Shown piece after piece: positions 1 to 64,000 of a DNA stretch of 64,000 nucleotides. The notes below the pieces were generated by a model, which had not been told where the DNA came from, searched no databases, and was given only the letters and a program-made list of their open reading frames with translations. The stretch is from assembly GCF_001027545.1 (NCBI RefSeq), contig NZ_CP009498.1, positions 1,426,001-1,490,000 of the forward strand. The letters run 5' to 3'. The stretch's first letter is position 1; each line of letters opens with the position of its first letter. The stretch comes from Endomicrobium proavitum (GTDB taxonomy: Bacteria; Elusimicrobiota; Endomicrobiia; Endomicrobiales; Endomicrobiaceae). Position numbers and translations under genes: made by a program.

Positions 1-1
1 C

Positions 2-2488
2 AACGGGTTCTATATAACGGACGATTTGGATCAAGGTAAAAATTACGTAATAACCCCGGTTGCCAACAGATTTATGTTTGTTCCCGAAAAAGATACGTTT
101 ACAGCAACAACCTTAAACAGAGTTACAAACTTTACCGGTTTTGCTTTAAGCTTTGCCACGGGAACGCTTAAAAACGTTGCGAATAATTCAAATGTAAATG
201 TTTCCGTCAGAGTTTATGATGTCTCGGCAAATTCTGCCACAATTATAAATAACGCAAACGGTTTTTACAGCGCGCGCGTTATTGAAGGCAGAAACTATAT
301 AATTACTCCGGACAACGAATTTTACGAATGGACTCCGGCAAGCTGGACGTTTACCGCAGGAGCAACTGACAAAATTCAAAATTTTGTCGGCGCTAAAAAA
401 ACTGCAGTAACGGGAACGATAAAAAATAATATCGGCGCAACAAATATAAACGCAAACATTTATATTTATGACGGAACCGCAACTACTACAAAAACCGTTA
501 CCGGCTCTTACAGCGCAGGGCTTGTTTTCGGTAAAACTTACACGTTAACGCCGAAGGCGGACAGATTTATTTTTGTTCCCGCAAGCTGGACGTTTACCGC
601 CGACAGCAGCGATAAAGTGCAAAATTTTACAGGCAAAGCGATAAGCTGGACAAGCGGAACCGTCCGCAATAATAAGGATAATTCCAACGTTAACGCAACT
701 GTTTACATTTGGGACGTTCTTGCAAACTCTACCGCGGCGGTTATAAACGCAAACGGTTTTTATTCAAGCGGTTATTTAATTGAAGGTCAAAATTATGTGA
801 TAACGCCGACGGCGGCAAACTTTATATTTGTTCCCGCGGCGTCAACGTTTACGGCTACAAGCGCCGACGCGCTTAAAAACTTTACAGGTTTTGCGCTTTC
901 CAAATCAAGCGGAACTATAAAAAATAATACCGGCGGCGCAAACGTGAGCGCTACGGTTTATATTTATGACGTTCTTGCAAACTCTACGGCAACAAAATCC
1001 GCCAACGGGTTCTACGCTACCGACGATTTAATTGAAGGCAGAAATTACGTGATAACTCCCGTTGCAAACAGATTTGTGTTTGTTCCGCAGCGCGATACGT
1101 TTACCGCCGCATCGGTAAACAGAGAATTAAATTTTACCGGTTACGCCACAAGCATTTTAAGCGGAACGGTTAAAGGCGCCGTAAGAACAAATCAAAATAT
1201 TGCCGGACAAATGCGCGTGTATGACAACTTTACAAACTCTACAAACGTTTACGCCTTTGACGGACGCTATGAAGTTAACACGGTTGAAGGGTATAAATAC
1301 GAGCTTGCGCCTTTTGGCAGCAGAGTTTTATTTACAACCGCCGCGGGCGTATTTAACGCTTCAACTTTTGCTTATACTGCGACAAGTCAGGACAAGCGTC
1401 AGGATTTTGTTGCTTACGCTTTAACAAAAGCAAGCGCGACAATTTTAAATAATATCGGAAATACCGCGGCATGGGCGGACGTTTATCTCTACGACGCCGC
1501 GGCAAATTCTACGCTTACATGGACGCATAACACCGGCGGCGCAAACGAAACTCAAGATTTAATTGAAGGCAGAAATTACGTTATATCGGTTGTTCCTTAT
1601 ACTGGCGGAATGACTCCGGTAAATCAGAGAAACTTTATATTCAAACCGTCAAGCGTGGCGTTTACCGCCGCAACTGCCGATAGGTTTGACGCAATTAAAG
1701 CTTACAGATTTACTTATATCAGCGCTACGGTAACAAACGTTCAGTATGCCACCGCGGTTGTAAGCGGAATGATGCATATAACCGATTCGTTCTTTGGAGA
1801 TCAGCACATTGCGTTTGCAAGCACGCACACTTATGTAATTGTTGAAGGCATGAGCTACGCGTTTGCGCCGGAAGCGGCAAGCCATGTTATTGACGCGTAT
1901 TCGTTTACGGTAAATTCCGTTGACAGCGTTCTGGATCATGTCTTTATGGCGTATCCTTCTTACGCGATAGGCGGACAAATTACTTTTTCAAACGGTTCCC
2001 CTGCGGCGGGAATAGAAGTTGATATATACAATGTTGTCGCCGGAAGCACCAACACTGTTGTAACCGGTTCCAACGGAACGTATTCTTTCAACGGCGTTTA
2101 TAATTCAAGCTATACGGTTACTGCGCGTTCCGGAGTTTATAAATTTAACGTGCAGGGTTACGATACGGGCGCGTTAGTTATGCCTCAGCCTAATTTAAAT
2201 TTTACCGTTGCAGCCGAAGATACAAAAATTGTGGCATATCCTAATCCGTATAAACCGTTCAAACACACAAACGGCGGAATAAAATTTACAAATGTAAAAC
2301 AAGGCGCTAAAATAAAAGTTTATAACATAGCTATGGAAAAAGTTTTTGAAGATACGGTAATGTCCGACGGGCAGTATTTGTGGAATGTTATAAACAATTA
2401 CGGCAACGATATAGGCTCAGGTATTTACATATACCATATAGATGTTGACGGTAAAATCTCTAAAGGCAAGATTGCCATTGAGCGATGA
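2..2488 (+). CDS. Repetitive cell-surface protein, 5' end missing
   Basis: The frame is open from base 2, so the start lies upstream of the window; 828 codons are visible. Most of the protein consists of degenerate repeats of about 85-90 residues with the pattern GT(I/L/V)KNN...VYIYD...NGFY...IEGRNYVITP...FVP...FTA...NFTG. This is followed by one carboxypeptidase-regulatory-like beta sandwich (GGQITFSNGSPAAGIEVDIYN, about residue 655) and a C-terminal domain with YPNPYKP and GSGIYIYHIDVDGK. That last domain resembles FlgD-Ig-like C-terminal domains of large secreted proteins in Elusimicrobiota and FCB bacteria, where related domains act as sorting or anchoring signals. The role is probably as a surface adhesin or structural repeat protein; no enzyme motif is visible. 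Near-identical repeat segments make copy-number change by recombination plausible. Confidence 0.85.
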   Translation, partial: NGFYITDDLDQGKNYVITPVANRFMFVPEKDTFTATTLNRVTNFTGFALSFATGTLKNVANNSNVNVSVRVYDVSANSATIINNANGFYSARVIEGRNYIITPDNEFYEWTPASWTFTAGATDKIQNFVGAKKTAVTGTIKNNIGATNINANIYIYDGTATTTKTVTGSYSAGLVFGKTYTLTPKADRFIFVPASWTFTADSSDKVQNFTGKAISWTSGTVRNNKDNSNVNATVYIWDVLANSTAAVINANGFYSSGYLIEGQNYVITPTAANFIFVPAASTFTATSADALKNFTGFALSKSSGTIKNNTGGANVSATVYIYDVLANSTATKSANGFYATDDLIEGRNYVITPVANRFVFVPQRDTFTAASVNRELNFTGYATSILSGTVKGAVRTNQNIAGQMRVYDNFTNSTNVYAFDGRYEVNTVEGYKYELAPFGSRVLFTTAAGVFNASTFAYTATSQDKRQDFVAYALTKASATILNNIGNTAAWADVYLYDAAANSTLTWTHNTGGANETQDLIEGRNYVISVVPYTGGMTPVNQRNFIFKPSSVAFTAATADRFDAIKAYRFTYISATVTNVQYATAVVSGMMHITDSFFGDQHIAFASTHTYVIVEGMSYAFAPEAASHVIDAYSFTVNSVDSVLDHVFMAYPSYAIGGQITFSNGSPAAGIEVDIYNVVAGSTNTVVTGSNGTYSFNGVYNSSYTVTARSGVYKFNVQGYDTGALVMPQPNLNFTVAAEDTKIVAYPNPYKPFKHTNGGIKFTNVKQGAKIKVYNIAMEKVFEDTVMSDGQYLWNVINNYGNDIGSGIYIYHIDVDGKISKGKIAIER

Positions 2489-2797
2489 TGATAAATAGAC
2501 AATAGGAAGATAAGTAACGGCAAGTTGTTAAAGTAGAAAGTAGGAAGGAGTAAGGAGCAAGTGTTGTCAATTCCCCTTTTGCAAAAGGGGGTGAGTGTGC
2601 GACGAATAAGGAGCACGAGCCACGAACGGGCGCTTGTAAGTAAGATGTTAATCCAAAAACGAGCCTGCCCCGTAAGGTTGTAATACGGGGTGAGCGCACC
2701 GGAGGCCGATAGGGCGGGGTATTTGTTGTTGACGTTGACTGGTATTTGCCGTTACTTACCCTCCCACCCTCCTACCTTCTCATCATCTGCCGTTGTG
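2489..2797. repeat. Intergenic repeat mosaic (palindromic element with nested insert)
   Basis: This 309-base gap has no credible gene. It holds a purine-rich tract (2528-2560, also seen at 7550-7583), then the perfect palindrome CCCCTTTTGCAAAAGGGG (2573-2590). A right-hand end at 2713-2736 is shared with the element at 51860-51914. Between the two ends lies an extra block of about 110 bases (2597-2705). Its first 23 bases are identical to 30603-30625 and its last 15 bases match 30646-30660 with one mismatch. Inside it CCCCGTA...TACGGGG forms a hairpin. The arrangement looks like one repeat inserted into another. Confidence 0.7.
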
Positions 2798-3727
2798 TCA
2801 TCTGGCTACAAGCCACGAAATTGCCGGCATAGATATAAACGATAACGCCGTTGTAAGCACTATCGCAAGAGCGGCAAGTTTGTGGTCTAATTTAAATTGC
2901 GAAGCTATTACAAGAGTTACAACCATCGTGGGCATTGCCGCTTCCATTACGGAAGCTTTTAAAGGCAGCCCCTGCATTCCCAAAAAATAAGATATTGCAA
3001 AAGCCGCAAGAGGCGCAATTAAAAGCTTTAACGCTACGGCGGGCAAAGCAAGTATTGTGTGTTTTAAGTTAGGCGCGGTCAGCGCAAGACCAACGCTGAA
3101 AATCATAAGCGGAACAATAGGCATAGACATTAAATCTAAAGTTTTTATTAAAAATGACGGAAGCGCAAGTCCTGAAAAATTAAACGCAAAACCCGCTATT
3201 AACGCCCATATCGGCGGAAGCTGCGCTAAAATTTTAAAACTTTCTTTTACGGTAAGTCTGCGTCCGCGCCCGTAAGAAGATGCAACGGCTGCGCCGACAA
3301 TCCATAAAAGCGGCGTTGTTGCAAGCAAATCGTAAAGCAAAACGTATTGCGCCGCATCCTGCCCGTAAAGCCCGCTTAAAACAGGAAGCCCCAAAAAAGT
3401 AACGTTTCCGAAAGTGCCCGCTAAAATTAAAACGGCTTTTTCGGTTTTTGTAATATGCGTCCATTTTTCTACAAGCGCGTAAATAAGAAACGCAATTAAA
3501 AGAGAAATAAAAATTGTCCCTATAGCGCTTAACGGAAGCAGCAAGGTGTTTTTGTCTATGGGCGATGAAGCTATAACTTTAAAACAAAGCGCCGGAAGAA
3601 AAAAGCGTATAACCGTAGTGTTAATAACATGCCGCGCCGCATCCGCTTCAATGTTGCCCGGTTTTTTCCACTGAAAAAATACGCCGCCGGCAATAATTAT
3701 AAAAAATGCAATTAAATTTTCAGCCAT
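2798..3727 (-). CDS. AEC-family (auxin efflux carrier-like) transporter
   Basis: A 309-residue integral membrane protein of the Mem_trans/AEC family. There are about ten hydrophobic segments spread over the whole length, starting MAENLIAFFIIIAGGVFFQW. Conserved family features include the N-terminal half ending near LFLGLPVLSGLYG-type residues (FLGLPVLSGLYGQDAAQYVLLYDL) and the second half with MIFSVGLAL. AEC proteins export or exchange small organic anions such as malate or amino acids in the inner membrane; the substrate cannot be read from the sequence. It lies downstream of guaB on the same strand, separated by a hairpin, so it may be expressed by partial read-through. Confidence 0.85.
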   Translation of the reverse strand: MAENLIAFFIIIAGGVFFQWKKPGNIEADAARHVINTTVIRFFLPALCFKVIASSPIDKNTLLLPLSAIGTIFISLLIAFLIYALVEKWTHITKTEKAVLILAGTFGNVTFLGLPVLSGLYGQDAAQYVLLYDLLATTPLLWIVGAAVASSYGRGRRLTVKESFKILAQLPPIWALIAGFAFNFSGLALPSFLIKTLDLMSMPIVPLMIFSVGLALTAPNLKHTILALPAVALKLLIAPLAAFAISYFLGMQGLPLKASVMEAAMPTMVVTLVIASQFKLDHKLAALAIVLTTALSFISMPAISWLVAR

Positions 3728-3750
3728 AATATTTTACGCGCCTTTTAAAA

Positions 3751-3807
3751 ATTTTGCCCCCGCTTATATGTATCTCAAAAAGAGATAAATTCAAGAAGGG
3801 GCAAAAT
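3751..3807 (-). terminator. Hairpin after guaB, probable terminator or attenuator
   Basis: A 10-bp stem pairs ATTTTGCCCC (3751-3760) with GGGGCAAAAT (3798-3807). Read on the minus strand it follows the guaB stop codon and is followed by four T. The loop is long (37 bases), so strength is uncertain. The AEC transporter begins only 24 bases beyond it. Confidence 0.5.
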
Positions 3808-3837
3808 TATTTTTAAATTTTTATCCGTTAAATATTT

Positions 3838-5403
<1,566 letters not shown>

Positions 5404-5409
5404 TCTAAA

Positions 5410-5424
5410 TTGTAATGATTACAA
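5410..5424. promoter_or_regulatory. Per-box-like operator overlapping the perR-like start codon
   Basis: The 7-1-7 inverted repeat TTGTAATGATTACAA matches the known Per box (TTATAATNATTATAA) at 12 of its 14 defined positions. The ATG start codon is inside it and it sits over the predicted transcription start. Binding there would block initiation, consistent with autoregulation. The site is read directly; its function is inferred. Confidence 0.7.
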
Positions 5425-5837
5425 ATAAGCTTTCTTCATCAGGGCTCAAACAAACTTTTGCGCGTAAGGTGATTTTGGAATTTTTAGAAAAAACCAAAAC
5501 TCACCCCACGGCGGATATGATTTATGCTCAAACCGTAAAAATTATTCCCACTGTGTCGCGCACTACCGTTTACAATACCGTTAAAGTTCTTGCCAAAGAA
5601 GGCATCATTGACCGCGTTCTTACCAAAAAAGGCGAAATGCGCTTTGACGCCTGCAAAGAGCCGCACATACATTTTGCCTGCAATAAATGCGGTAAAGTTT
5701 TTGACATAAAAAATTGTTCCTGCGCAAAACTTGGCAAAGAGGTTGACGGGCACAAAGTTTCCGGACTTTTTATTTGTTACAGCGGAATATGTCAATCTTG
5801 CGGTAAAAAAGGTATAATTAAAAAGCGCAGAAGTTAA
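5415..5837 (+). CDS. perR: Fur-family peroxide-type regulator (PerR-like)
   Basis: 140-residue Fur-family repressor. The N-terminal winged helix includes SRTTVYNTVKVLAKEGII (residues 48-65). The C-terminal metal domain has H84-x-H86 and two CxxC pairs, C89/C92 and C126/C129, that form the structural zinc site. Regulatory-metal ligands expected for PerR are present (H30, D78, H84, H86, and D97 where PerR has Asp and Fur has Glu). Peroxide oxidation of a metal-bound histidine releases such proteins from DNA. It heads a run of oxygen-defence genes and overlaps a Per-box-like site, which supports PerR over Fur or Zur. No second Per box was found upstream of the later genes. Confidence 0.85.
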   Translation: MITNKLSSSGLKQTFARKVILEFLEKTKTHPTADMIYAQTVKIIPTVSRTTVYNTVKVLAKEGIIDRVLTKKGEMRFDACKEPHIHFACNKCGKVFDIKNCSCAKLGKEVDGHKVSGLFICYSGICQSCGKKGIIKKRRS

Positions 5838-5865
5838 CGCAAACTTATAAAAATCGGGGGAATTT

Positions 5866-6024
5866 ATGGAAAAATGGAAATGCACAGTATGCGGACATAT
5901 TTACGATCCGTCTGTCGGCGACCCGGATTTGGGCGTTGCGGCAGGCACGCCGTTTGAAAAGCTCCCCGAAGATTGGGTTTGCCCGGTGTGCGGAGTTGGC
6001 AAAGACTCCTTTGAAAAAATCTAA
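5866..6024 (+). CDS. Rubredoxin
   Basis: A 52-residue rubredoxin with both knuckles intact: CTVCGHIYD near the N-terminus and CPVCG near the C-terminus, plus the usual [20 protein letters not shown] core. The four cysteines bind one iron. Rubredoxin passes electrons to superoxide reductase, rubrerythrin and flavodiiron proteins, all of which follow in this cluster. GGGGGAATTT supplies a ribosome-binding site. It starts 28 bases after the perR-like gene and probably shares its transcript. Confidence 0.97.
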
Positions 6025-6230
6025 ATTGCTTCGTCTTTTGAGTTTATACTGCGTCAGAGGTTCGGTCATTTACGTTCGTAAACTTTCCTCACCTCTTCCT
6101 TGTCTAAACTCAAAATACTTCGCAATTATTACGGTGTCTTTTGGATTTATGCTGCGTTGCACGCCTCCTCACGTGCCTTAGCACGCTTCGTCGGTGTGCG
6201 CCTTGCCTAAATCCAAAATACTTCGCAATT
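6024..6230. repeat. Two tandem long-hairpin elements with compensatory changes
   Basis: Copy A (6024-6127) has the outer pair AATTGC/GCAATT, then TTTTGAGTTTA (6036-6046) with TAAACTCAAAA (6105-6115), and an apical TTTAC/GTAAA hairpin. Copy B (6139-6230) has TTTTGGATTTA (6139-6149) with TAAATCCAAAA (6208-6218) and an apical CGTGC-CTTA-GCACG hairpin. Both end in the same TACTTCGCAATT. Two base pairs in the main stem differ between copies but pairing is kept. They lie between rubredoxin and the iscS-like gene and could act as terminator, RNA-stability element or dispersed repeat. Confidence 0.75.
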
Positions 6231-6297
6231 TGCTGCTGGTGGCTTTAATTTTTTTATTTAAACTCTTCACTTCACTTTGTCGTTATAAAGGTTTTTT

Positions 6298-7548
6298 ATG
6301 AAACAAATCTATTTGGACAATCAGTCAAATACTAAAATTGACGATCGCGTTTTTGAGGCGATGAAACCGTATTTTTTGGAGTTTTACGGCAACCCTCAAA
6401 GCATTTATTCTTTGGGCGCGGTTTCAAAAGATGCGCTTGAAGACGCTCGCGGCAAAGTTGCGGAGCTTATAAATGCCGATACCAATGAAATTATTTTTAC
6501 TTCATGCGGCACGGAGTCAAATAATCTTGCGTTAAAAGGTATAGCAAACGCTTTGAAACTTTCGGGCAAGCATATAATAGTGTCGCAAATAGAACATTTT
6601 TCCGTATTAAATTCCGTGAAGAAACTTGAAAAAGAAGGTTTTGAAGCAACGTATCTTCCGGTTGACAATAAAGGAAACGTTCTTGCGGAAGATTTGCAAA
6701 AAGCTTTAAGGCCCGACACAATTCTTGTGTCAATACAGCTTGCAAATACCGAAGTCGGAACAATTCAAAATATAAAAGAGTTGGCGCAGCTAACCAAGCA
6801 AAACAGTAAAGCCGTTTTTCATACGGACGCCGTTGCGGCGGCGGGAGTAATTCCCGTTGACGTTAAAGATTTGGGCGTTGACGCGTTAAGTTTTTCTTCG
6901 TCGGTAATTTACGGGCCAAAAGGCGCGGCGGCGCTGTATATTAAAAAAGGAGCAAAAATTATCCCGCAGCTTGACGGCGGAGTTCAGGAATTTTCAAAAC
7001 GCGCGGGCACGGAAAATATTCCTGCAATTGCAGGTTTTGCAAAAGCCTGCGAAATAGCAAAAGCGGAACTCGCAAAAAATAAAACGCATCTTGAAACGTT
7101 AAGAAATAAACTTATAAAAGGTTTGCAGGAAAAAATAGAAAACATATATTTAAACGGAGCTGCAGCCGGCGAAAATCGTCTTGCGGGAAACGTGAATTTT
7201 TCGGTAGAGTTTGTGGAGGGCGAGTCTTTGTTTTTACTTCTTGACGCAAAAGGCATAATGGCGGCTTCGGGGTCCGCGTGCGCCAATAAAAATTTAAAAC
7301 TCTCGCATGTTTTAAATGCCATGAACGTTGACGTTGCCGTAGGTCAAGGCTCAATTTTATTTACGCTTTCAAAATATAATACTCAAGGCGAGATAGATTA
7401 TGTTTTGGAAGAATTCCCGAAAATAGTGCAAAGATTAAGAGATATGTCGCCGTTATATTCTCATTTTGTAAAAACCGGAGAAAGAAAAAAAGCCGGTCCC
7501 GGAACGGATTTTGACCACGACCATGATCACTGCGATATAGAAGAGTAG
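6298..7548 (+). CDS. IscS/NifS-like protein lacking the PLP-binding lysine
   Basis: 416 residues, fold-type I aminotransferase of the cysteine desulfurase family (YLDNQSNTKID, TSCGTESNN, SQIEH100, HTDAV, RAGTENIPAIAGF, active-loop cysteine C328 in SGSACAN). The expected SFSAHKIYGPKG reads SFSSSVIYGPKG (residues 198-209), so the lysine that forms the Schiff base with PLP is Val203 and the preceding His is Ser. Other PLP contacts also differ: the usual Gln after HTDAV is Ala180 and NNATT is NQSNT. The protein ends in a metal-binding-like tail, DFDHDHDHCDIEE. It precedes IscU by 78 bases. A normal desulfurase role is unlikely; a scaffold or partner for IscU is possible, as for the lysine-less IscS of Archaeoglobus fulgidus. 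Confidence 0.85.
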   Translation: MKQIYLDNQSNTKIDDRVFEAMKPYFLEFYGNPQSIYSLGAVSKDALEDARGKVAELINADTNEIIFTSCGTESNNLALKGIANALKLSGKHIIVSQIEHFSVLNSVKKLEKEGFEATYLPVDNKGNVLAEDLQKALRPDTILVSIQLANTEVGTIQNIKELAQLTKQNSKAVFHTDAVAAAGVIPVDVKDLGVDALSFSSSVIYGPKGAAALYIKKGAKIIPQLDGGVQEFSKRAGTENIPAIAGFAKACEIAKAELAKNKTHLETLRNKLIKGLQEKIENIYLNGAAAGENRLAGNVNFSVEFVEGESLFLLLDAKGIMAASGSACANKNLKLSHVLNAMNVDVAVGQGSILFTLSKYNTQGEIDYVLEEFPKIVQRLRDMSPLYSHFVKTGERKKAGPGTDFDHDHDHCDIEE

Positions 7549-7626
7549 TTAAAAAGTAGCAAGTAGGAAGGAGCAAGGAGCAAGTTTAAAATTTTTATTC
7601 TAATTGCTAATTATAAAGGAGTAAGT

Positions 7627-8004
7627 ATGCCGTTTTATTCTGAAAAAGTTATGGATCATTTCGCTAATCCCAGAAACGTGGGCGAAATAAAAGACGCCGA
7701 CGGAGTTGGCGAAGTAGGCAACCCGGTTTGCGGAGATATGATGACGTTTTACGTAAAAATTAAAGACAATAAACTTGAAGACGTGAAGTTTAAAACTTTC
7801 GGCTGCGGCGCGGCTATTGCCGTGTCTTCAATGGTTTCGGAAATGGCAATAGGCAAAACCGTCCAAGAAGCTTTAAAGATTACAAACGCCGACGTTGCCG
7901 CGGAGCTTGGCGGACTTCCTCCAAACAAAATGCACTGTTCTAATTTGGGCGCGGATGCGCTTCACAAAGCTATAGAAGATTACGAGAAAAAACATGGGAA
8001 ATAA
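7627..8004 (+). CDS. iscU: Fe-S cluster assembly scaffold IscU
   Basis: 125-residue IscU-type scaffold on which Fe-S clusters are built before transfer to apoproteins. The three cluster cysteines are present in GNPVCGD, FGCGAAIA and KMHCSNL, and the conserved Asp of CGD is intact. LPPNK matches the LPPVK chaperone-recognition motif. A strong ribosome-binding site (AAAGGAG) precedes the ATG. It is paired with the unusual IscS-like gene and overlaps the next small gene by 11 bases, indicating translational coupling. Confidence 0.96.
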   Translation: MPFYSEKVMDHFANPRNVGEIKDADGVGEVGNPVCGDMMTFYVKIKDNKLEDVKFKTFGCGAAIAVSSMVSEMAIGKTVQEALKITNADVAAELGGLPPNKMHCSNLGADALHKAIEDYEKKHGK

Positions 8005-8185
8005 AAACTGCTCATGCCCGCATTGTTCAAGCGAGCTTAAAAACGGATGTTTCAGCCCGAAATTTTGTAAGCCTTGCGGCGTTAAAAGTAATGTAAAAAT
8101 ATGTCCGGACTGCCAAGCCGAATATTTGGCCGAATACGACAAATGTCCGTCGTGCGCGGCTGCAAAATTAAAAAATAAGGAATAA
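7994..8185 (+). CDS. Small ten-cysteine protein (double zinc-ribbon-like)
   Basis: 63 residues with ten cysteines: C6, C8, C11, C19, C25, C28, C37, C40, C51 and C54. Four are CxxC pairs, consistent with two zinc-ribbon or rubredoxin-like knuckles; the family is not recognised. The ATG lies inside the last codons of iscU, and the stop is three bases before the flavodiiron gene, so it is embedded in the operon. Possible roles are metal or sulfur delivery to IscU or a small electron carrier; this is inference from context only. Confidence 0.75.
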   Translation: MGNKNCSCPHCSSELKNGCFSPKFCKPCGVKSNVKICPDCQAEYLAEYDKCPSCAAAKLKNKE

Positions 8186-8188
8186 AAT

Positions 8189-9379
8189 ATGAGCGCGCGC
8201 ATAATTAAAGAAAACGTTTATTCGGTAGGCGCAATAGATTGGGATGAAAGACATTTTCACGGTTATACCTACGTTACAAAAAGAGGCGTAACATATAATT
8301 CTTATCTTATTATGGACGAAAAAATAACTTTAATAGATACTGTCCGCGACGGCTTTCAAAAAGAGTGGCTGGGTAACATCAAAGCCGTAACAGACCCTTC
8401 AAAAATAGAAGTTGTAATTATAAATCATATAGAGCCTGACCATTCCGGAGGCTTTCCCGAAATTGTTAAACTCTGCCCGAACGCGCAATTTTACGGCACG
8501 GAAAAAGCAAGGGCGGGTCTTTTAAAATATTACGGCGTGCAGGCAAAAAATTGGACCAGCGTAAAGTCCGGGGCAAGCGTAAATATCGGAAAAAGAACTT
8601 TAGATTTTATAGACGCTGCAATGCTTCACTGGCCGGACAATATGTTTACGTATTCGGCGTATGATAAAATTTTGTTTTCCAACGACGGTTTCGGTCAGCA
8701 TTACGCAACCGATAAAGTTTTTGACGACGAAGTAGATTACGCGGCTTTTATGGACGAACTGCAAAAATATTACGCAAATATTTTATGGCCGTTCAGTCAG
8801 GTTCTTGCGGCAAAACTTGCGGCTATCGCAAAATTAAATTTACAGATAGAACTTATAGCGCCAAGTCACGGGCTTGTGTTAAGAAAATATATTCCGGAAG
8901 TTATGGAAAAATATCTTTTCTGGTCTAAAAATTCTACGGTAAATAAAATAGCCGTAGTTTTTGAAACCATGTGGAAATCAACCGAAGCTATGGCAAAAAA
9001 AATTGTGGAAGGCATAGCGTCCGAAGGCGTTGACGCGGTATTGTTTGACGTTACAAAAACAGACAGAACGGATATTGCGGCGTATATGCTTGACGCAAAA
9101 GGTTTCATTTTCGGCTCTTCAACGCACGACGGCGAAATGCTTCCCGTTATAGCCGGTTTCTTGCATTTTTTGAAAGGTTCTAAAGCAAAAAATCGTAAAG
9201 CGTTTGCTTTTGGTTCTTACGGCTGGAGCGGCGAAGCCGTGCAGGATATACAGGACACCGTAGGAAATATCGCGGAGTTTGGCGAACCTGTAAAAGTTGT
9301 TTTTGCTTCAACGCAGGAAGAGCTGGACAAATGTTTCCAAGCCGGAAAAGAGTTTGCCAAAAAAATAAAAGCAACGTAA
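8189..9379 (+). CDS. fprA: Flavodiiron protein (FprA-type oxygen/NO reductase)
   Basis: 396 residues. The N-terminal metallo-beta-lactamase-like domain carries the diiron ligands H80-x-E82-x-D84-H85 (INHIEPDHSGG), the DAAMLHWPDNM and SNDGFGQHYA segments, and IAPSHG. The C-terminal flavodoxin domain (from about residue 250) has the FMN loop VFETMWKSTEAMA. Such proteins reduce O2 to water or NO to N2O with electrons from rubredoxin, in the cytoplasm of anaerobes. It starts three bases after the small Cys-rich gene and fits the oxygen-defence role of the cluster. Confidence 0.96.
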   Translation: MSARIIKENVYSVGAIDWDERHFHGYTYVTKRGVTYNSYLIMDEKITLIDTVRDGFQKEWLGNIKAVTDPSKIEVVIINHIEPDHSGGFPEIVKLCPNAQFYGTEKARAGLLKYYGVQAKNWTSVKSGASVNIGKRTLDFIDAAMLHWPDNMFTYSAYDKILFSNDGFGQHYATDKVFDDEVDYAAFMDELQKYYANILWPFSQVLAAKLAAIAKLNLQIELIAPSHGLVLRKYIPEVMEKYLFWSKNSTVNKIAVVFETMWKSTEAMAKKIVEGIASEGVDAVLFDVTKTDRTDIAAYMLDAKGFIFGSSTHDGEMLPVIAGFLHFLKGSKAKNRKAFAFGSYGWSGEAVQDIQDTVGNIAEFGEPVKVVFASTQEELDKCFQAGKEFAKKIKAT

Positions 9380-9479
9380 GAAGTGAAAAGTAAAAAGTGA
9401 AATAAATAAACCAAAGGTTTTGCCGTTAATTCCGCTTTACGCTTTTTGCTTTTAACTTTGCCGTTAAACGGGGGATTAA

Positions 9480-9923
9480 ATGAAAGGATTAGTTTGCAAG
9501 CTTTGCGGTTATGTGGCTCTTGACGGGAAAACCGATGATTGTCCTATTTGTCATATGAAAAACGCTTTTGAAGAAAAAGAAGACGCTTATAAAACTCCGG
9601 ATTTTATAGCCGAAAAAGGCGAGAGCGAAAAAAAACATATTCCCGCTTTTACCGTTGTTGAAAAATGCGGACTTATTGCGGGCGCAGGCTGCATTGACGT
9701 GCACGTAAAAATAGGCGAAATTCTTCATCCCGCCCTGCCGGAACATCACATTACCAACATAACTTTTTATCTTGACAATAAATTTATATCGTGGGTAGAG
9801 TTAACTTCAGACGTAAATCCTGCGGCTGTTGTCCATTTAAAAGGCGGCGCTAAAGGAAAAGTTCAGGTTATTGAAAACTGCAACGTGCACGGACGCTGGT
9901 TTAATGAAATAGAAATAAAATAA
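9480..9923 (+). CDS. Superoxide reductase with rubredoxin-like N-terminal domain
   Basis: 147 residues. The N-terminal knuckles are C6/C9 and C21/C24 (CKLCGY, CPICH). The catalytic domain has K52-H53, H83, H89, C134 and H137 (KKHIPAF, LHPALPEHH, ENCNVHG), the Fe(His4Cys) centre that reduces superoxide to peroxide. The domain order resembles desulfoferrodoxin, but the N-terminal module has CxxC...CxxC spacing of the rubredoxin or rubrerythrin type rather than the classic desulforedoxin pattern. It is 100 bases after fprA, with GGGG before the ATG. The peroxide formed could be handled by the rubrerythrin that follows. Confidence 0.93.
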   Translation: MKGLVCKLCGYVALDGKTDDCPICHMKNAFEEKEDAYKTPDFIAEKGESEKKHIPAFTVVEKCGLIAGAGCIDVHVKIGEILHPALPEHHITNITFYLDNKFISWVELTSDVNPAAVVHLKGGAKGKVQVIENCNVHGRWFNEIEIK

Positions 9924-9936
9924 AATTAAAACAAAG

Positions 9937-9975
9937 TGACACAAAGTGTCATCCCGTAGTGTTTTTATACGGGAT
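9937..9975. repeat. Two adjacent small hairpins
   Basis: TGACAC-AAA-GTGTCA (9937-9951) is followed directly by ATCCCGTA...TACGGGAT (9951-9975). No T-run follows, so termination is doubtful. CCCGTA/TACGGG also occurs in the hairpin within the 2597-2705 element, which suggests a shared dispersed palindrome. Confidence 0.55.
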
Positions 9976-10094
9976 CCATGGTTGCTAAATATTGGATGTT
10001 CTCTATATCTTTTTAAAATGAAAAGTTAAATGAGCAACCCCAAAATTTTACTATGGTCGTTAATTAAACTTTGTCGTTAAAACGGAGGAAACAA

Positions 10095-10673
10095 ATGGGT
10101 AAATCGGTTAAAGGAACAGAAACGGAAAAAAACTTGTTGAAATCTTTTGCGGGCGAATCTCAGGCAAGAATGCGCTACACATATTTCGCTTCAAAAGCAA
10201 AAAAAGAAGGGTTTGAGCAGATATCGGCAATTTTCACGGAAACCGCCGACAACGAAAAAGAACATGCCGAAAGATTTTTTAAATTTTTGGAAGGCGGCGA
10301 ACTTGAAATTACCGCAGGTTTTCCCGCGGGAATTATCGGCGAAACGGCTGCAAATTTAAAAGCGGCTGCGGCAGGCGAAAATGAAGAGCACACAACTCTT
10401 TATCCTAAATTTGCCGAAGTTGCGGACAAAGAAGGGTTTCCTGATATAGCGGAATGCTGGAGAAGAGTTTCTATTGCCGAAAAGCATCACGAATTAAGAT
10501 ATCTTGAACTTTTGGACAATGTTGCCAACGAAAGAGTATTTAAAAAAGATCACGAAATAAAATGGAAATGCAGAAACTGCGGATACATTTACACATCAAA
10601 AGAAGCTCTTGAAAAATGCCCCGCATGCCTGCACCCGAAAGCGTATATGGAAGAGCTGGCGGATAATTATTAA
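10095..10673 (+). CDS. Rubrerythrin
   Basis: 192 residues. The N-terminal four-helix ferritin-like domain holds the diiron ligands (E21, E54-x-x-H57 and a second set around EEHTTLYPKF and EKHHELRY). The C-terminal rubredoxin domain has CRNCGY and CPACLHPK. It reduces hydrogen peroxide with electrons from rubredoxin. The reading frame extends to 10071, but the ATG at 10095 has GGAGG at ideal spacing and gives the usual length. It ends the oxygen-defence cluster and is followed by a strong hairpin. Confidence 0.97.
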   Translation: MGKSVKGTETEKNLLKSFAGESQARMRYTYFASKAKKEGFEQISAIFTETADNEKEHAERFFKFLEGGELEITAGFPAGIIGETAANLKAAAAGENEEHTTLYPKFAEVADKEGFPDIAECWRRVSIAEKHHELRYLELLDNVANERVFKKDHEIKWKCRNCGYIYTSKEALEKCPACLHPKAYMEELADNY

Positions 10674-10713
10674 GCTTTTAAGTTTCTATTAGCTTTTAGT
10701 TTTATGTTAATCT

Positions 10714-10751
10714 TTTTGCGGCTGCGCAGTTTTCGGCAGCCGCAAAACTTT
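10714..10751 (+). terminator. Terminator-like hairpin after rubrerythrin
   Basis: A 12-bp perfect stem, TTTTGCGGCTGC with GCAGCCGCAAAA, has a 10-base loop and is followed by CTTT. It sits between rubrerythrin and mfd. The T tract is weak. Confidence 0.6.
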
Positions 10752-10760
10752 CAGTAAAAA

Positions 10761-13700
10761 ATGAGCAAAGAATACATATCAGGCGTTTCGGGCGGAAGTA
10801 AAGCCCATTTTTTGATAAGACGCATATCTGAAATTACGACTACCGGTCAAAATTCAGGTTTGCGCGTTTTTGCTTTTGTTAAAGACGAAAAGTTAAACTC
10901 CTTTTATGAAGACGTAAAAGCTTTTTCGTCGTTATTGCAAACCGGAAAAGCTGATGCGGCAATCCAATCAAAACCAATAGTTAATTCTAAAATTGACGTT
11001 TTGCTTTTCCCCTCGGACGACGCTCAATTAAGAGCCCAAACAGCCGACAAAATAAAAACCCTTAAAAATTTTATAGTGTGCGCAAGCGATGTTTCCTCAA
11101 AGCTGCCGGTTGCCGCGCCAAATGCGCAAAACTCTTTTATAATTAAACAAAATGAAAATTTGCGGCTTGAGGAAATAGTTCAAAAGTTGATTTCCTTCGG
11201 CTATGAAAGAGTTCCGTTTGTTGAAGATAAACTTCAATTTGCGGTTCGCGGCGATATTGTTGACGTGTGGCCTGCCGCCGGCGACGCTCCAGTGCGAATA
11301 CTTTTTGAATATGAAACTGTTGAAGCTTTAAGAACTTTTGACCCGGGAAGCCAGCTGTCAAACTCTTTTGCCGACGAAATTAAAATTTTATCCGCGAACA
11401 TCTCCGAAAACTCCGCAACTATAAAAGAATATTTCAAACGACAAAGTGAAAAGCGGAAAGTGGAAAGTGAAAATAACGTCCAAGACGCAGCTGTTTTGTT
11501 TTTTGATTATGCAATTTCGGCAGCCGAAGAAAAAGAATATAACAATTTCAATATCATTATAAATGACGCGTTAAACTCTAAAGCCGCATATCAGGGATAT
11601 AAATCTTTTACCGGTTTTTCCGGCGATGCGCAGTTTTTTGTTAACTCTCTCAAAGCGTTTGCGCAGGACGGCGTTAAAATAAAAATTTATTTTGCAAACG
11701 AAGGCGAGCGCGAAAGAATTTCCGATATTTTTCACGATAGCGGCTGGAGTTACGCCGCGCCGGAATTTGTGTTTGGCAATCTTTCAAAAGGTTTCTACAT
11801 TGAAAACCAAAAACTTGCGTATGTTTCAAGCCGCGAGATGCTTTATAAAAAAAGCCCTGTAAGTTTCCCTAAAATTAAAGGCGGCAGAAGGCTTGAGGGA
11901 ATTTGGGAAATTTCCGCCGGCGATTATGTGGTTCACGAAAAATACGGAATCGGCCGCTACGCAGGATTAAAAACTATTGCCAGAGAAGACAGGTCAAGCG
12001 AATATCTTTGCATAGAATACACCAAAGGCGACAGACTCTACGTTCCGCCGGATGAAATAAAAACAGTAAAAAAATATATAGGCGCCGAAGGCGTGCGTCC
12101 GAAACTTTATTCTATGGACACGCTTGCGTGGGAAAGAGTAAAATCCAGAGCGCGCGAAGCGGCGGCGGAATTTGCCAAAGAACTTTTAAATCTTTACGCT
12201 CAAAGAAGCAAAGTGTCGCGCGCGCCTTTCAGCGTGCAAACGCCGTGGGAAAAAGAGCTTTCCGACGCGTTTGCTTACGACGAAACTCCCGACCAGCTTA
12301 AAGCCATTGAAGACGTTGAGGGAGATTTTTCAAAACCTTACCCTATGGAGCGTCTTGTCTGCGGCGACGTGGGTTACGGAAAAACCGAAGTTGCCGTGCG
12401 CGCCGCGTTTAAAGTTGTGCAAAACGGAATGCAGGCGGCGGTGTTAGTTCCAACAACGGTTTTGGCGCGCCAGCATTTTAATACTTTTTCCGGAAGGCTT
12501 TCGCCTTTTCCCACTAAAATTGCGGCGCTTAGCAGATTTCAAAGCAAGTCCGAGCAAAAAACAATAATTGAAAGCTTAAAAAACGGGCAAACGGATATTG
12601 TTATAGGCACCCACAGACTGCTGCAAAAAGACGTTGAGTTTAAAAAACTCGGGCTTTTAATTGTGGACGAAGAGCACCGTTTCGGCGTTAAACAGAAAGA
12701 AAAAATAAAAAAGTTGAAAGCCGACGTTGACGTTTTAATGCTTTCGGCAACGCCTATACCAAGAACTTTGTCGTCGGCGCTTTCCGGTTTTAGAGATTTG
12801 TCGGTTATAGAAACGCCGCCGTTCGGAAGGCTTCCCATAGAAACCGCGCTTTCTCTTTACGACGAGAAACTTATAAAAAATATAATTAATGCGGAACTTT
12901 CCAGAAACGGGCAGGTTTTTTACGTTTACAATAAAGTTGAAACAATTCTCACAAAAGCCGAAGAAGTTAAAAAACTTTCTCCCGCCGCGCGCGTGGGCGT
13001 AATTCACGGGCAAATGCACGCAAAAGATATTGAAGAAATAATGTATAAATTTACAAATATGGAAATTGACGTTCTTATAGCCACAACTATTATAGAGTCG
13101 GGAATAGATATTCCGTCGGTAAATACCATGATAGTTGAAGAGGCCGAAAATTTCGGGTTGTCGCAGCTTTACCAGCTTCGCGGAAGAATAGGAAGAGACC
13201 GCCGAAAAGCGTATTGCTATTTGTTTTATAAAGACAAAACTTTAAGCGGCGAGGCTGTAAAAAGGCTTGAAGCCATGAAAGAGTTCAGCGAGCTTGGTTC
13301 GGGGTTCAGACTTGCGCTTAAAGATTTGGAAATAAGAGGCGCGGGAGGGATTCTTTCCGCAAGCCAATCCGGTTTTGTGCGCGACATAGGCTACGAAATG
13401 TTTTCAAGACTTCTTGAGCAAGAAGGCAAAAAGATAAAAGGCGAAGCTTCGTCCGCCAAAAAAACTTCCGAAACTGAAATAGATTTGCGCGTTAATGCGT
13501 TAATACCTCAAGAGTATATTGAACAGGAAGATATAAGAATACTGTTTTACAGAAAACTTTCGGACGCTAAAAATTTTGACGAACTGGAAAAAATAAAGAC
13601 GGAACTTGCAGACCGTTTCGGCAAAATTCCTCCGCAAACGCAAATGCTGTTTCAAATAGCGGCTTTAAGAATAGAGGCTGTAAAATTAAATATAGACAGA

Positions 13701-13916
13701 ATTTCCGAAGATTCAAAATATATATACGTTTACTTTTGCGCGGACGCGGATTTCTCAAAAGCGGATGTTGCCGCACTTATCAAAAATTTTTCAGGCATGA
13801 TTGAGTTTTTAAGCGGCAGACATTACGCTTTCAAGCTTAACAAGAGCGAAATAAAACGCGAAAGCGCGGATTTTTTAAAAGATTTCTTGAGGAAACTGAA
13901 AGTGTATTTTGTTTGA
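10761..13916 (+). CDS. mfd: Transcription-repair coupling factor
   Basis: 1051 residues, close to family length. Order of domains: UvrB-like N-terminal module, RNA-polymerase-interacting domain (GDYVVHEKYGIGRYAG, near residue 385), superfamily 2 translocase with Walker A GDVGYGKTE (near 533), DEEH box (near 635) and motif VI QLRGRIGRD, then the TRCF domain. Mfd releases stalled RNA polymerase and recruits UvrA. No clear Shine-Dalgarno site precedes the ATG. Odd feature: bases 11442-11479, encoding roughly RQSEKRKVESEN, match an intergenic purine-rich repeat at 51789-51826, so a repeat appears to have entered the coding sequence in frame. Confidence 0.96.
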   Translation: MSKEYISGVSGGSKAHFLIRRISEITTTGQNSGLRVFAFVKDEKLNSFYEDVKAFSSLLQTGKADAAIQSKPIVNSKIDVLLFPSDDAQLRAQTADKIKTLKNFIVCASDVSSKLPVAAPNAQNSFIIKQNENLRLEEIVQKLISFGYERVPFVEDKLQFAVRGDIVDVWPAAGDAPVRILFEYETVEALRTFDPGSQLSNSFADEIKILSANISENSATIKEYFKRQSEKRKVESENNVQDAAVLFFDYAISAAEEKEYNNFNIIINDALNSKAAYQGYKSFTGFSGDAQFFVNSLKAFAQDGVKIKIYFANEGERERISDIFHDSGWSYAAPEFVFGNLSKGFYIENQKLAYVSSREMLYKKSPVSFPKIKGGRRLEGIWEISAGDYVVHEKYGIGRYAGLKTIAREDRSSEYLCIEYTKGDRLYVPPDEIKTVKKYIGAEGVRPKLYSMDTLAWERVKSRAREAAAEFAKELLNLYAQRSKVSRAPFSVQTPWEKELSDAFAYDETPDQLKAIEDVEGDFSKPYPMERLVCGDVGYGKTEVAVRAAFKVVQNGMQAAVLVPTTVLARQHFNTFSGRLSPFPTKIAALSRFQSKSEQKTIIESLKNGQTDIVIGTHRLLQKDVEFKKLGLLIVDEEHRFGVKQKEKIKKLKADVDVLMLSATPIPRTLSSALSGFRDLSVIETPPFGRLPIETALSLYDEKLIKNIINAELSRNGQVFYVYNKVETILTKAEEVKKLSPAARVGVIHGQMHAKDIEEIMYKFTNMEIDVLIATTIIESGIDIPSVNTMIVEEAENFGLSQLYQLRGRIGRDRRKAYCYLFYKDKTLSGEAVKRLEAMKEFSELGSGFRLALKDLEIRGAGGILSASQSGFVRDIGYEMFSRLLEQEGKKIKGEASSAKKTSETEIDLRVNALIPQEYIEQEDIRILFYRKLSDAKNFDELEKIKTELADRFGKIPPQTQMLFQIAALRIEAVKLNIDRISEDSKYIYVYFCADADFSKADVAALIKNFSGMIEFLSGRHYAFKLNKSEIKRESADFLKDFLRKLKVYFV

Positions 13917-13941
13917 CTATTATATTGTAAAGTTGTAGAAT
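13913..13941 (+). promoter_or_regulatory. Promoter for the parvulin-pdxA-ispE operon
   Basis: TTGACT (13913-13918, overlapping the mfd stop codon), 17-base spacer, TAGAAT (13936-13941). AAAGGAG precedes the ATG at 13987. Confidence 0.65.
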
Positions 13942-13986
13942 CTGACAATGTGTTGAAAAACATAAAACGTATCAAAGGAGATTATA

Positions 13987-14829
13987 ATGAAGAAAGTGTT
14001 TTTGGCAGTGCTTTTTGCAGCAGTTGGTCTTGGCGCATGCAGTAACGGAGATGTTGTGGCAAAAGTCGGCGGATCAAAAATAACGGAAGCCTCTCTTAAC
14101 GAGAAGCTTGCGCAGACCCCTCCTAACTATCAGGAGTATGTTAACACTCCCGTAGGAAGAAAACAGTTTATAGACGCTGTCGTAAGAGAAAGAATAGTTA
14201 TTGAAGCCGCAAAAGACGCAGGCGTAGCTAAAAAAGACGAATATAAAAACGCCGTCAAAGCGTTTGAAGCAGAACAGAAAAGACAGTTTGAAGAATATAA
14301 AAACGGACTTTTAATACAAGCGTACGTTCCCGAATTGCAGGCAAGCATTACCGCAACCGATGCGGACATAAAAGCTTATTACGATGCAAACAAAGCTTTG
14401 TTTGACAAACCGGTAGAATATACGGTTAAACATATTCTTGTTCCTACAAGAGAGCAGGCGGAAAGCGCGTTTGCAAGACTTCAGTCGGGCGAAAGTTTTG
14501 ACAAAGTTGCAAAAGAAGTTTCTCAAGACGCAGCGTCAGCTTCTAAAGGCGGACTTATCGGACCTTTCAAAAGAGGAGCTCTTGTAAAAGAGTTTGAAGT
14601 TGCGGCTTTAAATCTTAAAAAAGGCGAACTTTCAGGAATAGTTGAAACTTCTTACGGATACCATATAATATATAAAGTTTCCGAAAAGACTCTTCCCGGC
14701 GTATCGTTTGAAAAAGCGGCTGCGGAAATTAAGGGAATTATTGAGAAAGAAAGATTTGACCAGTGGTTTGCCGACGAAAACAAAAAACTTAACGTAAAAG
14801 TTAATTACGATTTGCCGTCAAATAAATAA
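13987..14829 (+). CDS. Parvulin-type peptidyl-prolyl isomerase lipoprotein (PrsA-like)
   Basis: 280 residues. A signal peptide ends in the lipobox LGAC (Cys18), so the mature protein should be lipid-anchored and face the periplasm. A SurA-like N-terminal helical segment is followed by a PpiC/parvulin domain (about residues 140-240: VKHILVPTREQAESAFARLQSGESF...GGLIGPFKRGALVKEFE...YGYHIIYKV). It probably helps fold exported proteins. It starts an operon with a second SurA-like gene and pdxA, an order that recalls proteobacterial surA-pdxA. Confidence 0.9.
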   Translation: MKKVFLAVLFAAVGLGACSNGDVVAKVGGSKITEASLNEKLAQTPPNYQEYVNTPVGRKQFIDAVVRERIVIEAAKDAGVAKKDEYKNAVKAFEAEQKRQFEEYKNGLLIQAYVPELQASITATDADIKAYYDANKALFDKPVEYTVKHILVPTREQAESAFARLQSGESFDKVAKEVSQDAASASKGGLIGPFKRGALVKEFEVAALNLKKGELSGIVETSYGYHIIYKVSEKTLPGVSFEKAAAEIKGIIEKERFDQWFADENKKLNVKVNYDLPSNK

Positions 14830-14854
14830 TATTTTGTCCGGTAAAGGAGAAATT

Positions 14855-15916
14855 ATGTTGAAAAAAGTTATTTCAATTGCGGCAATGTCGTTTGTTTGCG
14901 CAACCGCGGTTTTTGCGGCAAGCGATAAAACGGTAGCCGTAGTAAACAACGAAGCTATTTTTGAGTCGGAATATAACGAAGCGCTTGCTCCTGTATTGCA
15001 GCAGTTTAAAGCGCAAACTCCGGCTGCGGAACAGACTGCGGAAAATATAAAAAAGCTTGAAGATTACGTTTTGAGTCAGAAGATTGACGAGGTTCTTGTA
15101 AAGCAGGCGATAAAAAAACAGAGTATTAAAGTTTCTGCGAAAGAAATTCAGGACGCGGTAAATCAGGTTAAAAAAAGCCAGAACTTAACCGATGCCGCAT
15201 TTAACGCGGAACTTAAAAAAGAAGGCATTACTCTTGCAAAGTTTGAAAGCTCTATAAAAGATCAACTTGCCGCAAGAAAACTTATCACGCAAAACGCGGC
15301 TAGCCAGATGAAAACTCCGTCAGAAAGCGAAACAAGAGCTTTCTACGATAAGGTAATGTTGAAAGTTAAAAACGATAACGCAAAAACAGGTCTTTCAAAA
15401 GAAGACGACGCTTTAGCGGGAGAAATTGCCCGTCTTGTAAAAAGAGCGTCCGGCGAGCAGGCCAAAATAAGAATTATAGCTATAAATACTCAAGGGTTGT
15501 CCGGCAGCGAACTTAAAGCCGCGCAAAACCGCGTAAGCGAAGCAAAAGATGCTCTTAAAGAGGGGCAGGGTTTTGCGGTTGTCGCAAGCAAATATAATTC
15601 CAGCGAAGCTCTTAGAGCTAACGGCGGAGACGCAGGCGCAGTTGCAAAAGGCGATTTAAGCGTAGTATCTTCAGCCCTTGACAGCGCAGTTTTCAAACTT
15701 AACGTAGGCGGCTATACAAAAGACCCGATAAAAACAAATATCGGATACTATTTTGTAAAAGTTGAAGGAAAAACCGCGCCAAGGGATACTCCGGTAACTT
15801 ACGAAGAAGTTAAATCGGATATTCAAAACGCTTTGCTTCAGGTTGCGGAAAGAAAAGCCGTTGCGGATTATTTTGCAAAACTCAGAGACAACGCCCAGAT
15901 AAAAATAAACAGGTAA
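14855..15916 (+). CDS. SurA-like periplasmic peptidyl-prolyl isomerase
   Basis: 353 residues with a cleavable signal peptide ending CATAVFA-A. A SurA N-terminal domain (VAVVNNEAIFESEYNEAL) is followed by a long helical region and one PpiC-like domain (about residues 200-310: IRIIAINTQ...GFAVVASKYNSS...GGDAGAVAKGDL...YYFVKVEGK). The start at 14855 is chosen over the upstream GTG-type extension because of AAAGGAGA and the signal sequence. It likely acts as an outer-membrane protein chaperone. It is 25 bases from the preceding foldase and four from pdxA. Confidence 0.87.
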   Translation: MLKKVISIAAMSFVCATAVFAASDKTVAVVNNEAIFESEYNEALAPVLQQFKAQTPAAEQTAENIKKLEDYVLSQKIDEVLVKQAIKKQSIKVSAKEIQDAVNQVKKSQNLTDAAFNAELKKEGITLAKFESSIKDQLAARKLITQNAASQMKTPSESETRAFYDKVMLKVKNDNAKTGLSKEDDALAGEIARLVKRASGEQAKIRIIAINTQGLSGSELKAAQNRVSEAKDALKEGQGFAVVASKYNSSEALRANGGDAGAVAKGDLSVVSSALDSAVFKLNVGGYTKDPIKTNIGYYFVKVEGKTAPRDTPVTYEEVKSDIQNALLQVAERKAVADYFAKLRDNAQIKINR

Positions 15917-15920
15917 GAAT

Positions 15921-16829
15921 ATGTCTAAACCCCGTCTTGCTATTACTTTAGGAGATCCTGCGGGAATAGGCTTTGAAATAACATTAAGGGCTGTAAATTC
16001 TTTGGAAGTTCAAAGAGTTTGCAGCCCTATAATTTTTGGCGACGCGCGTTTTGCCGGTTTTTTTAAAAAGCATAACTTTATTGCTGCGTCAAAAATCGGA
16101 AAAATTAAAACGGGCGTTGCTTCAAAAAAAGCGGGGCTTGCGGCTTTGGGCGCAATTGAAAAAGCGGTTGAGTATTGCTTAAAAGGCGAAACCTTGGCGC
16201 TTGTAACGGCGCCGGTTTCAAAAGAATCTTTAAAGCTTGCCGGCGTTAAATATCCGGGGCATACGGAGCTGCTTGCGGCGCTTACAAAAAGCCCTGAAAT
16301 TGCAATGATGATGGTTTGCGGAAAAATTTTAAGCGTTATGGTTACAAGACATATTCCGCTTTCCGAAGTTTCAAAAAAATTAAAAACAAAAGATATTGTT
16401 GAAACGGTAACGCTTGCCGCCGGTTTTGATAAGGCGTTAAAAATTGCAGTGTGCGCGTTAAACCCTCATGCGGGAGATAACGGCATACTTGGCGGCGAGG
16501 AGAAAAAAATAATTGCGCCGGCGTGTAAAATTCTTGCGGCAAAGGGTTTTAATGTTTCGCGTCCTCTGCCGGCGGACTCCGCGTGGCTTAAAACTAAAAA
16601 CGGAGAGTTTGATTTGCTCTGCGGCATGTATCACGATCAGGTTATGATACCGTTAAAATGTATAGACGCAAAAAAAATAGTAAACGTTACCGCGGGGCTG
16701 CCGTTTGTAAGAACTTCTCCCGGGCACGGCGCGGCTTACGATATAGCCGGTAAAAATATTGCCGATGAAAGCGCTATGATTGCGGCAATTGTTTTTGCCG
16801 CCAAAAACGCAAAGAAAGGTTTGCGGTGA
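15921..16829 (+). CDS. pdxA: 4-hydroxythreonine-4-phosphate dehydrogenase
   Basis: 302 residues. PdxA oxidises 4-phosphohydroxy-L-threonine in the DXP-dependent pyridoxal phosphate pathway. Signatures include ITLGDPAGIGFEI, the metal-binding HTELLA and NPHAGDNGILG, and YHDQVMIPLK with SPGHGAAYDIAG. Slightly shorter than the Escherichia coli enzyme (329). The stop overlaps the rimI start by four bases. Confidence 0.95.
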   Translation: MSKPRLAITLGDPAGIGFEITLRAVNSLEVQRVCSPIIFGDARFAGFFKKHNFIAASKIGKIKTGVASKKAGLAALGAIEKAVEYCLKGETLALVTAPVSKESLKLAGVKYPGHTELLAALTKSPEIAMMMVCGKILSVMVTRHIPLSEVSKKLKTKDIVETVTLAAGFDKALKIAVCALNPHAGDNGILGGEEKKIIAPACKILAAKGFNVSRPLPADSAWLKTKNGEFDLLCGMYHDQVMIPLKCIDAKKIVNVTAGLPFVRTSPGHGAAYDIAGKNIADESAMIAAIVFAAKNAKKGLR

Positions 16830-17257
16830 AGTTAGCTGATTTTTCCCGCAAATACTTAAATGATATAATTGAAATAGAGAAACTCTCTTTTGAACGCCCG
16901 TGGACGCAGGACATGTTTATAGCGTCGGCGTCTAATAAAAAAGTAAATTTTAAAGTAGCGCTTGAAAACGGCGCGGTGGCGGGATATTGTCTTTATTGGA
17001 TTATAGCCGGCGAAACTGAAATATTAAATATAGCCGTTTGCCCGCTGCGCAGAAGACGTTCTTACGCTAAAGCTATGCTTGCCGACGTAATAACAAAATC
17101 TCAAAAAGAAAATTCAAAAGCCGTATTTCTTGACGTGCGTTCGGATAACGAAGCGGCAAAAAAACTTTATTTTTCCGCGGGCTTTGAGCAGATAGGCGTG
17201 CGTAAAAAATATTACAAAAATAAAGATGCGCTTTTGTTGAGGAAAAATTTACAATGA
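16826..17257 (+). CDS. rimI: Ribosomal-protein-S18-alanine N-acetyltransferase-like GNAT enzyme
   Basis: 143-residue GNAT acetyltransferase with RimI-type sequence (IIEIEKLSFERPWTQDMF, EILNIAVCPLRRRRSYAKAML, FLDVRSDNEAAKKLYFSAGFEQIGVRKKYY). It would acetylate the N-terminus of ribosomal protein S18 or a similar target. The acetyl-CoA loop is RRRRSYA where RGRGYG is common, a modest deviation. It starts with GTG inside the end of pdxA and overlaps the next gene by four bases (ATGA). Confidence 0.85.
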   Translation: MKLADFSRKYLNDIIEIEKLSFERPWTQDMFIASASNKKVNFKVALENGAVAGYCLYWIIAGETEILNIAVCPLRRRRSYAKAMLADVITKSQKENSKAVFLDVRSDNEAAKKLYFSAGFEQIGVRKKYYKNKDALLLRKNLQ

Positions 17258-19380
17258 AAAAAATTATTACGGCTGCTGCAATATCAATTTTTACGGCGAC
17301 AATATCTTACGCGTCAAACTATGACGCTTACAGAGAGTTTATCAAAGGCATGCTTGATCTTAAAGCCGGACAAACTCTTAAAGCGCAAAAAGATTACGAG
17401 AAAGTTATCTCTTTAGACCAGTCGGCGTTGCCCGCATATCAAAATTTGGCGTATATGTATTTGCAAACAGGAAATAAAGAGCTTGCTTATAAAGCTGCCA
17501 AAAAAGTGGACGAGCTTGACGGAAACAATCCCCAGACTGCAGTTTTTTTAGGAACTTTTTACGCGGTGGCAAACGATTCCTCAACCGCGAAAGATTTTTG
17601 GGATAAAACTCTTCAATTAGATCCGGACAACGAAACCGCAATGGTATATCTTGCGTCGCATTATTCCACATATAACGATCTTCTTAAATCGGCGGATTAC
17701 TGGAATAAATTTTTAAAACAGCAGCCGGATTCCGTCGCGGGCTATTTGCAGCTTGCGCTGGTTCAGGAAAAGCTGGGGCAAAATAAAAACGCTTTAAAGT
17801 CTCTTGATAAAGCCGTCGCTTTGAATTCGTCCGTCGTTGATTCATACATGTCTAAAGCCAGAATTTACGAAAGCGAAAAAAAGTTTGATTTGGCTATAAA
17901 AGAGTATAAAAAATATATAGAAGTTTTTCCGGACAATCCGTTTGCCTACATTTTTATGGGCAGATGCTATCTTGAAATAAACGATTTGAAAACCGCTGAA
18001 GAAACTTTGCTTGCCGCAAAAGAAATAAGCGATAACGCAGACGCATTAAAAGCGGCAAGCTACTGGCTTGGAACTGTTTATGAAAAAGAGTGGAAAATTC
18101 CCGAAGCGTTAAAAGAGTTTGAGTATGTTTCTTCTTTGGAAGAAAACGTTATTTTGTATTCCAAAACGGGATATTTTTATTCGCTTTTAAAAGAGTATGC
18201 CAAGGCGGAAAAACAATTTCAAAAAGCTTTAAAAAAAGAGCCGTCTAACGTTGAAGTGCTGTATATGTCCGCGCTTAATTATTTAGACTGGGCAAAATAT
18301 GACAAAGCTTTAAACGTGTTGAAAGAAGTTTCGGTTTTGTCTCCGGATTTTGCCGACGCGTATTTTTTTATGGCGGCTGCCTACGAAAAGAAAAACGATT
18401 ATGAAAATTCCGAAAAAGCGCTTCTGAAAGTTATAGAGTTAAATCCTGAAAATGCAAAAGCGCTTAACCATTTGGGTTACATTTACGCCGACAGAAATAT
18501 AAAATTTGACCGCGCGCAGGAGTATATTGAAAGAGCTTTAAAAATTGACCCTAAAAACGGCGCATACGTTGACTCTCTCGGCTGGCTTTATTTTAAGCAG
18601 GGCAAATACGAACTTTCAAAGCAGGCGCTTATGGCGGCGGCGTCAATGTCCAGAGACCCGTTAATTTACGACCATCTCGGCGATGTGTGCAAAGCTCTCG
18701 GCAGGTTCGGCGAGGCGTGGGTTTCTTACGTTTTATCTTACGATATGAAACGCGACGCGACAGTTAAAGAAAAGTTGGACGCCGTGCAAAAAGAACTGCC
18801 GAAAGAAGAGCTGTATAAACAAATGCTTTTAAGAAGCGAAAGCAATTTTCTAAAAGTGTTTTCCGTAAAGGCAGGCTGGACGGCAAATTTTTCTTCGGGA
18901 ATAATAGGCAAAAAAACATACGTGCAATTTAGTTTTGTGCGAGGCGAAAGCGCGGTTATTGAAATTCCGGGAAATATTATGGGCGGAGCAAAAATTTACA
19001 TAAAAGACGGCGAAATAATTTACGAACCCAAAGCTCTTGAAACCGCGGTGCCGAAAGAATATAGCGAAGTTATAAGTTTTGCCGCAGAAATTTTAAGCAA
19101 AGATTTTTACAGACATTTTTCAGACGCGCAGGTTACGCAAAAAGGAAAAAAACTTATTTATAAATCCGGAGAATACGAGCTGGTTTTAGATATTGATACG
19201 GCTTACATAGAAAAAATTACAAAAGGGCAAAACGTTGCGGAGCTGTCAAATTACGGAGCTTTTGCCGCGTCGTGGCTGCCGAAAAAAATTGTCGTCCGCT
19301 CCGGCAAATCTAAAGCAAAGGCTTCGTTTGAAACAAAAAATTTTACGTTTTTTATTAAGCCCGCAGAAAATAAAAAATGA
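17254..19380 (+). CDS. Secreted TPR protein with LolB-like C-terminal domain
   Basis: 708 residues. Signal peptide MKKIITAAAISIFTATISYAS without a lipobox. About a dozen TPR motifs cover residues 25-510 (for example ALNHLGYIYADRNIKFDRAQEYI). From about residue 529 to 700 there is a beta-rich module (VFSVKAGWTANFSSGIIGKKTYVQFSF...LVLDIDTAYIEKI...) resembling the LolA/LolB lipoprotein-binding fold. The neighbour ispE overlaps it by four bases, as lolB adjoins ispE in gammaproteobacteria, which supports the LolB assignment. A role in lipoprotein or envelope-component transfer at the outer membrane is proposed; LolB itself is a lipoprotein, this protein seems not to be. Confidence 0.7.
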   Translation: MKKIITAAAISIFTATISYASNYDAYREFIKGMLDLKAGQTLKAQKDYEKVISLDQSALPAYQNLAYMYLQTGNKELAYKAAKKVDELDGNNPQTAVFLGTFYAVANDSSTAKDFWDKTLQLDPDNETAMVYLASHYSTYNDLLKSADYWNKFLKQQPDSVAGYLQLALVQEKLGQNKNALKSLDKAVALNSSVVDSYMSKARIYESEKKFDLAIKEYKKYIEVFPDNPFAYIFMGRCYLEINDLKTAEETLLAAKEISDNADALKAASYWLGTVYEKEWKIPEALKEFEYVSSLEENVILYSKTGYFYSLLKEYAKAEKQFQKALKKEPSNVEVLYMSALNYLDWAKYDKALNVLKEVSVLSPDFADAYFFMAAAYEKKNDYENSEKALLKVIELNPENAKALNHLGYIYADRNIKFDRAQEYIERALKIDPKNGAYVDSLGWLYFKQGKYELSKQALMAAASMSRDPLIYDHLGDVCKALGRFGEAWVSYVLSYDMKRDATVKEKLDAVQKELPKEELYKQMLLRSESNFLKVFSVKAGWTANFSSGIIGKKTYVQFSFVRGESAVIEIPGNIMGGAKIYIKDGEIIYEPKALETAVPKEYSEVISFAAEILSKDFYRHFSDAQVTQKGKKLIYKSGEYELVLDIDTAYIEKITKGQNVAELSNYGAFAASWLPKKIVVRSGKSKAKASFETKNFTFFIKPAENKK

Positions 19381-20228
19381 AAATTAATTTAAAAGCGCCG
19401 GCAAAAGTTAACCTCTTTCTGGAAATTACGGGCAAAAGGCCGGACGGTTACCATAATCTTGAAACGATTATGCAAACGATAAGCTTGTATGACGAACTTT
19501 CTTTTGAACTTTCAGAAAGCGCCATAGAGCTTGAATGCAGCGATAAAAATTTAGCGTCAGACGAAAGCAATATAGTTTTTAAAGCGGCAAAAGTTTTAAA
19601 AGAGCGCTACGGCGTTAAAGCCGGCGTGAAAATTTTTCTAAAAAAAGAAATTCCAACCGGCGCGGGTCTTGGCGGAGGCTCTTCCGATGCGGCCGCCGCT
19701 CTTAAGGCTCTTGTAAAAATTTGGAAGCTCAATATTGAAAAAGAAGAGCTTCAAAATATAGCTTCAAAACTTGGCGCGGACGTTCCTTTTTTTCTTACAG
19801 GCGGCACGGCTTTATGCGAAGCAATAGGCGATATTGTTACGCCGCTTAAAGCAATAGAAGGCATAGGGATAGTTCTTGTAAACCCGGGTTTTGGGGTTCC
19901 TACGGCAGGGGTGTATAAAAAAATCAAATTCCCGTTGACAAATCAAAGAAAAATTAATAAAATCAAAACGCTAATTTGCGATGGTTCTTTTAATACAAAA
20001 GACGCTTTTGACAGCTGCTTTAACAGACTTGAAGAGTTTGTTTTGCCGGATTATCCGCAGATAGCTGAAATAAAACAAGTCTTAACCCAATTGGGCTGCG
20101 CAAGCCTTATGTCAGGCTCAGGCGCAACTGTTTACGGCATCTTTGAATCTGCATCTCAATTGAAAAACATACAATTTAAGCTGAGTGAATATCCGTGGAA
20201 AACATGGACAGTTCATTCGGTTTTGTGA
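19377..20228 (+). CDS. ispE: 4-diphosphocytidyl-2-C-methyl-D-erythritol kinase
   Basis: 283-residue GHMP kinase of the MEP isoprenoid pathway. Seen: APAKVNLFLEITGKRPDGYHNLETIMQTISLYD at the N-terminus, ATP loop PTGAGLGGGSSDAAAAL (about residues 93-109) and the C-terminal LMSGSGATVYGIF. It phosphorylates CDP-ME. ispD and ispF lie at 37.8-38.9 kb, so three MEP genes are in this window. The start overlaps the TPR-LolB gene by ATGA. Confidence 0.96.
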   Translation: MKINLKAPAKVNLFLEITGKRPDGYHNLETIMQTISLYDELSFELSESAIELECSDKNLASDESNIVFKAAKVLKERYGVKAGVKIFLKKEIPTGAGLGGGSSDAAAALKALVKIWKLNIEKEELQNIASKLGADVPFFLTGGTALCEAIGDIVTPLKAIEGIGIVLVNPGFGVPTAGVYKKIKFPLTNQRKINKIKTLICDGSFNTKDAFDSCFNRLEEFVLPDYPQIAEIKQVLTQLGCASLMSGSGATVYGIFESASQLKNIQFKLSEYPWKTWTVHSVL

Positions 20229-20253
20229 AACTCATTAACAATAGGGATGACAG

Positions 20254-20528
20254 ATGAAAGTAACCGAGATAAAAGTTTTTCCCAAAAACGAAGATAAACT
20301 TAAAGCTTACGCCGCCGTAACTTTTGACGACTGTTTTGTCGTGCACAATTTAAGAATTATAAAAAATTCGGGGGGGGGGGTAATTATATGCTCTGTATGC
20401 CCTCAAGGAAAAGAGACGACGGCACTTTCAAAGATATATGCCATCCGATAAACGGCGAGTTTAGGGCGGAGCTTGAAAAACTCGTTCTTGACGAATACAA
20501 AAATCAGGTTAAAGAAGAATTAAAATAG
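20254..20528 (+). pseudogene. spoVG: spoVG, frame broken at a G11 tract
   Basis: The first 39 codons encode a SpoVG N-terminus (MKVTEIKVFPKNEDKLKAYA, TFDDCFVVHNLRIIKN). After a run of eleven G (20370-20380) the frame changes and as written stops at 20451. The expected C-terminus (MPSRKRDDGTFKDICHPING, ending VKEELK at 20528) continues in another frame and would be in phase with nine or twelve G. SpoVG is a small nucleic-acid-binding regulator. Its place between ispE and glmU is the same as in Bacillus. Either the tract is phase-variable, the read length of the homopolymer is wrong, or the gene is off in this clone. Confidence 0.85.
20370..20380 (+). repeat. G11 homopolymer inside spoVG
   Basis: Eleven consecutive G in a genome of low GC. 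The tract is exactly where the spoVG frame changes. Confidence 0.9.
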
Positions 20529-20571
20529 ACGGAATGCGGACAAACCCGCGAACCTAAAAAATAACGCTGAT

Positions 20572-20642
20572 TCCGGGATTGTGTAATGGTAGCACAATGG
20601 CTTTTGGAGCCATTTGTCTAGGTTCGAATCCTAGTCCCGGAG
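20572..20642 (+). tRNA. tRNA-Gln (anticodon TTG)
   Basis: 71 bases. Acceptor TCCGGGA pairs with TCCCGGA, D-stem GTGT/GCAC, anticodon stem ATGGC/GCCAT around loop TTTTGGA (anticodon TTG), T-arm TAGG-TTCGAAT-CCTA region, discriminator G; no encoded CCA. A tRNA-Gln gene at this point, between ispE and prs, is also found in Pseudomonas. Confidence 0.95.
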
Positions 20643-20843
20643 TCCGTCTTCGCTACGCTATGACGCGACAAGCCCGATTTTCTACAGTAAGATATGTGAT
20701 TTATTGCGCAGACTAAAATAAAATTGAAGACGGATTGCGCCGTAGAAGCGCGTGGAACGCGCGCCGAAGGCGAATAGCGAGAGTGTTTTTAAAATACTTT
20801 GCAAAAAATTTGTGCGGGTTTTGTCTGATAGGAAAAAATATAA
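20643..20843. other. Structured intergenic region between tRNA-Gln and glmU
   Basis: No gene is visible. CCGTCTTC (20643-20650) is complementary to GAAGACGG (20726-20733), and a GCGCGT-GGA-ACGCGC hairpin is followed by CGCC-GAA-GGCG. The GC-rich palindromes inside AT-rich sequence suggest another dispersed repeat or an RNA-processing structure downstream of the tRNA. Confidence 0.5.
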
Positions 20844-22208
20844 ATGAAAAAATTTTCAGCGGTTATACTTGCGGCGGGCGCGGGGACGAGAATGAAATCT
20901 GCGTTGCCGAAAGTTATGCATAAGCTTGCCGGAAAACCTTTAATAGAAAGAGTTATAAATTCCGTATTGAAATTAAATCCTGAAAATATAGTCGTTGTTT
21001 TGGGGCACAAGTCCGAAATAGTTGAAAAATATTTAAATTCTTTAAACAATAAAAAAATAAAAATAGTTTACCAAAATAAACAGCTTGGTTCGGCGCACGC
21101 TTTAATGCAGGCGCAGCCGGCGTTTAAAAATTACGGCGGCAATATTTTGGTTTTAAGCGGCGACGTTCCTCTTGTTCAAAGCGCAACGCTTGCCGCTCTT
21201 ATAAAAAGTTTAGATAAAAACAAAGCTTCCGTTTCTGTTTTGGCGGCAACGGTTAACAATCCGTTTGGTTATGGTCGCATAATAAAGAACGAAACGCTCC
21301 TTGAAAAAATAGTTGAAGAAAAAGACGCGTCGGCGTCTGAAAAACTTGTTAAAGAAATTAATTCCGGAATATACGTTTTTGATAAAAATATTTGGAACGC
21401 TCTTTTAAAAGTTAAACCTAATAACGCTAAAAAAGAGTATTATTTAACCGACACCGTGGAAATTTTAAAAAAATCCGGCAAAAAAGCCGCAACCTATGCA
21501 ACGCAAAACGCTTTTGAAGTTCAAGGCGTTAACGATAGAAAAGATTTGGCTAATGCGGAAAAAATTGCGCTTAAAGAAAAAATCGCGCAGCTTTTATCCG
21601 GCGGCGTAACAATAATAAATCCTGAAAACGTTTATGTTTCGTCCGACGCAAAAATAGGGCGCGACACCGTTTTGTATCCGGGAGCGTTTATTGCCGAAAA
21701 CTGCGTTATCGGCGAGAGCTGCGTTATTGAAGGCGCAAGTTTTATAAAAAACTCTAAAATCGGCGACGGTTCTGAAATAATTTATTCTTATATTAACGGC
21801 GCGCAAATAAGTAAAAACGTAAAAATAGGTCCGTTTGCGCATATTCGTCCGGGAACGGTTTTAAAAGATAACGTTAAAGTGGGCAATTTCAGCGAAACTA
21901 AAAAAGCCGTTATCGCAAAAAATTCTAAAGTAAATCATTTGTCTTATATAGGCGATGCGGAAATAGGCGAATCGGTAAATATCGGCGCAGGCACCATAAC
22001 CTGCAACTACGACGGAAAAAATAAACATCAAACTGTTATAGGTTCGGGAACTTTTGTCGGGTCAAACGTAAATTTTGTGGCGCCCGTTAATATAGGCAAG
22101 GGCGCGCTTATAGCCGCGGGCTCAACGATAACAAAAGATATTCCGGCGGGAAAGCTTGCAATAGCCAGAGCAAGACAAGAACACAAAAGAAAAATAATTA
22201 AAAATTGA
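20844..22208 (+). CDS. glmU: Bifunctional N-acetylglucosamine-1-phosphate uridyltransferase / glucosamine-1-phosphate acetyltransferase
   Basis: 454 residues, normal length. The N-terminal uridyltransferase domain begins VILAAGAGTRMKSALPKVMHKLAG; the C-terminal left-handed beta-helix (from about residue 250) has hexapeptide repeats and the acetyltransferase segment NHLSYIGDAEIGESVNIGAGTITCNYDG. It makes UDP-GlcNAc for peptidoglycan and lipid A. It precedes prs by 55 bases, as in Bacillus (gcaD-prs). Confidence 0.97.
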   Translation: MKKFSAVILAAGAGTRMKSALPKVMHKLAGKPLIERVINSVLKLNPENIVVVLGHKSEIVEKYLNSLNNKKIKIVYQNKQLGSAHALMQAQPAFKNYGGNILVLSGDVPLVQSATLAALIKSLDKNKASVSVLAATVNNPFGYGRIIKNETLLEKIVEEKDASASEKLVKEINSGIYVFDKNIWNALLKVKPNNAKKEYYLTDTVEILKKSGKKAATYATQNAFEVQGVNDRKDLANAEKIALKEKIAQLLSGGVTIINPENVYVSSDAKIGRDTVLYPGAFIAENCVIGESCVIEGASFIKNSKIGDGSEIIYSYINGAQISKNVKIGPFAHIRPGTVLKDNVKVGNFSETKKAVIAKNSKVNHLSYIGDAEIGESVNIGAGTITCNYDGKNKHQTVIGSGTFVGSNVNFVAPVNIGKGALIAAGSTITKDIPAGKLAIARARQEHKRKIIKN

Positions 22209-22263
22209 AAATATAGAATTAACAATTTTTCGTTGATTTTTTATCTTCAAAAGGATTATATAA

Positions 22264-23196
22264 ATGAAACTGAAAATTCTTTCCGGCAACGCCAACGTTG
22301 AACTTGCAAAACAGATAACAAAGAAATTGGGCACTGAATTAAGCGAAGTAAAAGTCGGAAGATTTTCCGACGGCGAAATTCAGGTAAAAATAGTTGACAA
22401 CGTTAGAGGCGCGGATTGCTATATTATTCAGCCGACCTCTTCCCCTGTTAACGAAAATCTTATGGAACTTCTTATAATTGCAGACGCGTTAAAGAGATCG
22501 TCCGCAAAAAGAATTACGGCTGTTATGCCTTACTACGGATACGGCAGACAAGACAGAAAATCAGAACCCAGAGTGCCGATAACGGCAAGACTTGTAGCAA
22601 ATTTGCTTGCTACGGCGGGCATTACAAGAGTTTTAACTATGGATTTGCACGCCGGACAAATTCAGGGATTTTTTGATATTCCCGTAGATCACCTTTACGG
22701 AACGCCGGTAATTCTAACGCATTTTCAGGAAAAGAAACTGCAGGACGTTGTTATCGTTTCTCCTGACGCCGGCGGCGTTGAAAGAGCAAGAGCGTTTGCA
22801 AAACATTTTAACGCGGATTTGGCAATTGTAGATAAAAGAAGACCGCGTCCCAACGAAGCGGCAATTATGAATATTATCGGCGACGTTAAAGATAAAACCT
22901 GTATAATTTTGGACGACATGGTTGATACCGCCGGCACGCTTACAAAAGTTGCCGCCGCAATAAAAGAAAAGGGCGCTGCAAAAGTTTACGCCACCGCTTC
23001 TCACGGAGTTTTATCCGGAAGCGCAAAACAAAAAATTCAGGATTCATGCATTGAGGAGCTTGTGATAACGGATTCCATTCCTCTTTCAAAAGACGGACCT
23101 AACGATAAAATGGTTGTTTTAAGCATAGCTTCAATGTTAGCCGAAGCCATAATGAGAATTTCAAACGACGAGTCAATAAGCGCTTTGTTTTTATAG
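22264..23196 (+). CDS. prs: Ribose-phosphate pyrophosphokinase
   Basis: 310 residues. PRPP synthetase signatures: GRFSDGEIQVKI, the ATP-binding region YGYGRQDRK, MDLHAGQIQGFFDIPVDHLYG, DAGGVERARAFAK and the PRPP loop ILDDMVDTAGTL. Supplies PRPP for nucleotide and histidine synthesis. AAAGGA precedes the ATG. Confidence 0.97.
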   Translation: MKLKILSGNANVELAKQITKKLGTELSEVKVGRFSDGEIQVKIVDNVRGADCYIIQPTSSPVNENLMELLIIADALKRSSAKRITAVMPYYGYGRQDRKSEPRVPITARLVANLLATAGITRVLTMDLHAGQIQGFFDIPVDHLYGTPVILTHFQEKKLQDVVIVSPDAGGVERARAFAKHFNADLAIVDKRRPRPNEAAIMNIIGDVKDKTCIILDDMVDTAGTLTKVAAAIKEKGAAKVYATASHGVLSGSAKQKIQDSCIEELVITDSIPLSKDGPNDKMVVLSIASMLAEAIMRISNDESISALFL

Positions 23197-23283
23197 TAAC
23201 AAGCGGTTAAAAAATAAGCAGTTAAAATGAGAAGTTTTAGAAGGTTGCAAAACCTATCTATTACCTTATCCAAGGAGAGTAAC

Positions 23284-23970
23284 ATGAAGGAAGTAATTTT
23301 GTCGGTTCAGGAAAGACACGCAGGTTCCGCTAAAGAATTGAAACTTGCAAGAAAAAGCGGAAAAATTCCGTCGGTGTTTTACGGAAAAGGAATTAAGCCG
23401 GAATCATTAATAGTAGATTCTAAAGAATTTCTTGCCGCTATAGAACAGTACGGCGCCAACGTAGTTTTAAGCTTAAATTTCTCAGGCGGAAAAAAAGCGG
23501 CTATCGTTAAATCTCTTCAGAGAGATATTTTAACGCAGGCTCCCATTCACATTGATTTTCAGGCAATATCTCTTACGGATAAGGTTGACGTTAAAGTTCC
23601 TATCCACATAGACGGAGTTGCGGACGGAGTTAAGAATTTCGGCGGAGTTATGGAATTTATAGTCAGAGAAGTTGAAGTAAAAGCGCTTCCTACAAACATT
23701 CCGCAGAAAATCAACGTTGACGTAAGCGCGTTGGGAATTGGGCAGGGCGTTACAATTGCGGCTCTTCCCAAACTTGACGGAGTAGAATACGTTCAGGATC
23801 CGTCAACGCTTATCGTTCACATTGTTTCCGTAGCCGTTGAAGAAGAGAAACCTGCGGACGCGGCAGTTGGAGCGGAAGCCGCGCAGCCGGAAGTTATATC
23901 TAAAGGCAAGAAAGATAAAGAAGGCGAAGAGGGCGCAGCAGCTGCCCCTGCGGCCGGAGCTAAAAAATAA
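23284..23970 (+). CDS. rplY: 50S ribosomal protein L25 (long Ctc/TL5 form)
   Basis: 228 residues. An N-terminal L25 beta-barrel that binds 5S rRNA (ERHAGSAKELKLARKSGKIPSVFYGKG) is followed by the TL5-type C-terminal domain and a charged, Ala/Glu/Lys-rich tail. The frame opens earlier at 23227, but AAGGAG before the ATG at 23284 and family alignment place the start there. It lies between prs and pth as in Bacillus and Pseudomonas. Confidence 0.95.
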   Translation: MKEVILSVQERHAGSAKELKLARKSGKIPSVFYGKGIKPESLIVDSKEFLAAIEQYGANVVLSLNFSGGKKAAIVKSLQRDILTQAPIHIDFQAISLTDKVDVKVPIHIDGVADGVKNFGGVMEFIVREVEVKALPTNIPQKINVDVSALGIGQGVTIAALPKLDGVEYVQDPSTLIVHIVSVAVEEEKPADAAVGAEAAQPEVISKGKKDKEGEEGAAAAPAAGAKK

Positions 23971-23979
23971 ATTAATAAG

Positions 23980-24036
23980 TTTTAGAAGCTTGGGAGTTGT
24001 TAAAAAACTTCCAAGCTTTCTAAAATTTAGTTTTTA
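23980..24036 (+). terminator. Rho-independent terminator after rplY
   Basis: A long stem pairs TTTTAGAAGCTTGGGAG (from 23980) with CTTCCAAGCTTTCTAAAA (24008-24025), one base bulged, followed by a T-rich run to 24035. It ends just before the pth start, so pth either depends on read-through or on a promoter within the preceding bases. Confidence 0.75.
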
Positions 24037-24040
24037 AAAA

Positions 24041-24613
24041 ATGATTAAACTTTTTGTAGGGCTTGGCAATCCTGAAAACAAGTATGACAATACCCGCCAT
24101 AATTTCGGGTTCATGGTTTTAAACGAGATAGCAAAAAACAAAGCTGTAGAGTTTAAAAACTGGAACGATATGGCGGATATTTCTTTTTTGGAGCATAAAG
24201 GCTCTAAAATATTCTTGTTGAAACCGCGGACGTTTATGAATAATTCCGGCGTTGCCGTTTCGGCGTTTGCAAAATACTATAAAATAAAGCCGGAAGAAAT
24301 TTTTGTTTTTTACGACGATTTTTCAATTCCTCTTGGGGAATTCAGGTTAAGATTAACGGGTTCCGCCGGCGGACATAACGGCGCGGATTCCCTTATAACG
24401 CATTTAAATTCGCAAAATTTTCCGAGAATGAAACTTGGCATAGGTCCAATTCCTAAAGTTTATAATGACACCGCTGATTTTGTTCTTTCAAAATTTCACG
24501 GCGAAGATAAAGAAAAAATAGATGCGGTTAAACAAAATGCAATAGAGCTTTTTGACGCGTTAAACGAACTTGGGCTTGAGAAAGCAATTTCAAAATTGTC
24601 CGGCAAAAAATAA
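24041..24613 (+). CDS. pth: Peptidyl-tRNA hydrolase
   Basis: 190 residues. LFVGLGNPENKYDNTRHNFGFMVL holds the catalytic His; KPRTFMNNSG and DDFSIPLGEFRLRLTGSAGGHNG are typical. Recycles peptidyl-tRNA from stalled ribosomes. No Shine-Dalgarno site is seen before the ATG, and the upstream terminator is only a few bases away. Its last base overlaps the next ATG. Confidence 0.96.
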   Translation: MIKLFVGLGNPENKYDNTRHNFGFMVLNEIAKNKAVEFKNWNDMADISFLEHKGSKIFLLKPRTFMNNSGVAVSAFAKYYKIKPEEIFVFYDDFSIPLGEFRLRLTGSAGGHNGADSLITHLNSQNFPRMKLGIGPIPKVYNDTADFVLSKFHGEDKEKIDAVKQNAIELFDALNELGLEKAISKLSGKK

Positions 24614-25227
24614 TGATAATAACAGAAAAAAAACAGCAGGCAGAAATACTTGAAAGCGTTGGAGGCGCAACTACGATTTTTATCGTGGGCTGCGGCAGCT
24701 GCGCGTCTAAATGCGCCACCGGCGATCAAAAAGCTATAGACAACATTAAAGCGCTGTTGGAAAAAAACAACAAAAAAGTTTTAGGCAGCTTTATTTTAGA
24801 TTCCGCCTGCGATATGCGCCTTGCAAAAAAAGATTTGATAAAAAACGACGCGTTTAATAAAGCCGACGCGGTGCTAACGCTTACGTGCGGCGCAGGCAGC
24901 CAATCCGTAGAAAAAGTTTCAAAAAAAATTATTATACCCGCGTTAAATTCCGACTACGTGGGTTCTACCGAAAGAATAGGCGTATATCAAAAATTTTGCA
25001 GCATTTGCGGCAGCTGTATTTTAGTTGAAACGCAGGGAATTTGCCCCAGAACAAGATGCCCCAAAAGTTTGGTTAACGGACCGTGCGGCGGCTTTGTAAA
25101 CGGCAAGTGCGAAACGGATCAAACAAAAGACTGCGCGTGGGTTTTAATTTTTGAAAAATTAAAACAAAACGGCAAGCTTGAAAAATTTTTAAATAATTAT
25201 ATTGAACCGAAAACAAACAACAAATAA
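24613..25227 (+). CDS. metV: MetV-like zinc/Fe-S protein (methylene-THF reductase partner)
   Basis: 204 residues, cysteine-rich (VGCGSCASKCATGD; SICGSCILVETQGICPRTRCPKSLVNGPCGG). This matches the MetV family, also called the MTHFR C-terminal domain, which pairs with MetF in acetogens and related anaerobes and connects it to an electron donor. It sits three bases before a metF gene, as expected for a MetVF complex. Confidence 0.85.
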   Translation: MIITEKKQQAEILESVGGATTIFIVGCGSCASKCATGDQKAIDNIKALLEKNNKKVLGSFILDSACDMRLAKKDLIKNDAFNKADAVLTLTCGAGSQSVEKVSKKIIIPALNSDYVGSTERIGVYQKFCSICGSCILVETQGICPRTRCPKSLVNGPCGGFVNGKCETDQTKDCAWVLIFEKLKQNGKLEKFLNNYIEPKTNNK

Positions 25228-25230
25228 ATT

Positions 25231-26088
25231 ATGAGCTTTAAACAAAAACTAAAATCAAATAAATTTTTAATAACCGCCGAGCTTTTTCCTCCTAAAGGCA
25301 CGGACGTTTCTTTGTTTTTAAAAAGAGCCGCTTGTCTTAAAGATTTGGACGCGGTAAACGTTACCGACAATCAAAGGGCGTCTATGAGAGCGGGTTCTCT
25401 TGCAATGTGCAAACTGCTGCTTGAAATGGGAATAGAACCTGTTATGCAGCTTGCCGCAAGAGATAAAAACAGAATAGCTCTTCAGTCCGAACTGTTAAGC
25501 GCGAACGTTTTGGGAATAGAAAACGTTTTGCTTTTAAGCGGCGACCACCCAAGCGCCGGCGAATATATCGGCACAAAAACAGTTTATGATTTGGATACAA
25601 TTCAACTTATAAAAACCGCTCGTCTTCTTGAAACGGGAGTAGATTTGGCGGGTAAAAAATTAAGCGGCGCGGCGCATTTTTGCGTGGGAGCAGTTGTTAA
25701 CCCGTCGGCGGAACCCGCGGAGCTTCAAGCGTTAATGTTTGAAAAGAAAATTAAGGCCGGTGCGGAATTTTTTCAGACGCAGACAATATTTGACGCCTCG
25801 CAATTTAAGAAATTTTTATGTAAAATAAAGCATGACGGCGTGAAAGTTTTGCCCGGAATTACGCTTATTAAATCCGTAAAGTTTATGCAATTTTTGCAGA
25901 AGCTGCCCGGCGTAAATATTCCGCAAAACGTTCAGGACAGAATTAACGCAGCCAAAGACCCTCTTGCGGAAGGAATAAAAATTTGCGCGGAAATTATTAG
26001 AGAACTTCGCGGTTTTGCCGACGGCGTTCACATAATGGCGATAGGCGCGGAAGACAAAATTCCGGAAATAATAAAAAACTCACTATAA
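25231..26088 (+). CDS. metF: 5,10-methylenetetrahydrofolate reductase
   Basis: 285-residue TIM-barrel flavoenzyme (FLITAELFPPKGTD, NVTDNQRASMRAGSLAMC, LQLAARDKN-type segment, LLLSGDHPS, FFQTQTIFD). It reduces methylene-THF to methyl-THF. It lacks the C-terminal regulatory domain of eukaryotic enzymes. Together with MetV it probably uses ferredoxin or another low-potential donor rather than NADH alone; that is family knowledge. Confidence 0.92.
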   Translation: MSFKQKLKSNKFLITAELFPPKGTDVSLFLKRAACLKDLDAVNVTDNQRASMRAGSLAMCKLLLEMGIEPVMQLAARDKNRIALQSELLSANVLGIENVLLLSGDHPSAGEYIGTKTVYDLDTIQLIKTARLLETGVDLAGKKLSGAAHFCVGAVVNPSAEPAELQALMFEKKIKAGAEFFQTQTIFDASQFKKFLCKIKHDGVKVLPGITLIKSVKFMQFLQKLPGVNIPQNVQDRINAAKDPLAEGIKICAEIIRELRGFADGVHIMAIGAEDKIPEIIKNSL

Positions 26089-26133
26089 AATGTGAGATAT
26101 AAAAATAGTCTGAAATCTCAAAAAGGAGACAGC

Positions 26134-26892
26134 ATGAAAAAGGCGTATTGGGCAGAGTTGATTGGAACGTTGTTTTTGGTGTTGATGGGTTGCGGCAGCG
26201 CGGTTGTAGGCGGACAGATTATCAGCGGTAACGTAGGTCAGGTTTTCGCGGTTCTTTTTAACGGAAATCAGAACGCGGCGGTTTTGGGCACGGCGTTTAC
26301 TGTTTTCGGAAATCTTTCGGTAGCATTTGCTTTCGGTTTGACAATTGTTGCAATGATTTACGCGTTGGGTCCTGTTTCGGGCGGACATTTTAATCCTGCG
26401 GTTACAATAGGCGCATGGATTAGCAAAAGAATAAATACCAAAGAAGCCGGTTTTTACATTTTGTTTCAGGTTATCGGCGGCATTGTTGGCGCTTTCCTTT
26501 TGTATCTTATAACTTCAAATATTTTTGCTTTGAAAGTTACCGCCCTCGGACAGAACTTTTATAACGCGCAAATTTGGTGGATACCTTTCATAGTTGAAGC
26601 CATATTTACCGCTTTGTTTGTTCTTGTTGTTTTGGGTTCTACAAGCTCAAAAGCAAACGTAAAATTTGCAGGACTTGCAATAGGTTTAACTTTGGTTTTA
26701 GTTCACATCGTAGCTATTCCTATAACCGGCACATCGGTTAACCCTGCAAGAAGCTTCGGGCCTGCGATATTTTCAGCCCTCGGCGGAAACGTTTTAGCTT
26801 TGAAACAGGTATGGCTTTTCATATTGGCTCCTGTAGTCGGAGCAATCGGCGGAGCTTATGCTTGGAAACTTGTAAGCGACGAAAAGAAATAA
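26134..26892 (+). CDS. aqpZ: Aquaporin (AqpZ-like MIP channel)
   Basis: 252 residues, six membrane segments and both NPA loops (GHFNPAVTIG and TSVNPARSFGPAIF). The Arg after the second NPA and the aromatic residues favour a water channel over a glycerol facilitator. An insertion of about 20 residues (GQIISGNVGQVFAVLFNGNQ) lies between helices 1 and 2. The ATG at 26134 follows AAAGGAG; a longer frame from 26092 is not needed. A strong terminator follows. Confidence 0.93.
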   Translation: MKKAYWAELIGTLFLVLMGCGSAVVGGQIISGNVGQVFAVLFNGNQNAAVLGTAFTVFGNLSVAFAFGLTIVAMIYALGPVSGGHFNPAVTIGAWISKRINTKEAGFYILFQVIGGIVGAFLLYLITSNIFALKVTALGQNFYNAQIWWIPFIVEAIFTALFVLVVLGSTSSKANVKFAGLAIGLTLVLVHIVAIPITGTSVNPARSFGPAIFSALGGNVLALKQVWLFILAPVVGAIGGAYAWKLVSDEKK

Positions 26893-26911
26893 GAATTATT
26901 TAAGATAAAAT

Positions 26912-26953
26912 AAAAAGCCCGCGCGCCTTACATTCGGCGCGCGGGCTTTTTTT
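26912..26953. terminator. Strong bidirectional terminator
   Basis: A 16-bp stem (AAAAAGCCCGCGCGCC with GGCGCGCGGGCTTTTT), 8-base loop and T7 tract. It serves the aquaporin gene on the plus strand and the outer-membrane protein gene on the minus strand. Confidence 0.92.
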
Positions 26954-26964
26954 GTTTTTACGGT

Positions 26965-27534
26965 TTATTCAAATTTAAAGCCGGCATAAAGAGAAATGGT
27001 TGAATCTGTTTCTTTGTAAGTTTTATTATCAGCCGCATATTTAAAAGAAAAATTATTTACCGCGTAAACGGCTTCTATTACCAAACAGCTTATGTTTATG
27101 CCAACGCCGCCGGCATAGTAAAGCCCGCCGGAGGAAGATTTTATCCAGCTTGCATTTGGAATAAAAGCAGAATAACCGATTCTGCCAGTAATAAATCCGT
27201 AATTGGCTGCAAGCCCTTTAAGCGGCGTGCGCGCTTTTACACCTATATATAAGGGCATAAAAGAGACGTCTCCGGAATATGAACTGTCTTTAAAATTTCT
27301 CGGCAAATCGTAAGTTGCTCCGGCGCCAAGCGCCACAACGTTGCCAAGATATTTGAAATATTCAAAACCTGCCGCCGCGCCGACGTTTGCGTTTGCATCG
27401 TCGCCGTTAAATGAAAAAATTGATTGAGGCTGCACGCCGGCTTTAATGATAAATTCCTGATCCGTGGGCGGCGTTGCAAATGCAATTTGAGAAACTATAA
27501 ACATTGCAGACAAAACAATTAAAAATTTTTTCAT
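26965..27534 (-). CDS. Small outer-membrane beta-barrel protein
   Basis: 189 residues with a signal peptide (MKKFLIVLSAMFIVSQIAFA-T). The mature part alternates polar and hydrophobic residues with Gly- and Tyr-rich strands (GAAAGFEYFKYLGNVVALGAGATYD; LYYAGGVGINISCLVIEAVYAVNNF) and ends in a strand (STISLYAGFKFE), as in eight-stranded barrels of the OmpA/OmpW type. The function is unknown. GGAGG precedes the start and a shared terminator follows. Confidence 0.75.
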   Translation of the reverse strand: MKKFLIVLSAMFIVSQIAFATPPTDQEFIIKAGVQPQSIFSFNGDDANANVGAAAGFEYFKYLGNVVALGAGATYDLPRNFKDSSYSGDVSFMPLYIGVKARTPLKGLAANYGFITGRIGYSAFIPNASWIKSSSGGLYYAGGVGINISCLVIEAVYAVNNFSFKYAADNKTYKETDSTISLYAGFKFE

Positions 27535-27632
27535 AAGTAAGTCCTCCGTTTTTTAAATCTGCTATTTATTATATAATATAAAAACACAACTTTGAACCTG
27601 CTTCTTTGGCATATTATCTTTCGGAGCAGCTA

Positions 27633-29159
27633 ATGATTTCCCTTATTTATTCCGCGGCTATAAACGGCATAGAAGCAAGTATCGTGGAAGTTGAAATTTA
27701 CATTTCGTCCGGACTTCCTATGTTTTCAATAGTCGGTTTGCCCGATACCGCCGTAAAAGAATCTCGCGACAGGGTTGTTGCGGCGTTAAAAAATTCAGGG
27801 TTTGATTTTCCGGCTAAAAAAATTACGGTTAATCTTGCTCCGGCGGATATAAAAAAAGAAGGCGGAATATACGATTTGCCTATAGCCTTAGGCGTGCTTT
27901 GCGCGTGCGGAAAAATTAAAAAAGAAAATTTACAGCGTTTTTGCGCAATCGGGGAACTTTCTTTAGACGGAAAATTAAGAAAAGTAAAAGGCGTTCTTCC
28001 GATAGCTCTTTCTTTAAAGAAAAATAAAATAGAAAATTTTATAGTTCCTTTCGCAAACAGGCAGGAAGCTTCCGTTGCCGGCGACATAGAAGTTTTCGCT
28101 TTTAAAAATCTTATTGACGCGGTTAAGTTTGTTAACGGAGAACTTCGTCAGGACGCGTTTGTTTACAAGCGTTCAAAAGAAGAAGACGTTGTTACAAAAA
28201 CCGAGTATGATTTTGCCGACGTCAAAGGGCAGCTTGCCGTAAAAAGAGCCGCGGAAGTTGCGGCGGCGGGCGGACACAATATTATAATGTCCGGACCTCC
28301 CGGTTCCGGAAAAACAATGATAGCAAGAAGAATTCCGCAGATTCTGCCGGAAATGACTTTTGAAGAGTCCGTGGAAACTACAAAAATATGGTCTGCCGCA
28401 GGACAAAATTTTACCGGCGGGCTTATAACTTCAAGAGCGTTTCGCAGTCCGCATCACACGTCTTCCGCAATAGCGTTAGCGGGCGGAGGAACAAACCCGA
28501 AACCCGGGGAAGTAAGCCTTGCGCATAACGGCGTTTTGTTTTTAGACGAGTTTGCGGAGTTTCGCCGCGACGCGCTTGAAATTTTGCGCCAGCCTTTGGA
28601 AGATAAATTTATATCCGTATCGCGCGCAAAAAGCAGCGTTGTTTATCCTGCGTCTTTTATGCTTATTGCCGCTATGAATCCGTGCCCGTGCGGCAATTTG
28701 GGAAACGCTCAAAAAGAGTGCGTGTGCTCGCTGCATCAGGTTCAAAAATACAGAAATAAAATTTCAGGACCGCTTTTAGACAGAATAGATATTCACATTG
28801 AAGTGCCGGCGTTGAAAGTTTCGGAACTTATAGGCAAAGACACGCACCCTGAAAGTTCTAAAGAAATAAGGAAAAGAGTTGTTGCCGCAAGAAATATTCA
28901 AAATGAAAGATTTAAAAATTGTAAAATACACTGCAACGCGCAAATGCAAACCGGCGACGTGAAAAAGTTTTGTATTTTAGACGACAGCGCGCAGCGCATG
29001 CTTAAATCCGCAATTGAAAAATTAAATTTTTCGGCAAGAGCTTACGACAAAATAATAAAAGTCGCAAGAACCGTTGCGGATTTGGCGCAAAGCGAAATAA
29101 TAATGCCGGAACATATTGCGGAAGCCGTGCAATACAGAGCGTTGGACAGACAGCTTTAA
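27633..29159 (+). CDS. comM: YifB/ComM-family Mg-chelatase-like AAA+ ATPase
   Basis: 508 residues. N-terminal ChlI-like domain (IVGLPDTAVKESRDRVVAALKNSGFDFP...ITVNLAPADIKKEGGIYDLPIALG), AAA+ core with Walker A SGPPGSGKTM and Walker B NGVLFLDEFAEF, and a C-terminal Mg-chelatase domain with the cysteines of MNPCPCGNLG...CVCS. ComM is a hexameric helicase that promotes branch migration during natural transformation; here the wider role is unproven. Start chosen at MISLIY (GGAG at 27623). Confidence 0.92.
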   Translation: MISLIYSAAINGIEASIVEVEIYISSGLPMFSIVGLPDTAVKESRDRVVAALKNSGFDFPAKKITVNLAPADIKKEGGIYDLPIALGVLCACGKIKKENLQRFCAIGELSLDGKLRKVKGVLPIALSLKKNKIENFIVPFANRQEASVAGDIEVFAFKNLIDAVKFVNGELRQDAFVYKRSKEEDVVTKTEYDFADVKGQLAVKRAAEVAAAGGHNIIMSGPPGSGKTMIARRIPQILPEMTFEESVETTKIWSAAGQNFTGGLITSRAFRSPHHTSSAIALAGGGTNPKPGEVSLAHNGVLFLDEFAEFRRDALEILRQPLEDKFISVSRAKSSVVYPASFMLIAAMNPCPCGNLGNAQKECVCSLHQVQKYRNKISGPLLDRIDIHIEVPALKVSELIGKDTHPESSKEIRKRVVAARNIQNERFKNCKIHCNAQMQTGDVKKFCILDDSAQRMLKSAIEKLNFSARAYDKIIKVARTVADLAQSEIIMPEHIAEAVQYRALDRQL

Positions 29160-29197
29160 ACGGCAATTGAAAATTGAGAACGGAGAATTGAGAATTC

Positions 29198-29599
29198 GTG
29201 AAAAGATATCTTAGAGAGTTTGAGAAGCTGGTAAATATTATGGCGCGGCTGCGCGCAAAAAACGGATGCGCTTGGGATAGAGAGCAAACGTACGAGACGC
29301 TTGTAAAACATTTAATTTCCGAAACAGAGGAAGTGCGTCTTGCGGTAAAAAATAAAGATTTGGAAAATCTTGAGGAAGAGCTGGGCGATATTTTGCTGCA
29401 GGTTGTTTTTAACGCTCAAATAGCCAAAGAAAATAAAAGTTTTGACATAGCCGATATAATTTCAACGTTAAATAAAAAACTTATCCGCCGCCACCCGCAT
29501 ATTTTCGGCAATTATAAAGTTAAAAACACGCAGGATATTATAGAAATGTGGGACAAAATTAAGGCCAAAGAAAAAGCCGGTAAAATTAAAAAGAAATAA
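29198..29599 (+). CDS. mazG: MazG-type nucleoside triphosphate pyrophosphohydrolase, single domain
   Basis: 133 residues, GTG start. One MazG domain with the Mg-binding pattern ETEEV...EELGDILLQVVF and the RRHPHIFG segment. E. coli MazG has two such domains (about 263 residues); this is a one-domain form. It hydrolyses non-canonical or surplus NTPs. It is convergent with the thioesterase gene, six bases apart. Confidence 0.88.
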   Translation: MKRYLREFEKLVNIMARLRAKNGCAWDREQTYETLVKHLISETEEVRLAVKNKDLENLEEELGDILLQVVFNAQIAKENKSFDIADIISTLNKKLIRRHPHIFGNYKVKNTQDIIEMWDKIKAKEKAGKIKKK

Positions 29600-29606
29600 T
29601 GAATTT

Positions 29607-30335
29607 TTACGACCATAATGTATAGGCCGCCGCAATTTCCTTGCCGTCGGAATCTCTAATTAAAAGATGCCAAAACGAACTTTTTGAACTTGCGTACGTT
29701 TTAATAATTATTTTTTCGTCCGCCAAAACTTCCGCTTTGAAATTTATAACAATATCGGAAAGAGTCTGATTTCTTCTAATTTCCCGCGGCACCCCTTCAA
29801 ACGCCCAAGCTGTAAAATGAACGTTGTTTACATGACCGTTCATATCTATATCTTCAAGGCGCGAAACCATGGCTATTTCGGTTAAAGGCAAAGCGTTTTC
29901 AAAATGCGGCTCTTTCAGTTCGGTTTCTTTTAACGCCATTACACGGTTGCCGCTTCCGTCTAAAATTTGTTTAGGCGTGCGCACTATTTTGCGCGTTTCT
30001 AAATCTAACACCAGCCACCAGCTTACCGCCGTTGCTATTTCGTTGCCTTGTTCGTCGTAAAACACAAAATCTCTGCGGCTTTTTATTTTATCGCTTAATA
30101 CATGCCACGTTTTTACGTTTACCGTTTGCAGCCCTTCTATAACGCCGGTAATTTTAAATTGTATTTTTATAAGCACCCAAGTTACGCCGTGTTTTGAAAG
30201 GTCTTCCCAGCCGGCGGATATGCTATGAGCATCCAACGCAGCCGCCTGTTGCGCGTAATTCTGCAAAACCCACACCGGCACGCGGTTGTTAAACCCTGTT
30301 TCCCCGTATCTAACTTTGAATGATTGCGTTAACAT
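29607..30335 (-). CDS. Acyl-ACP thioesterase
   Basis: 242 residues, double hot-dog fold of the FatA/FatB family (PF01643 type): N-terminal FKVRYGETGFNNRVPVWVLQNYAQQAA, WVLIKIQFKI, and second-half DMNGHVNNVHFTAWAFEGVP, which holds the conserved Asn and His. It frees fatty acids from ACP in the cytoplasm. Two acyl-ACP synthetase fusions lie 500 bases away on the other strand, so release and re-attachment of acyl chains may be linked. A 9-bp inverted repeat lies upstream. Confidence 0.88.
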   Translation of the reverse strand: MLTQSFKVRYGETGFNNRVPVWVLQNYAQQAAALDAHSISAGWEDLSKHGVTWVLIKIQFKITGVIEGLQTVNVKTWHVLSDKIKSRRDFVFYDEQGNEIATAVSWWLVLDLETRKIVRTPKQILDGSGNRVMALKETELKEPHFENALPLTEIAMVSRLEDIDMNGHVNNVHFTAWAFEGVPREIRRNQTLSDIVINFKAEVLADEKIIIKTYASSKSSFWHLLIRDSDGKEIAAAYTLWS

Positions 30336-30362
30336 AAATTTACTCCGAAGTTAATAATAAAG

Positions 30363-30386
30363 TTAATCTAACAAATATTAGATTAA
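30363..30386. promoter_or_regulatory. Inverted repeat upstream of the thioesterase gene
   Basis: TTAATCTAA (30363-30371) and TTAGATTAA (30378-30386) form a perfect 9-bp inverted repeat with a 6-base centre, 28 bases upstream of the minus-strand thioesterase start. It looks like an operator for a dimeric repressor. The regulator is unknown. Confidence 0.45.
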
Positions 30387-30406
30387 CAGTCAAATGAAAT
30401 AATGGT

Positions 30407-30434
30407 TTGAATTTTTTTCAAAAATATGTATAAT
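30407..30434 (+). promoter_or_regulatory. Promoter of tRNA-Asn
   Basis: TTGAAT (30407-30412), 16-base spacer, TATAAT (30429-30434), 36 bases before the tRNA. Confidence 0.6.
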
Positions 30435-30470
30435 TAATTCCGCAATACTTAATACAAATAAATTCTTAAT

Positions 30471-30542
30471 TCCGCGATAGCTCAATGGTGGAGCAATCGG
30501 CTGTTAACCGATCGGTTGCTGGTTCGAGTCCAGCTCGCGGAG
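30471..30542 (+). tRNA. tRNA-Asn (anticodon GTT)
   Basis: 72 bases. Acceptor TCCGCGA/TCGCGGA, D-stem GCTC/GAGC, anticodon stem ATCGG/CCGAT around CTGTTAA (anticodon GTT), T-stem GCTGG/CCAGC with TTCGAGT loop, discriminator G. It is the intact copy next to a rearranged partial duplicate. Confidence 0.95.
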
Positions 30543-30723
30543 TTTTTTCTTTGCCCAAAAAAAAGAGCTTGCTCCACCATTGAGCGCGCTCAATGGGCGG
30601 CAGTGCGACGAATAAGGAGCACGAGTCTGCCGCGGGCGCGAGATGTGAGCGCCCCGGAGGAGCAATCGGCTGTTAACCGATCGGTTGCTGGTTCGAGTCC
30701 AGCTCGCGGAGTTTTTTCTTTGC
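30543..30723 (+). repeat. Rearranged partial tRNA-Asn copy with inserted repeat element
   Basis: Bases 30490-30554 (tRNA-Asn from the D-arm onward plus 12 downstream bases) are repeated exactly at 30659-30723. The 104 bases between include 30569-30585, an exact inverted copy of tRNA bases 30480-30496. They also include a perfect 20-bp palindrome at 30577-30596 and an element at 30603-30660 that shares its two ends with 2597-2705. That element folds as GCGGCA/TGCCGC enclosing GTGC/GCAC, then GGGCGC/GCGCCC. The second tRNA copy lacks the 5' half of the D-stem, so it is most likely a tRNA pseudogene. Confidence 0.85.
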
Positions 30724-30756
30724 TTAAATTTTAGTTTACCGGCGCATGTTTTATTG

Positions 30757-30786
30757 TTGTCAGATTAGATGCATTTTAGGTATAAT
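30757..30786 (+). promoter_or_regulatory. Promoter for the acyltransferase/acyl-ACP synthetase pair
   Basis: TTGTCA (30757-30762), 18-base spacer, TATAAT (30781-30786). The predicted start is only about seven bases before the ATG at 30800, so the transcript would have almost no leader. Confidence 0.6.
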
Positions 30787-30799
30787 ATAATCTGCGCCT

Positions 30800-33184
30800 A
30801 TGAAGAAAATAAAAAGGCTTATCGTAACATTAATTTTCCCTAAAACTGTCGCGTTTATAGCGATTGTTTTGGGGTTTCTTATTATTATGACGCTGTTGGA
30901 GTTTATTCCTGTAATTTTAGGTTGGGCTCTTACCGTTGTTTTTATAAGTATTATTGCGGCATTTCTTGCATGCATAATTTTTAATCCTATATTTGTAATG
31001 CATGCCGTTATCTGGTGTTTAAATCACACTGTTTATAAAATAAAAACCGTTGATCATCAAAATATTCCGCTTACGGGCGGAGGGCTTTTAGTTTCAAATT
31101 CTGTTTCTTACATAGACCATATAATAATTTTTTCCGCTATCAAAAGACCCGTTAAATTTTTTGTAGGCAAAGAATTTCGCGAAAACCCTTTCTTGCAACC
31201 TTTTTTAGATTCCACAAACAGCATTCCGATAGATTATAATCCTAAAACCATAGGAACGGCTTTAAACCAAGCGCGCCGCTCCATACAAAACGGCGAACTT
31301 GTCTGTATTTTTGCCGAGGGAGAACTTACAAAAACCGGACATATGCTTCCTTTCAAAAGAGGCTTTGAATTTATAATGAGAGATTTGTCCGCTCCGATAA
31401 TTCCTATTCATTTGGATAGAATTTGGGGCTCAACTTTTTCTTTTGTAAACGGAAAGTTGAAATGGCGTTTTCCTAAAGTAATTCCGTATCCTATAACCGT
31501 AAGCGTCGGAAAGCCTATGCCGGCTTCGGCGCAAGCGTATCAAGTGCGCCTTGCCGTGCAGGAACTTTCCGCCGACGCGTTTAAACTAAGAGGCGACAGC
31601 CAGAAAAAACTTCACATAGGTTTTATCAACGAAATGCGCAGGCATCCGTTTAAATTTTTATACGGAGATTTAAACTCCAAATTAAGTTTTATAAAAGTTT
31701 TTACGGCAGCCGCGGCAATGTCTCGCCGTTTGGGAACCTCTAAAGAAAACGGGGAAATGATAGGCGTAATTTTGCCTACTACCATTGCCGGATGCATAGT
31801 AAATATAGCCGCTTTGTTTGCGGGAAAAATTCCCGTTAATTTAAATTTTACTTCTTCAAAAGAAACTTTAGAATCTTGCGTGGCGCAGTGCGGCATTAAG
31901 CAGATAGTAACTTCGCGCGCTTTTGTTGATAAATTAAATTTTCACGACCTTGACCGCATGTCTGTTTTTGTTGAAGACATAAGCAAAGAAATTAAAACGA
32001 CTGAAAAATTTAAAATTCTTGTTTCCGCCCTTATTTTTCCCGCAAAAATTTTAATTAAAAAATACGTTAAAGGCGATACAAAAAATATAGATGATTTGTT
32101 AACGGTTGTTTTTTCAAGCGGCTCCGAAGGCGAACCTAAAGGAATAATGTTAACCCACCAAAATATAGTTTCAAACATAGAAGCCGCTTACAAAATAGTT
32201 AATTTGTCCGGCGCAGATGTTGTCGCCGGAATTTTGCCTTTATTTCACTCTTTCGGCTACACTGTTTCCGTATGGCTTTGCGCTTATTACGGAATAGGCG
32301 CCGCTTTGCACACAAGCTCCATGGAAGCGCAAAAAATAGGCGAGCTTGTTGAAAAATATAAATGCACGCTTTTAGTTTCTACGCCGACATTTTTAAACTC
32401 TTACGCGCGCAAATGCACTAAAGAGCAGTTTGCAAGTTTAAGAATTGTTGTAGCCGGCGCTGAAAAATTACAAAAATCGGTTTCAAAAACTTTCTATGAA
32501 AAATTTCAAAAAGAAATTTACGAAGGTTACGGCGCAACGGAACTTTCTCCTATAGTTTCGGTAGGCACTCCAAGTTACATAGACCTTAAAACAAAAAAAA
32601 TACATAACGGCAATAAATTCGGAACCGTAGGGCACCCTATGCCGGGGGTAGCCGCAAAAATTGTAGATCCGGAAACGTTTGAGCTTATGCCTTTCGGACG
32701 AGAGGGAATGCTTTTAATAAAAGGGCCTAACGTTATGAAGGGTTATTTAAACGATCCCGTAAAAACCGCGCAGGTTATCAAAGACGGCTGGTATATTACC
32801 GGCGACATAGCCGCAATAGACGAGGAAGGTTTTATAGCGATTACCGACAGATTGTCGCGCTTTAGCAAAATCGGCGGAGAGATGGTTCCTCAGATAAAAG
32901 TTGAAGAAGCAATTCATGAAGCTTCCGGTATGCAAGAATCTTTTGCCGTTGTAACTTCCGTTCCCGATGAGAAAAAAGGCGAGCGTCTTGCGGTGCTTTA
33001 CACCGGACAAAGAGATATAGCCGCAATAATTGCGAAGTTAAAAGAAAAGAAAATTCCGAATCTCTGGGTGCCAAAACAAGAAAATTTTTATCAGGTGGAA
33101 AGTTTTCCGCTTTTGGGCAGCGGGAAAGTAGATATAAAACAACTTAAAAAAACCGCGCTTGAGTTTTCCGGCGCTAAAAAATAG
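30800..33184 (+). CDS. Acyltransferase / acyl-ACP synthetase fusion (Aas-like), copy 1
   Basis: 794 residues. Two N-terminal membrane segments (about 10-65), a PlsC-like domain (about 80-250) and an AMP-binding acyl ligase (about 300-790). Ligase motifs are intact: FSSGSEGEPKGIMLTH, GYGATELSPIVS, WYITGD...TDRLSRFSKIGGEMV and GSGKVD with the A10 Lys. In the acyltransferase the expected HX4D catalytic pair reads S101-VSYI-D106, so the catalytic His is missing; FAEGELTKTG and NSIPID are otherwise placed normally. Aas activates fatty acids on ACP and re-acylates lysophospholipid; here the ligase should work but the transferase may not. The next gene is a full-length paralogue. Confidence 0.88.
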   Translation: MKKIKRLIVTLIFPKTVAFIAIVLGFLIIMTLLEFIPVILGWALTVVFISIIAAFLACIIFNPIFVMHAVIWCLNHTVYKIKTVDHQNIPLTGGGLLVSNSVSYIDHIIIFSAIKRPVKFFVGKEFRENPFLQPFLDSTNSIPIDYNPKTIGTALNQARRSIQNGELVCIFAEGELTKTGHMLPFKRGFEFIMRDLSAPIIPIHLDRIWGSTFSFVNGKLKWRFPKVIPYPITVSVGKPMPASAQAYQVRLAVQELSADAFKLRGDSQKKLHIGFINEMRRHPFKFLYGDLNSKLSFIKVFTAAAAMSRRLGTSKENGEMIGVILPTTIAGCIVNIAALFAGKIPVNLNFTSSKETLESCVAQCGIKQIVTSRAFVDKLNFHDLDRMSVFVEDISKEIKTTEKFKILVSALIFPAKILIKKYVKGDTKNIDDLLTVVFSSGSEGEPKGIMLTHQNIVSNIEAAYKIVNLSGADVVAGILPLFHSFGYTVSVWLCAYYGIGAALHTSSMEAQKIGELVEKYKCTLLVSTPTFLNSYARKCTKEQFASLRIVVAGAEKLQKSVSKTFYEKFQKEIYEGYGATELSPIVSVGTPSYIDLKTKKIHNGNKFGTVGHPMPGVAAKIVDPETFELMPFGREGMLLIKGPNVMKGYLNDPVKTAQVIKDGWYITGDIAAIDEEGFIAITDRLSRFSKIGGEMVPQIKVEEAIHEASGMQESFAVVTSVPDEKKGERLAVLYTGQRDIAAIIAKLKEKKIPNLWVPKQENFYQVESFPLLGSGKVDIKQLKKTALEFSGAKK

Positions 33185-33203
33185 AAAATAAAACGGAGTC
33201 GCT

Positions 33204-35588
33204 GTGAAAAAATTAAAAAGATTAATAATAACTCTTGTTTTTCCTAAAACCCTTTTGTTGCTGGCAATTTTTTTCGGGCTGCTTATTACTATTACAGTTT
33301 TAAATTTTGTTCCGCGTTTGCTTGGCGTAACGCTTACAATTGTTATTGCCGCTTTAACGGCGGCGCTGTTTGTGGTTATAATTTTAAAACCGGTTGCGGC
33401 TATGCACGGGTTTATATGGCTTTTAAATCACAGCATGTATAAAATAAAAACCGTCGGATATGAAAACGTTCCTCAAACAGGCGGAGGGCTTATAGTTTCA
33501 AACTCCGTTTCTTATATAGACGCAATGCTTATATTTTCCGCTATAAAAAGACCCGTTAAATTTTTTGTAAATAAAGAGTTTAGCGAACATCCTTTTCTAA
33601 AACCTTTTTTAACTCCAAACAACAGCATTCCCATTGACCCTGCCGGCAGCCCGAAAGCCATAGGGAAAGCTCTTCAAAATGCGCGCAAGTCTATACAAAG
33701 CGGCGAGCTTGTCTGTATTTTTGCCGAGGGAGAACTTACCCGCACAGGGCTTATGCTTCCGTTTAAGAGAGGTTATGAGTTTGTCGTTAAAAATTTGAAC
33801 GTGCCGATTATTCCCGTTCATTTAGACAGAATTTGGGGGTCAACTTTTTCTTTTGTAAACAGAAAGCTTAAATGGCGCCTGCCAACGCACATGCCGTATC
33901 CTGTAACCGTAAGCGTCGGAAAGCCGCTGCCTTCTTCATCGCAGGCGTATCAAGTGCGCCTTGCCGTGCAGGAACTTTCCGCCGACGCGTTTAAATACAG
34001 AGGCAAAGATCAGAAAAAACTTCACGTGGGTTTTATAAGGCATGCCGCAAGGCATCCGTTTAAATTTTGTTTCGGCGATTTGAATTTAAAATTAAATTAT
34101 CTGCAAACCTTTACGCTTGCGCTGGCTTTATCAAAAAAAATTAAAGATAACATGCCGGAAGAAAAAGTCGGAATTTTCCTGCCCACTTCCGTTATGTGCG
34201 CCGTAGCTAATATTGCCGTTTTAATGGCGGGAAAAATTCCGGTAAATCTTAATTACACATACACTAAAAACATTCTTGAATCTTGCATAAAACAGTGCGA
34301 AATGAAACAGATTATTTCTTCGCGCGCTTTTTGCGACAAAACAAACATGCATCACTTTGACGACATGATGATATTTTGCGAAGATTTGCGCCGTCAGTTT
34401 AAACCGTTGTGGAAATTGAAAGTTTTTGCGTCTGTTTTACTTTTGCCTTACAAGCTGCTTGTTTGGTTTTATGTTAAGAAAAAAAGTTTGGATATAGACG
34501 AAGTAGCGGCGATTATTTTTTCAAGCGGTTCTACGGGAGAACCCAAAGGCATAATGCTTACGCATCAAAACATAGCTTCCAATGCGGAAGGCGTGTTTAA
34601 AGTTGTGGACGCGCAAAGTAAAGATATAATCGCCGGAATTTTGCCGCTGTTTCACTCATTCGGATATACGGCTACATTTTGGCTTAGCGCATATTTCGGT
34701 CTTGGCGCGGCGTTTCATTCAAGCCCTGTGGAATCGCAAAAAATAGGCGAACTTATTCAAAAGTTTAAGTGCACCATTATTTTTGCAACTCCTACGTTTT
34801 TAAATTCCTACGTTAAAAAATGCACCAAAGAACAATTTGCAACTTTAAGAGTTATTATCGCCGGCGCCGAAAAACTTAAAAAAGCCATCTCTATGGCGTT
34901 TTACGAAAAATTTCAAAAATCCGTTTTTGAAGGTTACGGCGCTACGGAAGTTTCGCCGGTAGTTTCTTTAGGAATTTCATCTTACGTTGATCCTAAAACA
35001 GGGAAAATTCAAGTGGGCAACAAGCTTGGCACCGTAGGGCATCCTCTTCCAAACGTTGCCGCAAAAATTGTTGACAGGGAAACTTTTGAGCTTTTATCTT
35101 TCGGCAAAGAGGGAATGCTTTTGGTAAAAGGTCCCAACGTAATGAAAGGCTATTTGAATAATCCGGAAAAAACCGCTGAAGTTATTAAAGACGGCTGGTA
35201 TGTTACCGGAGATATTTCTACTATAGACGAAGACGGGTTTATATCTATTACCGACAGAATTAACCGTTTCAGTAAAATAGGCGGAGAAATGGTTCCGCAG
35301 ATAAAAGTTGAAGAAGAACTTCACGAAGCCGCCGGCGCGCAGGAACATTTTGCCGTGGTAACTTCCGTTGAAGATGAAAAAAGAGGCGAACGTCTTGTAG
35401 TGCTGTATAAAGGCGAGCAGAATATAGATAAAATTCTGCGGGTAATGTATGAAAGCAATATTCCAAAACTTTGGATTCCAAAGAAAGAAAATTTTTATAA
35501 AGTTGAAGAATTTCCTGTGCTTGGCACGGGGAAACTTGATTTGAAAGGCGTGAAAAAACTTGCGCAGCAGCTTGTAGCCGGAATTTAA
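33204..35588 (+). CDS. Acyltransferase / acyl-ACP synthetase fusion (Aas-like), copy 2
   Basis: 794 residues, GTG start, 19 bases after copy 1. Same architecture and same length, aligned without gaps over long stretches, so it is a tandem duplication that has diverged (ligase motif here FSSGSTGEPKG; GYGATEVSPVVS; GTGKLD). It has the same S101-VSYI-D106 in place of HX4D. Retention of both copies with the same substitution argues that the change predates duplication and is tolerated or selected. Likely membrane-associated fatty-acid activation; substrate difference between copies is unknown. Confidence 0.88.
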   Translation: MKKLKRLIITLVFPKTLLLLAIFFGLLITITVLNFVPRLLGVTLTIVIAALTAALFVVIILKPVAAMHGFIWLLNHSMYKIKTVGYENVPQTGGGLIVSNSVSYIDAMLIFSAIKRPVKFFVNKEFSEHPFLKPFLTPNNSIPIDPAGSPKAIGKALQNARKSIQSGELVCIFAEGELTRTGLMLPFKRGYEFVVKNLNVPIIPVHLDRIWGSTFSFVNRKLKWRLPTHMPYPVTVSVGKPLPSSSQAYQVRLAVQELSADAFKYRGKDQKKLHVGFIRHAARHPFKFCFGDLNLKLNYLQTFTLALALSKKIKDNMPEEKVGIFLPTSVMCAVANIAVLMAGKIPVNLNYTYTKNILESCIKQCEMKQIISSRAFCDKTNMHHFDDMMIFCEDLRRQFKPLWKLKVFASVLLLPYKLLVWFYVKKKSLDIDEVAAIIFSSGSTGEPKGIMLTHQNIASNAEGVFKVVDAQSKDIIAGILPLFHSFGYTATFWLSAYFGLGAAFHSSPVESQKIGELIQKFKCTIIFATPTFLNSYVKKCTKEQFATLRVIIAGAEKLKKAISMAFYEKFQKSVFEGYGATEVSPVVSLGISSYVDPKTGKIQVGNKLGTVGHPLPNVAAKIVDRETFELLSFGKEGMLLVKGPNVMKGYLNNPEKTAEVIKDGWYVTGDISTIDEDGFISITDRINRFSKIGGEMVPQIKVEEELHEAAGAQEHFAVVTSVEDEKRGERLVVLYKGEQNIDKILRVMYESNIPKLWIPKKENFYKVEEFPVLGTGKLDLKGVKKLAQQLVAGI

Positions 35589-35591
35589 GTA

Positions 35592-36353
35592 TTATCTTTT
35601 TTTGGAAAGCTCGTAGAGAATAACTGCCGACGCGCATGAGGCGTTTAAGGAAGATATAGTATTTTTTTGCGGAATTGAAATTAAAAAATCGCAGTTTTTC
35701 TTTGTTAAATTATGAAGTCCGAACCCTTCGCTGCCTATTACAATTGCAAGAGGAAACGGCAAATCCGTTTCTTCAAGAGTCTTCTCTCCGTTTTCTGCGC
35801 CTGCTACCCAGAACCCGCTTTCTTTTAACAATTCTATCGTTTGATTTGTGTTTACAATTCTTGAAACCGGAATATGTTCAATTGCGCCCGCGGAAGATTT
35901 TGCCACCGTTTCATTTACGCCCGCTGCGCGCCATTTTGGAATTATAACTCCGTCGGCTCCAAACACCACGCAGTTTCTTATAATTGCGCCGAGGTTGTGA
36001 GGGTCTTCTATTGAGTCCAAAATTACAAGCAAAGGTTTAGGATTTTTTTTCGCAGCCGCAATTAACTCTTCAATTTCAAGATATTCCATTGCGGAAACTT
36101 CCGCGGCTATGCCTTGCGAGTTCTCGGAAAATCTGTCTAACTTTTCCGGCGGAACGTTGTGAATAGCAATGCCTTTCTGTTTTGCAATATCTATAATTTC
36201 GGTAATCGCCGCGCCGCGCGCCGTTTGCGCAACTAATATTTTATTTACAGTGCGTTTGCCGGCGCGCAAAAGCTCCAAAACCGGATTGCGCCCGTAAATA
36301 ATATTTTCAGAAACTTCCCGCCTTGTCTTCCCGGCAAATTTATTAAATCCCAT
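35592..36353 (-). CDS. rlmB: 23S rRNA 2'-O-methyltransferase, TrmH/SpoU family
   Basis: 253 residues. N-terminal L30-like substrate-binding domain (IIYGRNPVLELLRAGKRTVNKILVA) and C-terminal SPOUT knot (LDSIEDPHNLGAIIRNCVVFGADGVI; VIGSEGFGLHNL; IPQKNTISSLNASCASAVILYEL, where the typical 'SLNVSVA' reads SLNASCA). Methylates G2251 of 23S rRNA in E. coli. It is the last gene of a minus-strand run that resembles Bacillus cysS-...-rlmB. Confidence 0.92.
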   Translation of the reverse strand: MGFNKFAGKTRREVSENIIYGRNPVLELLRAGKRTVNKILVAQTARGAAITEIIDIAKQKGIAIHNVPPEKLDRFSENSQGIAAEVSAMEYLEIEELIAAAKKNPKPLLVILDSIEDPHNLGAIIRNCVVFGADGVIIPKWRAAGVNETVAKSSAGAIEHIPVSRIVNTNQTIELLKESGFWVAGAENGEKTLEETDLPFPLAIVIGSEGFGLHNLTKKNCDFLISIPQKNTISSLNASCASAVILYELSKKR

Positions 36354-36380
36354 TTTATCTTAACCGCCATAGTAATTTAG

Positions 36381-37772
36381 TTATATTTTTTTTGTCAGTA
36401 CGGATGTGCCGTCGGGATTATCTACTATTTTGTAGCCTTTTTCGTCTATTAATTTTCTAAGTCTGTCTGCTTCTGCCCAGTTTTTGGCTGAGCGCGCAGC
36501 GTTTCTTTGTTTTAAAAACTCTTCAAGATTTTTATCGGAAATTTTATTTTCCGCAAGCGTTATGCCCAGAGACTCTTCAGACATCTCTTCAAAAAGTTTT
36601 TTTAACTGCGCAAGTCTTAGCGGGTCTGCTTTGAAAAGTTCGTTTAAAATTAAATTTTTTACTTCATGCAGATACGACAAAGCTTTTTCCGAATTAAAAT
36701 CGTCGTCTAAAACTTCTAAAAATTTTTCTTTAATGGCCATAAGATCTGCTTCGGTAATGTCGGAAGCGCTTGCCTTTGCCAAAGACGAAAGCCTTAAATA
36801 AGCGTCGTCTAAACCCTGAAGCGTTTTCTTTGCGGCGTTTAATCCGTCGTCCGAAAAATCAAGAGGGCTTTTGTAATGCTGGGTAAGAAGATAATATCTT
36901 ACAACGCGCGGGTCGTATTTTTCAAAAATTTCTTTCAGCGTAAAAAAATTATTTAACGATTTAGACATTTTTTCTTTATTAATTGTCACAAAACCGTTAT
37001 GAACCCAATAGTTTACAAAAGGTTTGCCTGTTGCGGCTTCGCTTTGGGCAATTTCATTTTCGTGGTGAGGGAAAATTAAATCTTGTCCGCCGCCGTGTAT
37101 GTCTATTGTGTCGCCAAGCAGTTGCGACGACATAACGGAACATTCTATATGCCAGCCCGGGCGGCCTTTGCCCCACGGACTTTCCCATGAAACTTCAGCG
37201 GGTTCGCCTTCTTTGGATTTTTTCCATAAAGCAAAATCAAAAGCGTTCGCTTTTTCTTCATTAACGCCAACTCTTGCGCCGGAACGCATATCTTCTAAAT
37301 TTCTTTTGGAAAGTTTTCCGTAACCGGCAAATTTTTTAACGCTAAAATAAACGTCGCCGTCTTTTTCGTAAGCAAAACCTTTGTCTATAAGCGTTTTTAC
37401 AAAAGATATAATTTGTGCAATCATCTCCGTAACGCGCGGATAGATTGCGGCTTTTTTTATATTTAGTTTATCGGTTTGCGTGAAATAATCTTCTATATAA
37501 GTGTTTGCAATATCGGAAGGCGTTGTATTTTTTTCAATGGATTTTTTAATGATTTTGTCGTCAACGTCGGTAAAATTTTGAACATGCTTAACTTCAAAAC
37601 CTCTTTTAAGAAGATGTCTTTTAATAATGTCAAACACAACGTAAGCGCGCGCATGCCCCAAATGGACGCTGTCGTAAGGGGTTACGCCGCAAACATACAT
37701 TGAAACTTGGTTTGCTTTTTGAGGTTTAAACTCTTCTTTTTTGCCGGTTAAAGTATTTGAAATTTTTATCAT
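36381..37772 (-). CDS. cysS: Cysteinyl-tRNA synthetase
   Basis: 463 residues. Class I synthetase with zinc Cys in YVCGVTPYD, the HIGH-type motif HLGHARAYV (about 37-45), WHIECSVM and HGGGQDLIFPHHENEIAQSEA for zinc binding, and KMSKSLNNF. Charges tRNA-Cys. It starts 13 bases after ispF and belongs to the aroE-PIN/TRAM-ispD-ispF-cysS-rlmB run. Confidence 0.97.
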   Translation of the reverse strand: MIKISNTLTGKKEEFKPQKANQVSMYVCGVTPYDSVHLGHARAYVVFDIIKRHLLKRGFEVKHVQNFTDVDDKIIKKSIEKNTTPSDIANTYIEDYFTQTDKLNIKKAAIYPRVTEMIAQIISFVKTLIDKGFAYEKDGDVYFSVKKFAGYGKLSKRNLEDMRSGARVGVNEEKANAFDFALWKKSKEGEPAEVSWESPWGKGRPGWHIECSVMSSQLLGDTIDIHGGGQDLIFPHHENEIAQSEAATGKPFVNYWVHNGFVTINKEKMSKSLNNFFTLKEIFEKYDPRVVRYYLLTQHYKSPLDFSDDGLNAAKKTLQGLDDAYLRLSSLAKASASDITEADLMAIKEKFLEVLDDDFNSEKALSYLHEVKNLILNELFKADPLRLAQLKKLFEEMSEESLGITLAENKISDKNLEEFLKQRNAARSAKNWAEADRLRKLIDEKGYKIVDNPDGTSVLTKKI

Positions 37773-37785
37773 TTTAATTTCCGCA

Positions 37786-38256
37786 TTATTTTTTAATTGT
37801 TACGACGGCAAGGGCGGCTATGCCTTCGCCGCGTCCTATAAAACCCATTTTTTCGTTTGTAGTGGCTTTTATTGCAATTCTTGCCTTGTTTAGTTTTAAA
37901 GCCTTTGAGATATTGATTTTCATTTTGTCTATATGAGGGTAAATTTTCGGTTCTTGCGCTATTACCGTAATATCGGCATTGTTAATTTTGAATTTGAGAT
38001 TCTTTAATTCTTTGCAAACTGTTTCTAAAAGTTTTAAGCTTGAAATGTTTTTGTATTGCGGGTCGTTGTTAGGGAAAAAGTGTCCTATGTCGTTAAGCCC
38101 TGCTGCGCCCAAAAGAGCGTCCATTAACGCGTGAATTAAAACGTCGGCGTCGCTGTGTCCGTCAAGACCTTTAGGGGCGGCAATTTCAACGCCGCCCAAA
38201 AATAATTTTCTACCCTTTTTAAATTTATGAACGTCATACCCGAAGCCTATATACAT
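37786..38256 (-). CDS. ispF: 2-C-methyl-D-erythritol 2,4-cyclodiphosphate synthase
   Basis: 156 residues with the family signatures [31 protein letters not shown] (zinc ligands) and [17 protein letters not shown]. Converts CDP-ME 2-phosphate to the cyclic diphosphate in the MEP pathway. Nine bases downstream of ispD. Confidence 0.97.
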
Positions 38257-38265
38257 TTTTATTCC

Positions 38266-38919
38266 TTATCGCGTAAGTATCTTTTCTGCCGCTTCAAAAT
38301 CGTGTTTGGCCGTTATTTTAAAGTTTGGAAACTTTGTTTGCACAACCGCAACTTTCACGCCTGATTTTTCTACAAGCATGGAATCGTCGGTAGTGTTAGG
38401 CGCAATTTTTTTTGAATAAACTTTTTTCAGCAGCGCGGCTTGAAAAATTTGCGGAGTTTGAACGTTATATAAAACCGATCTGTCTAAAGTTTTATCTACA
38501 AAACCGCTTTTAACGGTTTTTATCGTATCTTTAGTTTTTTCAACGGCTATCGCCGCTTTTGTTTTTTTTGCTTTCTTTAAAACGGCAAGGATGTCGGCTT
38601 TATTTATTAAAGGTCTTGCGGCGTCGTGAACCGCAACGTAGTTAGTATCTTTTTCAACGCAAGCAAGCCCGTTTCTAACGGAGTCAAATCTTTCTTTTCC
38701 GCCGGAAACAAAAAAATAATCTTTATATTTCTTTTTTAACGCTGTAATTTTATTTTCAGGCACAACAATTATTATCCGTTTGAAAACTTTTGAAGAGGCG
38801 AATGTTTCGGCGCTCCATAAAAACACAGGTTTGCCGCAAAGGGACAAAAACTGTTTTGGAGTTTTTGAACCGAATCTTTTTCCCGATCCGCCGGCCACTA
38901 TTATTGCCGTCGCTTTCAT
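38266..38919 (-). CDS. ispD: 2-C-methyl-D-erythritol 4-phosphate cytidylyltransferase
   Basis: 217 residues. Nucleotidyl loop AIIVAGGSGKRFGSKTPKQFL, VAVHDAARPLI and DDSMLVE. Forms CDP-ME from MEP and CTP. Its ATG overlaps the preceding PIN-TRAM gene by four bases, showing coupled translation. Confidence 0.96.
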   Translation of the reverse strand: MKATAIIVAGGSGKRFGSKTPKQFLSLCGKPVFLWSAETFASSKVFKRIIIVVPENKITALKKKYKDYFFVSGGKERFDSVRNGLACVEKDTNYVAVHDAARPLINKADILAVLKKAKKTKAAIAVEKTKDTIKTVKSGFVDKTLDRSVLYNVQTPQIFQAALLKKVYSKKIAPNTTDDSMLVEKSGVKVAVVQTKFPNFKITAKHDFEAAEKILTR

Positions 38920-39728
38920 CTGTGTTCCGTGTGTCCCTGAAATTTGTGGTGACTATGTTTGTTTTGAAGAATTTCGGTTTCAACTTTTCCAAAAATCATT
39001 TTTCCGGAAGAAGTTTGCACTACCGAAGTAACTTTAAGAGTAACTCTTTTGCCGATAAACTTTTTGCCGTCTTCCGCCACAACCAAAGTTCCGTCGTTTA
39101 AATATCCCGCCGCCTGATTGTGCTGAGAACCTTCTTTTGCAAGATATATTGTTAAGTTTTCGCCCGGAAGATATATTTTTGAAAGCGATGAAGCTAAATC
39201 GTTAATATTTAAAACCGCAACCTGCGCCGCGGCTGCCGCTCTTGTAAGGCTGAAGTCTGCGGTTATTATCAGCGCGTTTAAATTTTTTGCCGCTTCAATA
39301 AGTTTTGCGTCGGAATTTTCAAGATTTTTATAAGATTTAGCAAACGTTTTAGTTTTAATAAATTCGTCTTTCTGAAATTTTTCAGCTGTATTTAAACCTC
39401 TTCTTGCCGAATTTTTAACGGCTAAATCGCGAGAGGCTTCAAGAGTTTTTAATTGCGAAATTACAAAACCTGCAATTATGTAGTTAAAAGACAGAAACCT
39501 TGTTTTTGCCGCATAGTAAATTCTTGCGTCGGAAAGCGCCGACGCGTCCAAAATTGCAAAATTGGTTTTTGTTTTTTTACAAAATATTCTTTCTAAAAAA
39601 TATTCGGCAAAAACTAAAACAAGAGCCGCGCCAAGCCCCGCTGCGGCTGTTTCTAACGTAGGGTTGAATTTTAAATAAGCAATAATAGGTCCGGCTAAAA
39701 TTAAACAAATTCTGAAAAACCAAATCAT
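38916..39728 (-). CDS. PIN/TRAM-domain membrane protein (YacL-like)
   Basis: 270 residues. Two N-terminal membrane segments (about 1-47), a PIN nuclease-like domain (AILDASALSDARI; NSDAKLIEAAKNLNALIITADFSLTRAA) and a C-terminal TRAM domain (GENLTIYLAKEGSQHNQAAGYLNDGTLVVAEDG). Firmicutes YacL has the same layout and also precedes ispD. The TxDxxL core reads ITADFSL, where Asn before Asp is usual, while the acidic residues are kept. A short His-rich tail (NKHSHHKFQGHTEHR) is unusual. Probable RNase-like function, unproven. Confidence 0.87.
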   Translation of the reverse strand: MIWFFRICLILAGPIIAYLKFNPTLETAAAGLGAALVLVFAEYFLERIFCKKTKTNFAILDASALSDARIYYAAKTRFLSFNYIIAGFVISQLKTLEASRDLAVKNSARRGLNTAEKFQKDEFIKTKTFAKSYKNLENSDAKLIEAAKNLNALIITADFSLTRAAAAAQVAVLNINDLASSLSKIYLPGENLTIYLAKEGSQHNQAAGYLNDGTLVVAEDGKKFIGKRVTLKVTSVVQTSSGKMIFGKVETEILQNKHSHHKFQGHTEHR

Positions 39729-39732
39729 AAAG

Positions 39733-40554
39733 CTACCTCGTCCATTTTTTAAGAAGTTTTAGGGCTGATTTTGCGTTCGGATATATGCCCGTCCAAATTT
39801 TAAATGCCTGCGCGCCTTGATTTACAAGCATTCCGTCTCCGGTAAAATATTTTAATTTTTTTTCTTTCGCAAGTTTGGCAAAAGGCGTGTTTTTATTGTA
39901 AATTAAATCGTAAATTATTGCCGCGGGTTTTATTTTTTCGGCGTTAAACGGCAAAACGTCGTTTTTTTTCATTCCGCACGCCGAAGCGTTTACAATTAAA
40001 TCCGCGTCGGTAAGCGCGTTTTGAATGTTTGCCGCCGCAATCGCTTTTATTTTAAAAATATCGGCAAGTTTTTCTGCGGTTTTGTGAGTTCTGTTTGTTA
40101 TAAAAACATTTTTTGCGCCGCTTAACGAAAGCGCATAAGCAACCGCTTTTGCCGCTCCGCCGGCGCCGTAAATTAGGATATTTTTATTTTTTATTTTTAT
40201 ATCGTTAGAAAGTAAGTCGGCAAGAAATCCGGAATAATCCGTGTTGTATCCGTAAAGTTTTCCGTTTTTTAACGCTACGGTATTTACGGCTCCTATAAGT
40301 TTTGCCGCTTTGTCGGTAAAATCTACAAGTTGCATTATTGCTGTTTTGTGCGGAATTGTAATATTAAATCCGTAAAAGCCGAGAGTTTTTAAAGCTGAAA
40401 CTGTTTTCTTAAAATTTTGCGGCGATGTTTCAAAAGAGAGGTAGGCGCAATTTAAATTTTCCCGCTCAAACCACGCATTATGCATTTGCGGAGAAAAAGA
40501 GTGCTTTATCGGAAATCCTAAAACGGCGTATAATTTTGTTTGTGTATTTAGCAT
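39733..40554 (-). CDS. aroE: Shikimate dehydrogenase
   Basis: 273 residues. Substrate-binding GFPIKHSFSPQMHN, FNITIPHKTAIM with the catalytic Lys, NTDYSGF, the NADP loop IYGAGGAAKAVAYAL followed by TNRT (Arg favours NADP), and DGMLVNQGAQAF. Reduces 3-dehydroshikimate for aromatic amino acid synthesis. It is the first gene of the minus-strand operon and has its own promoter. Confidence 0.96.
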   Translation of the reverse strand: MLNTQTKLYAVLGFPIKHSFSPQMHNAWFERENLNCAYLSFETSPQNFKKTVSALKTLGFYGFNITIPHKTAIMQLVDFTDKAAKLIGAVNTVALKNGKLYGYNTDYSGFLADLLSNDIKIKNKNILIYGAGGAAKAVAYALSLSGAKNVFITNRTHKTAEKLADIFKIKAIAAANIQNALTDADLIVNASACGMKKNDVLPFNAEKIKPAAIIYDLIYNKNTPFAKLAKEKKLKYFTGDGMLVNQGAQAFKIWTGIYPNAKSALKLLKKWTR

Positions 40555-40587
40555 TTTTTTACCTGAAATTCGTTGATAATATAAAGA

Positions 40588-40616
40588 ATTTTATCATAAA
40601 GGTTTGCTATAGTCAA
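40588..40616 (-). promoter_or_regulatory. Promoter for the aroE operon
   Basis: On the minus strand TTGACT (40616-40611), 17-base spacer, TAAAAT (40593-40588), about 30 bases before the aroE ATG. It lies directly against the preceding terminator. Confidence 0.7.
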
Positions 40617-40619
40617 CGT

Positions 40620-40651
40620 AAAAACCCCTCTTAAGCTAAAGAGGGGTTTTT
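40620..40651 (-). terminator. Rho-independent terminator of the glycoside-hydrolase-like gene
   Basis: A 13-bp perfect stem (AAAAACCCCTCTT with AAGAGGGGTTTTT) has a 6-base loop and T5 on the minus strand. Confidence 0.88.
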
Positions 40652-40685
40652 GTTTTATGCTCAAACTCGGTTTTTTTTGGGGTTT

Positions 40686-41993
40686 TTATTCTTCGTCGGG
40701 TATTTCAAGTTCCGTTATAATTTGTTCTTGAGCAAGCGCTGTTGTTGAGGAGCTTGAAACAATAGGCATTTTTAGAAAATTTTTGCCGGTTTCGGCAATC
40801 ATTAAATTTTGAATTTCGTCGGTATCGTTTTTATCGTAATAATCTTCGGCTTCGTTCGGTTCAAGCGCGCTTCTTGTGTAAGCGCATGCGGGATTCCACA
40901 AAAGCCAGTCGCCTATTTCGTTGTCATAGCACGCCTGTATTTGCGCGCGCACTTCTTTGGCGCCGTATCGGACGCCGTAAAGAGAAAAGTCCTGCAGCCA
41001 CGGACGAAATTTTTCAGGCGGAATTTTTTTTGTTTTAAGAGCGCTCTTAACGGCTAAATAAACAATTGTGTAAGGAGATTTGTTAGGGTTTGCTACCCCA
41101 AGATCTCCTTTGTAATAGTGCGACGGGTAAATCATGGGGCTTACGTAATCTATATGTTCGGTCATTTCTACTATTTTCTGTCCTATGCCCATATCTCCGT
41201 CGGAAGTTGTGGTTGCGCCGAAAACGTCTATGGAAACTTTTACGCCTTGCTCGTGCAGAACGCGCGCGGCTTCTTTTAAGAAATCCACAATAGCTTTAGA
41301 TGCGGCAGCGGCGGAATGGTCGGGGTTGGAGTATCTGCAATTTTTAATATTTCCGTCGGAAGGGAAGCGTATGTAGTCAAATTGTATCTCGTCAAAACCC
41401 ATTTGCGCGGCTCTTGTTGAAACTTCTAAAATATAGTCGCGCGCTTCTTTGTTGTAAGGGTCAAGCCACGTTATGTTTTTTCTGTCCGTCCATAAAGAAC
41501 CGTCGGGATTTTTTACGGCCATTGACGGTTTTTTGCGCGCCATAGTGTTGTCTCTGAAAGCTACAACTCTTGCTACGGTGTAAACTCCGTTTTCTTTAAG
41601 TTTTTGAATGTATTGCGCGGCGTTTGGAATGGCTCTGAAATACGCGCCGTTTGCGTCCGCGGTTTCAACGCCGTCTATGTAAATTTTTCCGTCAATTTCT
41701 TTTATGTCTATTACGGCTGTGTTAAGTTCGGTAGAGTTGAAAAGTTCTATAACCGCTTTTCTGTGTTTTTCCGGACCGGAAATAAAAGCGGAAAGATGAA
41801 TTCCTCTGACGTGTTTTTTTTGCGCGGTCGGCTGAAGATTTTTTAAAACTTCTTCCGCAAGAGTTTCCGTAACGCTTTGTTCTGCGGCGGGTTCTTCTAA
41901 AATGGTAACGTTTTGCTGTGCCGCAAAAGTAGTTTTTGCCGCGGAAGTAAAAGATAAAATAAAAAGTAAAATCAGCGTAAATTTAAATTTCAT
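40686..41993 (-). CDS. Secreted putative glycoside hydrolase (DUF4015-like)
   Basis: 435 residues with a signal peptide (MKFKFTLILLFILSFTSAAKTTFA). The central part is a TIM-barrel-like domain typical of the DUF4015 putative glycosyl hydrolases: GIHLSAFISG, NTAVIDIKEIDGKIY, ARVVAFRDN, WLDPYNKEARDYILEVSTRAAQMGFDEIQFDYIRFPSDG, DVFGATT and YVSPMIYPSHYYKGD. FDEIQFDYIRFP carries the probable acidic catalytic residues. The substrate is unknown; an envelope or extracellular polysaccharide is likely. The Ser/Thr-rich C-terminal tail is not conserved. Confidence 0.85.
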   Translation of the reverse strand: MKFKFTLILLFILSFTSAAKTTFAAQQNVTILEEPAAEQSVTETLAEEVLKNLQPTAQKKHVRGIHLSAFISGPEKHRKAVIELFNSTELNTAVIDIKEIDGKIYIDGVETADANGAYFRAIPNAAQYIQKLKENGVYTVARVVAFRDNTMARKKPSMAVKNPDGSLWTDRKNITWLDPYNKEARDYILEVSTRAAQMGFDEIQFDYIRFPSDGNIKNCRYSNPDHSAAAASKAIVDFLKEAARVLHEQGVKVSIDVFGATTTSDGDMGIGQKIVEMTEHIDYVSPMIYPSHYYKGDLGVANPNKSPYTIVYLAVKSALKTKKIPPEKFRPWLQDFSLYGVRYGAKEVRAQIQACYDNEIGDWLLWNPACAYTRSALEPNEAEDYYDKNDTDEIQNLMIAETGKNFLKMPIVSSSSTTALAQEQIITELEIPDEE

Positions 41994-42024
41994 GTTGAAC
42001 TCATTCTAATGAAATTTACTCTTT

Positions 42025-42053
42025 TTGTCAAATAGAAATAAATTGTGTATAAT
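42025..42053 (+). promoter_or_regulatory. Promoter for the secreted protein at 42063
   Basis: TTGTCA (42025-42030), 17-base spacer, TATAAT (42048-42053). The expected start falls about three bases before the ATG, implying a leaderless or near-leaderless mRNA. Confidence 0.65.
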
Positions 42054-42062
42054 TATTAAGAT

Positions 42063-43604
42063 ATGAAAAAAATATTGTTGTCGTTATGTGTAATTTTTAC
42101 ATTTTGCGCCGCAGCGTTTTGCGCCGGCGAAAGATATATAATTTTCTTTTCGGAAACTTCGGATATTCCCGCAGGCGCCGTTGAGAAAATTCTTTCTTCA
42201 AAAAGATTTTGCATAGTTGTTCCTATAGCAGCCGGAGAAAAAATTCCGGACAACTTGGACGAGCTTGCCTCAAGCGGCAAGGCGGAACTTTCGCTTGTTT
42301 TTAATCCGGAGCCTATTTTTCCGGTTTTGGCGCAAGTCTATAAAATGAGCGGAGCGAAAAATTTAAAAGCGTCTGGTTTTGGGGATTATGTTTCCGGTAA
42401 TTTAAAAGAGTTTGCAAATTCGGCAAACAGAGAAAGTTTCGGAGCTTTTTTAAAATCAGGAGAAGTGTCAAAAGAAATTTTGTCGTATTTTGCGGGCGCT
42501 AAACTTTCGTGGGTAAACGTGCAAAATGCTCCCGACAGTTTAACGGGAGCTTTTTTGTCGGACGGCATCAATGCGTTTGTAATATACGACAATTTTCCTA
42601 CTGCGCAAAAAGACGTTATGCCGTGGCTTGCGGCAAAAACGGGAAACATTATACCTGTGCTGCTTACAAAAAAACACCTTTCAAACGCCGCGCTTATGAA
42701 GTATCTTATAGATTTGTTTGAAAAAAGCTTGTATATAAAACCTGCGGTTCCTTTATACGTGTCAACTGTCGCAAAAGATTTAATTCCGGTAAAAAAATCC
42801 GTTTCTTTCAGCGAAGAATCTTCGGCAAACGAAAACGTTTTAAATAAACTTTATGCCGCCGCTGGGTATATTAACAAATACAGAGGTTCGTCTTCATTTG
42901 ACGAACTCTCTTACAAAAATGCGCAAAGCGAACTTGGCTATTTGTGCGGGTTTGATTTGCTAAACGGCATTGCCTCTAACGCGGTTTCAAGCGTTAGAAT
43001 GTTTGACGCCGCATACAATAATATATTCAGACTTCTCGGATACCCGATACCCGATGAAGCTTCTTCCCAAACTTCTTCTTTTGCCGATGCGGGCAGTAAC
43101 GCTTCTCAAATAAAACAGATTTCCGGCGGCGTTTCAATAACAAACGAAGGATATATATATGGTATAGCCGTGTATAATTCGGGGGAGTCAATAAGAGTTG
43201 ACGTTGCCGCCGCATGGGGAGAAAAAGTAGATTTTATAGACCTATATATAGATATGAATAATTTAGACTGGGCAGGTTCTACGTCTATGCTTGCGGGCGC
43301 GCCCGGATTTTTAACTTCAGATTCCGGCTGGGAGTATGCGGTAAGAATTACAAAAAATAAAGCTTTATTATACAGACATTCCGCCGAAGGCGCCGCGCTT
43401 GTAAGCGAAATTAACGTAACCGGCTCTTACTTTTCAATTCCAAACAGATATTTAAGAGGAAATCCGGAAAACTGGGGATATCAAGCGGTGTCTGTGTCGC
43501 AAAATAAAGAGATAACGGACTTCTTAAATCAAACCTCAAAAACCAAAAGCGCAGTGCTCTCATCAAAACCCGTTCAACTTACGGCGATAAGAATTCAAAA
43601 GTAA
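42063..43604 (+). CDS. Secreted protein of unknown function with GH57/glucodextranase-like C-terminal region
   Basis: 513 residues with a signal peptide (MKKILLSLCVIFTFCAAAFC-A). The N-terminal half (PIFPVLAQVYKMSG, LSYFAGAKLSWVNVQNAPDSL, FVIYDNFPTAQKDVMPWLAAKTGNIIPVLL) hints at a degenerate GH57-type barrel but no catalytic pair is evident. The C-terminal 150 residues (EKVDFIDLYIDMNNLDWAGSTSMLAGAPGF, DSGWEYAVRI, LLYRHSAEG) resemble the carbohydrate-binding C-terminal module of glucodextranase-like proteins. No ribosome-binding site is seen and the promoter suggests a leaderless message. Function is not assigned. Confidence 0.7.
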   Translation: MKKILLSLCVIFTFCAAAFCAGERYIIFFSETSDIPAGAVEKILSSKRFCIVVPIAAGEKIPDNLDELASSGKAELSLVFNPEPIFPVLAQVYKMSGAKNLKASGFGDYVSGNLKEFANSANRESFGAFLKSGEVSKEILSYFAGAKLSWVNVQNAPDSLTGAFLSDGINAFVIYDNFPTAQKDVMPWLAAKTGNIIPVLLTKKHLSNAALMKYLIDLFEKSLYIKPAVPLYVSTVAKDLIPVKKSVSFSEESSANENVLNKLYAAAGYINKYRGSSSFDELSYKNAQSELGYLCGFDLLNGIASNAVSSVRMFDAAYNNIFRLLGYPIPDEASSQTSSFADAGSNASQIKQISGGVSITNEGYIYGIAVYNSGESIRVDVAAAWGEKVDFIDLYIDMNNLDWAGSTSMLAGAPGFLTSDSGWEYAVRITKNKALLYRHSAEGAALVSEINVTGSYFSIPNRYLRGNPENWGYQAVSVSQNKEITDFLNQTSKTKSAVLSSKPVQLTAIRIQK

Positions 43605-43663
43605 AAACGGTTTTTTGCTTTTATCCGCTTTCGGGACTTTGCCCCTACAGCGCGGCAAATTTC

Positions 43664-44881
43664 TTACTTTTCACTTTCCGCTTTATCTTTCCCAAACGTT
43701 TCCAAGAAAGGTTTTATGTATTCCAAAAATGCAGTTTTATTTGCGCCCGACAGCGTTGTTGCCGGAAGCTGTTTCATGGTTAAATAATTAAAAAATTGTC
43801 CGTTTCTTTTAATTCTAAAATCTAAATGCGGACCGGTTGCAAGCCCGGTGGCTCCCACGTAACCTATAATTTGTCCCTGACGGACGCGCACTCCTTTGCG
43901 TATTCCTTTTCCAAATTTTGAAAGATGTCCGTAAGTAGTTTCATATCCGTTTGGGTGGCGCACAATTACAAGATTTCCGTTTTGTCCTTTATAAGCGGCA
44001 AAAGTTACAACTCCGTCGCCTATTGACGAAACGGGCGTGCCCTCGGGCGCCGCGTAATCTATGCCTAAATGCGGGCGGACGTATTTTAAAACAGGGTGCA
44101 TTCTTGAAGTTGTAAAGTAAGAGCTTATTCTTCTAAATTGCAGCGGAGCTTTTAAAAACGCGCTTTTAACGGCTTTGCCGTCTTTGTCAAAATATCCGGC
44201 GTATTCCCGCGCGGGTTTGTAGTAAAACGCGTCGTAAGTTTTTGAGCCGGTTTTATACTCTGCGGCTAAAACATTAGAGCCTGTTTTTATGTTTTTTTTG
44301 CCGGCAATTTCAATTTCGTAGCTTACTTTAAATTGGTCGCCTTCTCTTGTGTCGGTTAAAAAGTCCATTTGCCAGGCAAAAATATCGGCAAATTGCAAAA
44401 TAACGTCGGCGGGAACATTTTTTGCAGACAGCGATTCCCAAAGGGAAGATTTTATAGTTCCGGCAACGGTTACTTTTTCGCGCCGGGACGGCAGCTTTTC
44501 TTTTGAGGAAGTTATTTTGCCGTCTGCGGATTTCGAAACGGAGTAAAAATCCGCGCCTTGCGGATAATACCAAAAGTCGCTCCACGCGCCGTTTGAGTGG
44601 TAAACAATTTCGTAAAAATCGCCGGGTCTTATGTTTTTAAAATTCAAAATTTTCTTTAACTCTTTAAGTATCTCGTCGGAATCTTGTTTTGAAAGGCGGG
44701 TTTTTTCTAAAGTTAACGCTAAAACGTCTCCGGGCAGTATTTCTATTTTTTCAATGTCCGCAGCATATTTTGCGGGCGCCAAAGCGTATTCAAGGTTTAA
44801 AACTTTCTTGAAAGTAACCGCAAAAATTACAGACGCAATAACAGCGGCAAAAATAAAATAAAAACGAGGATTTCTTTTCAT
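43664..44881 (-). CDS. M23-family metallopeptidase (cell-wall endopeptidase)
   Basis: 405 residues. N-terminal membrane anchor, a middle region like that of MepM-type proteins, and a C-terminal LytM domain: PHLGIDYAAPEGTPV, GNLVIVRHPNGYETTYGHLSKF, GYVGATGLATGPHLDFRIKRNG. The usual HLH motif reads HLD, a variant also found in other MepM-like proteins. It probably cuts peptidoglycan crosslinks in the periplasm. The last codons (DKAESEK) and following bases coincide with a purine-rich dispersed repeat (43654-43687), so the C-terminus may have been rewritten by repeat insertion. Confidence 0.88.
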   Translation of the reverse strand: MKRNPRFYFIFAAVIASVIFAVTFKKVLNLEYALAPAKYAADIEKIEILPGDVLALTLEKTRLSKQDSDEILKELKKILNFKNIRPGDFYEIVYHSNGAWSDFWYYPQGADFYSVSKSADGKITSSKEKLPSRREKVTVAGTIKSSLWESLSAKNVPADVILQFADIFAWQMDFLTDTREGDQFKVSYEIEIAGKKNIKTGSNVLAAEYKTGSKTYDAFYYKPAREYAGYFDKDGKAVKSAFLKAPLQFRRISSYFTTSRMHPVLKYVRPHLGIDYAAPEGTPVSSIGDGVVTFAAYKGQNGNLVIVRHPNGYETTYGHLSKFGKGIRKGVRVRQGQIIGYVGATGLATGPHLDFRIKRNGQFFNYLTMKQLPATTLSGANKTAFLEYIKPFLETFGKDKAESEK

Positions 44882-44914
44882 TGTTTATTCTGATTTTACA
44901 AGATTTTTTTTGTT

Positions 44915-44943
44915 TTGACAACGAGAGAATATTTAGGTAAAAT
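44915..44943 (+). promoter_or_regulatory. Promoter for the DUF1015 gene
   Basis: TTGACA (44915-44920), 17-base spacer, TAAAAT (44938-44943); a normal leader with GGAGG before the ATG at 44986. Confidence 0.75.
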
Positions 44944-44985
44944 CAAATCTGCTTTTCAGGCTCTAAATTTCGGAGGGTTTTTATC

Positions 44986-46203
44986 ATGGCAGAAGTAAAA
45001 CCGTTTAACGCAGTAAGATATTCCAAGGAAACCATAACAAACTTTATATGTCCGCCTTACGACGTAATAAGTTCGCAGGAAAAAGAAAGGCTTAAAAAAC
45101 TTTCTCCTTACAATATTATTAATATAGAACTTTCAGACCCGAAGGGTAAAAAAAATAAATACGCCCACGCCGCAGATATTTTTAAACAGTGGATTGCCGA
45201 AGGCGTTCTTGTAAGAGATTCTAAACCGGCGTATTATTTTTACGAACAGATTTTTGAAGATCACGGAATAAAAATGACAAGAAGGGGTTTTTTCGGAGCG
45301 TTAAAACTTGATAACCCCCACTCCGGAAAAGGTTCCGTAAAGCCTCACGAGAAAACTCTTGCCGGTCCGAAAGCCGACAGACTAAAACTTTTAAAAGCCG
45401 TAAAAGCGAACGTAAGCCCTATATTCGGCTTGTTTGACGACGAAAAAAACACTATAGTAAAACTCTGCGTAAATATTGCAAGAAAATCTCCAAGCGCCGT
45501 AGCCAAAGACACCGAAGGCACATTTCACAAATTGTGGGTTGTTACCGATGAAGATGTTTTAGAGTCGGTGGAAAAATATCTTTCAAGCAAAAAAATGTTT
45601 ATAGCCGACGGACATCACAGATACGAAACCGCGTGGAACTACAGTCAGGAAAGAAAAGCCAAAGATAAAAAATATTCTCCGAATAAAGATTATAATTATG
45701 TGCTTGCGTATTTGTGCCCAATGGAAGATCCCGGAATTTCAATTTGGCCTACCCACAGAGTAATTGCCGAGCCCGCGGATTTGGAAGAAAATATTGAAAA
45801 ATATTTTGACGTTCATTCCGCAAAAGATTTTGCAAGGTTTGCAAAAAAAGAAATACAGCCGCTTCTGTTGTTTAAAGACGGCAAATACAGAACGCTTACA
45901 ATAAAAAAAGAAGCGCTGCTTAAAAAAGCAATGCCTAACAAAGGCAAAGCTTACAGAAATTTAGCCGTAAGCGCGCTGCATTATATTTTAATACCTAAAA
46001 TAGACGCGTCGGAATTTGTTTACGTTAAAAGCGATAAAGAAGCCGTAAACTTGGCGCAGAAAACAAAAAAAATCGCAATTATAGTTCCCGCAACTCCGGT
46101 AGCTTCTTTGAAAGCTATAAGTTTAAACAATGAAATGATGCCGCAAAAGTCAACTTATTTTTATCCGAAATTGGCAAGCGGAATAGTTATTAAAACCGTG
46201 TAA
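44986..46203 (+). CDS. DUF1015-family protein
   Basis: 405 residues, close to family length. Typical features: VKPFNAVRYS, CPPYDVIS near the N-terminus, ESPYNI-type SPYNIINIELS, RRGFFGALKL, VKPHEKTLAGPKADRLKLL, SPIFGLFDD and IADGHHRYETAWNY. The biochemical role of the family is unclear; the HHR segment looks catalytic. It forms a two-gene unit with the CvpA-like gene two bases downstream. Confidence 0.9.
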   Translation: MAEVKPFNAVRYSKETITNFICPPYDVISSQEKERLKKLSPYNIINIELSDPKGKKNKYAHAADIFKQWIAEGVLVRDSKPAYYFYEQIFEDHGIKMTRRGFFGALKLDNPHSGKGSVKPHEKTLAGPKADRLKLLKAVKANVSPIFGLFDDEKNTIVKLCVNIARKSPSAVAKDTEGTFHKLWVVTDEDVLESVEKYLSSKKMFIADGHHRYETAWNYSQERKAKDKKYSPNKDYNYVLAYLCPMEDPGISIWPTHRVIAEPADLEENIEKYFDVHSAKDFARFAKKEIQPLLLFKDGKYRTLTIKKEALLKKAMPNKGKAYRNLAVSALHYILIPKIDASEFVYVKSDKEAVNLAQKTKKIAIIVPATPVASLKAISLNNEMMPQKSTYFYPKLASGIVIKTV

Positions 46204-46205
46204 AT

Positions 46206-46688
46206 ATGACTTTACTGATAGACGTATTTTTAATTGTAAGCGTTATTTTGGTAGCTTGGCTTGGCTGGCAGGCGGGGTTTACCAGAAGTTTTTTTGCCGC
46301 GCTTGCAGGGTTTGCGGCAATGCTTGCGGCAAATATGTATCCGTATAAAGAAGGCGTAAACGCGTATTTTGTTTTTTTAATAGCCGCGCTTTTTGTAATT
46401 CTTGCAGGCGGCTTTATTTTAAGACTCGTTCAATTTTTTTATATGAATCTTGTAGATAAAACTTGCGGGGCGGCGCTTGGCGTTTTAATTTGGGTTATAG
46501 TTGCGGTAAACGTTGTCGTTCCTACGCTTACGCAAAATCTTGCATCTTCGGAAGGTTCTCAAGGGACATTAATTTACAAAAATATTTCTGCCGGAATGCA
46601 TAAAAAATTGCCGGAGTTTAAAAATTACATTCCGCCGTTTTTGGAATTGGAAGATAAAGCGGCAAGTTTGCACAACGACAGATGGTAG
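46206..46688 (+). CDS. CvpA-family inner-membrane protein
   Basis: 160 residues with four hydrophobic segments and a short soluble C-terminus. The order MTLLIDVFLIVSVILVAWLGWQAGFTRSFF and the glycine-rich second half fit CvpA/colicin V production proteins, whose exact role is unknown. It lacks a trypsin-like domain found in some relatives. Confidence 0.8.
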   Translation: MTLLIDVFLIVSVILVAWLGWQAGFTRSFFAALAGFAAMLAANMYPYKEGVNAYFVFLIAALFVILAGGFILRLVQFFYMNLVDKTCGAALGVLIWVIVAVNVVVPTLTQNLASSEGSQGTLIYKNISAGMHKKLPEFKNYIPPFLELEDKAASLHNDRW

Positions 46689-46888
46689 GAAGTTTAGAGG
46701 TTAAGAAGTTAAGAAACGTCAGAAACTTTTATTTGCTATTGCGTAATGCAGAGCGCCGAGATATTCAGTTGGCAAAAGCAAGACATGAAACATCTTTTTG
46801 ACATTGCGGCGAGACTTATTGCGGTGAAGAGAAGACAACGCCTGAATTCAAGTTTACGAACATATTATTTTATTAAAAAGGACACAAA
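46689..46888. other. Intergenic region without a gene
   Basis: 200 bases before hisG. It contains AAGTTTACGAAC near 46845, matching a 12-base piece of the hairpin element at 6024-6127 in reverse, and looks like decayed repeat sequence. AAAAAGGACA precedes hisG as a ribosome-binding site. Confidence 0.4.
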
Positions 46889-47764
46889 ATGGATAAAAAA
46901 TTAAGATTAGGTTTTCCTAAAGGAAGTTTGCAAGATTCTACAATTGAATTGTTTAAAAAAGCCGGCATAAAAATAAACGTGTCGTCCCGTTCTTACTATC
47001 CGTCGTCAGACGACAGCGAACTTGAAATAATGCTTGTGCGTTCTCAAGAAATTGGGAAATACGTTGAAGAAGGTTTTTTTGACGCAGGGCTTACCGGTTA
47101 CGACTGGATTTGCGAAAGCGGCGCGAAAGTTAAAGAAGTTTGCGAGCTCAATTACGCAAAATCGGGGTTTCGTCCGGTGCGCTGGGTTTTATGCGTGCCA
47201 GAGGCTTCAAAAATAAAATCAATAAAAGATTTGCAGGGCAAAAGAGTAGCCACGGAGCTTATAAACTACACAAAAAAATATTTTGCAAAAAATAAAGTAA
47301 AAGCCGACGTAGAATTTTCATGGGGCGCAACGGAAGCAAAAGCGGGCACCCTTGTGGACGCGATAGTTGAACTTACCGAAACCGGTTCTTCCCTTCGCGC
47401 AAATAAACTTCGCATTGTGGAAGAGCTTCTTACTTCAACCACAAGACTTATAACCAACGCAAAAGCTTTGGCCGACAAATGGAAAAAAGAAAAAATTGAA
47501 AATCTTGCGCTTCTTTTAAAAGGCGCTTTGGCCGCTGAAGGAATGGTCGGTTTAAAAATGAACGTGCCTATAAAAGCGTTAGATAAAGTTACCGCGGTTC
47601 TTCCGGCGCTTAAAAAACCTACAATTTCCCAACTTTCCGACGCAGATTGGGTTGCGTTAGAAGTTATACTTGAAGAAAAAACGGTTAAAAAAATAATCCC
47701 CGCATTAAAACGCTCCGGAGCTGAAGGCATTATTGAATACCCGTTGAATAAAATTATTTATTAA
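46889..47764 (+). CDS. hisG: ATP phosphoribosyltransferase, long form
   Basis: 291 residues, long-form HisG with the C-terminal regulatory ACT-like domain (from about 220). Signatures: [32 protein letters not shown] and [29 protein letters not shown] (PRPP-binding). Catalyses the first step of histidine synthesis and normally is histidine-inhibited. No other his genes lie nearby, so it is separated from the rest of the pathway here. Confidence 0.95.
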
Positions 47765-48217
47765 TAACAAAAATGAGGCAGAGGTTGGATTTAGAGTTGA
47801 TGAGCCTTTTGTAGAAGATAGCTTGTATTATGCGGGACACAAAATAAAAATTCCCGCCAGCTAGTCGGAAATTACTCCGTTGCATAACGGGAACGATAAT
47901 AATATACAACAGAAACAATAGCCGGTTGGAAAAAATCAATGGAGTGCCAAAACAATCTACTCCGGACTTGAGGGCGCATCATCAGTAGAAATAGCTGACT
48001 GTTACATTTAAATAAATTAACGCTATCAAATAATAAAGTAGCGATATAAATGTAAGCCGCTGTTTTTTTATTGTCATATGTAGTTGTTAGTTTATTAATA
48101 TCAGATAGTTTTAGAAGAGAGATTTTTTTGTCAAACATATCTCTGCGACATAAACAAATACGGGAAGTATGAAGATTACAGAAAATATAGTATAATAAAT
48201 AATCATAAGAGGATTAT
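47765..48217. other. AT-rich gap at the left edge of an accessory patch
   Basis: 453 bases. A plus-strand frame (RVDEPFVEDSLYYAGHKIKI, 47795-47855) is interrupted by a stop and fades out. A minus-strand frame of 88 codons (47872-48138, starting MFDKKISLLK) has no ribosome-binding site of note and no recognised family. Both look like debris. TATAAT at 48191 and AGAGGA at 48207 serve the protease gene that follows. Confidence 0.5.
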
Positions 48218-49102
48218 ATGGCTTCTGATTTCCCAACTAACATCAAACAATTAGCAAATTCATATCTAACACGAATAGAAAAGCATTTTGCCAGTGATAA
48301 AACAGATGCTCTTTTTTATTTCGGTGCTATAGCGCAGCCAGTTGAAACAAAATTTAGACTTCGTATTGAGGAGTTAGCAAGGGAACACAAAAAGAATCCA
48401 AAAGATACGCTTATTGTTTTATTGACTACAGGTGGTGGAAGTGCTGAAACTGCTGAGAAATTTGTCAATATAATAAGACATTTTTATAAGAATGTATATT
48501 TTATAATTCCAGATTATGCAATGTCTGCTGGTACTATTTTTTGTATGTCGGGAGATAAAATATACATGGATTATTCATCGAACTTGGGGCCTATTGATCC
48601 GCAGATTTTTTCTATGAAAGAAAAGCAATATGTGCCAGCAAATGGTTATCTTGATGAAATAGAATTATTGTTAGACAAATCAAGGAAAAATACTCTTACA
48701 AATGCTGAATTTGTTATATTGCAAAATCAAGATTTAGCTTTTCTAAATCAATGTAGACAGGCTAGAGAATTATCAGAAAAATTATTAGAAGATTGGCTAG
48801 TTAAATATAAATTTAAAGATTGGAGCATTCATGCTTCAAATGGAGTAAAAGTAACAGCTGTTGAAAAAATATCAAGAGCAAAACAAATAGCGAAAGAATT
48901 AGGCAATAACAAAGAATGGAAGGTGCATTCAAGACCAATTAAGATAGATGATTTAGAAAAAATGAAGTTGAAAATTGATGATTATTCAAAAGATAAGGAC
49001 TTGCAAAATGTAATAAGACAATACACAGATTTTATGCTTGATTATTTAAATCAGTTTAATCCTAGACCTCTTAATTTTATACATACAAGGTTGTTTATTT
49101 GA
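48218..49102 (+). CDS. SDH-family Clp-fold serine protease
   Basis: 294 residues resembling serine dehydrogenase proteinases (ClpP/crotonase fold): LLTTGGGSAETAEKFVNIIRHFY, then PDYAMSAGTIFCMSGDKIYMDYSSNLGPIDPQI with probable nucleophile Ser103. The family is cytoplasmic or membrane-linked and its substrates are unknown. Glycine and alanine codons (GGT, GGA, GCT, GCA) differ from the GGC/GCG/GCC-rich neighbours, which suggests transfer. The gene carries its own promoter and Shine-Dalgarno site. It is followed by a small gene 11 bases away, and phage-type remnants lie downstream. Confidence 0.85.
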   Translation: MASDFPTNIKQLANSYLTRIEKHFASDKTDALFYFGAIAQPVETKFRLRIEELAREHKKNPKDTLIVLLTTGGGSAETAEKFVNIIRHFYKNVYFIIPDYAMSAGTIFCMSGDKIYMDYSSNLGPIDPQIFSMKEKQYVPANGYLDEIELLLDKSRKNTLTNAEFVILQNQDLAFLNQCRQARELSEKLLEDWLVKYKFKDWSIHASNGVKVTAVEKISRAKQIAKELGNNKEWKVHSRPIKIDDLEKMKLKIDDYSKDKDLQNVIRQYTDFMLDYLNQFNPRPLNFIHTRLFI

Positions 49103-49113
49103 AAAGGATATAT

Positions 49114-49317
49114 ATGAAATTAAATAAGAATCTAAAAGAAATAGTTAAAATGAATCCTAAAATAAATATTGATAAGATAAAAGAAGTAAATAACTATATG
49201 GACTCTATACGACCATTGATAAAAAAAGAATCTTACAATATAGGCATCCCTGATGTTTGTCAAGACCAACAATCAGGTCTATTTTGTTTCAATCTGCATA
49301 AAGAAATACAAGAATAA
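49114..49317 (+). CDS. Small charged protein paired with the Clp-fold protease
   Basis: 67 residues from ATG 49114 (AAAGGA upstream), rich in Lys, Asn and Ile: MKLNKNLKEIVKMNPKINID, then a Pro/Cys-containing tail. No family is recognised. The preceding frame overlaps the protease stop, but the ATG with a ribosome-binding site is preferred. The pairing suggests a substrate, adaptor or regulator of the protease; this is context inference only. Confidence 0.6.
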   Translation: MKLNKNLKEIVKMNPKINIDKIKEVNNYMDSIRPLIKKESYNIGIPDVCQDQQSGLFCFNLHKEIQE

Positions 49318-49371
49318 TCTCTTTTTTGTCATCTTTTATTCAAATAAACCAAGCAGGGCATTATTTCATAT

Positions 49372-49656
49372 CTATAACCTTGCACTTAAATGCTTTGAGT
49401 TCTTGTCTATTTCTACAACGATAGGACTTCTGGCTAAATTATATGTGTATGAGTATGAGCCAAAATCACATACGCTGATATTAAAAAAATATTTTCCGTT
49501 TTGATATTTGTAATAAATTTCATCTCTTACTCTTTCCGTTAATACGGCAATTACATATACTACTAAAAAATACCATTCTTCTTCAGTCTCATTCCAAACC
49601 GAACGAATTTTTTTGTCTTCAAAAATCTTGATTGCATTTTTTATTCCATAATTCAT
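49372..49656 (-). pseudogene. Truncated Bro-N (prophage antirepressor-like) remnant
   Basis: The frame starts MNYGIKNAIKIFEDKKIRSV, then NETEEEWYFLVVYVIAVLTE, a clear Bro-N/antirepressor N-terminus. After about residue 40 the similarity ends and an unrelated 50-residue tail (RDEIYYKYQNGKYFFNISVC...) runs to the stop. It appears to be a deletion fusion of a phage-type gene to another sequence. Confidence 0.65.
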
Positions 49657-49820
49657 TTTCTTGTTAAAATAATAATATTTAAGGGATACGGAATTATTCC
49701 GAAGAAATGTTATCAAAATGCTATTAGATGTGTCGATTAATTAATTTGCTGGGTATAAAAAATTTAAGCAAAAATGGTATAATTAAAATATTAAAAACAT
49801 AGTGTTCAAAAGAGGGGAAA

Positions 49821-51296
49821 ATGTCTGATACTAACATCAGAGTTCGTTTCGCGCCTTCGCCCACGGGCGATTTGCATATAGGCGGAGTCCGCACCGCTTT
49901 GTTTAATTGGCTTTTCGCTTCAAAAGGCGGAAAATTTATTTTAAGAATTGAAGATACCGACGAAGCGCGTTCCACGGACGCTTCCGTGCAGGTTATTTTA
50001 GACGCAATGAAATGGCTTGGGCTCAATTGGGACGAAGGTCCCGGCAACGAGCCTGAAAAATACGCGCCGTATTATCAAATGAAACGCAAAACCGCCGGCA
50101 TATACCAAAAGTACGCCGATGAGCTTATCGCAAAAGGTTTGGCCTATCCGTGTTATTGCACTCCCGAGGAAGTTGACCAAATGCGCAAAGACGCGCAGGC
50201 GCAAAAACTTCCTCCGAAATATAACGGCAAATGCAGAAATTTAACGCCGGAACAAAGAAAACAAAAAGAAGCCGAAGGCAGAACGGCCGTAATAAGATTT
50301 AAAATGCCCTCCGACGGAAAAATAATTCTTAACGATTTAATTCGCGGTAGCGTGGAATTTGATAACGCTACTCTTGACGATTTTGTAATAATGAAAGCCA
50401 ACGGCGTGCCCACATATAATTTTGCATGCGTTATTGACGATTATTTAATGGAAATGACGCACGTTTTGCGCGGCGACGATCACATCTCTAACACGCCAAG
50501 ACAAATTCATTTGTATAATGCGCTTGGCTGGCAAATGCCAAAATTTGCGCATATGGCAATGATACTTGGGCCCGACGGCGCAAGGCTTTCAAAGCGTCAC
50601 GGGCATACGTCTGTTTTGGAATACAGAAACGAAGGTTATCTTCCCGAAGCGCTGCTTAATTATTTGGCGCTGCTTGGCTGGTCAACCGAAGACAGCCAAC
50701 AAATTTTTACAATTGCGCAACTTAAAGAAAAATTTTCAATAGATCGCTGCGGCACAAGCCCGTCAACGTTTGACCCCGCGAAACTTTTGTGGCTTAACGG
50801 CGAAAAAATCCGAGAGAAAAGCGTCACGGAAGTTTTCAACCTTTTTATAGATTGGCTGAAATATACAAACAATGAAAAAATTATTGAAGGCTGGAATATA
50901 GAGCTTCTCAAAAAAGCTATAACTCTTGAACACGAAAAAATTAAATTATTGAAAGATATTCCCAGTCTCGTAGATTTCTTTTTTGTAAAAGACGTTGAGT
51001 TTCAGGAAGAAGCCGTAAAAAAAGTTTTTGAAAAATCTAAAGAAACCGCGGGCGTTGTGTTAAAAGAAAGCGCCCAAAAACTTCCCATTCAGGCTGATTT
51101 TTCCGCCGACGCTCTTGAAAAATTTGCCAGAGATTTAGCCGCAGAAAAAGGCATAGGCACCGGCAAAGTTTTTCACCCCATAAGAGTAGCAATTTCAGGC
51201 AGAACCCAAGGCCCCAGCCTTTTTCACATGATGGAAGTTATGGGCAAAGAAGAAGTGGTAAAAAGAATTTCCTTGGCAATTGGAAAGTTCTTTTAG
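49821..51296 (+). CDS. gltX: Glutamyl-tRNA synthetase
   Basis: 491 residues. [22 protein letters not shown] holds the HIGH-type motif; [10 protein letters not shown] is the KMSKS-type motif; [24 protein letters not shown] is typical. The C-terminal anticodon-binding domain is present. It could be discriminating or also charge tRNA-Gln; two tRNA-Gln genes are in the window and gatCAB is not seen. GAGGGG precedes the ATG. Confidence 0.96.
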
Positions 51297-51449
51297 AGGG
51301 TGGGATGATTAAATGAGATATATAAAGATATAGATACTTTATCAAGAATGATTAATTCTTTGAGAAAAAATTGTTATGTAATGCGGATATAAATTCTTAA
51401 GTTGTTACTTATCATCATAACATCTTATCATCTAAAACCGGAGGCAAAA

Positions 51450-51782
51450 ATGGCTGAAGAACAAAAATTAGATTTTGACGTATATTTTTTTAACCTGCTT
51501 ATGATGTTTGCATCTGCGGCGTGGCAGCAGCTTGGGAAAACCGCAAGCCCCGTTGACGGGAAAATTTCAAAAGATATAAAAGGCGCGCAAACTACAATAA
51601 ATATGCTGCTTATGCTTCGCGATAAAACAAAAGGCAACTTAAATAAAAAAGAAGAAGAAATGCTTATCTCTACAATTTCCGACCTGCAAATAAATTTTGC
51701 CGACGAAGCCGCAAAGCCCGAAAATAAAATTGAAGAAAAAAAAGAAGAACACAAACATTCCAAAGACTGCGGATGCCATTAA
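51450..51782 (+). CDS. DUF1844-family protein
   Basis: 110 residues. DFDVYFFNLLMMFASAAWQQLGK and the helical KDIKGAQTTINMLLMLRDKTKGNL match DUF1844 proteins of deltaproteobacteria, spirochaetes and relatives. The tail is Glu/Lys-rich and ends HKHSKDCGCH, a possible metal-binding motif. GGAGG supports the start at 51450 instead of the upstream frame start. Function unknown. Confidence 0.85.
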   Translation: MAEEQKLDFDVYFFNLLMMFASAAWQQLGKTASPVDGKISKDIKGAQTTINMLLMLRDKTKGNLNKKEEEMLISTISDLQINFADEAAKPENKIEEKKEEHKHSKDCGCH

Positions 51783-51788
51783 TAGCGG

Positions 51789-51914
51789 CAAAGTGAAAAG
51801 TGGGAAGTGAAAAGTTAAAATAACGACAATGGCAATTGCAAATAAATAAGCAGTTATTCCCTTTTTGCAAAAAGGGGTGCCGCAAAGGCGGCGGGATATT
51901 TTGTTGTTGCCGTT
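51789..51914. repeat. Purine-rich repeat plus palindromic element
   Basis: 51789-51826 matches mfd bases 11442-11479 at 33 of 38 positions. Next comes CCCTTTTTGCAAAAAGGG (51860-51877), a GCCGC-AAAG-GCGGC hairpin, and the right end at 51890-51914 shared with 2713-2736. This is the short form of the element at 2573-2736, without the nested block. Confidence 0.75.
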
Positions 51915-51956
51915 ACTCTGTCGCGTAATATCCAAGCAGCAAAAGGAGATTAGAAA

Positions 51957-52490
51957 ATGAAAATCCTTGCTATTGTCGGCGGAATATCTAAAAACTCCAT
52001 AAATAAAAAATTATTTGAACTTATTAAACCTCTTGCGCCGCAAGATTTTGAATTTTCAACTTTTGATATTGCAGGGCTGCCGTTTTTCTCTCAAGATTTA
52101 GAAGATAGTCTGCCGGAAACTGTTGCAAATTTCAGACAACAAATAATAAATTCAAATGCAGTTTTATTTATAACTCCGGAATACAACAGGCAAATTCCGG
52201 GCGTATTAAAAAATGCCATAGACTGGGCTTCACGCCCTACAGGCAAAGGCGCGTGGATGGGAAAATATGCGGCAATACTTGGCGCAAGCCCGGGCGCAAT
52301 AGGCGCTTTCGGCGCACAAATGCAGCTGAAACAATTATTATCTTTCCTAAACATGAAAGTTATGTGGCAGCCCGAAATATATTTTAATTTTTCGGCAAAT
52401 GTTAAAGACGGCGCTATGGAAGATTTATCAAAAAAATACTTTGAAAAATTCTTGTCGGCATTTAAAGCATTCATTGAAAAGAACGCCTAA
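51957..52490 (+). CDS. NADPH-dependent FMN reductase family protein
   Basis: 177-residue flavodoxin-fold reductase. FMN loop GGISKNSINKKLFELI, and ITPEYNRQIPGVLKNAIDWASRP, the family signature. Reduces FMN, quinones or azo compounds with NAD(P)H in the cytoplasm; the physiological acceptor is unknown. AAAGGAGA precedes the ATG. Confidence 0.92.
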   Translation: MKILAIVGGISKNSINKKLFELIKPLAPQDFEFSTFDIAGLPFFSQDLEDSLPETVANFRQQIINSNAVLFITPEYNRQIPGVLKNAIDWASRPTGKGAWMGKYAAILGASPGAIGAFGAQMQLKQLLSFLNMKVMWQPEIYFNFSANVKDGAMEDLSKKYFEKFLSAFKAFIEKNA

Positions 52491-52577
52491 ATTTTAGTAT
52501 AATCTTCCCGTTGTCATAAATTTGTCAACTTGAGCTTGTTTCAGCTTCTGTCTTTGTAGTTAATTTGCAATTGCCGT

Positions 52578-52603
52578 TGTCGTTATTTTAGCTTTTCACT
52601 TTG
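52578..52603 (-). repeat. Short form of the purine-rich repeat
   Basis: Read on the minus strand this is CAAAGTGAAAAG directly joined to CTAAAATAACGACA. It is the same repeat as 51789-51826 but without about 12-15 central bases. It lies just upstream of tRNA-Gln(CTG). Confidence 0.6.
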
Positions 52604-52614
52604 TAGTTTTAAGT

Positions 52615-52687
52615 TGCCCGATGGTGTAATTGGTAACACGCTTGCCTCTGGAGCAAGAGTCTCCTGGTTCGAGTCCAGGTCGGGCAG
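52615..52687 (+). tRNA. tRNA-Gln (anticodon CTG)
   Basis: 73 bases. Acceptor TGCCCGA/TCGGGCA, anticodon stem CTTGC/GCAAG around CTCTGGA (anticodon CTG), T-stem CCTGG/CCAGG with TTCGAGT loop, discriminator G. An AT-rich accessory patch starts directly downstream. Confidence 0.95.
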
Positions 52688-52890
52688 TATCATATATAAC
52701 TCCTAAAAACCTCAAAATCACAAATCTCATCTTAAAAATCTATTTCAGCTAAGGGCAATAAGAGAAAATAAAAGCTTTTAACGAAAATGTTTTAATAACA
52801 AAAATTACTTAATATACAAATTTAAACTTGATATTTTTTCTTAAAAAGTATATACTTAACACTGTCAATACACTCCCTTCTTTAAGGGTC
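52688..52890. other. AT-rich region downstream of tRNA-Gln, no gene seen
   Basis: About 200 bases with no reading frame of note. The sequence is much richer in A and T than the flanks. No direct repeat of the tRNA 3' end longer than seven bases was found, so an integrase-type att site is not supported. Confidence 0.4.
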
Positions 52891-52924
52891 GGGAAAGCCT
52901 AACGAAAGTTAGGCTTTCCCTCTT
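52891..52924 (+). terminator. Perfect hairpin with GAAA tetraloop before the NYN gene
   Basis: GGGAAAGCCTAAC, loop GAAA, GTTAGGCTTTCCC, then TCTTT. It ends 13 bases before the NYN start codon, so it could be a terminator of upstream transcription or a 5' regulatory hairpin. Confidence 0.65.
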
Positions 52925-52937
52925 TATGAGGAAAATC

Positions 52938-53612
52938 ATGGGTAATAGAATATTAGCTTTGATAGACGGGTTTAATTATTATCATAAATTGGATAATTAT
53001 CAAAAAAAATTCAAAAGTTCTACTAAGTGGATTAATTATCGTTCTCTTGTAGAATCATTTTTGAAAGAAAACGACGATAAAGTTAATGCAACAATAGTCT
53101 ATTTTTCTGCTTTGGCACATTTTCGCGGTACTGACTCTGTTCAAAGACATCAGACATTTATTTCTGCGTTGAGATTTCTAAATATTGAGGCAGTTCTTGG
53201 AAATTTTAAATATAAAGAGATTACCAAATGTAATCGTAATGAAAAATGCAATAATTGTACTAACCCACAAAACGGATGTTTGCAGAGACATGAAGAAAAA
53301 GAGTCTGATGTTAATATAGCAATTCGTTTAATAGAAGATACTATTCTTGATAAATATGATAAGTGTTTTTTGTTGTCTGGCGATAGCGATTTTGTTTCTG
53401 TTGTAAAAAGAGCAAAGGAATTACGAGCAGATAAGAAAATTATTATTGTTCCGCCTCCACCACCTACAAATAAATCTATAAAACCGTCAGAATATAGGGC
53501 GCAGTCTCTTGCAAAAGCAAGCCAAACAAATGCTTTATTGATAGATTTTCAAAAAATAATCTCTAATCAACTCCCAGACATATTTCATGGATTTATTAAT
53601 CCTTGGAAGTAA
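52938..53612 (+). CDS. NYN-domain (PIN-like) nuclease family protein
   Basis: 224 residues. NYN/LabA-type acidic residues: ALIDGFNYYHKL (Asp10), EKESDVNIAIRLIED, and LLSGDSDFVSVVKRAKEL. A cysteine cluster CNRNEKCNNCTNPQNGC (about residues 103-119) may bind zinc. Such proteins are predicted RNases. The ATG at 52938 is preferred over 52926 because GAGGA is correctly spaced. Codon usage is AT-rich, consistent with acquisition, and a RadC-like remnant follows. A defence or toxin role is possible but not shown. Confidence 0.82.
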   Translation: MGNRILALIDGFNYYHKLDNYQKKFKSSTKWINYRSLVESFLKENDDKVNATIVYFSALAHFRGTDSVQRHQTFISALRFLNIEAVLGNFKYKEITKCNRNEKCNNCTNPQNGCLQRHEEKESDVNIAIRLIEDTILDKYDKCFLLSGDSDFVSVVKRAKELRADKKIIIVPPPPPTNKSIKPSEYRAQSLAKASQTNALLIDFQKIISNQLPDIFHGFINPWK

Positions 53613-54066
53613 AATAAATTATATATAAATATCTTCCAATAGGTTACTACAAAACGACTTGGGAATTCCTTTTTTGAGGGGTACAATGCTTTAAATAAGT
53701 CCGTATTTTCTGAAAGAGAAGTATTCCTCTTGTATCTGCAATAACAATATGATCTAAAAAACTTGTATCTATTGCTTCTAATTCTGATTTTTCAACAGTT
53801 AAGTTTCTTTTGTGTAAAAATAAAAAAAAGACCTCGTTAAAGGGCTTAGGATTTTGATTTATCATTCGAGATTAGTTATTATGTTTCAATTGGTGGTTTT
53901 TCTACTTCTTCAAAAAATGTATCAAGCTGTTCTGTTAGATATGAAAACTCTAAAATAGCGTCGGTATCATTGAGTAGAACATCATCCAAACCCCGCAGTT
54001 TTTTTATGTCATCTTATCTTCTGAAACCGCTTAAAATCCTCTGTTGTTTACTTAATCAATAAAACA
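53613..54066 (-). pseudogene. Decayed RadC-like and unidentified gene fragments
   Basis: On the minus strand 53647-53865 encodes NQNPKPFNEVFF...FLDHIVIADTRGILLFQKI, which resembles the end of RadC/JAB proteins (HPSGNPxPS...LDHIIIG) with disrupted spacing and no zinc-binding HxH. A second minus-strand frame, 53879-54019, encodes DDIKKLRGLDDVLLNDTDAI...EKPPIET and looks like a C-terminal fragment of another gene. Neither has a start with a ribosome-binding site. The region is gene debris. Confidence 0.6.
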
Positions 54067-54081
54067 TTGCAGGAGTATTTC

Positions 54082-54939
54082 ATGCTTAAAAAATTAATGC
54101 TGTTTGTGTGTTTTTTAATTTTTGTTGCTACGTCTTTTGCGGCGAAAGTTGAAACAGTAAATATTAAAAGTCAGGCTATGAATAAAGAAATTCCTACGCT
54201 TGTAATTTCTCACGAGCATTTGACGGAAGTCGGCAGTCCGGTAATTTATCTTTTGCACGGATATGCGGGAAATGAAAAATCTTGGTCAATTATTCAGCCT
54301 AAACTGCAAAGTATTGCAGACCGTTACAATTTAATTTTTGTATGTCCTTACGGAGAAAATAATTGGTATTTGGACAGTCCAATTGATAAATCTATAAGGT
54401 ATGAAACTTTTATTTCAAGCGAGCTTGTAAAATATATAGACGCTCATTATGCGACGGGCGAAAACAAATCAGCGCGAGCCATAACGGGGTTTAGCATGGG
54501 CGGTTACGGAGCAATAAGAACTGCAATTTTACATCCTGAAATTTTTGGCGCCGCCGGCAGCGCAAGCGGAGCGTTTGAACTTATTAACCTTCCGTCAATT
54601 CCCATAGACACAAGCCCTCGCAAAGATTTTAATATCAGTTCTGTTTTAGGAAAAGATAAAAAACTTTGGAAACAGTATTCGCTGTTTAATACAATTAGCA
54701 AAACGCAAAAAATATTTCCGGCTATTATTATAGACTGCGGATATAACGACACTTTAGTTTTTAACACAAACAACAAATTTCACAAGAAACTTTTAGAAAA
54801 TAACATAGCGCACGACTATATTGTTCGCCCGGGCGGACACGATATTACCTATTGGCAAAATGCAATAGAGTATCAAATATTATTTTTTATAAATTATTTC
54901 GCGGAGAATTATTATAATTCCGGTAAGTTAAAAATATAA
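54082..54939 (+). CDS. Secreted esterase (PF00756-type alpha/beta hydrolase)
   Basis: 285 residues. Signal peptide (MLKKLMLFVCFLIFVATSFAA), oxyanion segment VIYLLHGYAGNEKSW, nucleophile GFSMGGYGA and a late GGHDITYW with the catalytic His; an Asp in DCGYNDTL completes the triad. The family includes feruloyl esterases, S-formylglutathione hydrolase and mycolyltransferases; a secreted carbohydrate-ester hydrolase is likely. AGGAG precedes ATG 54082. A terminator follows. Confidence 0.88.
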   Translation: MLKKLMLFVCFLIFVATSFAAKVETVNIKSQAMNKEIPTLVISHEHLTEVGSPVIYLLHGYAGNEKSWSIIQPKLQSIADRYNLIFVCPYGENNWYLDSPIDKSIRYETFISSELVKYIDAHYATGENKSARAITGFSMGGYGAIRTAILHPEIFGAAGSASGAFELINLPSIPIDTSPRKDFNISSVLGKDKKLWKQYSLFNTISKTQKIFPAIIIDCGYNDTLVFNTNNKFHKKLLENNIAHDYIVRPGGHDITYWQNAIEYQILFFINYFAENYYNSGKLKI

Positions 54940-54966
54940 ATAAGTTCGTATAAAAATATTAAACAG

Positions 54967-55002
54967 AGCGGTTGCGCAAAAATTCGCGCAACTGCTTTTT
55001 TT
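54967..55002 (+). terminator. Rho-independent terminator after the esterase
   Basis: An 11-bp stem AGCGGTTGCGC / GCGCAACTGCT (one G-T pair) with an 8-base loop is followed by seven T. Confidence 0.85.
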
Positions 55003-55061
55003 AATGCTATAATTTTGGCTGAAAAAACGTTATTAATTATCATACACGAAGAGGTGTTGCC

Positions 55062-57239
55062 ATGAAAAAATTCTTAAAAAAATTGTTTAAAGCTCTGGCT
55101 GTTTTAGCCGGTATTTTTGTTGTTTTGGCTGTTATCGCTATAATTGTTTTAAAGTGTGTTTTTACGGATGAAAAAATAAAAGGTTATGTGGATAAAGCCG
55201 CTAAAGAGTATATCGGCAGAGAAGTTAAATATGAAAATCTCTCGTTTAATTTTATAGGCGTTACGCTAAAAAACTTTGCAATAAGCGAAAATCCTGATTT
55301 TTCAAAGGGCACGTTCGGCAAGGTTGATAAGTTTATAATAAAAGTTCGCCTTAAACCTCTTTTGAAAAAAGAAATACGCGTAAAAGTTATAGGCGTTGAC
55401 GGGCTTGATATAACCGTAATTAAAGATAAAAACAATAAATATAACTTTGACGATATTTTGGAAAAGTTTAATTCGTCCGTTGACGATAAAAAATCAAAAG
55501 ACGCAAAAACTGCCGGCGATAAAGAAGGTTTTATAGATTTAAAAAATATTTCTTTAGGCAGATTTTATATTAAGAATTCAAATATAACTTTTATAAATTT
55601 GGGCGCGGCAACTTCTTTTGCAATTAGAAATTTAAATGCGGACGCAAAAAACTTTAATTTTGTTAAAGCGTTTAACTGCGAAACGGATTTTATTTTTGAT
55701 TATCAAAATTCCAAACAAAAACAATCCGTTAATATTCCGCTTTCTTTTTCGGCAAATATAAACTTGCGCGAGATGGATATGCAAAAAACGAGCGTTGAAG
55801 TTTTACGTCTTAAAACAAATATTGAAGATATGGTTATAACCGGCAAAACTATGATTAAAAACTTTAAAGCGCCGGAAATTGCCGTTAACGCACAGGTTAC
55901 TTCTTTAACAAACAATTCTTTTAAACAATTTGCAAAAGATTTGCCGAAGTTTTCCGTAGGTAAAATAGATTTAAACTCAAAAATAAATGTGGACTTGGAA
56001 AAAAGCGCGGCAAATATTTTAAGCGCTCAATTGTCTGCAGACAGTTCTAAAATTTCCGCAGCCGGCAATATAAGTTGGAAAAAAGATTTAGATTATAAAA
56101 TTTCCGCAAATCTTGATTTTACTTTGGATTCCCTAATAAAAATTATTCCGGGCATTGTAAAAGAATATGAGCCGCAGGGGAAAATAAAAGCCGATGCCGT
56201 TATAACGCCAACGCTTATAACCGCCAACGCAAAAGCGGAAAACGTTGCGTTTAAATTTAAGCCTATGTTTACAGTGGAAGCTGTCAACGCAAACGTTGCC
56301 GTAAAATCTGCGGACGATATAAAGCTTTCTGCCCTTAGCGGATATTTAAACGGTAAATACTTTAAAGGCATGGCGGGATATTCCAAAACAAAAACGGCTT
56401 TAAATGTAAATATAGATTTTGAAATGGAATCGCTTATTTTAGACGGATATCCGAAAAGCTCGGAAAGCAAATCCGCAAAAAATTCAGGCGGAACGGGCGC
56501 TGCTTCAAAAAGCGCAAGTTTGCCTCTTAACTTAACCGCAAAACTTAAAGCCGGCGAAATAAAAATTCCATATTTTTACGCGCAGAAAGGCGCAACTTTT
56601 AACGCAAACCTTACGGGCATTACCGACAAGCTTGATAAGGTTAACGGCGATGTAACTTTCAATGTTTCTAACGGAGAAATTGAAGATATAGATAAACTTA
56701 CGGCTTCCAACAAAATTGCAAAAATGTTGTTTACATCTCTTGCCGTGGTAGAAAAAGCCGCGAGAATTTTAAAAATAGACGGAATGCAAAAACAGGAAGG
56801 CAACTCTCTACAATACGATTCGTTCTTCGGGGATTTTAATTTTGTTAAAGGAAAAATGACCATAAAAACAATGAACTTTTTGTCCGCGCTTGTATCAATG
56901 AAAGTTACAGGTGCCACGGATTTTAACACCGAAAAACTTGATATGAAAGCTAACGTATATCCCGGCGCAAACAAGCCGGTAATTATAAAAATCGGCGGAA
57001 CGCTACCTAACCCCAAAAGCAGTTTGGACATAGCCTCAAGCGCGGTTGCAATTTTCGGGAAAGATTCAACTTTGGGCAAAATAGGCGCGCTGCTTGGCGG
57101 AAAAAGCGACGAGGTTGAAGTTCCCGAGCAAGGCGCGGCTTTAAGAGACTCCGGCAGCGGACAGCAAACAGGTCAAACAAATTCAAATTCCCAAGACAAA
57201 TCCATCGGCGGACTGCTTCAAGGTATTTTTAATAAATAA
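55062..57239 (+). CDS. AsmA-family envelope protein
   Basis: 725 residues. One N-terminal membrane anchor (about 10-35), an AsmA N-terminal domain (KEYIGREVKYENLSFNFIGVTLKNFAISENPDF), long beta-rich repeats, and the AsmA C-terminal region (about 480-680: DVTFNVSNGEIEDIDKL...ILKIDGMQKQEGNSLQYDSFFGDFNFVKGKM). The C-terminal 40 residues are Gln/Ser-rich. AsmA-like proteins bridge the periplasm and are thought to move phospholipids to the outer membrane. GAGG precedes the ATG. Confidence 0.88.
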   Translation: MKKFLKKLFKALAVLAGIFVVLAVIAIIVLKCVFTDEKIKGYVDKAAKEYIGREVKYENLSFNFIGVTLKNFAISENPDFSKGTFGKVDKFIIKVRLKPLLKKEIRVKVIGVDGLDITVIKDKNNKYNFDDILEKFNSSVDDKKSKDAKTAGDKEGFIDLKNISLGRFYIKNSNITFINLGAATSFAIRNLNADAKNFNFVKAFNCETDFIFDYQNSKQKQSVNIPLSFSANINLREMDMQKTSVEVLRLKTNIEDMVITGKTMIKNFKAPEIAVNAQVTSLTNNSFKQFAKDLPKFSVGKIDLNSKINVDLEKSAANILSAQLSADSSKISAAGNISWKKDLDYKISANLDFTLDSLIKIIPGIVKEYEPQGKIKADAVITPTLITANAKAENVAFKFKPMFTVEAVNANVAVKSADDIKLSALSGYLNGKYFKGMAGYSKTKTALNVNIDFEMESLILDGYPKSSESKSAKNSGGTGAASKSASLPLNLTAKLKAGEIKIPYFYAQKGATFNANLTGITDKLDKVNGDVTFNVSNGEIEDIDKLTASNKIAKMLFTSLAVVEKAARILKIDGMQKQEGNSLQYDSFFGDFNFVKGKMTIKTMNFLSALVSMKVTGATDFNTEKLDMKANVYPGANKPVIIKIGGTLPNPKSSLDIASSAVAIFGKDSTLGKIGALLGGKSDEVEVPEQGAALRDSGSGQQTGQTNSNSQDKSIGGLLQGIFNK

Positions 57240-57315
57240 AGAGAGGGGTTTTAGTTGTTAATTTTTTTACTCCGGACAAGAAGTTTATACGTTTTACAAT
57301 GCTTTTTTGTTGTCT

Positions 57316-57399
57316 TGAACTTCAGATAAATTGTATAATATCTTTGTGTTTTTTCATTCAGCGTTAAATTTATACAGAAAATACATGTTGCAATATGTA
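57316..57399 (+). promoter_or_regulatory. Probable promoter and inverted repeat ahead of the glycan operon
   Basis: TTGTCT with an 18-base spacer to TATAAT (57334-57339), then a leader of about 75 bases. The leader contains an 18-base near-perfect inverted repeat, TACATGTTGCAATATGTA (57382-57399), just before the GGAGG of the first gene. It could be an operator or a structure that limits translation. Confidence 0.45.
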
Positions 57400-57422
57400 A
57401 GTTAGCCACGGAGGAATTTGTT

Positions 57423-58223
57423 TTGCATACAACAATAAAACCGTTTGTAATCTGCTCTAAAAACCCGCAACGCAGAGCGCACATGACAGCCGAATTAAAT
57501 AGATATAATTTGAACGGAATATTTTTTGATGGTATTTATGTAAACGACCAACAACTTAAAACTGATGTTAAAGACTACCCTGTAAATGGTTTAAGCAAAG
57601 GTGAAATAGGGTGTTCATTAAGCCATATAGAAATTTATAAAACTATGGTCAAGGAGAAAATACCCTTGGCTCTAATTATGGAAGATGACATTAAATTTAA
57701 AGAAAATATTGTTTCGGTTTTAAAAGATATTGAAGAGTTTGACGAAAAAACAGATAAGCCTTTTGTGTATTTATTGACGCCATATAAAGCATATGTAGAG
57801 AATAGAAAAATTCAGTTAAAAAATGTCGCTCTTTACGAGATTTACAGAGCCGATTTTGCATATGGTTATGTTGTTAATTTAAAAGCCGCACAGCGTCTTG
57901 CCGATTATTTGTATCCTGTTAGATTTACTCCGGATGATTGGAGATATTTTAAGTTTGCCGCAAAAATTAATGTTTACACGGCAATTCCGGAAATTATAAC
58001 TTCTGCAAATTTCAAAAGCGAAGTAGGCGATGACTGTAGAATTGCATTAACGGATAAAAAGGGCAAATATCACCCAAAACTTATGCTGCAAGATTTATCT
58101 GCGCTTATGAGAATATTTTCTTTTAAATTTTTTGTCAGACCGTTTTTGAAAGTAAAATCTAAAACTAATCAGGATAATTTTTTTGAAAAAATGAAAAGAA
58201 GCATTAAAAAAAGATTGCATTAG
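57423..58223 (+). CDS. Glycosyltransferase family 25
   Basis: 266 residues, TTG start with GGAGG eight bases upstream (57410-57414). Family features: FVICSKNPQRRAHMTAELNR, LSKGEIGCSLSHIEIYKTMVKE, LALIMEDDIKF (DxD-like motif) and FAYGYVVNLKAAQRL. GT25 enzymes transfer galactose or glucose in lipopolysaccharide and capsule synthesis. It is the first gene of a compact surface-glycan operon. Confidence 0.88.
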   Translation: MHTTIKPFVICSKNPQRRAHMTAELNRYNLNGIFFDGIYVNDQQLKTDVKDYPVNGLSKGEIGCSLSHIEIYKTMVKEKIPLALIMEDDIKFKENIVSVLKDIEEFDEKTDKPFVYLLTPYKAYVENRKIQLKNVALYEIYRADFAYGYVVNLKAAQRLADYLYPVRFTPDDWRYFKFAAKINVYTAIPEIITSANFKSEVGDDCRIALTDKKGKYHPKLMLQDLSALMRIFSFKFFVRPFLKVKSKTNQDNFFEKMKRSIKKRLH

Positions 58224-58253
58224 GTTTTGTCATTCTAACATAAAGGGAATATT

Positions 58254-59168
58254 TTGAAGCGCATACTTTTTTTTGTTCATTACAATAAATACAATAAAAT
58301 AGCCGCGCATGTTTTGCAAACATTACAATCTATAAAACATCTGTATGATCGCGTTGTATTCGTTTCAAACAGTCCTGTTTCCCATGAGTATAAAAATAAA
58401 CTTGACGGGCTGCAGGATAAAATAATTTTGCGTGAAAATAAAGGTTTTGATTTCGGGGCATGGAAAGATGCTTTGTTGAGTGAAAACGCTCAAGAACTTT
58501 TTAGTTACGACAATATTACTTTGATGAATGATACCGGTTTTGGTCCGCTTTTCCCTATTGACGGTTTATATAAAGCTGCCGAAGAAAGCGGTGTTGATTT
58601 TTGGGGTTTAACTTTACAGCAAGAGGGTTTAGTGGATATACCGTTATTAAATTTAAGGGAAAAATATCCGGCGCATATTCAAAGTTATTTCATGAGTTTT
58701 AATAAAAATGTTGTGTCTTCCGATGCATTTGTTAATTTTTGGAAGAATGTTCAATACGAAACACGCGTAGAAAATGTAATTTTGAAATATGAAACACAGC
58801 TAACGCATATTTTGGCAGATGCGGGGTTTAAATATGTTGCTATGTTTAATTCCGTAAGCATGTACGAAACGGGCATAACAACGCTTGTGAAACTTGGAGT
58901 TCCGTTTATTAAGGTTAAAGAGTTTAAATCTTGCGGTAATGTCAGAGCGGTAAAAAAATATACAAAGTATCCCGTTTCTCTGATTTGCGATTATTTTTCT
59001 CAAGCATATCCGGTTTTTGCCGCCTTTTTTTTTAGAGATAAGCCGTATTTGTTATTTGCATTTAAAAGAATATCAAAATTTGCGTATCATAAATATGTAA
59101 ACAGAAAAGGCAAATTAAAAATAAAGATTTTAAAAATTCCGGTATATTCAAAAAATATTAAACAATAA
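58254..59168 (+). CDS. RgpF-like rhamnan synthesis protein
   Basis: 304 residues, TTG start (AAAGGGAATA upstream). LFFVHYNKYNKIAAHVLQTL, RENKGFDFGAWKDAL, ITLMNDTGFGPLFPI and FWGLTLQ are typical of the rhamnan synthesis F family, which extends or modifies polysaccharide side chains. It lacks a membrane segment and probably acts on the cytoplasmic face. Confidence 0.85.
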   Translation: MKRILFFVHYNKYNKIAAHVLQTLQSIKHLYDRVVFVSNSPVSHEYKNKLDGLQDKIILRENKGFDFGAWKDALLSENAQELFSYDNITLMNDTGFGPLFPIDGLYKAAEESGVDFWGLTLQQEGLVDIPLLNLREKYPAHIQSYFMSFNKNVVSSDAFVNFWKNVQYETRVENVILKYETQLTHILADAGFKYVAMFNSVSMYETGITTLVKLGVPFIKVKEFKSCGNVRAVKKYTKYPVSLICDYFSQAYPVFAAFFFRDKPYLLFAFKRISKFAYHKYVNRKGKLKIKILKIPVYSKNIKQ

Positions 59169-59185
59169 ATAAAAAGGTTAAAAAC

Positions 59186-59581
59186 ATGAACTATAAAATT
59201 ATAAACATGAAAGTTTTTGGCGATGAAAGAGGAAAACTGGTTTCTTTGGAATCTAAAAAAAATATCCCCTTTGACATAAAACGCGTATATTATATTTTTG
59301 ACACGTTACCGCAAGAAGAGCGCGGTAAGCATGCGCATAAAAACTTGGAACAAATTATTGTGGCAATGGACGGTTCGTGTAAATTTGTTTTAGACGACGG
59401 CAAAGAAAAAAAAGAAATCTGGCTTAACCGTCCGGATGTAGGGCTTTACATAGGAAAAAATATGTGGAGAGAAATGAATCATTTTTCTTACGGGTGTAAG
59501 CTTATGGTGCTTGCAAGCGAGTATTATGATGAAAAAGAATATATTAGAAATTACGACGAGTTTTTGCGGAGTTTAAAATGA
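59186..59581 (+). CDS. fdtA: dTDP-6-deoxy-hex-4-ulose 3,4-ketoisomerase (FdtA-like)
   Basis: 131-residue cupin. [45 protein letters not shown] (metal/active-site His residues) and the [18 protein letters not shown] ending are characteristic of FdtA/QdtA. It isomerises dTDP-4-keto-6-deoxyglucose toward 3-amino sugars. It overlaps the acetyltransferase gene by four bases. The aminotransferase partner FdtB is not in the window. Confidence 0.9.
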
Positions 59582-60030
59582 TTCATCCTTTATCCGACGT
59601 CCAAAGTAAAAACATAGGCGAGAATACAAAAGTATGGCAGTTTTGCGTTGTTTTGCCAAACGCTAAAATAGGGAAAAACTGCAATATTTGCTCGCATGTG
59701 TTTATAGAGAACGATGTTGTAGTCGGCGATAATGTTACGGTTAAATGCGGCGTGCAGCTATGGGACGGCGTCATAATAGAAGATAATGTTTTTATAGGTC
59801 CCAACGTTGCTTTTACAAATGATAAATATCCGAAATCAGGGAATAAAAATTTTAAACTTGAAAAAACTATTGTTAAAAAAGGCGCGTCAATAGGAGCTAA
59901 CGCCACAATACTGCCCGGCATCACAATAGGCGAAAACGCTGTTGTCGGCGCGGGTTCCGTTGTAACAAAGAGCGTATTGCCGAATTTAACCGTAGTAGGT
60001 AATCCCGCAAAACCCGGAGATAATGTTTAA
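59578..60030 (+). CDS. Hexapeptide-repeat N-acetyltransferase (FdtC/WbbJ-like)
   Basis: 150 residues forming a left-handed beta-helix: many [IV]GxN-type hexapeptides from residue 12 to 145, with the cofactor-side [34 protein letters not shown]. Next to FdtA it is best read as the dTDP-3-amino-sugar N-acetyltransferase. Overlaps FdtA (ATGA) and the next gene (TAATG). Confidence 0.87.
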
Positions 60031-60875
60031 TGAAAATAATTGTTACGGGCGCAAACGGATATATAGGCAGTCACGTTGTGCAAGCGCTGCTTGCCAATAA
60101 GGAATACGAAGTTACGGCTGTAGATATTGATAATTCAAATATAGATGCAAATGCAAAATTTATCAATATAGATATTTTAAAAAACGCCGCGGCTTCAGAT
60201 TTATACCAAACGCTGGGTTTGCCGGAAGCGGTTATTCACATGGCGTGGCGCGACGGCTTCAATCATGCTTCTTTAAACCATATACAAGATTTGTTTTCAC
60301 ATTATGGTTTTTTAAAGAATATGATAGACAGCGGTTGCAAAAATATATCTGTTATGGGAAGTATGCATGAGGTTGGCTATCATGAAGGCGTTGTTGATGA
60401 AAATACGCCATGTAATCCTTTGTCATTATACGGCGTAGCGAAAAATGCACTCCGTCAGATGATATTTATCTGCCCCCCCCCCTTACATAAAGATATTTCT
60501 TTAAAATGGTTTAGAGGTTTTTACGTTTGCGGAGATGATTGGCGAAACAAATCCGTTTTTTCTAAAATTTTACAGATGGAGAAAGAAGGTAAAACGTCAT
60601 TCCCTTTTACAGACGGAAAAAACAAATACGATTTTATAGATATCAAAACTTTGGCATTATATATTGCAAAAGCATCCGTTCAAAAAACAATTGATGGAAT
60701 TATTAATGTGTGTTCCGGTAAAGCGGTTTCTTTAAAAGATAAAGTTGAAGAGTTTTTATTTGTAAATAAACTCAAAATACGTCCGGAGTTTGGAGTTTTT
60801 CCGGGCAGAAAATATGATTCTCCGATAATATACGGAGATAATTCAAAAATATTGAAGATTATGGAAACTATTTGA
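60030..60875 (+). CDS. NAD-dependent sugar epimerase/dehydratase with a C10 tract
   Basis: 281-residue extended SDR. NAD loop VTGANGYIGSHVV, the Ser/Tyr region VMGSMHEVGYH and LYGVAKNALRQ with the YxxxK motif, and WFRGFYVCGDD. A run of ten C (60473-60482) encodes CPPPL after FIC; the frame stays open, but gain or loss of one base would truncate the protein near its middle. Likely acts on a nucleotide-linked sugar in the glycan pathway. Confidence 0.85.
   Translation: MKIIVTGANGYIGSHVVQALLANKEYEVTAVDIDNSNIDANAKFINIDILKNAAASDLYQTLGLPEAVIHMAWRDGFNHASLNHIQDLFSHYGFLKNMIDSGCKNISVMGSMHEVGYHEGVVDENTPCNPLSLYGVAKNALRQMIFICPPPLHKDISLKWFRGFYVCGDDWRNKSVFSKILQMEKEGKTSFPFTDGKNKYDFIDIKTLALYIAKASVQKTIDGIINVCSGKAVSLKDKVEEFLFVNKLKIRPEFGVFPGRKYDSPIIYGDNSKILKIMETI
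60473..60482 (+). repeat. C10 homopolymer inside the epimerase gene
   Basis: Ten consecutive C, in frame as written. One of three G/C tracts of ten or more in the window. Confidence 0.9.
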
Positions 60876-60877
60876 AA

Positions 60878-62377
60878 ATGAAAGATTTAATATCCGTATT
60901 AATACCTATATATAACGGTTTGCATTATTTACCGAAAACGGTGGAAAGTTTATTGGCCCAATCGTATAAAAACTTTGAAGTTATATGTATTGATGACTTT
61001 TCTACGGACGGTTCTTTGGAATTTATTGAAAACTTATCGCAAAAAGACAGCCGTTTTAAAATTTACAAAAGAACTTCAAAAGGCGGAACTGCCGTGGCCG
61101 GTTTAAAGTACGGTCTTCCTTTTTGCAGCGGCGAATATTTTTTCTACATGAGCCAAGATGATTTTGTTGATAAAAAATGTTTTGAAATTTTATACAAAAA
61201 AGCGGTTGAAACAGGCGCCGATGCCGTAGTGCCTAATATGATATGGTACTATGGCGAAAAATCTGCGGAAAATAAATTAATTAAACCTCCAAAAGATAAC
61301 TACAATGCTATTTTAACCGGAAAGGAAGCGTTTGAGTTGGCGCTTCCATGGGAAATCCACGGGTTCTATCTGCGCAGAACGGAGTTGTTAAAAAAAATAG
61401 GTTACGACGATTCCTTTTTTACCGGATGCGAATATAATTCAAGGACATATCTGCATTACGCAAACAAAGTTGTATTTGCAGACACTAATTTCTACTACAG
61501 GCAAGATAATCCAAATGCAATAATAAAAACTTTTAAACCCAGAACAATTGAGGATGTTTTAGGATATATAAAATTACTGCATTTTATGAAACAAAATAAT
61601 TATAGCAGGTCTTTTAGACATGTTTGGTTTAAAAATACGGTCAATTTACTCGGATACTATAAAAATAAAGTTTTAGAAAATTATCAAACGTTTAGCTCTC
61701 AAGAAGCGGATATGTGTAAAATAAAACTGAATTTATATAGAAACGAATTGGTTCGTTTTGCTTTACATAACGGTAAAATACATTCTATTGCGAGAATATA
61801 TAGAAAATCTAAAATAACGCAAAAGATGCTGCGGAATACAAGCAAACCGTTTGTTCCGCTTCCGTTTTACGGTAAATGTATAGTTGGAAAAAATACATAC
61901 AGCGCGCCGGATTTAAAAGTTGAAAATTCAAAAACAAAAATCGGGAGTTTCGTTTCAATAGCCGGTAAAGTTACTATAGGTCAGGGAGAACATCCTGTAA
62001 ATTACTTATCAACTTCGCCGTATTTTTATATGAGCGGACTTGGCTGGACAAATAGAATATCAGAAACGTATGCTAACCCTTGTACTATAGGCAATGATGT
62101 CTGGATAGGGCAAAATGTATTTATACGACAAGGGATAACCGTAGGAGATGGCGCGGTTATAGGGGCAGGAGCGGTAGTCGTTAAAGATGTTCCTGCATAT
62201 GCTGTTGTGGGCGGGGTGCCTGCCAAAGTTATAAAATATCGTTTTGATGATGAAACAATAAAAGAACTATTAGCTTTAAAGTGGTGGAATTTGCCTGATG
62301 AAGAAATAAAAAAGCTTCCGTTTAAAGATATAAAAGCAACTATTGCTATGTTGAAAAAAATAAGACACGGAAAATAA
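60878..62377 (+). CDS. GT2 glycosyltransferase fused to a CatB-like acetyltransferase
   Basis: About 499 residues. Residues 1-230 form a GT-A family 2 domain (SVLIPIYNGLHYLPKTVESLLAQSYKNFEVICIDDFSTDGS; YMSQDDFVDKKC with the DD motif). After a linker, residues 330-490 form a beta-helix acetyltransferase of the CatB/Vat type (GKNTYSAPDLKVENSKTKIGSF; CTIGNDVWIGQNVFIRQGITVGDGAVIGAGAVVVKDVPAYAVVGG). Both domains look complete, so one polypeptide may transfer a sugar and O-acetylate it. The start could also be the TTG at 60872 overlapping the previous stop; the ATG is preferred. Confidence 0.85.
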   Translation: MKDLISVLIPIYNGLHYLPKTVESLLAQSYKNFEVICIDDFSTDGSLEFIENLSQKDSRFKIYKRTSKGGTAVAGLKYGLPFCSGEYFFYMSQDDFVDKKCFEILYKKAVETGADAVVPNMIWYYGEKSAENKLIKPPKDNYNAILTGKEAFELALPWEIHGFYLRRTELLKKIGYDDSFFTGCEYNSRTYLHYANKVVFADTNFYYRQDNPNAIIKTFKPRTIEDVLGYIKLLHFMKQNNYSRSFRHVWFKNTVNLLGYYKNKVLENYQTFSSQEADMCKIKLNLYRNELVRFALHNGKIHSIARIYRKSKITQKMLRNTSKPFVPLPFYGKCIVGKNTYSAPDLKVENSKTKIGSFVSIAGKVTIGQGEHPVNYLSTSPYFYMSGLGWTNRISETYANPCTIGNDVWIGQNVFIRQGITVGDGAVIGAGAVVVKDVPAYAVVGGVPAKVIKYRFDDETIKELLALKWWNLPDEEIKKLPFKDIKATIAMLKKIRHGK

Positions 62378-62378
62378 A

Positions 62379-63239
62379 TTGAAATTTGATTTGGTAAAAG
62401 AATTTAATGGTCACAGCGGCTGCAAAGTTTTGCTTTGCAGAGACGCGGATAAATTTTTTGTTCGTAAACTTTCGGGGTCTTTAACATATAACAAGCGTTT
62501 AAGAAAACAATTTATTAAGCAAAAGAAATTTACGCTGCCGTTTGTTAAAACTCCTGAAATTTATAACTATGGCTATAGCGCTAAAAATGAACTTTTCTTT
62601 TTTGATATGGAGTTTGTCAGAGGAAAAGCCCTTAGCGATACTATAGGAATATTAACGGCAACTCAAATAGAAGCGTTCATAGATTTATTGTTTAATTCTT
62701 TACAGATAAAAAAATCCAACGTTAATAAAGAAGCTAATTTTATATTTCAAAATAAAATAACCAGGCTTTCCCGTATTGCGGGTAATAAAAATCGGCTCAT
62801 AAAGCAAGCGTTAAATAAGTTGAAACGTTTTGATTTTTCCAATATTGACCAAAGCGATTGCTGCGGCGATTTAACGTTGGAAAATATTTTAATTTCAGAC
62901 GATAATAAAATTTATCTAATAGATTTGCTTGATTCTTTTTATAATTCGTGGATGATAGACGTGGCAAAATTGCTGCAAGATTTGGATTTGCATTGGAGTT
63001 ACAGACATTGCCCGCCGGATATTAATGTAAATTTAAAACTTTTAATATCTAAAAATATATTGATACAAAAAATTCTTAAATTGGAAAACGGCAATACTGT
63101 TCTTTTGCAAATATATTATATCTTGCTGTTAAACGTTTTACGCATAGCGCCGTACGCTAAAGACAAAAACACTCATGCTTTTATAGAAAAATCAATTGAT
63201 AAAATTATAAGTACAATTAATACAATGGAGCAAAAATGA
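62379..63239 (+). CDS. Aminoglycoside-phosphotransferase-like kinase
   Basis: 286 residues, TTG start two bases after the GT2 fusion. N-lobe with FFVRKLSGS (ATP-binding Lys), ELFFFDMEFVRGKALSD, catalytic loop CCGDLTLENILI and IDLLDSFYNSW. The loop normally reads HGDxxxxN; here His is Cys, though Asp and Asn remain. Kinases of this type phosphorylate sugars or choline-like head groups. The next gene is a nucleotidyltransferase, so kinase and transferase may activate a group for glycan decoration. Confidence 0.75.
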   Translation: MKFDLVKEFNGHSGCKVLLCRDADKFFVRKLSGSLTYNKRLRKQFIKQKKFTLPFVKTPEIYNYGYSAKNELFFFDMEFVRGKALSDTIGILTATQIEAFIDLLFNSLQIKKSNVNKEANFIFQNKITRLSRIAGNKNRLIKQALNKLKRFDFSNIDQSDCCGDLTLENILISDDNKIYLIDLLDSFYNSWMIDVAKLLQDLDLHWSYRHCPPDINVNLKLLISKNILIQKILKLENGNTVLLQIYYILLLNVLRIAPYAKDKNTHAFIEKSIDKIISTINTMEQK

Positions 63240-64000
63240 ATACATTAATAATTCCTTGCGCCGGTAAATCAAACAGATTCCCTAACATGAAGCCTAAATA
63301 TCTTCTTACGCACCCTGACGGCGAATTAATGATACAAAAGGCAATGAAGGGGATAAATATAGACGTTTTTGACAGAGTTATAATAACTATAGTTAAACCC
63401 CATGACGATAAATACGAAGCAAAAACCATACTGAAACAAGTTTTTGCTAAAAATAAAAAAGTTGAAATATGCGTGCTTGAAGATTTTACAAAGAGCGCAA
63501 GCGAAACGGTGTATTTAACGTTAAAAAATATGAAAGTTTCCCGCGGCGGTATTGTGGTAAAAGATTCAGATAATTATGTTAAAACTATAATCCGTAAGAA
63601 AATAAATAATTTTATAACCGGATACGATTTACACAAACATCCCAATATTTCCAACATACCCGGAAAAAGTTTTCTTATAGTTAACGAGCAGAATATAATT
63701 GATGATATCATTGAAAAAAAGGTGGTCTCAAGCATTATATCTTTAGGCGTGTACGCTTTTGAAAGCCCTGATATTTTTATAAGCGGCTATGAAAAATTAT
63801 CCGTAGAAAAACTCGGGGGGGGGGAGATGTTTGTATCGCACGTTATATCTTATCTCATTTCAACAAAAAAAGTTGTGTTTGAATATAATGAAGCTTGCGG
63901 ATATGAAGATTGGGGAACTTTAGCCGAATGGAAAGACGTTCAGAAACGTTTTAGAACGTATTTTATTGATATAGACGGCGTTTTAATGAAAAATTCCGGA
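63236..64000 (+). CDS. Nucleotidyltransferase fused to a HAD-like domain, 3' end missing
   Basis: The frame is open to the window end (255 codons). N-terminal sugar-phosphate nucleotidyltransferase-like domain: IIPCAGKSNRFPNMKPKYLLTHPDGELMIQKAM, GIVVKDSDNYV, and CGYEDWGTLAEW near residue 220. It then enters a HAD phosphatase motif, YFIDIDGVLMKNSG. A G10 tract (63815-63824) encodes LGGGEM and is in frame. The ATG overlaps the kinase stop by four bases. It may make an NDP-activated group and trim a phosphate, but the product is unknown. Confidence 0.82.
   Translation, partial: MNTLIIPCAGKSNRFPNMKPKYLLTHPDGELMIQKAMKGINIDVFDRVIITIVKPHDDKYEAKTILKQVFAKNKKVEICVLEDFTKSASETVYLTLKNMKVSRGGIVVKDSDNYVKTIIRKKINNFITGYDLHKHPNISNIPGKSFLIVNEQNIIDDIIEKKVVSSIISLGVYAFESPDIFISGYEKLSVEKLGGGEMFVSHVISYLISTKKVVFEYNEACGYEDWGTLAEWKDVQKRFRTYFIDIDGVLMKNSG
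63815..63824 (+). repeat. G10 homopolymer inside the nucleotidyltransferase gene
   Basis: Ten consecutive G, in frame as written (Leu-Gly-Gly-Gly-Glu). Slippage by one base would truncate the protein before its HAD domain. Confidence 0.9.

Follow-up and report, generated by a model that had tools for sequence, protein, structure and literature searches.

The rearranged tRNA-Asn locus of Endomicrobium proavitum, the sole isolate of its family (PMC11257099), was probably produced when a mobile DNA repeat, non-autonomous and structure-forming, inserted once. In the Elusimicrobiota this repeat often enters tRNA genes, mostly after G18-G19, and template switching would have made the copies of tRNA sequence that surround it. 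The repeat core defines a family that is a new variant among small structured mobile repeats. The locus lies in the window, by which we mean the whole stretch of 64,000 nucleotides analysed here, of a genome that forms a single contig of 1,588,979 bp and is congeneric with Endomicrobium MAGs.

The intact tRNA-Asn(GTT) occupies positions 30471-30542 of the forward strand (ARAGORN; Rfam RF00005, 69.4 bits), with the G18-G19 of its D-loop at 30487-30488, and a 321-nt query matched no second tRNA-Asn in the genome. A preliminary description of the locus had reported an exact duplication of the last two-thirds of this gene plus its trailer, and indeed the 65 bp at 30490-30554 recur at 30659-30723 on the same strand with 65/65 identity. 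The second copy is a tRNA-Asn 3′ fragment and not a functional tRNA; the partial tRNA scored 26.5 bits in Rfam, under the 29-bit cut-off. An inverted 17-base piece of the tRNA and a perfect 20-bp palindrome, also described between the two copies, were both confirmed. The inverted piece, at 30569-30585 on the reverse strand, is the exact reverse complement of the D-arm at 30480-30496 (17/17) and runs uninterrupted through the insertion point, and the window contains no other inverted D-arm stretch of at least 11 nt. The palindrome (CCATTGAGCGCGCTCAATGG) spans 30577-30596.

These pieces can be placed in a single arrangement. When the tRNA D-arm is written as X-T-Y (GCTCAATGG-T-GGAGCAA), the order of the locus is full tRNA, trailer, Y′-A-X′, GC, X, core, Y and remaining tRNA, where Y′-A-X′ is the complement of the uninterrupted target and X-core-Y is the interrupted strand. 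The palindrome thus reads X′-GC-X (hairpin X), and its X, at 30588-30596 on the forward strand, is a direct copy of the D-arm with the conserved GG at its end. The core itself (30597-30658, about 62 nt, forward strand) comprises two hairpins defined by covariance model R1 and by covariation, namely hairpin A at 30597-30633, GCGGCA-GTGC-(GACGAATAAGGA)-GCAC-gagtc-TGCCGC, and hairpin B at 30634-30654, GGGCGC-(GAGATGTGA)-GCGCCC, followed by CGGA at 30655-30658, which junction comparison identified as the 3′ end of the inserted core. Since TTGCTCC at 30569-30575 is complementary to the GGAGCAA of Y (30659-30665, forward strand), all of the odd pieces at the locus can be joined in one four-way junction, and such a junction, with Y′/Y as the outer stem and X′/X, A and B as hairpins, was predicted by both DNA and RNA folding. 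The fold of the 103-nt segment at 30566-30668 beat 200 of 200 shuffles, with z-scores of -3.3 (DNA) and -4.2 (RNA). The 104 nt between the 65-bp repeats contain no integrase-type ORF, and a search of 30300-30900 returned only tRNA above the Rfam threshold.

In three congeners (G001, G002 and G003) we found one uninterrupted tRNA-Asn each, beside the orthologous acyl-ligase gene, and the insertion is therefore lineage-specific. Together with the exact identity of the 65-bp copies, this suggests a recent event, as had been proposed from the sequence of the locus. At 29607-33184 of the window, the orientation of tRNA-Asn relative to the acyl-ligase gene is opposite to that in the three congeners, and its divergent neighbour is a thioesterase-like gene that in the congeners is located elsewhere, which indicates that the locus has been rearranged. 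That the structure is an assembly artefact is unlikely, since the same architecture is found at other tRNAs in independent assemblies.

The structured repeat between the two 65-bp copies had been noticed at 2.6 kb as well, and our covariance model recovered both occurrences, at 30595-30657 (84 bits) and at 2589-2673 on the forward strand (37.9 bits), where the copy is intergenic and has a larger hairpin B. A 20-mer from hairpin A, with up to 3 mismatches allowed, gave 19 matches in the source genome (G000) and none with a reversed control, and of 295 Elusimicrobiota genomes searched with the covariance model, 35 contained the core. Among the matches listed for an exact core 18-mer, we also found Nitrospira (Nitrospirota; many genomes), Omnitrophota, Ratteibacteria and a few others; some of the single matches are probably due to chance. 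A phage origin of the core was considered and rejected, as viral contigs did not contain the exact core 18-mer. We found no description of the core element in the literature covered, that is, in papers outside subscription access. In Nitrospira loci L085-L204, many imperfect palindromes of about 200-250 bp were seen around the core, with ends that are typically GCAGGATGCTCAAAAAG / CTTTTTCAGCATCCTGC, and a degenerate, A-rich version of the element was present in a tandem array at L026 (G000:C1:366576-369595).

In the aligned cores, hairpin A consists of two helices and hairpin B of one; the loops GACGAATAAGGA and GAG..GTGAG are almost invariant, and the stems vary in pairs. Across 110 distinct copies, 96.5% of the cells were paired, compared to 75.8% after shuffling and at most 56% in slid alignments, and the stem changes included 307 double changes, compared to 75 in shuffles, and 27 single-side changes. 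One-sided cells were rare, amounting to 30 G-T and 11 A-C among 1757, and the excess of G-T over A-C indicates that the sense strand is the folding strand. We infer that hairpins maintained at the DNA level, with folding of the sense strand, account for this pattern better than an RNA that drifts slowly. REP sequences have a conserved foot of the GTAG/GGAG type at the base of the hairpin; the motif GGAG is frequently found 3′ of the core here, but in the tRNA-Asn copies this GGAG is target sequence.

The same element was found at many other tRNA genes. A tRNA fragment adjoins 37 of the 110 distinct core copies, compared to 14 of 600 positions drawn at random from the same loci, although these 37 do not represent as many independent insertions, since descent or conversion relates the copies found in one genus. 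The tRNA-abutting cores come from 19 Elusimicrobiota genomes and involve several tRNA types, and their presence within duplicated tRNA pieces fits the earlier proposal of an insertion mechanism that copies tRNA sequence. Most insertions lie directly 3′ of the D-loop G18-G19 (Asn, Ser and Ala; in Gln L048 and L061 at tRNA position 10); further sites are the following GG in some Ser, Glu and Gln genes, position 41 in Glu and positions 46-47 in Ala (44-47 region), and there are also insertions in Arg (L039 and L252). The Omnitrophota and Ratteibacteria copies lie in the T-loop, in tRNA genes for Trp, Ser, Met and Leu. The core has the orientation of the tRNA strand in nearly all of the insertions, with one in Thr (L223) being antisense, and an intact tRNA of the same kind adjoins it in every case where the contig extends far enough. 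Many core copies are intergenic without a tRNA, and the tRNAs used vary between species. Present in copied tRNA pieces of many relatives, the repeat is therefore a recurrent tRNA-invading element and no one-off accident. In L055, the intact tRNA-Asn next to the insertion, that of G040 (reverse complement, about 1620-2260), is itself apparently split in its anticodon loop by a group I-like intron, recognised by eye, whose HNH-type frame contains an in-frame stop.

The tRNA insertions have two layouts. Class L comprises the window Asn copy, Ala L218, L251 and L076, and Glu L041/L229; here the duplication covers the 3′ part of the tRNA, and a hairpin made of target sequence lies 5′ of the core. 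In class R, which forms the majority, the duplication covers the 5′ part, the third hairpin lies 3′ of the core and the tRNA 3′-end duplication is absent. The tRNA-Asn copies of class R (L217, L055 and L071) have the order X-core-GGAG-loop-CTCC-X′, and they fold with A, B and the third hairpin on one outer stem, so that the class L and class R forms of tRNA-Asn are circular permutations of one four-way junction. An inverted copy extending over the site scored 10.5-11 in Ala L076, Ala L218 and Asn L071 and 8 in Glu L229; scores of at least 9 with the site spanned were found in 3 of 34 copies and in 0 of 340 controls, the window being outside this test. The inverted copy is split into two short blocks in most Ser copies and is weak in the Ala and Gln copies of class R, so that our claim to the full pattern is limited to class L and Asn. 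The outer arms vary by site, being target-derived in the class L and Asn copies, and a generic outer-arm test on all copies, which is too blunt for non-tRNA sites, gave only a modest excess. The length of the direct duplications varies between copies from about 20 to 67 bp and is 65 bp in the window. In L210 (1047-1640), an intact tRNA-Ala is preceded by a tandem array of three units, each with a promoter, the 5′ part of tRNA-Ala and the core, and the middle unit carries several compensated stem changes; in L076, the tandem repeat of the unit terminates inside hairpin A.

In the mechanism that we favour, the core would enter one DNA strand between X, with its terminal GG, and Y. Because the core forms a strong hairpin block within a single tRNA gene that is needed, replication would then switch template, the hairpin core in the target being the obvious trigger. 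Replication would copy the uninterrupted complement (Y′X′) first and then return to the core-bearing strand; if the switch back occurred upstream, one event would leave an intact tRNA together with an inverted piece of the D-arm, a palindrome close to perfect and a partial, interrupted copy, and selection would allow only products with an intact tRNA to survive. Inverted copies and compensated stems are published products of template switching, and a four-point switch yields a duplication and an inverted piece in one event (PMC8794818), which would explain why both are found at tRNA-Asn. In the window, a Y′X′ copy followed by an upstream restart at X reproduces the inversion and the duplication, and L076, L218 and L229 are analogous. 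The tandem units of L210 and the broken repeat of L076 also suit a replication mechanism. More tentatively, and with clear doubt on our part, the family might represent a new class of mobile element, in which a two-hairpin module inserts single-stranded into the tRNA D-loop after G18-G19 and a programmed strand switch rebuilds the intact tRNA and copies the target inverted as outer arms; if this is true, each insertion would bear site-specific ends.

Several other explanations need to be weighed against an inserting repeat. In a pure replication accident, a template switch would have made the palindrome and the duplication, and a repeat attracted by the hairpin would have landed later in the non-essential copy. 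A four-point switch does produce just this combination of a duplication and an inverted piece (PMC8794818), and the core at non-tRNA sites such as L065 and L231 is flanked by long inverted arms; however, two independent events would be needed per tRNA, yet the placement of the core is constant, after GG and on the same strand, and we regard this account as unlikely. It had also been suggested that the locus is a transcript-templated product, which would require that a core-carrying tRNA precursor was reverse transcribed with snap-back and reintegrated. The sense orientation of nearly all tRNA insertions and the excess of G-T over A-C pairs agree with such an origin, as does the form of the product, snap-back products being typical of cDNA. 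Nevertheless, the RVT_1 reverse transcriptase had no match in G000-G003, and some duplications include upstream DNA, with a promoter-like TATAAT in L210 and 20 nt in L048, which argues against a transcript template because promoter DNA is not part of the transcript. The suggestion is thus unsupported and a transcript origin very improbable.

We consider it equally improbable that the covarying hairpins are kept because they act beside tRNA genes as a regulatory or tRNA-like RNA. Covariation is strong, the loops are conserved across phyla and a tRNA promoter lies 5′ of the class R copies, but such a role is difficult to reconcile with the many intergenic copies that have no tRNA, with the differences between species in the tRNAs used, and with a G-U share of just 30 of 1757 cells; furthermore, Rfam searches of seven loci at E≤1 gave nothing relevant, only tRNA and chance matches. 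Integration into a tRNA gene classically leaves an intact tRNA together with a repeat of its 3′ part, and the 65-bp repeats could accordingly be read as attL and attR of a tRNA-Asn island whose body has been deleted. The layout in the window is of this kind, and the Omnitrophota and Ratteibacteria copies also have tRNA 3′-end duplications. In most relatives, however, the duplication involves the tRNA 5′ part, at sites in the D-loop, integration would not be expected to leave an inverted D-arm copy, and the DNA in between belongs to a repeat that is found without any island. In addition, G000 has only two Phage_integrase genes (frames of 295 and 331 aa), which are probably XerC and XerD. A relic of an integrative element is the least probable of these accounts.

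Clustering of the ORFs around the copies gave no recurrent gene family or transposase, and the large cluster consisted of reading frames through Nitrospira elements. The element resembles the RAYT-mobilised REP/BIME/REPIN sequences, as these too are small, dispersed, non-coding hairpin repeats that are non-autonomous and partly intergenic, but it differs in its two-hairpin core with target-derived arms and in its targeting of tRNA genes, and the Y1 transposase (PF01797) had 0 matches in G000 and G002, both of which are rich in the element. RAYT was therefore rejected as the sole driver; across 41 genomes, the presence of the element and of Y1 was associated (p=0.005), an association confounded by phylogeny. 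GIY-YIG homing nucleases were likewise rejected, since their genome-level association (p=0.004) is similar to that of Y1, with genome size and phylogeny as confounders, and the genes inspected were not beside cores except in L068. We also observed stand-alone GIY-YIG genes directly downstream of or between tRNA gene copies at L306 (Ser; G000:C1:1374000-1375900), L307 (Ser; G000:C1:1186500-1190600), L320 (Pro) and L068 (Ser), where the ORF lies between the core-bearing tRNA-Ser fragment and the intact tRNA-Ser.

Like bacterial MITEs and other small mobile repeats (reviewed in PMC2229807), the element is short and non-autonomous and has inverted arms; unlike in MITEs, its arms are target sequence, and the core has neither fixed terminal inverted repeats nor a fixed-length target duplication, and no recurrent linked transposase. 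It resembles template-switch hairpins (PMC8794818), in which a piece in direct orientation is likewise joined to an inverted copy of itself and perfect stems with compensated changes arise in a single step, although here there is a specific core at a preferred tRNA position. As in tRNA-gene integrative elements, the target is a tRNA, an intact tRNA is restored and a partial tRNA remains, but the core has no island or linked integrase, and 5′ duplications and an inverted target copy are seen. Rickettsia palindromic elements are palindromic repeats that invade genes and are known mainly from in-frame insertions into protein genes; compared by description, they are alike in being gene-invading palindromes and differ in their protein-gene targets. 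The combination of tRNA targeting and target-derived inverted flanks matches no family tested.

tRNA genes are favoured landing sites of mobile DNA, which normally uses integrases to enter them. In the present case, a tiny element without a linked enzyme repeatedly enters essential tRNA genes of several tRNA families, leaving an intact tRNA and building its flanks from the target. These loci provide a natural series of insertions in which hairpin-induced template switching can be tested as a route by which repeats spread, and the series bears on the DNA-level origin of covarying stems and on how bacteria tolerate damage to single-copy tRNA genes.
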